Below, piece by piece: positions 1-33,377 of a stretch of DNA of 33,377 bases (its first letter is position 1; the number at the start of each line of letters is the position of its first letter). Origin of the DNA: Coleofasciculaceae cyanobacterium SM2_1_6 (GTDB taxonomy: Bacteria; Cyanobacteriota; Cyanobacteriia; Cyanobacteriales; JAAUUE01); assembly GCA_012031635.1 (NCBI GenBank), contig JAAUUE010000007.1:1-33377 (forward strand), in the 5' to 3' direction. A program made the translations under genes and the position numbers. A model generated the notes under the pieces. It searched no databases. It saw only the letters and a program-made list of their open reading frames with translations, and was not told the origin of the DNA.

Positions 1-1
1 G

Positions 2-1189
2 TTGCGCTGGGGAACCCCGCCCCAAAAGTCCAAAGCCACGGATATTCTCCGGCGGATGCTCACGGATCCCCAAGAAAAAGAGCGAATTATGGGCTGTCGA
101 GCGCTGCGGGAAGCCAACTATCTCCAAGCTCTGCGGATTTATATTCCCCAATTATTGGAAGATGAATCCCTACGGGTGCGGTGCGTGCTGCTGGAGGTGA
201 TTGCCAGATTGCGTTTGGAAGAATATTATCCGGCGCTATTGCGGGGCTTGTATTACAAATCCACTAGGGAAGCGGCTCGACAGGCGTTAATCTCCATGGA
301 GGATGAGGCGATCGCCCTAGTTCGATCGCTAGCGGCGGATCCCCATAAGCCCCAGTTGGTTAGGTTTCAAGCCTGGGAAGTCCTAGGGGGCATTGGCACT
401 CGGTTGGCGGTGGCGAGTTTGGTGGAGGAGTTGCTCACCAGTTGGGGAAGTACCCGGCAGCAAATCCTGAAAACCCTCTTGAAAGTACCGGGGGAATCGG
501 GCATTGAAATGGTGTTGGATCAGTTAGGACGGAGCGGGGTCGAGCATTTGATTTATCAGGAGTTGTTGTTTTTAGCTCAGGTCTACGGGGCGATCGCCGA
601 TCTCTTGGGGGATGATTTGGAGTTGCTCCGGCAATCTTTGCAAGACACGGTGGATGATATCCTCGATCGCTGTTTTCTGTTGATGAAATTTCTCTACCCA
701 CCCACGGCGATCCAAGCGGCGGCTTTTAACCTTGATTCGGAGGCTCGATCGAGTATTGCCCTCGGCATAGAAATCTTAGATAATACCCTCGATTTATCCA
801 CAAAACAAGTATTACTGCGAGTCCTCGACCAGCGCAGTATTCCCGAACGCCTCCTTAGTCTCCAGCCCCTGCTACCCTACAAAAAAATGTCGCCCCGCGA
901 TCGAGTGCATCACCTCCTAGAACTCCGATACTTCCTCTCCGATTGGTGTCTTGCCTGTTGTTTTCATGGGGCGAGGGCGGAGCGGTGGCGGCTCAATTTA
1001 GACATAATTCTGCTATGTTTAAGGCATCCGGCGGGCTTAGTCCGGGAAGCGGTATTAGCTTATCTCCAAGTAGCCTCGCCCCGTACCTGTAACTCATTGA
1101 TCCAACTTCTCGACCAAGACCCAGACCCTTTAGTCGCCTCCCAGATCAGGCAGTTAATTGAATCTAGAGATTTTCATCATGCTGACTAG
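2..1189 (+). CDS. HEAT-repeat domain protein, C-terminal part (5' end outside window)
   Basis: Open from window edge; repeated helical pairs (e.g. LRVRCVLLEVIARL, VREAVLAYLQVASP), HEAT-like; overlaps the downstream cNMP-binding gene by a few nt. Confidence 0.7.
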   Translation: MRWGTPPQKSKATDILRRMLTDPQEKERIMGCRALREANYLQALRIYIPQLLEDESLRVRCVLLEVIARLRLEEYYPALLRGLYYKSTREAARQALISMEDEAIALVRSLAADPHKPQLVRFQAWEVLGGIGTRLAVASLVEELLTSWGSTRQQILKTLLKVPGESGIEMVLDQLGRSGVEHLIYQELLFLAQVYGAIADLLGDDLELLRQSLQDTVDDILDRCFLLMKFLYPPTAIQAAAFNLDSEARSSIALGIEILDNTLDLSTKQVLLRVLDQRSIPERLLSLQPLLPYKKMSPRDRVHHLLELRYFLSDWCLACCFHGARAERWRLNLDIILLCLRHPAGLVREAVLAYLQVASPRTCNSLIQLLDQDPDPLVASQIRQLIESRDFHHAD

Positions 1190-1676
1190 TGTTGAGCGTT
1201 TATTATTTGTGCGGGGTGTACCAATTTTCCAAGAGTTGCGGGATGACTTTCTGGTGCGGTTGGCGGCAGTGATGGATGAGGTGGCTTTTCCGCCCAATCA
1301 CCGGATTTTCACCGAGGGGGAGGAGGGGCGATCGCTCTACATCGTGGTTTCAGGTTTAGTCCGGGTACATATAAGTGATCGGGATCTAGTCCGCCTGCAA
1401 CAGGGGGCAACGTTTGGGGAAATGTCTTTGTTTGATGCAGAACCTCGATCGGCTTCGGTGACAACTCTCGCTCCCTGCGAATGCCTAATTCTCACGCAAC
1501 TCCAACTCTATGATGCGATCGAAGAAACCCCCGGTGTGGCGATCAATATTATCCGGCTCCTCTCCCGGCGCATCCGTGAACTCAACAAAAAACTCAACTC
1601 CTACGAACAAGCCGCCCCCAATTCTCCCCAATCCCTACCCCAGACAAAAAATATCGCCCTCACTCCCAGAGGATAA
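1179..1676 (+). CDS. Cyclic nucleotide-binding (Crp/CAP_ED) domain protein
   Basis: Motifs IFTEGEEGRSLYIVVSGLVRVH and GATFGEMSLFDAEPRSASVTTL; ATG at 1179 is a more likely start than 1158. Confidence 0.85.
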   Translation: MLTSVERLLFVRGVPIFQELRDDFLVRLAAVMDEVAFPPNHRIFTEGEEGRSLYIVVSGLVRVHISDRDLVRLQQGATFGEMSLFDAEPRSASVTTLAPCECLILTQLQLYDAIEETPGVAINIIRLLSRRIRELNKKLNSYEQAAPNSPQSLPQTKNIALTPRG

Positions 1677-1679
1677 AGA

Positions 1680-2012
1680 TTAGCCATTTAAATCATCCTC
1701 TTGATGAGAGGCAATGACTCGATCGATCTCTGCTTGATTCTGTTCGTAATAAGTTTGGACCGCAATAAGATCATTTGAAGTGAGGCTGGGATAGTTACGG
1801 AGTAGTTCTTCATTGTCTGCTCCTTGTTTTTGGAAAGAAATGATCGTCCATACAGGAATACGAGTATTGCGGATTCGAGGATTCCCACCACACACACCAG
1901 CCGTCTTTTGGATGCTTCTAGTTTGCAATCGTTCCTGAAGAAGTTTGGTTTCTTCTGGGGTAAGAGATTCGATGATTTGAAAAAGGGAGTCTACTAACTT
2001 GATGTTGACCAT
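1680..2012 (-). CDS. DUF433 domain protein (orphan antitoxin-like)
   Basis: CGGNPRIRNTRIPVWTIISFQKQGADNEELLRNYPSLTSNDLIAVQTYYEQN is a typical DUF433 pattern; no toxin ORF downstream on the same strand. Confidence 0.8.
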   Translation of the reverse strand: MVNIKLVDSLFQIIESLTPEETKLLQERLQTRSIQKTAGVCGGNPRIRNTRIPVWTIISFQKQGADNEELLRNYPSLTSNDLIAVQTYYEQNQAEIDRVIASHQEDDLNG

Positions 2013-2087
2013 TGTTTTTTGATCTTCTCGTGTACTTTTTCTAGGATATTACTAATACTGATCTAACCGGAATAATCGTCCTCAGAG

Positions 2088-2132
2088 GTTTGATCGATGT
2101 TCATACAGCTAGGCGATCGCATAGTTGATGAC
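2088..2132. repeat. Direct repeat copy 1 (approx. 45 bp) flanking the DUF433/DUF5615 cassette
   Basis: gtttgatcgatgttcatacagctaggcgatcgcatagttgatgac; matches 3118-3164 with few differences. Confidence 0.8.
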
Positions 2133-2173
2133 TAGAGCCTTGCTAATATTAAAATAGAAAATTCATCGGACTT

Positions 2174-2506
2174 ATGACTTTAGCAATTGCCCTTGAACCT
2201 ACACCAATAGAAACCGATGCTCACGGTGTTGTCCGAGTTGCCAAAACTCGCATTACCCTAGATACCGTTGTCACTGCTTTTTTGGAAGGCTGCACACCAG
2301 AAGAAATCGGCGAGCAATATTCATCGCTACAAATCTCAGATATCTATCTTGTAATTGGTTATTATTTGAGACATCGGGATGAAGTTCATGCCTATCTTGC
2401 CGAACGTCAACACCAGTCAGCGATCGTTCAACAGGAAACTGAACAACGATTTAATCCGATCGGTATCCGCGATCGCCTCCTTGCTAGAAAAAATCAGTAC
2501 AGGTAA
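2174..2506 (+). CDS. DUF433 domain antitoxin-like protein
   Basis: TRITLDTVVTAFLEGCTPEEIGEQYSSLQISDIYLVIGYYLRHRDEV; directly upstream of a DUF5615-like gene. Confidence 0.85.
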   Translation: MTLAIALEPTPIETDAHGVVRVAKTRITLDTVVTAFLEGCTPEEIGEQYSSLQISDIYLVIGYYLRHRDEVHAYLAERQHQSAIVQQETEQRFNPIGIRDRLLARKNQYR

Positions 2507-2512
2507 GCTAAG

Positions 2513-2866
2513 ATGGTTCGGTTCCTAGCTGATGAAAATTTTAATAATCAAATTGTGCGGGGTATTCTTCGCCAAAGCCCAAGTATTGATATTGTGCGAA
2601 TTCAAGATGTGGGTTTATCAGGAGCAGATGAACCCAGTGTATTGGCATGGGCAGCCCAAGAAGAACGAATTGTTCTGACCCATGATGTGGCAACGATGAT
2701 AACTTTTGCCTACGATCGCATCCAAGCAGGATTATCTATGCCCGGATTATTTGAAGTAAGTCGTCGTGTCTCCCTAGGTTTAGCAATAGAAGAAGTAATC
2801 CTAATTGCTGAGTACAGTTTAGATGGAGAGTGGGAAGGACAAGTAAGATTTCTACCTCTAAGATAA
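2513..2866 (+). CDS. DUF5615 family PIN-like toxin
   Basis: MVRFLADENFNNQIVRGILR...DVGLSGADEPSVLAWAAQEERIVLTHDVATM is characteristic; 6 nt after the DUF433 gene. Confidence 0.88.
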   Translation: MVRFLADENFNNQIVRGILRQSPSIDIVRIQDVGLSGADEPSVLAWAAQEERIVLTHDVATMITFAYDRIQAGLSMPGLFEVSRRVSLGLAIEEVILIAEYSLDGEWEGQVRFLPLR

Positions 2867-2885
2867 ACGTTAGAATTTAGCTGGG

Positions 2886-3116
2886 TTGAATTTAGAAGAT
2901 GAGGTCATTCATGATTTATTAAGGAGAGACATCATGCAAGAATCAACAGTTTACCGTTCTATCCAGAAAGAAGCTAAGGCTGACGCAAAACGAGAAATTG
3001 CTCTCAACTTTTTACGAGATGGCTTGTCAATCGAGATCATCGCCCGTGGAACAGGTTTATCGATTAAAGAAGTAGAACAGCTTCAACAACAAAGCAATAC
3101 ATCTTCCCAGAGCTAG
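2886..3116 (+). pseudogene. C-terminal remnant of an Rpn-family (PD-(D/E)XK) putative transposase/nuclease
   Basis: LLRRDIMQESTVYRSIQKEAKADAKREIALNFLRDGLSIEIIARGTGLSIKEVEQLQ matches the C-terminal tail type of this family; the nuclease domain is absent. Confidence 0.6.
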
Positions 3117-3117
3117 A

Positions 3118-3164
3118 GTTTCGATCGATGTTCATGTAGCTAGGCGATCGCAAATTTGATTGAC
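3118..3164. repeat. Direct repeat copy 2
   Basis: gtttcgatcgatgttcatgtagctaggcgatcgcaaatttgattgac; pairs with 2088-2132. Confidence 0.8.
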
Positions 3165-3302
3165 CAATACCCTCATCCTGAAGCCTCAAGCAGTCTTGAT
3201 ATCTGACTGACAAAAAGAGAAGGAAAATGAATGGAAATCATTAATGCCTAGAAAATGGTAGGCTTTTAGAATAAACTGTCTATCTATAAGGAGCTAAATC
3301 TT

Positions 3303-4799
3303 ATGGCTACGGAAAATGGGGTAATGATGCAGTATTTCCATTGGTACAATCCCACCGATGGAAACCTTTGGAAACAGGTAGCAGAAAAGGCTGAAGAACT
3401 GGCGGCTAAGGGTGTGACTTCCCTCTGGCTCCCTCCCGCCTATAAGGGAACTGGGGGTGGCTACGATGTGGGGTATGGGGTTTATGACTTGTTTGACTTG
3501 GGGGAATTTGACCAAAAAGGCTCAGTACGGACTAAGTATGGTACTAAGGACGAGTATATCCATGCCATTAAAACTGCCCAAAAACACGGGATTCAAATCT
3601 ATGCCGATGTGGTGTTTAATCACCGCCTAGGGGCTGATGCAGAAGAAGAGGCCGAAGCTACGCCCTTTGACCCCAATAATCGTCATGCTCAGATTGGGGA
3701 ATATCAAAAAGTTAAAGTCTGGACACACTTCACTTTTCCAGGTCGACTCAAAGAACCCTTTGATAAAACCACCCAGTATTCTAGTCTGCAATGGCACTGG
3801 TGGCACTTTGATGCGATCGACTACAATTCCTACAACCAAGGACAAAAAGCCATTTATCTCCTCAAGGGCAAGGAGTTCGATCGTAATGTAGACCTAGAAA
3901 AGGGTAATTTTGACTATCTCATGGGCTGTGATCTGGATATGGATCACCCAGAAGTGCAGGGAGAGTTGAGATACTGGGGAGAATGGCTGATGGACACCAC
4001 CGGCGTAGATGGTTTCCGGTTTGATGCTGTCAAGCACGTAAAAGCTGAATTTTTCCAACAGTGGCTAGAACATCTCCGTCACTACGCCAAGCGGGATTTG
4101 TATGCCGTCGGTGAATACTGGTCTTATGAAGTTGAGGCTCTCCACAGTTTTATTGAGGTGACAGGCGGCAAAGTCCAACTTTTTGATGCACCCCTGCACT
4201 ACAATTTCCACGCTGCTAGTGTCAGTGGCAATACCTACGACCTCCGGCAGATTTTTACCAATACCCTAGTTAAGAATCAGCCCACCCTCGCTGTCACCCT
4301 TGTGGAAAACCATGATTCTCAACCTCTGCAATCTTTGGAATCTGTAGTCGAGCCTTGGTTCAAACCCCTAGCCTATGCCTTGATTCTGCTGCGGGCGGAA
4401 GGTTATCCCTGTATTTTCTATGCGGACTACTACGGTGCTCACTACAAAGACCGGGGCAGAGATGGCAACGAGTACGAAATTTGGTTAAATAGTTTCCAAG
4501 AAATTCTTGACCAGTTTCTCTTTGCCCGGGAAACCTATGCCTACGGGGATCAATACGATTATTTTGACCATCCCAACACGATCGGCTGGACTCGCCTCGG
4601 CAATGACAAACATCCGGGAGGTGTCGCTGTGGTGCTAACTAATGGCAGTGACGGCTTCAAATGGATGGAAATTGGGCAGCCCAATAAAACCTACAAGGAT
4701 ATTACTGGGCATATCACAGACACCATCACCACCAATGACCACGGTTGGGCAGAATTTCGCTGCAACGCAGGCTCCGTCTCCGTCTGGGTTCTCGAGTAG
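3303..4799 (+). CDS. Cytoplasmic-type GH13 alpha-amylase
   Basis: MMQYFHWY, DVVFNHR, DGFRFDAVKHV, AVGEYW and VENHDSQP catalytic regions; no evident signal peptide. Confidence 0.93.
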   Translation: MATENGVMMQYFHWYNPTDGNLWKQVAEKAEELAAKGVTSLWLPPAYKGTGGGYDVGYGVYDLFDLGEFDQKGSVRTKYGTKDEYIHAIKTAQKHGIQIYADVVFNHRLGADAEEEAEATPFDPNNRHAQIGEYQKVKVWTHFTFPGRLKEPFDKTTQYSSLQWHWWHFDAIDYNSYNQGQKAIYLLKGKEFDRNVDLEKGNFDYLMGCDLDMDHPEVQGELRYWGEWLMDTTGVDGFRFDAVKHVKAEFFQQWLEHLRHYAKRDLYAVGEYWSYEVEALHSFIEVTGGKVQLFDAPLHYNFHAASVSGNTYDLRQIFTNTLVKNQPTLAVTLVENHDSQPLQSLESVVEPWFKPLAYALILLRAEGYPCIFYADYYGAHYKDRGRDGNEYEIWLNSFQEILDQFLFARETYAYGDQYDYFDHPNTIGWTRLGNDKHPGGVAVVLTNGSDGFKWMEIGQPNKTYKDITGHITDTITTNDHGWAEFRCNAGSVSVWVLE

Positions 4800-5076
4800 C
4801 AGATATCCTTGACAGCAAATACGGTTCAAATGTACTATAAACAGAGGTAAAGATTTCATTGAAGATTTGGCGTTGTTGATCAGTAGAATGAATTGTTAAA
4901 TATGCAGATTGCAAAAGGTATTTACTGCGAGACTTCTGAAATTTTGCACAAACAGTTTTCATACTTTAATATAGCAACGTCCAGATTTTCACACCTATAT
5001 CTTTTTTTTGTAATAAATTTGCTCAATAACTAATTTGAGAGACGCAGACAAAACATAATTTATTCAATATTTATTT

Positions 5077-5364
5077 ATGAAGATTGACAATCCATTTGAT
5101 AGGATGCTTGAAAATTATAGAGGTCATATCCCCGGATCAGTACGAGATGCTGCTGTCTATGTTACTGATACTCTTGATTTGGCATGGGCTGCTGCTCAAT
5201 CAGTTTTTGAAGAACAGGCAAAGCCAGAACATGCTTTAAAAATTCTTGAATTATTTCTTTTAGAAGCAAATAAATATAAGCTTGAACAACAAGAAGAACT
5301 TAAAGAATTTTTTTTAGAAAAAAGCAAATGGGAGATTAGAGATCAGGAAACTGATGATATATAA
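5077..5364 (+). CDS. Hypothetical protein (95 aa)
   Basis: ATG-initiated ORF with a plausible helical composition; family not recognised. Confidence 0.5.
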   Translation: MKIDNPFDRMLENYRGHIPGSVRDAAVYVTDTLDLAWAAAQSVFEEQAKPEHALKILELFLLEANKYKLEQQEELKEFFLEKSKWEIRDQETDDI

Positions 5365-5498
5365 TTTTGACCTTACCTAATTATTTTCATTAAGCTTCAT
5401 GTAATACTTTTGGTGTTGCAGAAAAGAGATATTAATTCTTGAATATGCAGATTTTAGAAAGTAGCTACTTGCTCCTGACATAGCAATGCTAAAAGAAT

Positions 5499-5816
5499 AT
5501 GAGTCGATTAACATTACGATTACCGGAAACTTTACATCAACAGCTTATTCATCTCGCTGAAGGTGAAGGTGTATCACTAAATCAGTATATTGTTTATGCA
5601 TTGACTCGTCAGGCAGCCTTAGCCCCTATAATTCAGGTTCCTGAAGCAGAAATCGAACAACAACAGGCATTCCAACGACTGATCAAGCAATTAGGGCAAG
5701 CATCCCCTGCTGAGATGGAATCTGTATTAACAATGCGCGAACAAACAGAACCAGAATCAGACTTAAGTTCAGAGATAGTCACTCGTCTCCAAGAATGCAT
5801 CCGCAAGCAGGTATGA
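5499..5816 (+). CDS. Ribbon-helix-helix / HicB-like antitoxin protein
   Basis: MSRLTLRLPETLHQQLIHLAEGEGVSLNQYIVYALTRQ. Confidence 0.8.
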   Translation: MSRLTLRLPETLHQQLIHLAEGEGVSLNQYIVYALTRQAALAPIIQVPEAEIEQQQAFQRLIKQLGQASPAEMESVLTMREQTEPESDLSSEIVTRLQECIRKQV

Positions 5817-5907
5817 AAAATAAAAATGATTCTTTTTGTGAATAAAACTGTTGATAAAAATTAGTTCGATCGAGCCTAGCTTAGTTTTAATAACTTGAGA
5901 CTCGTAG

Positions 5908-6310
5908 GTGCGCCCAGAGCGATCGCAAATAATTAACACAACTTTATTTTATAGACTAAAATCCATTTATCTCAAAGGGCATAAATTACTAGCTTCAACG
6001 GTTTGGCAACACATACTCACCAACCAACTCTCTCTAGAGCAAACTGCCGAAAATTGGGGTGTGTCGATTTCTGCGATCTACGAAGTGACGCAATACTGCG
6101 AAAGTCACTAAGAATTATTGAAATTATAGTCGTTACCATAAAAGTTAGGACGAATTCGGCTACTTCGACAACGCTAAGCATAAATTCGACTTCGCTCAGC
6201 CAACGTATCTGGTCTTGTCCTAATTAATCTGTCTAGCACTATAGAAACTGACGAAGAACGTTATGGATTACAAGCTAAAGGAGTTGCCCTTGAGTCTATA
6301 AATGTTGCTT
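5908..6310 (+). pseudogene. DUF433-type gene relic interrupted by a MITE (and one in-frame TAA)
   Basis: HKLLASTVWQHILTNQLSLEQTAENWGVSISAIYEVTQYCESH(*)ELLKL, then 119-bp MITE, then ETDEERYGLQAKGVALESINVA*. Confidence 0.65.
6125..6243. mobile_element. MITE family A, copy 1 (TA-flanked, IS630-like ends)
   Basis: Ends TATAGTCGTTACCATAAAAGTTAGGAC and GTCCTAATTAATCTGTCTAGCACTATA form imperfect TIRs; second copy at 9980-10074. Confidence 0.8.
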
Positions 6311-6407
6311 AATGTACACTTTTTTGAGGTAAAGTCTGGGAAATTTGCCAAAAAATTGTAGATAATTGATGGCAGTAACTTTCAATAACTAACACTACCA
6401 GCCGCCC

Positions 6408-7561
6408 ATGCCTAATGCTGCCGTTGAACTCAGGGATGTTTGTAAGTCTTTTGCCAAGGATCGTCACCAAGATTTGCTAGTGGTAGATCAGGTGAATTTG
6501 GAAATTCGGGAAGGGGAATTTTTCTCGCTTTTGGGTCCTTCAGGCTGTGGTAAAACCACTAGTCTACGGATGATTGCAGGGTTTGAGCATCCCAGCGCTG
6601 GAGAGATTTATATTCATGGCGAACCTATGGGCGATCGCCCCCGTTCCATCGTCCCGTGAACACCGTATTCCAAAACTATGCCCTGTTTCCCCACCTCACC
6701 GTCAGCCAAAATGTCGCCTTTGGTTTAGAAATGGAAAACCTGTCCAAGGCAGAAATTCAACACCGGGTTGCCGCAGTCCTAGAGCAGGTGCAGCTAGAAG
6801 GTTTAGCCAAACGTTATCCCAAGCAAATGTCTGGGGGACAGCAGCAACGAGTTGCCCTCGCCAGAGCTTTAGTAAAACAGCCCGCCGTCTTATTATTTGA
6901 TGAACCCCTAGGAGCGCTGGATTTGAAACTCCGCAAGGAAATGCAACTGGAACTAAAGCGGATGCAACAACGCCTAGGGCTAACTTTTATTTATGTCACC
7001 CACGACCAAGAAGAAGCCCTCACCATGTCCGATCGCATCGCTGTGATGTCAAAGGGCAAAGTCCTCCAAGTCGGCTCTCCCATGGAAATCTATGAGGAGC
7101 CTGTGAATCGGTTCGTGGCAGATTTTATTGGCGAGACAAACTTCCTAACAGGCAGAGTTGCTTCTCAGCAAGGGGGCAGGGTTGTGGTTTTAATCGATGA
7201 AGAAGTTCCCATGACCGTGGATTGTCGGCAAGAAATGCCGCTTGGGAAAATTGTCACCCTCGTGATCCGTCCTGAAAAAGCCGAAATTTATGATAGCAAT
7301 CACCCGTCCCAGTCCACGCTTCCCGGTGTGGTGGAAGAGGTTGTATACATTGGCACCGATACCCGTTATCTTGTCCGGCTCACGCCCCAAAGTATCGTTA
7401 GTGTCCGTCGCCAGAATCTCCACCGTCGGGATTTAACTTTGCATCATGTGGGAGAAAAAGTCCAAGTATTAATTAATAGTGATAGTATCTGCATTCTAGA
7501 AGACGATCGAGCCGCTCAAGATAGCTACTCAAGACGCATCACAGAAATGGCTGTGTCTTAG
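6408..7561 (+). CDS. potA: ABC transporter ATP-binding protein, PotA-like; split by an apparent frameshift near 6630-6659
   Basis: Walker [10 protein letters not shown], signature SGGQQQR, Walker [12 protein letters not shown]; ORFs 6408-6659 and 6656-7561 join as [22 protein letters not shown] if one C is added. Confidence 0.8.
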
Positions 7562-7690
7562 AGGATGTCTGAGAAGTCGATCGTAGGGACACAAGGCTTT
7601 GCACCCTTACCCAATTCCTGATTTGGATCAGCCATGTAGAGAATCGGCATTAGTCTGTGCTGAAATTTCAGACACTTTTCAGATATCTTC
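7561..7690. mobile_element. MITE family C, copy 1 (130 bp), TTA flanks
   Basis: GAGGATGTCTGAGAAG at left and CTTTTCAGATATCTTC at right; TTA at 7558-7560 and 7691-7693. Confidence 0.7.
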
Positions 7691-7779
7691 TTAGTTGGCA
7701 ACCACCGGAAACTAGTCTCTAAATTAATAATTCTCATCTCATATTGAAGCCCAGATATTAGTCCCAAATCCCCAAAATT

Positions 7780-9255
7780 ATGCAATTAGAAGAAATAGTT
7801 AACCAGAGTTTGACGGTAGAGATAAAGACAAGCAAAACTGATCAAGATTTCGTCAAGCAAATTCAACAAAGGTTAAGTCTATTTCGCCTCTATCCCGGTG
7901 GCAGATGGATTGATGGTTTGTATGGCAGTAGAACCGAAGCTGCCCTGCTAACCTTTGGGACTACCTTAGGTTTAAATAGTTTTAATTTAGGAAAGATCGA
8001 TCGCACCTTTGCCCAGGGTTTATTAAATACTAATCCCGTAGATTTTGCCCTGAGTTTTGCCAAGAATCGTCCCCGGATTTTCCAAGATTTTCAGCAATTA
8101 ACTGTAGGTTTTGATTCCCAACGTTTACCAATTCTAGACATTGGCTATCTGAAATCTCCCTATCCCTTAGATATTAATTCCTATAGTCTCCGGCTCAAGG
8201 AAAAACCAGACTATCAAGAAGTAATTTCTCTAGGCGCAATGGCGAAATTAAATAACCCCGTTCGATCGGTCACCTTTAATCCCTACCCAGCGATCGGACA
8301 ACTGCCAACGATTGATCATAATGGTTTGAATTTTCTCCATAGCGATGTTACTGAAGCGTGTGTAGTGGTGGGCAGTTTTGTAGAAGGAGAAGTGCGGACT
8401 CGTTGGTTAGGAAAATCTGCCATGACTCCGGTAGAAATGTGGAGTAGTACTAAGTTTATTAGTCTTTTATATTTGATCTCCCAAATTAATTCTCGGTTTA
8501 TTAATTGCGATGTGGATAATTGTGTCATTAGAAATCCTAATAACGGGGCAGTTTATCCATTTTTTGATCTGGTTAGTGACATTTTTACCTACGATACAAA
8601 GATTTCTACTTCTAATGCCTTGGCAGCCATGTTTAAGCGGTTTAATTCTTGGGTGGGGTTAGAAGTTTGGCTCAAAAAAATGACAGGAAATAGTAATCTC
8701 CAGTTTTCAGGTCGGTATGGGGAATTGCCGTTTATTAATACGCCGGAGTTGGTCGATCGCAAGCTCAATCAAACGGTATTAAAATCTGTAGCCGAGGGAA
8801 ATATCGGCAGCAATTCTGTCTCTGCCTACGACCTGACCCGAATGATTAGTCTACTTGGTTGGCATTATCACATTCCCGCCAATGCGCGGCTGCCGGGGGC
8901 GCAGTGGGATAGTTTAGAGAGTTTGGCTCGGGCGATGGGGAAAGATACGGCGAGGCATCTGGATTTTGCGATCGACAAGTTGGCTCTCACTAGTGTCATT
9001 AGTTACCCGGTAGTATTATCAAAAATGGGCTTTGGACGCAGCACCATCAGAAACCGGACTGAGCTAGTTTATACGGGCTTAATTCGCTTCATTGACAAAC
9101 GCACGAAACCCGCCAAACTCAGAACCATGGCCCTCACCCTCCGGGCAGCGAAAGGTCTGAACAATGAAGATGAGGAGGCAAGACAGCTAGATGCTCGCAT
9201 GGGAGCAGAAATCACAGAAATTCTCAGGCGTTTAATCACGGAAGAGCTAGGGTAA
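7780..9255 (+). CDS. Peptidoglycan-binding-like domain plus serine hydrolase (beta-lactamase/PBP-like)
   Basis: N-terminal VKQIQQRLSLFRLYPGG.WIDGLYGSRTEAALLTF (PG-binding-like); SSTKF (SxxK-like) and NSVSAYDLTRMI. Confidence 0.65.
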   Translation: MQLEEIVNQSLTVEIKTSKTDQDFVKQIQQRLSLFRLYPGGRWIDGLYGSRTEAALLTFGTTLGLNSFNLGKIDRTFAQGLLNTNPVDFALSFAKNRPRIFQDFQQLTVGFDSQRLPILDIGYLKSPYPLDINSYSLRLKEKPDYQEVISLGAMAKLNNPVRSVTFNPYPAIGQLPTIDHNGLNFLHSDVTEACVVVGSFVEGEVRTRWLGKSAMTPVEMWSSTKFISLLYLISQINSRFINCDVDNCVIRNPNNGAVYPFFDLVSDIFTYDTKISTSNALAAMFKRFNSWVGLEVWLKKMTGNSNLQFSGRYGELPFINTPELVDRKLNQTVLKSVAEGNIGSNSVSAYDLTRMISLLGWHYHIPANARLPGAQWDSLESLARAMGKDTARHLDFAIDKLALTSVISYPVVLSKMGFGRSTIRNRTELVYTGLIRFIDKRTKPAKLRTMALTLRAAKGLNNEDEEARQLDARMGAEITEILRRLITEELG

Positions 9256-9302
9256 AACCTTTTTGGGTTAGGATAATAGTACTAAATTTTCTACAAGAAG
9301 TT

Positions 9303-9539
9303 ATGGCGAAGCGATCGACAGAAAATAAACTTACAAGTAAAAATGCTCCTAAGCGGGTTAAGATTTCAGAGATATCAAATTCTCAAACTACTAATAAAAG
9401 AAGTCTTCAAACCTCTACCCAAAAGCCTTTGGGGCGCAAGGAAAAGTTAGAAGCGGCTAAAAAGGCAAATCAGGCCATGATGAAAGTATGGCAACTTATT
9501 TCTCAGCGCAAAGACAGTGATGCCCAAGATCACCTTTGA
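9303..9539 (+). CDS. Lys-rich small protein, putative antitoxin partner of the PIN gene
   Basis: 78 aa; basic N-terminus and helix GRKEKLEAAKKANQAMMKVWQLI; overlaps the PIN gene start. Confidence 0.55.
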   Translation: MAKRSTENKLTSKNAPKRVKISEISNSQTTNKRSLQTSTQKPLGRKEKLEAAKKANQAMMKVWQLISQRKDSDAQDHL

Positions 9540-9927
9540 CACTAATATATTTATTTCTCGTAAATATGCCCAACTGCCTGAGAAATTTTATATGTCTGTA
9601 GTTGTGCTTCAGGAGCTTGTTGCTGGAGCGCAGGATGAGGCAGAACTTAAGGGTTTGTTGGTTGCTCGTCGGGGATATGAAAAAGCTGAGAGGTTACTTG
9701 TCCCCACTTCTGAAGATTGGTGGCTTGTTGGTAAGGTTATTTATGCACTACAAAAGGGTTTAAAGTCACAAAGAGGGGGACTAACCCCGAAAATGTCTGC
9801 TGATCAGAAATACAGAATCACTCATGATGTGTTAATCGCCCGGACAGCAAAGCGAGTAGGGGTGATACTAGTGACAGATAACATCAGAGACTTTGAGACT
9901 ATTCAACGTTTTGTAATGTTCGTTTGA
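9520..9927 (+). CDS. PIN-domain (VapC-like) toxin
   Basis: ITFDTNIFI, LQELVAG, THDVLIARTAKRVGVILVTDNIRDF; acidic residues of a PIN fold in order. Confidence 0.85.
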   Translation: MPKITFDTNIFISRKYAQLPEKFYMSVVVLQELVAGAQDEAELKGLLVARRGYEKAERLLVPTSEDWWLVGKVIYALQKGLKSQRGGLTPKMSADQKYRITHDVLIARTAKRVGVILVTDNIRDFETIQRFVMFV

Positions 9928-9979
9928 TAGCTGGAGATGAATATTTTGGGCTGTAGTTTAGAAAGCGATCCATAGCTCT

Positions 9980-10074
9980 TATAGTCGTTGCCATAAAAGT
10001 TAGGACGAATTCGGCTTCTACTTCGCTCAGCCAACGTATCTGGTCTTGTCCTAATTGATCTGTCTAGCACTATA
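9980..10074. mobile_element. MITE family A, copy 2 (95 bp)
   Basis: tatagtcgttgccataaaagttaggacgaattcggct...cttcgctcagccaacgtatctggtcttgtcctaattgatctgtctagcactata; nearly identical to 6125-6243 apart from an internal segment. Confidence 0.85.
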
Positions 10075-10095
10075 CAATTTAATTTAGATACTTCA

Positions 10096-10461
10096 TCAAG
10101 CATTTTCTCGTAACACAGGTTCATAGCCAGCATCGGCGGGAGCCACCACGGAAATAAAAGTTAATGGTTCATCCCCAATATTACGGACTCCATGGACACA
10201 ACCCTTAGGGGCAACGACTACATCCCCCGCCGAAATTAGTTTTACCGTTCCTGCCATGTCTAAATAATATTCTCCTTGCCCAGTTAAGATTGTCCAAGTA
10301 TCTTGCCCTTGGGGATGAATATGGGCAGGAATTTCTTGCCCCGGTTTGATATACCAAGCAACGATCGCTGCGTGGGTAGATTCAGTGATTACAGAGCGGA
10401 TTGGCTCCCCATCTGTGGGCTGAAAAAATTGGGAACTGGGAAAGATTCTGGGGATATTCAT
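10096..10461 (-). CDS. Small cupin-domain protein
   Basis: PGQEIPAHIHPQGQDTWTILTGQGEYYLD...GDVVVAPKGCVHGVRNIGDEPL. Confidence 0.9.
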   Translation of the reverse strand: MNIPRIFPSSQFFQPTDGEPIRSVITESTHAAIVAWYIKPGQEIPAHIHPQGQDTWTILTGQGEYYLDMAGTVKLISAGDVVVAPKGCVHGVRNIGDEPLTFISVVAPADAGYEPVLRENA

Positions 10462-10497
10462 AAGGCTCGAAGATAGAGAATTTAAGGAAAGATAAAC

Positions 10498-11754
10498 TTA
10501 TGGTTCGATTACTTTGTTCGGGGTCGATCGCTTAAGTAGCAAACTTGCTACAACAATACCAATAATCGCCAGTACTGCCATGGGATAAAAAACGTAGGTG
10601 TAATTGCCAAATAAATCCCGAATTTGTCCCGTAACCAGAGTACCGATCAAAGCCCCCACCCCGTAGGCTGTAAACACAATCCCATAATTTTGAGCATACT
10701 GATTGGGGTTGAAAAATTGCAAAGTAATCGTTGGAGCCATGGCTAGCCAGCCGCCAAGATTGAACCAATACAGACAAAAGGCAATGAGGTAGGTGGCGAC
10801 CTGTCCCTTTTGAGCGCCAATCATCATAATTGAGGCAATCAAGATCAAGGTGTAGGAAGCGATCGCTACGTAGTGGGGTTTGAAGCGATCGCACAGCCAG
10901 CCAAATAGAGGACGACTCAGACCATTGAACAGGGCAAATAGAGACACACTGCTAGCAGCTAAGGTCGGATTAATTTCAATCACTTCTTGACCCACAGAAC
11001 TAGAAATCCCGATGGCACTCAAGCCCACCAGACTCGCGATCGCGTAGCAAATCCACAATCCATAAAAAGCCCGATTTTTTAAGATTTGGGGGGGATAATT
11101 AAGAGCTTGAGCAGAGGCGGCCCTGGGGGAAGTTTGCCGGGGCTGCCAGTCCTTTGGGGGTGGTTTGAGCAGGGGGGCGATCGTCAGGACAATGATCATA
11201 AAAGCTATACCCAAAATCCGCAAGGTGGGCTGAATCCCATAGGCGGCAATTAATTGATTGGCGAGGGGAGCAGTGAGTAAGGGAGAAAGCCCAAAACCGA
11301 TAATTGTCAAACCTACCGCCAAGCCACGCTTGTCGGGGAACCACCTCGCCACCACCGCCATCGGCACACCGTAGGCGATCCCCACCCCTGTCCCCGTTAA
11401 TACGCCATAGGTGAGGATCATCATCTCAACGTTACTTGCCAAGCTAGAGAGAATGTATCCCAAGCCAACGATAATGCCGCCAAGGGCAGCGACCGGGCGC
11501 AGACCAAGACGGGGAATATAAAAACCGGCGATCGGCATCAGGAGAGCATAAAAAACTAGGGATACAGTGTAGGGTAATAGGCTTTGAGTGGCGGTAATGC
11601 CCAACTCCTCTTCCAGTGGTTTTCTAAACACGCTCCAAGTATAGAGATTTCCCAAACAGAGTAAAATCATCATCCCTAAGGGAATCAGCAGCCAGCGCCC
11701 TGTTTCGGCGGGTATTCCCAATACAGTTACATTTGAAGGATTGTCGTCAAGCAT
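10498..11754 (-). CDS. MFS transporter, oxalate/formate antiporter (OFA)-like
   Basis: Twelve-TM type; NLYTWSVFRKPLEEELGITATQSLLPYTVSLVFYALLMPIAGF is typical of OFA members. Confidence 0.85.
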   Translation of the reverse strand: MLDDNPSNVTVLGIPAETGRWLLIPLGMMILLCLGNLYTWSVFRKPLEEELGITATQSLLPYTVSLVFYALLMPIAGFYIPRLGLRPVAALGGIIVGLGYILSSLASNVEMMILTYGVLTGTGVGIAYGVPMAVVARWFPDKRGLAVGLTIIGFGLSPLLTAPLANQLIAAYGIQPTLRILGIAFMIIVLTIAPLLKPPPKDWQPRQTSPRAASAQALNYPPQILKNRAFYGLWICYAIASLVGLSAIGISSSVGQEVIEINPTLAASSVSLFALFNGLSRPLFGWLCDRFKPHYVAIASYTLILIASIMMIGAQKGQVATYLIAFCLYWFNLGGWLAMAPTITLQFFNPNQYAQNYGIVFTAYGVGALIGTLVTGQIRDLFGNYTYVFYPMAVLAIIGIVVASLLLKRSTPNKVIEP

Positions 11755-11895
11755 AAATTGTCAGGCAAAGGTTTACTGGTTCCGCACCATGGAAAAATAT
11801 CTAAAACTCTTTTGGTCTGTGGATTTCGACAATTTAACATTAAAATAACTAAGATATTTGTCAAGAGGAAATTTTAGTCAAATAATTCGATCAGG

Positions 11896-12119
11896 CGGAA
11901 CCAGCACCATCTACAGAAAACCTCGTTTCCTGTGCAAGGAATGCGGACGGCAGTTTTTGGAGCATCCCTCCCGACAACCCATTGACCAAGATACTATTAC
12001 CTTAGATTGATAAAGTGCTTTTGGAACATCTAACCTTGACGGCGATCGCTCGGATAACAAGAGTTTCTGGATGCGGCTCACTACAGGGTCTTGCTTCGAG
12101 TCTGATTACTATTCAATGA
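11896..12119 (+). pseudogene. IS1-family transposase fragment
   Basis: TIYRKPRFLCKECGRQFLEHPSRQPIDQDTITLD* and, in another frame, DKVLLEHLTLTAIARITRVSGCGSLQG. Confidence 0.75.
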
Positions 12120-12189
12120 CTACCTAAATTTGCAAATCCTTGTAGATAACTATAGAATCGAAGAGAAAAAATTTAGAAAAAATAGATTT

Positions 12190-12795
12190 ATGGCTCGATC
12201 GCACCCCTATCAACCCCTACCCCTGCGAGTATTCCATGGTGTCAATGGCTTAGTTGCCCTAGGGGCGATCGTCACTGGTTTTTTGGTACATAACAGTTTT
12301 GATGGCAGATTTGGGAAACTGCCCCTATCCAGAGTCAATAATATTATCGATCTGCATGGGACTTTGGGCTTAACTTTGATGTTTGTGTTTCCGGTGTTTG
12401 CTCTCTACAGTTTCCATGCCGGGCAAAAACGCCTAGTCCAAGCAGATTCCCTCAACAAATTATCGCAGCTTGGTAAACCCATCTGGTGGTATAGCCTCCA
12501 CCGCATTGTCAATACTCTATTTCTAGTTGCCACAAGTTGCGCTCTTCTTTCTGGCAGAATGATGCAGGAATCATGGCTACCCTTGGGAGAATTGGATCAG
12601 GTTTGGTACTCGGCTCACCTCGCAGCTTGGGCAGTAATAACCTTAACTATTCCCATTCATTTATCTATGATTATCAAAGTCGGCGGTGTGCCTCTGCTCT
12701 TGTCGATCGCCAGTTTCTCTAATCGTCCGGGAGACCAGTGGCAGGACTGGGGGAGAAAGTTTGCTTCAATGCTCGATCGACGCTCCCGCCCTTAA
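12190..12795 (+). CDS. DUF4079 / cytochrome b561-like membrane protein
   Basis: Multiple TM helices with conserved-looking histidines (DLHGTLGL, SLHRIVNT, YSAHLAAW); ATG at 12190 preferred over 12130. Confidence 0.65.
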   Translation: MARSHPYQPLPLRVFHGVNGLVALGAIVTGFLVHNSFDGRFGKLPLSRVNNIIDLHGTLGLTLMFVFPVFALYSFHAGQKRLVQADSLNKLSQLGKPIWWYSLHRIVNTLFLVATSCALLSGRMMQESWLPLGELDQVWYSAHLAAWAVITLTIPIHLSMIIKVGGVPLLLSIASFSNRPGDQWQDWGRKFASMLDRRSRP

Positions 12796-12844
12796 ATCTT
12801 GAAAATACTTAGAATCTCCTAACAATCCCCTAAAATCTTAGCTA

Positions 12845-12952
12845 ATGGCAAAAAAATCAAACCCACTATTACTAAGTGCCGAAATTTTGGTTCTAGCCCT
12901 AATCGCTGCGGCTTTCCTCGCTCCACTTTTTGTCTCTGCAACCCAAAACTAG
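12845..12952 (+). CDS. 35-aa single-TM microprotein (not in ORF track)
   Basis: MAKKSNPLLLSAEILVLALIAAAFLAPLFVSATQN*; basic N-terminus followed by one hydrophobic helix. Confidence 0.45.
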   Translation: MAKKSNPLLLSAEILVLALIAAAFLAPLFVSATQN

Positions 12953-13080
12953 GGTATCGTAACCAAAACTATAAACTAAGACTAGAGTAGTTCATTAGGC
13001 TAGGTTTAGGAACTCAACTCAACCTAACAAATTCATGAATCGGCGATCGTCCCAACTAAATACTCTAAGTTACAGACTAA

Positions 13081-13176
13081 CTATAGTGATCTTAAATTAT
13101 TTTCTAAACATTAGATGGCCTCTGGTAGCTTGTTCCACCCGCCTGCGGCGGGTGAAATCATTTGGGACTGCTACAC
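13081..13176. mobile_element. MITE family B, copy 1 (96 bp), just 3' of petG
   Basis: CTATAGTGATCTTAAATTAT at left; diverged right TIR; core hairpin CACCCGCC TGC GGCGGGTG at 13136-13154. Confidence 0.7.
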
Positions 13177-13183
13177 AAACTAA

Positions 13184-13297
13184 CTACATATCTAGGGTGT
13201 TGCCCCGTTTGTACTGTTCATAGGCTTTGAAAAATAATCCACCAAGGGTGACAAAAATCAGACCCAAAACGATCCCAGAAAGTAGAGGTTCAACCAC
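13184..13297 (-). CDS. petG: Cytochrome b6-f complex subunit V (PetG)
   Basis: Reverse-strand 37-aa ORF with GTG start: [43 protein letters not shown] upstream; closely matches remembered PetG sequence. Confidence 0.93.
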
Positions 13298-13443
13298 AAT
13301 AAAACTCCTTATTATTCTTATATACTTATTACCTAATGCTTATTTCATAATATAGCAGTCTCAAGCAATTTCCAGCAATTCCACAGTTCCCAACATCACA
13401 GTTCCCAATATCGCCGCACCAGCAGTTTTTCCACTTTTCAAAT

Positions 13444-14337
13444 CTAATCAAGTAAGGGCAAAATCTGGCGGATTAGTCCGATCGTGACCGCAGGTTGTTC
13501 TAGTTGGGGAGTAAATCCGACATCATCCAGATAGTAAAAGCCCCGAATGGCTTGAGGATTCATAGCTGCCAGCTGTCGCCCCAACTCAGGGCTGGTGAAC
13601 TGAGAACCCCGACCCCAAATCATGGCAGTAGGAGTTGTCAATTTGGGAATGTATGGAGACAAATCAAAGCACAAATCACCACGAACAAAGGAAAGTGCGG
13701 CATACTCTGCATTCTCACGTTGAGCCGATTGCAAGTATGCTTCAACAATTTCTGGGTAAATTCGCTCTGCCTTAGCAAACTGGCGTTGCTCCAAAAAGCT
13801 CCGAATCCCCAAGCTATTGGCAACCCCCGTCCCGTAGAGCAGTTGATTGAGCAAGGGAGCATTCACAGCTTGAGCAAACTGAGCGAAACCACTCTGGCGA
13901 TAGTCTTGTCCAAACTCACTCAAACCAGAGGCTGTAGTGACAATTAAGGACTTGAATAGCTCTGGTCGCTCGATCGCTGCCCGAATTGTGAAGGCTGCTG
14001 TCAATGACGAGGCAATTACCGTTGTCGCCCCAGTACAGGTCTGCTCCATGAACTCGATGATAGTTTCGATATAATCTTCGGCTTGGTAGCTACGAGGGGG
14101 ATGAGCCGATCGCCCCCAGCCAATCAAATCGGGAGCCAAGACTTGATAATCTGCGGCAAAAGCTGGATATACTTTTGACCATTCGTAGGCGGAGGAACCA
14201 CCACCAAAACCGTGCAGAAAGACTAATGTTTCTGTTGAGGTAGGTTCATGCCATGGTTCTCCTTGAGCCGTGTAATAGACCATCTTGCCGAGTTTGGTCA
14301 CGATCGATCGTTCGCCAAAACCACGAGGGATAAACAT
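13444..14337 (-). CDS. Alpha/beta hydrolase
   Basis: LVFLHGFGGGSSAYEW, VLAPDLIGWGRS, VIASSLTAA (nucleophile region). Confidence 0.88.
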   Translation of the reverse strand: MFIPRGFGERSIVTKLGKMVYYTAQGEPWHEPTSTETLVFLHGFGGGSSAYEWSKVYPAFAADYQVLAPDLIGWGRSAHPPRSYQAEDYIETIIEFMEQTCTGATTVIASSLTAAFTIRAAIERPELFKSLIVTTASGLSEFGQDYRQSGFAQFAQAVNAPLLNQLLYGTGVANSLGIRSFLEQRQFAKAERIYPEIVEAYLQSAQRENAEYAALSFVRGDLCFDLSPYIPKLTTPTAMIWGRGSQFTSPELGRQLAAMNPQAIRGFYYLDDVGFTPQLEQPAVTIGLIRQILPLLD

Positions 14338-14563
14338 TTAAATTTTCTCCTGATTCATCCTAACTAAACAATTTATAACTGCTAGGGAATATTGATTCTT
14401 AAGATTAATTTGTACTTTCTTGATTATTACTCTACAAGTTATTAAGCATTGTTACTGCCTTGTTAAGGTCTGTTGCAAATTTACCTAGGGCGGGGCAGAT
14501 TTCGGAGGTAGGCGTGATACCATAGCATGACCTAAGGATAAAAAGAGATAAGGGAGAAAAACT

Positions 14564-15784
14564 TTGGTTCTAAGAGTTGCTGTGGTAGGGTCTGGTCCGG
14601 CTGGTTCTTCGGCGGCGGAAACGTTAGCAAAAGCTGGAATTGAGACCTTTTTGTTTGAGCGCAAATTAGACAACGCCAAACCCTGCGGTGGAGCGATTCC
14701 TATGTGCATGGTGAGTGAGTTTGACCTCCCCCCCCACATTATCGATCGCAAAGTCCGCAACATGAAAATGATCTCCCCTTCCAATGTTGAAGTGGATATT
14801 AATATAACCAAGCCCGATGAATATATTGGTATGTGCCGCCGAGAAGTTCTCGATGGTTTCCTGCGCGATCGCGCTGCCAAGTTTGGGGCAAAATTAATTA
14901 ACGGGACTGTGCATCAGCTAGATATTCCCTCAAAGAATACTGATCCCTACACCCTCCACTACGCCGATCATTCTAGTGGCAGTCTCGAAGGAGAAGCCAA
15001 AACCCTACAGGTAGACGTGGTAATTGGAGCCGATGGAGCTAATTCCCGCATTGCCAAAGCCATTGATGCCGGGGACTATAACTATGCGATCGCCTTCCAA
15101 GAACGCATCCGTCTCCCAGAGGACAAAATGGCTTACTACGAAAACCTTGCCGAAATGTATGTGGGGGATGATGTCTCTACGGACTTCTACGCTTGGGTAT
15201 TCCCCAAATATGACCATGTAGCCGTTGGCACTGGCACCATGAAAGTCCACAAAGCTACCATCAAGCAACTCCAAGCTGGCATCCGCACCCGGGCAGCAAA
15301 AAAACTTGCTGGTGGTGAAATCATCAAAGTCGAAGCGCATCCAATCCCCGAGCATCCCCGTCCTCGGCGGGTTGTGGGTCGGGTTGCCCTCGTGGGTGAT
15401 GCCGCCGGAACCGTGACCAAATCCTCTGGGGAAGGCATCTACTTTGCAGCCAAGTCTGCCCGGATGTGCGCTGAAGCAATTATTGAGTTTTCTAACCAAG
15501 GCACCCGGATTCCTACGGAAGAAGAACTAAAAATTTACATCAAACGCTGGGATCGCAAGTATGGCTTAACCTACAAGGTCTTGGATATTCTGCAAACTGT
15601 CTTCTATCGCTCCAATGCGACCCGGGAAGCCTTTGTGGAAATGTGCTCTGATAAAGATGTGCAAAAACTAACCTTTGATAGCTATCTCTACAAAACTGTG
15701 GTGCCGGCTAATCCCCTGATTCAAATGAAGATCACGGCGAAAACGATCGGTAGCCTCCTCCGGGGTCATGCTCTTGCCCCCTAA
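14564..15784 (+). CDS. chlP: Geranylgeranyl reductase
   Basis: VAVVGSGPAGSSAAETLAKAGIETFLFERK...CGGAIPMCMVSEFDLP...; TTG start preceded by aagggag. Confidence 0.95.
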   Translation: MVLRVAVVGSGPAGSSAAETLAKAGIETFLFERKLDNAKPCGGAIPMCMVSEFDLPPHIIDRKVRNMKMISPSNVEVDINITKPDEYIGMCRREVLDGFLRDRAAKFGAKLINGTVHQLDIPSKNTDPYTLHYADHSSGSLEGEAKTLQVDVVIGADGANSRIAKAIDAGDYNYAIAFQERIRLPEDKMAYYENLAEMYVGDDVSTDFYAWVFPKYDHVAVGTGTMKVHKATIKQLQAGIRTRAAKKLAGGEIIKVEAHPIPEHPRPRRVVGRVALVGDAAGTVTKSSGEGIYFAAKSARMCAEAIIEFSNQGTRIPTEEELKIYIKRWDRKYGLTYKVLDILQTVFYRSNATREAFVEMCSDKDVQKLTFDSYLYKTVVPANPLIQMKITAKTIGSLLRGHALAP

Positions 15785-15825
15785 GATGGTTCTGGACTCA
15801 CCCCAAATTATTGATTAAATGCTAC

Positions 15826-15850
15826 TCCCCCAGTTTTAGGGGGATTTTTT
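15826..15850 (+). terminator. Rho-independent-type terminator downstream of chlP
   Basis: TCCCCC AGTTTTA GGGGGA followed by TTTTTT. Confidence 0.75.
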
Positions 15851-15895
15851 ATTGCGTCTTCTTGGCTATTGAAATTAGCTACTACTTACTAAAAG

Positions 15896-16147
15896 CTACT
15901 TAATTCTTAATTGCCAACATTTCTCTAAAAACTTTCCCAATTTTACCGGGGAGATAGTAACCTGCCGAGTCACACTCCAGACTTGGAGCAGTTGGGTGGG
16001 ATTGGAGATTTGAACCTTGATGGGTTGATAGAGACTGCATTGGCAAGGGATATCTAGCTCCTGGAGTCGTTGGTATACTTGCCATCGGTCTAATCCGAGG
16101 AGATCGATCGAATGCTCTGCCGATAGGGGTAAAGAGGGAGGATTCAT
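15896..16147 (-). CDS. Conserved-looking hypothetical protein (83 aa)
   Basis: ORF MNPPSLPLSAEHSIDLLGLDRWQVYQRLQELDIPCQC...; resembles small cyanobacterial hypothetical proteins. Confidence 0.6.
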   Translation of the reverse strand: MNPPSLPLSAEHSIDLLGLDRWQVYQRLQELDIPCQCSLYQPIKVQISNPTQLLQVWSVTRQVTISPVKLGKFLEKCWQLRIK

Positions 16148-16218
16148 AGTGGCATTAGGCTGTTAGGCTAAATTGTTAGAACAGAAACCTTGGGAATGAA
16201 TAGAAATTAGTATAGCAT

Positions 16219-16320
16219 TATCTCTCAATTTATTGCTAGTTATTCTCAATTAATCTTTAGGTTAATAATAAATTAAGGCGAAAAAACCGTAGATTGAGAG
16301 TCGCTATTCTCAATTAACCT
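16219..16320. promoter_or_regulatory. Cluster of iron-box-like (Fur) motifs upstream of dpsA
   Basis: tctctcaatttatt (16221), ttattctcaattaat (16240), ctattctcaattaacc (16304), plus inverted attgagag (16293). Confidence 0.4.
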
Positions 16321-16450
16321 GTGTTATTGTTTGATAAGTGCTACCTAGAAATTGTTAAGTCAAGTTAATTTGCAAGTCTTTTGTTAGGAGCTTTTCTTGG
16401 ATTTCTTCGTAATTGCTGATGTCTATATAATGAGGGAAAACTAGAAACTT

Positions 16451-17002
16451 ATGTCTATCACCCAGGGTTTAGTCCGTGCTTTCGGTGAAATTGGAAATAA
16501 TCCGGTTTTATTAGAAAAGAGTGTCACCGCACCAATCTGCGAGGGCATGAATGTTTTGTTGGCAAGTTTTCAGGCTTTGCATCTGCAATACCAAAAGCAT
16601 CATTTTGTAGTTGAGGGTTCCGAGTTTTATTCCTTGCACGAATTTTTTGCAGATAGCTCCAAAGATGTCCAAGGCTATGTCCATGATTTGGGGGAACGTC
16701 TCAATGGCTTGGGGGCAGTGCCTGTGGCTAGTTTTAGTAAGTTGGCTGAGTTGTGCTGTTTTACACCAGAAGCAGATGGCATCTATGACTGTCGGCAAAT
16801 GCTAGAACATAATCTGGCAGCCGAAAAAGAAGTCATCCAAGTCCTCCGCCGTCAAGCGGCTCAAGCAGAAAGTCTCGGCGATCGAGCCACTCGCTACCTC
16901 TACGAAAAGTTTCTTCTCGAAACGGAAGACCGGATGTTCCACCTCGACCACTTCCTCGCCCCCGACAGCCTCACCAAGAGTTTTGTTGGTATTAATAACT
17001 AA
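16451..17002 (+). CDS. dpsA: DpsA-type ferritin-like DNA-protection protein
   Basis: [52 protein letters not shown]. Confidence 0.92.
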
Positions 17003-17031
17003 TCGACATTGCTCAATATTGGACAATATTA

Positions 17032-17216
17032 GAGGATGTCTGAAAAGGGATGATCTGTAGTATTTCGCACTCAGAGATCCCTCCTATAGCCCACCTTCAA
17101 AAGGGGGGAAGCAGATTCAAAGTCCCCTTTTTGTTGGCGTAGCCTTCCCGTAGGGTAGGGGGATTTAGGGGGATCAAAACTTTTGCCACCCACAGTAAGA
17201 CTTTTCAGGCATTCTC
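17032..17216. mobile_element. MITE family C, copy 2 (185 bp), TTA flanks
   Basis: GAGGATGTCTGAAAAG / CTTTTCAGGCATTCTC; TTA at 17029-17031 and 17217-17219; internal hairpin AAAAGGGG...CCCCTTTT. Confidence 0.8.
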
Positions 17217-17265
17217 TTAGCCAAGGCTACTCCTAATCAGCAACGCTAAAGTTATTTGATAAAAA

Positions 17266-18203
17266 ATGGCTGAATATCTACCAGAGTATTTACCAGAGAT
17301 TCTTGCCCTAGACTTTGATGGGGTAATTTGTAATGGGCTGCGGGAATATTTTGAGATTGCTTGGCGGGTCTATCTCCAAGTTTGGCGGGGACAGGGAATT
17401 AAGGAAAATTGGCGGCAGGCTTTTTATAATTTACGCCCGGTGGTAGAAACTGGTTGGGAAATGCCGCTGGTGTTGCGGGCTTTGGAGTTGGGGTTTAGTG
17501 AGGCGAGTATTTTGCTTGATTGGGGGCGATCGCCTCCCAGATCGTAGCTACAGAGAATATTGATCCCAAATTAATCGCCAAGTTAGTAGACGGTTTACGA
17601 GATCAGTGGATTGCGGAAGATGTGGCAGATTGGTTGAGCTATCACGAGTTTTATCCCGGTGTCGTAGCAGCAATCCAAAAACTCCAGACCCAAAACCTCA
17701 CCATCCTAATTATCAGCACCAAAGAAGGGCGATTTATTCAACAATTGTTGCAGCAAGCTGGGGTTGAGCTGCCAAGGGAGGCAATTTTGGGCAAGGAATA
17801 CAAGCGTCCCAAGGCAGAAATTCTCCAAGATTTATTAGAATCTCGATCGAGTAATCTCTCCAGTAATATCCCTAGCCATCTTTTAAGTAATCTCTCCAGC
17901 AATATCCCCAGAAATATTTGGTTTGTGGAAGACCGCCTCAAAACCCTAGAGCAAATTGCCAAAATGCCAGCCCTAGGGGGGGTAAAACTATTCCTTGCGG
18001 ACTGGGGTTATAATACCCAAGCTATGCGGGATCAGGTAGTCAATCAAGTAGGGAATTTTGCAGGGGATCGATCGCTAGAGACTTCCCCAGCTAATCCTCC
18101 AGATAATTCTACAGATCATGATTACAGCAGTTCCTTTAATAACTCTTCAATTAAACTAATTTCTTTAGAAACTTTTGGGCAAAACTTAAAAAATTGGCTA
18201 TGA
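17266..18203 (+). CDS. HAD-family hydrolase, split by an apparent frameshift near 17520-17547
   Basis: ILALDFDGVICNG (motif I), ISTKEGRF, KRPKAEIL, WFVEDRLKTL; ORFs 17266-17547 and 17520-18203 join as LLDWGAIASQIVA if one G is added. Confidence 0.8.
17850..17918 (+). repeat. 36-bp in-frame tandem duplication in the HAD gene
   Basis: agtaatctctccag(t/c)aatatccc(t/c)ag repeated with a 36-nt period, encoding SNLSSNIP twice. Confidence 0.85.
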
Positions 18204-18277
18204 ACAGGTTGAGTCGACCATTCTGCAAATGGCATCGAATCTCTGGGATTATTTGCAAGGTTAAGCAGGTTTTTGAG

Positions 18278-18961
18278 CTAATCTGGATTCACCCCTAGGG
18301 CTAGGAGTTGGGCTAATAGCCTGTCGGCACGTTGACGCTCCTGCTCAGCACGTTGGGATTCCTGCTCAGCACGTTGGGATTCCTGCTCGGCACGTTGGCT
18401 GAGTTCGAGGGTGGTGAGGAATTTTTGACCATCGGGACGATAAATCTCAAGGATTTCTTCGTTCAAAGCAAATCTGATTTGCAATCTGGGGCTAACCCAA
18501 TTACCAGTATCCTCAATGATATTTAGGCGTTGATTTTGTCGATACAAGCCATGGAAGTCATTTTTGTCAGGGTCGTAGATGTAGTATTCCTCTACGCCAT
18601 AGTTGTCATAGAACTGGAGCTTTTTGGTCATTTCCTTCAGACGATTACCGGGGGAAAGAATTTCAAATACGACTTGGGGGGGGATGTTGCTTTCTCTCCA
18701 TTGCTGATAGGAGCCACGATCGCCCTTGGGGCGTGCAAAGGCAACCATCACATCAGGGGCGACCCGAATTTCTGGTTTACCTTGGACAGGATACCATAGC
18801 AGATCGCCAGCAACAAATACGTTAGCATCATTGGCAAAGAGTAGTTCTAGGTTTTCTTTGATGAAGACAATCCAACGGAATTGCTGGGTGTTATCTGCCA
18901 TGGGCTGACCGTCACTGTCGGGATAAACGATTTTCCGGTTGGTTAATGGTGCATTAGTCAT
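18278..18961 (-). CDS. Uma2-family endonuclease-like protein with repeated C-terminal tail
   Basis: GDLLWYPVQGKPEIRVAPDVMVAF, PQVVFEILSPGNR, KLQFYDNYGVEEYYIYDPD; ATG at 18961 preferred. Confidence 0.88.
   Translation of the reverse strand: MTNAPLTNRKIVYPDSDGQPMADNTQQFRWIVFIKENLELLFANDANVFVAGDLLWYPVQGKPEIRVAPDVMVAFARPKGDRGSYQQWRESNIPPQVVFEILSPGNRLKEMTKKLQFYDNYGVEEYYIYDPDKNDFHGLYRQNQRLNIIEDTGNWVSPRLQIRFALNEEILEIYRPDGQKFLTTLELSQRAEQESQRAEQESQRAEQERQRADRLLAQLLALGVNPD
18330..18400 (-). repeat. 21-bp tandem repeat encoding SQRAEQE
   Basis: cgttgggattcctgctcagca-type units repeated about three times at the 3' end of the Uma2 gene. Confidence 0.85.
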
Positions 18962-19087
18962 TATCTTAACTCGCAATTAGTGTCACCTAATTTCTAATTT
19001 AACATAGTTAAAAATAGTTAAAAATATTAACTTGAGGCAACAAAAAATATGGCGTTTATCTTCACTGGATACTTTGCAAACAACTTT

Positions 19088-19972
19088 TTAGGCTCGTTGG
19101 CTTAGCCTCCCTGAAGGGGAATCGCTAGAGGTGGAACTAGAAGAAAGTTTGAGATTGAGAATCGAGAGAAGAAAAATAGCCAGAAACATCACCAGCCCGA
19201 TCGCACAGGCGTAGCTAATTTCTAGATTATTAAAAGCCTGTTCGTAGAGATAATAAACCAAAGTTTTCGAGCTATTCAGGGGGCCACCTTGGGTCATAAT
19301 AAAAACTTCTTCAAATACTTTAATCGCCGAAATTGCCGAAATTACGCCCACCAGTAACAGGTAGGGACGCATCAACGGCAGGGTAATACTCCAATGTTTG
19401 CCAACCCCATCCACCCCATCGATCGCCGCCGCCTCGTACAATTCCTGCGGAATAGATTGTAAGCCTGCTAAGTAAATAAGCATGTAATAACCCAATCCTT
19501 TCCAGACAGTTACCCCCATCACACTAAAAAGCGCCCACCGGGGACTAGTTAACCAAGGAATTGCCTCCAGATTAAATATTTTTAAGAATTGATTAAAAAG
19601 CCCATTAGAACTATAAAGCCACCGCCAGGCAATCCCAGCCACAACCATCGAGATCACCACTGGGGTATAAAAAGCCGCCCGAAACCAATTAATTCCCCAT
19701 AATTTCCGGTTAATGAGAATAGCCAACAGTAGAGGGATAATAACCAAAACGGGAACCACCACAACTAAATAGAGCAGGCTATTACCGAGGGTTTTCCAAA
19801 ACACCGGATCAGCCCACAATCTCTGGAGGTTGGTGGAGCCGACCCACTGGGGAGCTTGAGTCAGGTCGTATTCATAGCGGGTGAAGCTGAGAAAAAAAGC
19901 TTGTCCCGCAGGTAAAAATACGGTTAATAACAAAATCAAAAAAGCTGGAAGCAGGAATAAATAGGGGATCAT
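19088..19972 (-). CDS. Sugar ABC transporter permease (MalF/UgpA type)
   Basis: Multi-TM; EAAAIDGVDGVGKHWSITLPLMRPYLLLV EAA-loop. Confidence 0.92.
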   Translation of the reverse strand: MIPYLFLLPAFLILLLTVFLPAGQAFFLSFTRYEYDLTQAPQWVGSTNLQRLWADPVFWKTLGNSLLYLVVVVPVLVIIPLLLAILINRKLWGINWFRAAFYTPVVISMVVAGIAWRWLYSSNGLFNQFLKIFNLEAIPWLTSPRWALFSVMGVTVWKGLGYYMLIYLAGLQSIPQELYEAAAIDGVDGVGKHWSITLPLMRPYLLLVGVISAISAIKVFEEVFIMTQGGPLNSSKTLVYYLYEQAFNNLEISYACAIGLVMFLAIFLLSILNLKLSSSSTSSDSPSGRLSQRA

Positions 19973-20009
19973 GGGCTAAAATTTCGAGTATAAATTTACT
20001 TTTTCTGGA

Positions 20010-20104
20010 CTATTGCCGGCTAAATGATGTTACCCGTCTGCGGTGAGTGAAATACCCGATGCCGAGAAGCAATCTAATTTAGCAAGTGATTTAGAATCGC
20101 CAGA
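20010..20104. mobile_element. MITE family B, degraded copy 2
   Basis: ctattgccggctaaatgatgttaccc...aatctaatttagcaagtgatttagaatcgcc aligns along its length with 20226-20319. Confidence 0.65.
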
Positions 20105-20141
20105 TCAAAAGAAATTAAATTATAGTTTAAACAATCTTTAA

Positions 20142-20187
20142 TTTGGTAATTGACTGGTAATTGACTGGTAATTCACTGGTAATTGAC
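20142..20187. repeat. Short tandem repeat, 11-bp unit tggtaattgac x about 4
   Basis: ttggtaattgactggtaattgactggtaattcactggtaattgac. Confidence 0.9.
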
Positions 20188-20225
20188 TTATGCGTTTATT
20201 TAGATAAACCTTAGCTACCTTGGAG

Positions 20226-20319
20226 CTATAGCAATCCTAAATGATGTCACCCGCCGCAGGCGGGTGGAACAACTTACCAGAAACAATCTAATTTAGAAAA
20301 TGATTTAGGATCGCTATAG
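20226..20319. mobile_element. MITE family B, copy 3 (94 bp, best preserved)
   Basis: CTATAGCAATCCTAAATGAT / reverse complement CTATAGCGATCCTAAATCAT TIRs; hairpin CACCCGCC GCA GGCGGGTG at 20248-20266. Confidence 0.88.
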
Positions 20320-20358
20320 ATCTTCAGTAAAAAACACCGGTTCATAAATAATTAATTA

Positions 20359-20568
20359 ATGGATTCTTTAGAATTAACAGTAGAATTAACGATGAACTCA
20401 AAATCCCTTGGTTTTTTATCTAGTGAGAATGTTAAAACTCGTGAGAATACGGAGAAAGGTAAAGGTTATCTGTGGCAAGATAGAAGGTATTGCTTAGATT
20501 TGTTGGCATTTTGGGGGCTACTTCCAGAAGCAGTGATTCTTTGGGATTTACCTATGGAATTTACCTAG
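20359..20568 (+). CDS. Hypothetical ORF, possibly the severed N-terminal part of the following GGDEF/EAL reading frame
   Basis: Ends ...WDLPMEFT* inside a 12/13-nt near-duplication; downstream frame continues SGAIVYGNQYWCKIVGISALEII. Confidence 0.4.
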   Translation: MDSLELTVELTMNSKSLGFLSSENVKTRENTEKGKGYLWQDRRYCLDLLAFWGLLPEAVILWDLPMEFT

Positions 20569-20656
20569 TGGAGCGATCGTCTATGGCAATCAGTATTGGT
20601 GTAAAATTGTCGGTATTTCTGCTCTAGAAATTATTCTAGAAATTATTAATCACAGG

Positions 20657-23600
20657 TTGCAAGATTTTGTCCAAGCCGAGGAGCCAGATTTCCTGTTATC
20701 TAATCAGCCCTTGGCAAATATTCCGGTGTGTCTGCGGCGATCGCAGGAATCTAATACTTCGATAACTACCCTAATGACTACGATGAGGAGCAGGGCGATC
20801 GCTCTACACAAAAAACTAGTCCTGAGTATGTTTACCCTAATTTCTCCCCAACTAACCTCTACCCACGCATCACTGTCAGTCTTGATGCACAATTTACAGG
20901 GCATGATTTATACAAGCGACAATAATCCTAATTATAATTTGATCTTTGTTAGCGATGGTTGTGAAAAGCTGACAGGCTATACCGCCGCCGAATTAATGGG
21001 GGAGATTTTTACAGGACTTGATGGCATTACTCACCCCGAAGACCGGGCCTACGTGCATCAAACAATTAAAGAGGCGGTAGCCAAGCAACAGCCCTACGAA
21101 TTACATTATCGCCTTGTGGTTCGATCGGGAGAAATCAGGTGGGTGTGGGATCAAGGCATCGGCATTTTTAACCCCCAAGGTGAACTCCAGACCCTAGAGG
21201 GTTTTATTAGTGATATTTCGGCAATGAAGCAAGCAGAGGCAAAGATTTCGCTATTGCAGGATTTGACTCAGGTAATTGGGGAGGCAGTGGATTTTTCGGG
21301 AGCGATGACGGCGACTCTCCAGAGGGTATGTCAAGCGACCCATTGGCAGTACGGAGAGGCTTGGGTTCCCGGAGGGGATGGAACATTTCTGCAAGCCAGT
21401 CCCGCCTGGTATGTCCACATCAAAGACCCCGCCCAGCAAGCTCTAGAGCAGAAGTTTCTCTTGGCTCGTCGAGAAATTCAAAAGTTTACCTTTCAAAAAG
21501 GGGAAGGTTTGGTGGGGCAGGTGTGGTCGGGGCGATCGATCTGGATGGATAATGCCTCCACCTCCGCAGATTTTAAGCGGCGGGAGATAGCCCAAGTCCT
21601 AGGACTAAAGGCGGCGGTGGGAGTCCCCGTCCTCGCTGGGGAAGAAGTAGTCGCTGTGTTAGTGTTTTTTATGCTGCAATCTCGCCCCGAAGATGAGTCT
21701 TTGATGCAATTAATTAGTGCGGTGGCGGCTCAGTTGGGAGTAGCGCTACAACGGAAGCAAGCTGTGGCAGACCTAGAAGAGAGTCAACGCCGCTTGAGTA
21801 CCTTGATTGATTCCCTGCCGGGCATTGCCTTTGTGTGTCGTAGCGATCCTTTTTGGGCAACTACCTACATGAGTGAGGGCTGCCTGAAACTAACGGGCTA
21901 TCGGAGTGAGGAACTGCTGGGCAGTGTGTCTCTCTACCAAGGTTTGGCGCACGCTAAAGACCGAGCCAGCATTGATAATGACATTGCTGAGGCTCTGGCT
22001 CAACAGCAACCCTACGTGGTGGAATACCGAATTCGGACTAAAACTGGAGCGACTAGATGGGTTTGGGAAAAAGGTCAGGGAGTTTTTGATGAAACGGGCG
22101 CAGTGATTGGCATTGAAGGTTTTATTACCGATATTAGCGATCGCAAACATTCAGAAACCATCCAAGATCAACTTTTCCTTGCCCTCCAACAAGCTGAGGA
22201 AAGCTATCGGAGTATTTTTGAAAATGCCATGGAAGGAATCTTCCAATCCACGCCCCAAGGCAACTATATCCGGGTCAATCCCGCCCTTGCCAAAATCTAT
22301 GGCTACCCTTCTACCACAGAACTGGTCAATAGCCTGACCAATATTGGACAACAGCTCTACAAAGACCCCCGCCGTCGGCAGGAATTTCAGGATTTATTGC
22401 GGGAGCATGATTTTGTCGCAGATTTTGAATCAGAAGTTTACCGTTACGATGGCTCTTTGATCTGGATTTCGGAAAATGCTAGAACCGTGCGGGATGAACT
22501 GGGAAATTTGCTGCACTACGAAGGGACAGTACAGGATATTACCGAGCGCAAACGGGACAAGGAACAACTCCAAAAACAAGCCCTCTACGATGTGCTTACG
22601 GGTCTGCCCAACCGGGCTTTATTCCACCGCCGCCTCAGCCAAGCCCTAGAAAAACTCCGTCTCTCCCCTGACTACAAATTTGCGGTATTGTACATTGACC
22701 TCGATCGCTTCAAGGCAGTCAATGATAGCTTGGGGCATGGGATTGGTGATCTACTCTTACAAGCCATCTCTAGGGTTTTGGAGAGTTGTGTCCGCAATGG
22801 AGACACCGTGGCGCGCTTGGGGGGCGATGAATTTACCATTTTGCTGGAGGGGATCAAGGATATTAGTTATGCCACCCAGATCGCTGAGCGCATCCATCGC
22901 AGTCTGCGATCGCCCTTTAACCTAGAAGGGAATGAGGTCTTTAGTGGTGCTAGTATCGGCATTATCATGAGTTCGGAGGTGACAGAAAGCCCCGATGCGC
23001 TGTTGCGGGATGCAGACACCGCCCTGTATCGAGCCAAGGCTTTGGGGAAGGGACGCTACGAAGTTTTTGATCAGGAAATGCACAAAACCGCCGTGGAATT
23101 GTTGCAACTAGAAGATGATATCCGCCAAGCCGTGGAGACGATCGCCGTCCAAGAGCGCCAGTATAGCGAAGATATCACCGAGATCAATTGGCAAATTCCC
23201 AAGGAACACGATCGCAACTGCAATGGCAAATCCGAGGATCTAGTACCCAAGCAGTTCCAAGTCTACTACCAGCCCATTATTTCCCTGACTACTGGCAAAA
23301 TCAAGGGATTTGAAGCTCTGCTCCGGTGGCAACATCCGATCCGGGGCTTTGTTCACCCGGATAAATTTATTCCCCTCGCCCAAGAAACGGGACTATTAAT
23401 CCCCATTGGTTGGTGGCTCCTCCGCCATGCCTGCTGGCAACTCCGCATCTGGCAGTTAGAGTTTGTGGTCAAAAATACTGCTTTCGATCGTGCTGCCCAA
23501 AACCTTACCCAAAACCTTACCCAAAACCTTAACCCCAATTCTCCACCGCAGCGACTACGTACCAACCCAGAAAAAACTTCACACCTATTCCCCCCTTGGA

Positions 23601-24208
23601 CAATTAATGTCAATATCTCCGCCCACGAGCTGTTCCACCCGGAGTTAATTAATCGCATCGATAGTATCCTCGAAGAAACTGGATTGTTGGGTAAATATAT
23701 TAATCTGGAGATTACTGAAAGTACCCTCCTCGAAAAGCCGGAGTTGGCTAACCAGATTTTGGCGCAGTTACGGACAAGGGGGATTGAGCTTTCCATTGAT
23801 GATTTTGGGACTGGCTATTCTTCCTTGAGCTATCTCTACCATTTTCCCATTAATACCCTGAAGATCGATCGATTCTTTGTTAGCCCCCGGCAGGGCAACA
23901 GTCCAAATTTAGATTTGATCGGTCAATATCCTCCTCCCTTCGCCAAAACTCAGCCGCCCCTCAAGTCTGCCCCTCTGCACGCTTCGATACATTCTGCTAA
24001 AATGCCTAGCTCGATCGTCAAAACTATTATTCTCCTTGGCAAAAGTCTGGAAATGGAAGTAGTAGCAGAGGGCATTGAAACCTACGAGCAGTTGAAAAAT
24101 CTCCAAGATTTGGGCTGTGATTATGGACAGGGCTTTTGGTTTAGCCAGCCTCTAGATGTCATTGCGGCAACTAACCTAGTAAGATCAAATTTAGACTTTT
24201 CTCTTTAG
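20657..24208 (+). CDS. PAS/GAF-containing GGDEF-EAL bifunctional c-di-GMP enzyme
   Basis: RNGDTVARLGGDEF (I-site and GGDEF), FEALLRW (EAL), LEITES, IDDFGTGYSS, LKIDRFF, GIETYEQ; several PAS segments. Confidence 0.93.
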   Translation: MQDFVQAEEPDFLLSNQPLANIPVCLRRSQESNTSITTLMTTMRSRAIALHKKLVLSMFTLISPQLTSTHASLSVLMHNLQGMIYTSDNNPNYNLIFVSDGCEKLTGYTAAELMGEIFTGLDGITHPEDRAYVHQTIKEAVAKQQPYELHYRLVVRSGEIRWVWDQGIGIFNPQGELQTLEGFISDISAMKQAEAKISLLQDLTQVIGEAVDFSGAMTATLQRVCQATHWQYGEAWVPGGDGTFLQASPAWYVHIKDPAQQALEQKFLLARREIQKFTFQKGEGLVGQVWSGRSIWMDNASTSADFKRREIAQVLGLKAAVGVPVLAGEEVVAVLVFFMLQSRPEDESLMQLISAVAAQLGVALQRKQAVADLEESQRRLSTLIDSLPGIAFVCRSDPFWATTYMSEGCLKLTGYRSEELLGSVSLYQGLAHAKDRASIDNDIAEALAQQQPYVVEYRIRTKTGATRWVWEKGQGVFDETGAVIGIEGFITDISDRKHSETIQDQLFLALQQAEESYRSIFENAMEGIFQSTPQGNYIRVNPALAKIYGYPSTTELVNSLTNIGQQLYKDPRRRQEFQDLLREHDFVADFESEVYRYDGSLIWISENARTVRDELGNLLHYEGTVQDITERKRDKEQLQKQALYDVLTGLPNRALFHRRLSQALEKLRLSPDYKFAVLYIDLDRFKAVNDSLGHGIGDLLLQAISRVLESCVRNGDTVARLGGDEFTILLEGIKDISYATQIAERIHRSLRSPFNLEGNEVFSGASIGIIMSSEVTESPDALLRDADTALYRAKALGKGRYEVFDQEMHKTAVELLQLEDDIRQAVETIAVQERQYSEDITEINWQIPKEHDRNCNGKSEDLVPKQFQVYYQPIISLTTGKIKGFEALLRWQHPIRGFVHPDKFIPLAQETGLLIPIGWWLLRHACWQLRIWQLEFVVKNTAFDRAAQNLTQNLTQNLNPNSPPQRLRTNPEKTSHLFPPWTINVNISAHELFHPELINRIDSILEETGLLGKYINLEITESTLLEKPELANQILAQLRTRGIELSIDDFGTGYSSLSYLYHFPINTLKIDRFFVSPRQGNSPNLDLIGQYPPPFAKTQPPLKSAPLHASIHSAKMPSSIVKTIILLGKSLEMEVVAEGIETYEQLKNLQDLGCDYGQGFWFSQPLDVIAATNLVRSNLDFSL

Positions 24209-24263
24209 AATTTTTCTCTGGGATTCTTCTAGTATTACTTCCTAATTTTTGCCGATATCCCCT

Positions 24264-25427
24264 ATGGCAACTGTCAAGCTCTCAGGTATCCACCGCCGAT
24301 TTAATCAAACTACCGCGATCGAGAATATTACCTTTACTGTCCCCGATGGCGAATTTTGGGTATTGGTGGGGCCATCGGGTTGTGGTAAATCTACAATTTT
24401 GCGGACGATCGCCGGGCTGGAAACCGCCTCTGAAGGAGATTTGTATTTTGGGGAGACCCTGGTGAACCAAATTCCGGCAAGGGCGAGGGATGTGGCCATG
24501 GTGTTTCAAAACTATGCCCTCTATCCCCACATGAATGTGGCTGAAAATCTTGCTTTTGGGCTGAAAATGCGGAATTTAGACCCGTCTGCTCGCCAAGCAA
24601 AAGTCCAACAGGTGGCAGAAATGCTAAATATTGCCCATCTCCTCGATCGCAAACCCAAGCAACTTTCGGGGGGACAGCAGCAACGGGTAGCCCTCGGTCG
24701 TGCCATCATCCGCCGCCCCCAAGTATTTCTCCTCGATGAACCCCTCTCCAATCTCGATGCCCAACTCCGGGATGAAACCAGAGCCGAACTGAAGCAACTC
24801 CACCAAAAAGTCGGCATCACCACCATCTACGTGACCCACGACCAAGTAGAAGCCATGACCCTCGCTGATCAGATCGTGATTCTCGATCGGGGGCAGATCC
24901 AACAGATCGGCTCTCCCCAAGCGGTCTATCATCAGCCCGCCAATCGCATGGTGGCAAGTTTTCTCGGCAACCCACCCATGAATATTCTGCCAGCCACCTA
25001 TGATCAAGGAGTGTGGCGCATTGGCGACCAAACCCTGCCCTGTCCGCCCCACTGGCAGCAGATATCTAGCGTTTCAACTAATTCCCAAGTTAATCTCCTA
25101 GAAGCAGTTCGCTTTGACCTCGGCATTCGTCCAGAACATCTACATCTCTATCTAGATTCTCAAGATAAATTCTCCCAGCCCTCGTCGATCGATGCTGCTC
25201 TCCCCATTAATTTCCCTACCTTGAGGATCACGGTAGATTTAGTGGAACCCCTAGGGAAAGAAACCCTGATCCGGGGCAGGATTGGGACAGATATTATGTT
25301 GAATCTCCAAGGGGCGGGGCTATGGCAGGGCAAGGTGGGCGATCGTCTCTCGGTGGCGGTGGATCTACGCCAATTATTTCTCTTTGATTACCAAACCGGA
25401 AAAACCTTAATCTTTGCTGACAATTAG
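24264..25427 (+). CDS. ugpC: Sugar ABC transporter ATP-binding protein (UgpC/MalK type)
   Basis: [41 protein letters not shown] at 24264 preferred. Confidence 0.92.
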   Translation: MATVKLSGIHRRFNQTTAIENITFTVPDGEFWVLVGPSGCGKSTILRTIAGLETASEGDLYFGETLVNQIPARARDVAMVFQNYALYPHMNVAENLAFGLKMRNLDPSARQAKVQQVAEMLNIAHLLDRKPKQLSGGQQQRVALGRAIIRRPQVFLLDEPLSNLDAQLRDETRAELKQLHQKVGITTIYVTHDQVEAMTLADQIVILDRGQIQQIGSPQAVYHQPANRMVASFLGNPPMNILPATYDQGVWRIGDQTLPCPPHWQQISSVSTNSQVNLLEAVRFDLGIRPEHLHLYLDSQDKFSQPSSIDAALPINFPTLRITVDLVEPLGKETLIRGRIGTDIMLNLQGAGLWQGKVGDRLSVAVDLRQLFLFDYQTGKTLIFADN

Positions 25428-28207
25428 TTAGCATCTAACATAATGCGATTGCGCCCCTCCTGTTTGGCTCGGTACAGGAGATGATCCGCTTGGTGGTAAA
25501 GCAGCGGAAAGTTGTTGCCGTCTTCAGGATACTGGACAACCCCAGCACTGAAGGTCACGCGAAAACTTTTATGATCATCGGTTACAAAATCCATGGTGCG
25601 GAGATTGTGCAGGACTTGCTCCAAGCGCTGGGCTGCTTCTTGTTTACTAATGCCGTACCAACTGATCACAAACTCCTCCCCCCCCCACCGAGCCACCAGA
25701 TCATCTTGGCGAAAACTTCTCTGCAACAACTTCCCCAAATCGTGGAGGACTCGATCGCCCGTTTCGTGACCATAGCGGTCATTAACTACCTTAAAATTAT
25801 CCAAATCCAAAATTGCCAAACATAAATACTTGCTATTCCGCACTGCCAATCGCAGCAACCTTTCCCACTCGGCGGCAAACTTACGACGATTAGCAATACC
25901 CGTCAGTAGATCCACCTCCGAGAGACTACGAATCACATTCAAGCGCTGCAACCGATTCAGAATCCGGGTCATCACCGTTTCTTCAGAAAAAGGCTTACTA
26001 ATGAAATCATCAGCCCCCACCCCAAAAACTTGGAGAATGGTTGAGTGGTCGCCCCGACTAGAAATAAACAAGACTGGCAAACTATTCCACTGGGTATCAT
26101 TGCGAATTACCCGACAAAGTTCCAAGCCATTCACGTAGGGCATATTGATATCTAATACCAGTAAATCTGGAGTAAAAGTCTCCAAACTTTCCCAGAAATT
26201 TCGGGAATCCTCTAGGGTCAAAATTTGTAAGTTTGCTGCCCGGAGACAATTGGTGAGGACGGCGAGAATCTGGGGGTCATCATCCACCACCATCACCTTA
26301 AACTGCTCTAGATGATTTTGCTGTAATACTTGACTGACCACCTGCATTACTTGATTGGGAGCTACAGGTTTAGAGAGAAAACCACAACCGCCCAAGCGAG
26401 CTACTTCTAGCCGTTGGGGAAAATTATCTCGGAAGGTGAGGATAATGGCGGGAATGGGCGGAGTTTTGGCAGAAAGCTCTTGGAGTAGGTCTAGTCCATT
26501 TTCTGTAACTTCTGGAAATACGAGGTCTAACAGGACTAGGTCTGGGGGATTGGTGGCAATTATCGATCGAGCTTTGGTCAGATCATAAATTACTTCTACC
26601 TGCATTCCCCAAGAATTAGCTTCCGCCGCTAAATCCGCCGCCAGTTCCTGATCATCCTCGACAATTAACAACCGGGGATAGGTATGGGGATAATTATTTG
26701 TACTCCGGGGCAAGCGGGAGTTAGTTTTTAGTGGCTGCTCAGGGGTGGAAGATTCTGCATTTTCAAGATCTAGACGGTTTTGTTCTAGGTTTGGGGGAGG
26801 AGAGTTGAGGAGGTCTTTGAGATCCTCAAGGAGGTCGATAAATTCTTGGAGCTGGGCTGAGGAAAACACTGGGCTAGAGAGGAAGAGGTTTTCTATTCTT
26901 CTGGATAAATTTGTGCCGGTGGGAAAGCCAAAGGTTCCCAAGGAACCAGCCAGCTTGTGAGCTTCGACGATCGCCTGTTCCCGGAGTTCTGGGGTAATTT
27001 CTTGGTTGAGGAGGGCAACTTTAGCTGCCTCTAGGGTGTGGATCCGTCGCCAGATTTTATCTTTGAACTTTTCCCAGAGATTGGCGATCGAGCTTTTGAG
27101 GTTGGCGATCGGCTCTAGGGGAAGCGCCACGGGTAGGCACGGCAGAGTCGGTTGGGGGGGAAGCGCCAGATGGAGAGTATCAGCGATCATCTGGACTAAC
27201 TCCTCCTCTAGAAAGGGATAAAATAGCAACTGTCCCGCAATATTCCGGGGTAAATATCTGGCTTGGTTACTTTCTAGGCAGTAGATCACCGATTGAGTTC
27301 CCCGGAGCAACCGGGAGTAGGCTTCACTCAAAAGTTTGGTGGTCGGTGGCGTTAGCAGCATTTGGTCGAGAACTAACAACTGCCAATCAACGGTATTCAA
27401 AGTTTCGATCGTCGCTGGACTCGTATCCGTCGCCACAAACTGACAGGATACCAGGCGAGTTTCTAGATACCGCAGCAACATGGGGGATAACCCCGCCGCA
27501 ATTACTAGGGGAACAAGGCGATCGCTCCCAGCGTCCAGAGGCTTGAGACGATAACCTAAACCATAAATATTTTCTATTAAATCCACGGGAGCATCCACCG
27601 CCCGAAATTTCCGCCGTAACCCCTTAATGTGCGCTTTTACGGTGTCCTCCATCGGCACATCTTCCCCAGCCCACAGGTGATCAATAATCGTATTGCGGTT
27701 CAAAACTCGCCGGGCATTGCGCATAAACAACTCCAAGAGGGAATATTCCTTCCCACTCAAATTTAGGCTTTTGCCGCTGTAGGTGACAGTACAACTACTG
27801 GGGTCTAAACACAGTTCTCCCCAAGTCAACAGGGGCGCTAGGGCGGAGTTGCCCCGTCGCAGGAGCGCTCGAATCCTCGCCCCCATTTCCTGTAGATCGA
27901 CGGGCTTCACGAGGTAATCATCGGCCCCCACATCTAAGCCCATCACCTTATCATCACTGGTTTGTTTTGCCGTCAACAGGAGGACTGGCATTTGATGTCC
28001 GGCACTGCGGATCTGCCGACAAAGACTCATGCCATCTAGCTTGGGGAGCATCACATCTAGAACGATCAAATCGTAGGTGTAGCTAGCTACGAAATTCCAG
28101 CCTAGTTCGCCATCGATCGCCACATCCACAACATAGTGTTGCTTACGCAAAAAATCGCTCACAATCTCCGCCAGAGTTTCGTCATCTTCCACCAACAAGA
28201 TTCTCAT
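25424..28207 (-). CDS. Multi-domain response regulator: REC - wHTH (OmpR) - degenerate REC - Hpt - REC - REC - GGDEF
   Basis: MRILLVEDDETLAEIV, OmpR-type DNA-binding GLRRKFR..IYGLGYRL, EAHKLAGSLGTFG (Hpt), RLLIVEDDQELA, MVVDDDPQIL, ARWGGEEF. Confidence 0.92.
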   Translation of the reverse strand: MRILLVEDDETLAEIVSDFLRKQHYVVDVAIDGELGWNFVASYTYDLIVLDVMLPKLDGMSLCRQIRSAGHQMPVLLLTAKQTSDDKVMGLDVGADDYLVKPVDLQEMGARIRALLRRGNSALAPLLTWGELCLDPSSCTVTYSGKSLNLSGKEYSLLELFMRNARRVLNRNTIIDHLWAGEDVPMEDTVKAHIKGLRRKFRAVDAPVDLIENIYGLGYRLKPLDAGSDRLVPLVIAAGLSPMLLRYLETRLVSCQFVATDTSPATIETLNTVDWQLLVLDQMLLTPPTTKLLSEAYSRLLRGTQSVIYCLESNQARYLPRNIAGQLLFYPFLEEELVQMIADTLHLALPPQPTLPCLPVALPLEPIANLKSSIANLWEKFKDKIWRRIHTLEAAKVALLNQEITPELREQAIVEAHKLAGSLGTFGFPTGTNLSRRIENLFLSSPVFSSAQLQEFIDLLEDLKDLLNSPPPNLEQNRLDLENAESSTPEQPLKTNSRLPRSTNNYPHTYPRLLIVEDDQELAADLAAEANSWGMQVEVIYDLTKARSIIATNPPDLVLLDLVFPEVTENGLDLLQELSAKTPPIPAIILTFRDNFPQRLEVARLGGCGFLSKPVAPNQVMQVVSQVLQQNHLEQFKVMVVDDDPQILAVLTNCLRAANLQILTLEDSRNFWESLETFTPDLLVLDINMPYVNGLELCRVIRNDTQWNSLPVLFISSRGDHSTILQVFGVGADDFISKPFSEETVMTRILNRLQRLNVIRSLSEVDLLTGIANRRKFAAEWERLLRLAVRNSKYLCLAILDLDNFKVVNDRYGHETGDRVLHDLGKLLQRSFRQDDLVARWGGEEFVISWYGISKQEAAQRLEQVLHNLRTMDFVTDDHKSFRVTFSAGVVQYPEDGNNFPLLYHQADHLLYRAKQEGRNRIMLDAN

Positions 28208-28499
28208 GCTCAGCCCACCAAATATCTTTCTAATCTTTTGCTTGTCACTCTAATGTTTTCAACGGGTATTTGTAATTATCTGTAATTTCCTCTCCTCAAT
28301 GTGTATTTACCGTAGAAAGGCTGCGTTTATAAATTTCAATTCTCTACAGTCATCCTAATTCATTTATTAAATATGGTTTTCGGCTTGAGGGCTATGCATA
28401 CATTATATTGAGACTTTTGCCTCTTTACTTAATATTTTATTTACATTTTTCTAGGGCTCATGATAATCTTCAAGTTATATATATTCAGGACATAGATTT

Positions 28500-30796
28500 A
28501 TGTTTCTCCATCCCTTTAATCAGGCTAGAAAAGCTGTAACTCGAAAATTCAAGCGTTTAGTTAGGCAAACTTCTGGCAAAGCTCCCCTGCGGTTGATGAT
28601 TGTGGTGCCTTTTATAATCCAGATTACGGGAGCAGTCGGCATAGTTGTTTTCTTGTCTTTTCGGAATGGAGTTGTTGCCATTACGACCGTTGTTGATAAA
28701 TTACAAAATCAAATTACCACTCAAGTTAATAGTGATTTAGAAAATTACTTGGCAATTCCTAAGCAGATTAATCAAACTAGCGGCGAGCTGGTACAGTCGG
28801 GGGTTTTGAGTATCCAAGACCTCCCACCATGGCGGCAGTTCCTGTGGCGACAGGTACAACTTTATCCATCAGTCAGTACGATCATCATTGGGAATAACCA
28901 AGGGGAACAAATCCATGCTGCCAACCAAGAAAATGGCGGGATTCGTCTGGGGGGAGCCAATGCGACAACGGGGTTTGATCTCTATAGCTATCAAGTAGAT
29001 GCTCAGGGAAACCCGATCGGTCAGCCAAATATTACCCAAAACTATGATCCCCGGACTCGCCCTTTTTATCTAGAGGCGGTGCAAGCCAAGAAACCTGTTT
29101 GGAGTGAGATTTATCCGAACCTTGTCAATAATCTGCCGCAAATTAGTGCCTCTCTCCCGGTGTATGATGCCAATCAACAGCTTTTGGGCGTGGCAAGTAC
29201 AACTTTAAGTATTGCGAGGGTTGATGATTTTTGAGTACTTTGAGCCTGAGTAATAATGGCAAAATATTCATTATTGAAAGAAACCAAAAGTTAGTTGCTA
29301 GTTCTACAAAGCAGAGACCTTTTCAAATAGAACAAGGTCAGGCAAGGCGGTTAACGATCGAGGATGTGCGGGATCCGGTTTTTCAAATAGCAGTGAAACT
29401 ATTAAAAGAACAATTTCCAGATTTTCGCCAAATTACTAAACCTGCGTCCTTACAATTTGAGGCTAATGATGAAATTTATTTTCTTCAGATTAGTCCCCTA
29501 GGGAATGGGGATGGTTTAGACTGGCTAACAGTGGTCATCGTGCCGGGGTCAGATTTTCTGGGGCAGTTGCGGAAAAATACGGCAACAACTCTGCTGCTGT
29601 GCTTGATCGCCTTGGGGGTGACGATCTGGATCGGAGTTGTCACGACTAAAAGGATTGTGAAGCCGATCGAAGACCTCAAAGATTCTGCCCTAGCTCTGGC
29701 AGGAGGAGATTTCACCACCAAGGTCGCCCTCGACCATCGAGCCGATGAGATCGGGGTGTTGGCGCAGGCTTTTAATACCATGGCTGGGGAGTTGCAGGGG
29801 TTATTCACCAACCTAGAGGGGAAAGTCCGGGAGCGGACGATCGAACTCCACGCCAGCGAAACTAGGGAACGGGAACGCAATACCCAGCTAGAGCAGACCC
29901 TCCAAGAACTGAAGCGCACCCAGTCCATGATTTTGCATACGGAGAAAATGTCTAGTCTGGGACAGATGGTGGCGGGGGTTGCCCACGAAATTAATAATCC
30001 GGTGAGTTTTATTCATGGCAATATTACCCACTCCAGTGAGTACGCTGATCACCTGCTGGAGCTAGTGCAGCTTTACCAAAAAAATTATCCCCAACCCAGC
30101 CCGGATATTACTGAGTTAATTGAAGAAATTGATCTAGAGTTTATCGCCGCAGATTTGCCCAAAACCCTAGAGTCCATGCGCCATGGTACGGAGAGAATCA
30201 AGCAAATTGTTCTATCCCTGAGAAATTTCTCTCGCCTTGATGAGGAGGGTAAAAAGCCCATAGACCTCCACAGTGGAATTGATAGTACGTTATTAATTCT
30301 CAGTAATCGGCTCCAAACTACCGATCGCCACCCCGCTATTACGGTGGTGCAAAATTATGATCAATCTCTCCCCTTGGTAGAGGGTGATGCGGGACAGTTG
30401 AACCAAGTATTCTTGAATATTCTCAATAATGCGGTGGATGCGATCGATGATTATTACGCTCTAATTTCTGACCCAGAGCGTCCTGATAGTTCCAGCACTG
30501 CCGACTTTAAGCCCAGCATCTCGATCGCCACTCGGTTAATTGACCGTGAAGACCAACAATGGGCAGAGGTGCAAATTACAGACAATGGTGTGGGGATTCC
30601 CCTCGAAATTCTAGAGAATATTTTTGATCCTTTCTTCACCACCAAACCCGTCGGGAAAGGGACTGGCTTGGGGCTAACTAGTTGCTACCAAATTATTGTC
30701 GAAAAACACGGCGGCACGATCGAAGCATCTCCAGCTGCTGGTCACGGCACAACGCTCATTCTTACCATCCCAGTCCAAGCCATACAAACTAGCTAA
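28500..30796 (+). CDS. Cache-HAMP sensor histidine kinase, split by an apparent frameshift near 29226-29234
   Basis: ORFs 28500-29234 and 29231-30796 join as [19 protein letters not shown] if one T is added; [34 protein letters not shown]. Confidence 0.88.
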
Positions 30797-30803
30797 AATC
30801 TAA

Positions 30804-30874
30804 GCTGGTGACGGGATTTGAACCTGCGACCGGCGGTTTACAAAACCGCTGCTCTACCACTGAGCTACACCAGC
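30804..30874 (-). tRNA. tRNA-Thr (anticodon TGT)
   Basis: Reverse complement GCTGGTGTAGCTCAGTGGTAGAGCAGCGGTTTTGTAAACCGCCGGTCGCAGGTTCAAATCCCGTCACCAGC folds as a cloverleaf. Confidence 0.93.
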
Positions 30875-31099
30875 AATCTTTGCTTAATCTACCATAGAAT
30901 TGCCCCAAGTTCCAGAGAGTTCTCAAGAGTTCCCAAGGTTTCTAGCAGCATTTAGGAAGTGTCTAGAAGTATCTGGAAGGCGATCGGCATAAATCACTGT
31001 TTCTTGAGCTAAAAGTCAATTGATGTCTTTGACAAGCAAGAACAGGATAGTTTACTATAATATATATACATATATATATCTAAAAAATAACTAATAATT

Positions 31100-31621
31100 A
31101 TGAGTTTGAATTTACAAGGAAAAGTTTTGGCAGGAGCGATCGCCATCATCTCTTCTACCCTCATCCTCGGATGTGCCAAGGCAAATCAACCCACCGCAAA
31201 TACTACTACTGCGCCCATTAACTTTGTCCCCGCCGCCCCTCAACCGGAGACTGAACCCCAAACAATTGCTCAAAATAACCCTAATAATAGCTCCCTCGAT
31301 CGTCTCCTCTCGACTCGTGAATGTGTAGGTTGCGATCTGCAAGGGGTGGATTTGGAAGGGGCAAATTTAAGCGGCGTGAATCTTCGCAATGCCAATTTAA
31401 TTAATGCTGATTTGGAAAAGGTGAATCTCCGTAATGCCAATCTTAGTGGAGCCAATTTGAGCAATGCTGACCTAGCAGAAGCCAATCTCACCGGGGCGAA
31501 TCTCCGGGGAGCAAATTTCCAAAGAGCCGATCTGGAAGATACTATTTTTACTAATGCTGATGTGGCAGGGGCAAATTTCCAAGGGGCTGACCTAGAGGGA
31601 GTAATTGATTTGAGGCAATAA
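31100..31621 (+). CDS. Pentapeptide-repeat lipoprotein
   Basis: Lipobox-like STLILGC; A(N/D)L-type pentapeptide repeats from residue about 75. Confidence 0.9.
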   Translation: MSLNLQGKVLAGAIAIISSTLILGCAKANQPTANTTTAPINFVPAAPQPETEPQTIAQNNPNNSSLDRLLSTRECVGCDLQGVDLEGANLSGVNLRNANLINADLEKVNLRNANLSGANLSNADLAEANLTGANLRGANFQRADLEDTIFTNADVAGANFQGADLEGVIDLRQ

Positions 31622-31661
31622 AATTTCAGATTCAAAGATTATTACAATTAAATTAAATGAT

Positions 31662-32147
31662 TCAAGAATTAGGCTTCATCCAATTTAAATTTCGCTGATT
31701 CAGATAAGAGTTACAGATAAAATCGCCAAATTTTTTCAGACTCACTTCGTCGGCGACTTCCATTATAGCCCAAAGCATTTCTGGACAAGACCACTGCTTA
31801 TGTAGTGTCGAGCCATAAAGTAATGCTACGAAATTAGTAGAAGTTTTACATTCTCCTAGATCGATCTCATGCATATTCATCTGATATTCTCCATTGGAAA
31901 AATATAAGTCTATCTGGATTGTTAAATTTGATTCCTGAAACCAGATACGCCACCATTTATTTTGTTCATCAACTTCCCATTTATAAGATGGCTTAGAGCG
32001 TTTAGCCAGTTCAATTTTGTCTGCTATTTCATGCATTTCACTAAGAGTATATGAACCACCTGCGGGGTCTACATCATCAACAAATTTAACTGCTTTAACC
32101 CATCGCTCAATTGGAGTTTTTTCTGGTTGATTAGTAAATGAACTCAT
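31662..32147 (-). CDS. Hypothetical protein (161 aa)
   Basis: ATG ORF with coherent composition, family not recognised. Confidence 0.6.
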   Translation of the reverse strand: MSSFTNQPEKTPIERWVKAVKFVDDVDPAGGSYTLSEMHEIADKIELAKRSKPSYKWEVDEQNKWWRIWFQESNLTIQIDLYFSNGEYQMNMHEIDLGECKTSTNFVALLYGSTLHKQWSCPEMLWAIMEVADEVSLKKFGDFICNSYLNQRNLNWMKPNS

Positions 32148-32184
32148 ATACTTTACCCTAATAAATTTAATATAAATGTACTTA

Positions 32185-32376
32185 TTATTTATTATATTTT
32201 TGCATCTGCTGTAAGATATCGTCTAGAGTCAAATCCTGAAAAAGAGCATTCCGTTCTTCTGCGTAGTTGCCATAACCTATTGAGAACTGATTTAGAAAAC
32301 GGACAGTGCTAACAATCCCAATTTCCTTAAAAAGTACCTCGATCGCTTGCTGTGTAGTTTGATGTAAAGATTTCAT
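32185..32376 (-). CDS. Small conserved-looking hypothetical protein (63 aa)
   Basis: VSTVRFLNQFSIGYGNYAEERNALFQDLTLDDILQQM resembles a recurrent small cyanobacterial protein. Confidence 0.65.
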   Translation of the reverse strand: MKSLHQTTQQAIEVLFKEIGIVSTVRFLNQFSIGYGNYAEERNALFQDLTLDDILQQMQKYNK

Positions 32377-32384
32377 TAAATTAT

Positions 32385-33155
32385 TTACTGAATTAGGGAG
32401 GTAATATCCTCATGGCATTCGTCAGAAAGGTAACACAATGCCCGGAATCTCAGCCCCACTAGTTGCTCGTAGAGAGGATTGATTTTACACATGGGGGGAA
32501 TGTGGACAACTTTGCGCCCAAATAGATTGATATCTCGCTCAAAAGGACATTGAGCAGGAATCAGCTTGCAGAGGAACCGGGCAATCTTTGGGTCTTGGAC
32601 ATCTAGACCATCCAGCCATTCTCGCACTGGGTTAAGGACATCGATACTAGGAGGAGATGCCATGGGAAACTCTGGACTGGCGGCGGAGACTGCCGTTTCT
32701 GGGGCATTTTGGGCTAGAGAGTCGGGGTGGCGATCGTCCTTGTTGGCAGGAGCAGCGATCGAGTCTTTATCAGTATAGAGATAAATAGTATGTTCTAGGG
32801 ATGCCAATACATCCGGCTGGAGGTTGAGAGCCTCAGCAAAGCGATGGAGAAGTTGGGATTCCGAACGGGTATACACCCCATCAGCGATCGCCACCATTAC
32901 CGCCGTCCGCATAAAGTTATCCGCCGTCACCGGATCATCCCCCAACTGTTGAGCAATTTTCTCTGGAGTAATTAGTTCAAGGGAGCAGTAATTTTTGCCC
33001 AGATTCATCTGCTCTAGGGTCAACTCCGCAATTAATTCCTGTTCTTGGGGATCAAAATCACCATCCGACCAAGCGATCGCCAATAGTCCTTGTAACCACG
33101 CTTCAATCTGGGCTTCAGTATAGGCAGGCAGAGGGGATAAAGTTTCACTCGTCAT
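32385..33155 (-). CDS. TerB-like domain fused to Mo-dependent nitrogenase C-terminal domain
   Basis: N-terminal LAIAWSDGDFDPQEQELI (TerB-like); C-terminal VREWLDGLDVQDPKIARFLCKLIPAQCPFERDINLFGRKVVHIPPMCKINPLYEQLVGLRFRALCYL. Confidence 0.85.
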   Translation of the reverse strand: MTSETLSPLPAYTEAQIEAWLQGLLAIAWSDGDFDPQEQELIAELTLEQMNLGKNYCSLELITPEKIAQQLGDDPVTADNFMRTAVMVAIADGVYTRSESQLLHRFAEALNLQPDVLASLEHTIYLYTDKDSIAAPANKDDRHPDSLAQNAPETAVSAASPEFPMASPPSIDVLNPVREWLDGLDVQDPKIARFLCKLIPAQCPFERDINLFGRKVVHIPPMCKINPLYEQLVGLRFRALCYLSDECHEDITSLIQ

Positions 33156-33276
33156 AAACTTAGACCTTTGTATCAAAAAGTTGAACTAATTTAATTTTAA
33201 CCCTTGAACGGGCAAGCCACATTTAGTCCTAATACCAAATCCTATTATAGTAGAATACTAACAACTACCCATAACT

Positions 33277-33296
33277 TAACCAATGGTAATTGGTTA
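33277..33296. repeat. Short inverted repeat TAACCAAT GGTA ATTGGTTA
   Basis: Perfect 8-bp stem with 4-nt loop. Confidence 0.6.
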
Positions 33297-33377
33297 TCGA
33301 CTTAATCTCTTCTTTCATTTCTTGCAACACGCAACACCTTTTACTCAATATATCTTCTAACTCTTTTATACTCCCTA

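Follow-up and report, generated by a model that had tools for sequence, protein, structure and literature searches.

Two genes in a 33,377-nucleotide stretch of a cyanobacterial draft genome (the window, meaning the whole stretch that was analysed) are each put out of frame by one base at the same 13-mer, and both breaks are most probably errors of the draft assembly's consensus, each a single-base deletion, that would belong to a genome-wide background of similar errors. Frame breaks occur at a raised rate throughout this genome, they affect indispensable genes, and outside the window pair they are not enriched at the shared motif. The draft genome (4.37 Mb in 449 contigs, 87% complete) was compared with the only other genome found for its genus, the MAG Microcoleus sp. 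GA_180221_E-2-1-MAG-45_12, which served as the reference and is hereafter called the congener. The tests covered 644 kb of the draft genome and 1.39 Mb of the congener, with 140-148 kb aligned between the two. The sample code GA_180221 would link the congener to a paper on a cold-water geyser, in which Illumina reads and metaSPAdes were used (PMC8755723).

Two split genes and a shared 13-mer

The broken genes encode a potA-like ABC transporter ATPase and a hydrolase of the HAD superfamily. Their parts, the two copies of the 13-mer GGGGGCGATCGCC and an intact control site are as follows.

6408-6659, plus strand: 5' part of the potA-like ABC transporter ATPase gene, an ORF of 83 aa that ends prematurely after the break
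6656-7561, plus strand: 3' part of the potA-like gene in another frame, an ORF of 301 aa with the remaining ATPase and TOBE_2
17266-17547, plus strand: 5' part of the HAD-superfamily hydrolase gene, an ORF of 93 aa
17520-18203, plus strand: 3' part of the HAD gene in another frame, an ORF of 227 aa with a HAD_2 profile match
6630-6642, minus strand: GGGGGCGATCGCC, copy 1, where a base is absent relative to the congener beside CGATCG, at about 6638
17522-17534, plus strand: GGGGGCGATCGCC, copy 2, where the congener has one more base, after the G run and before CGATCG, at about 17527
11172-11183, plus strand: intact control GGGGGGCGATCG, within an unbroken MFS transporter gene (10498-11754, minus strand)

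Profile searches matched the 5' part of the potA-like gene to PF00005 and to positions 17-85 of the PotA profile PRK09452, and the 3' part to positions 91-375 of the latter; because these matches follow one another along the profile, the two parts represent successive portions of one protein. In the other split gene, the HAD fold was recognised in the second part. Both genes are intact on one syntenic contig of the congener, with identities of 90% and 84% (the potA orthologue has 1155 bp and the HAD orthologue 310 aa), and alignment with the congener revealed in each gene a single absent base in the draft genome and no further frame-breaking gap. The frame finder used for the genome-wide counts, a phase-specific Markov/HMM trained on long ORFs of the draft genome, left the short 5' part of the potA-like gene unassigned, and this break was taken from the ORFs and the alignment. 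The preliminary description had reported an identical 13-mer at two genes each out of frame by one base, and an intact six-G run beside CGATCG at about 11172 in an MFS gene. Both statements are borne out: the coordinates and the unbroken frame of the MFS gene are right, and this gene matches NF049980 above the cut-off.

The same description had held that one G or C added to a five-base run restores both genes. One base is indeed missing from each; its identity is less clear. At both sites, the congener has five Gs, a T and then CGATCGC (GGGGGTCGATCGC, in the orientation of the G strand), the extra base in potA being an A on the coding strand, so that the missing base would be this T or, after a T to G change, a sixth G. 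A six-G run that lost one G was rejected as the sole route on account of the five Gs and T at both congener sites, and outgroup potA sequences did not decide between a lost T and a lost G. Among the 10 copies of GGGGGTCGATCGC in the congener, 8 can be aligned to the draft genome, where the T is kept in 4, changed to G in 2 and absent in 2, the latter being the window pair. Systematic loss of the T at GGGGGTCGATCGC was likewise rejected, given the 4 of 8 alignable sites that keep it and the 13 copies that persist in the draft genome versus 10 in the congener. One of the two T to G changes yields an intact six-G run (L284 vs L304). At this pair of loci and at one other (L280 vs L303), TCGATCGC in the congener corresponds in the draft genome to GCGATCGC, the HIP1 octamer, a difference that would amount to HIP1 gained (or lost) through a single substitution.

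Past the break, the differences of the potA-like gene from the congener fall on the three codon positions as 12/5/74, and the changed codons comprise 69 synonymous versus 17 non-synonymous ones, a pattern of purifying selection downstream of the break. Because these changes are mostly synonymous, the potA frame was conserved until very recently, or is intact to this day. The HAD gene has 38 synonymous versus 44 non-synonymous changed codons past its break, which suggests weak purifying selection; this gene is fast-evolving and less informative than potA in this respect.

Frame breaks across the draft genome

The same frame finder counted 45 wide same-strand frame switches in 490 kb of coding sequence in the draft genome versus 37 in 1,115 kb in the congener, corresponding to 9.2 and 3.3 breaks per 100 kb of coding sequence (ratio 2.8, P about 3e-9), absolute rates that are rough because some true overlapping genes are scored as switches. 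Projected onto the whole draft genome, the excess is about 195 breaks. In the draft genome, 10 breaks lie near G/C runs of five or more, compared with 2.8 expected, and the breaks of the congener showed no enrichment near such runs. Those breaks of the draft genome that can be resolved via the congener are mostly single-base deletions, located within short runs or adjoining one. The broken genes include gyrB, carB, acnB, panC/cmk, rlmN and menA. In whole-genome searches, the draft genome yielded gyrB, carB and acnB each as no more than a pair of abutting pieces that are out of frame with each other, accompanied in the case of carB and acnB by weak paralogues, whereas the congener has one intact gene for each. 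The split genes are located as follows.

Contig C19 of the draft genome, 1358-3279: split gyrB
Contig C449 of the draft genome, 8306-11475: split carB
Contig C118 of the draft genome, 13560-16090: split acnB

A cell without gyrase B is not viable. As gyrB is indispensable and is nevertheless split, most of the breaks in the draft genome must be consensus errors. Second intact copies might in principle reside on the DNA missing from an assembly that is 87% complete, but this is unlikely for three genes at once.

If the window pair arose in the same way, the two errors would derive from a genome-wide background of roughly 200 extra breaks, with G/C runs among the more error-prone places in this genome. 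HIP1 is extremely common, and a G5 run beside CGATCG would consequently be a frequent context, which may be how both breaks came to have the 13-mer in common. Consensus errors of this kind have a counterpart in nanopore assemblies, where homopolymers and unmodelled methylated motifs give rise to indels (Wick et al. 2019, PMC6591954). The draft genome resembles such assemblies in its single-base indels, which are scattered over genes of all kinds with homopolymers favoured, and in its essential genes, which are split yet intact in the relative; it differs from them in that the putatively methylated motif showed no enrichment outside the window pair. In this assembly, every split gene or "pseudogene" should be treated with caution as a likely consensus error.

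It is unlikely that the sampled population really carries one or both breaks as recent loss-of-function mutations, produced for example by a T to G change that created a six-G run from which one G was then lost. The first of these steps, giving an intact six-G run, did occur elsewhere in the lineage of the draft genome, at the locus described above, and mutation by slippage at homopolymers is common in nature; moreover, cells can lose genes for transporters and HAD proteins, and the constraint on the HAD gene appears relaxed past its break. However, breaks of the same kind occur in gyrB, carB and acnB, not all of which can be real, and each of the two window genes has just one frame-breaking gap, the potA-like gene being otherwise under purifying selection.

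The shared motif against its genomic background

The window contains exactly two copies of GGGGGCGATCGCC versus 0.01 expected from dinucleotide shuffles, an expectation that misleads, given the huge over-representation of HIP1. There are 23 copies of HIP1 within the window, and its density in the draft genome, about 1 per 1.6 kb, is the usual cyanobacterial over-representation (Elhai 2015, PMC4390886). HIP1 is thus nothing unusual in this genome, and it forms the backdrop that makes the two breaks seem to share a special sequence; a motif common to two breaks means little when it is as frequent as HIP1. Genome-wide, GGGGGCGATCGCC is present in 41 copies in the draft genome and 30 in the congener, and in 0 up to 278 copies across 18 more distant relatives. 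The highest number, about 7x that of the draft genome, belongs to a genome of the same order (G010, a single contig of 5.0 Mb), which seems to favour HIP1 with a G run to an unusual degree; the other relatives have 0-50 copies.

Most copies of GGGGGCGATCGCC in the draft genome (32 of the 41) lie in an unbroken frame, 6 are non-coding, at a contig end or unresolved, and 3 are at a break, namely the window pair and acnB. The acnB break was rejected as a third case of the same kind, as its missing base lies on the flank opposite the G5 run. With the window pair included, 3 of 39 G5 runs adjoining CGATCG are at a break versus 8 of 948 other G5 runs (p = 0.008); without the pair, the count falls to 1 of 37 (p = 0.29), and there is no enrichment. 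The same holds for CGATCG sites of all kinds, 7 of 1697 of which are at a break when the pair is left out (p = 0.19). In the 140 kb alignment to the congener, 42 single-base gaps were found in the draft genome, and gaps are drawn to A/T runs and G/C runs. Four of the 42 lie near CGATCG versus 1.55 expected, and two of these four are the window pair, so outside the window 2 of 40 remain near CGATCG, which is no enrichment. An enrichment at CGATCG that had looked suggestive in the first catalogue, with four adjoining events, vanished with matched nulls and without the window pair.

These results tell against the slippage hotspot at the 13-mer that the preliminary description had considered, along with an enrichment of broken ORFs at G5CGATCG across the genome: many intact genes carry the 13-mer, and the enrichment is absent. 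It is very doubtful that GGGGGTCGATCGC acts as a modest deletion hotspot, mutational or basecalling, which loses the base beside the palindrome and thereby creates HIP1 octamers. The absence of the base at 2 of 8 alignable sites does exceed the background rate for one specific position, but these are the same two sites that prompted the question. A deletion hotspot on the flank of CGATCG, if true, would be relevant to the origin of HIP1 sites; the genome-wide tests are unsupportive.

An effect specific to a G run together with a methylated CGATCG, the HIP1 core, whether by systematic miscalling or by slippage, may be regarded as reasonable in principle, since nanopore consensus errors arise from unmodelled methylated motifs (PMC6591954) and high HIP1 in cyanobacteria is accompanied by CGATCG methyltransferases (PMC4390886). 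The occurrence of the same 13-mer at two breaks in one window, and the p value obtained with the pair included, would fit such an effect. As an account of the present breaks it is nonetheless highly improbable: neither the G5 runs beside CGATCG nor all CGATCG sites are enriched once the pair is removed, the single-base gaps outside the window show no preference for CGATCG, most 13-mers lie in unbroken frames, and GGGGGTCGATCGC is not depleted relative to the congener. Systematic sequencing error beside a methylated site, as put forward in the preliminary description, is supported in its error half, with 2.8 times the break frequency of the congener and with gyrB, carB and acnB split, and unsupported in its motif-specific half.

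The possibility that full-length proteins are made by slippage of transcription at the five-base run, or by a programmed or regulated frameshift (the latter also suggested in the preliminary description), can practically be dismissed: each junction has a five-base run, like the short homopolymer at the frame junction in known systems, and a one-base backward shift would join the two overlapping frames, but there is no conserved signal, the closest relative, the congener, needs only one frame for each protein, inspection found no in-phase canonical tandem slippery heptamer, the two genes are not related to each other, and breaks of this sort, with differing junction sequences, occur here and there in unrelated housekeeping genes.

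Other features of the window

At the start of the window, 32 bases (1158-1189) are shared by two ORFs in different frames, one a HEAT-repeat ORF (2-1189), the other a cyclic-nucleotide-binding ORF (1158-1676). This site, at about 1184, was considered as a third frame break and rejected, since in the congener (L308) the two ORFs overlap in the same way and no gap occurs there; the overlap is apparently a true, conserved feature of the two genes, not a frameshift. Upstream of the potA-like gene (window 1-6350), synteny with the congener contig C132 was not seen, and the stretch from 400 to 1676 matches a different congener contig, C58, which places a rearrangement boundary between about 1.7 and 6.35 kb.
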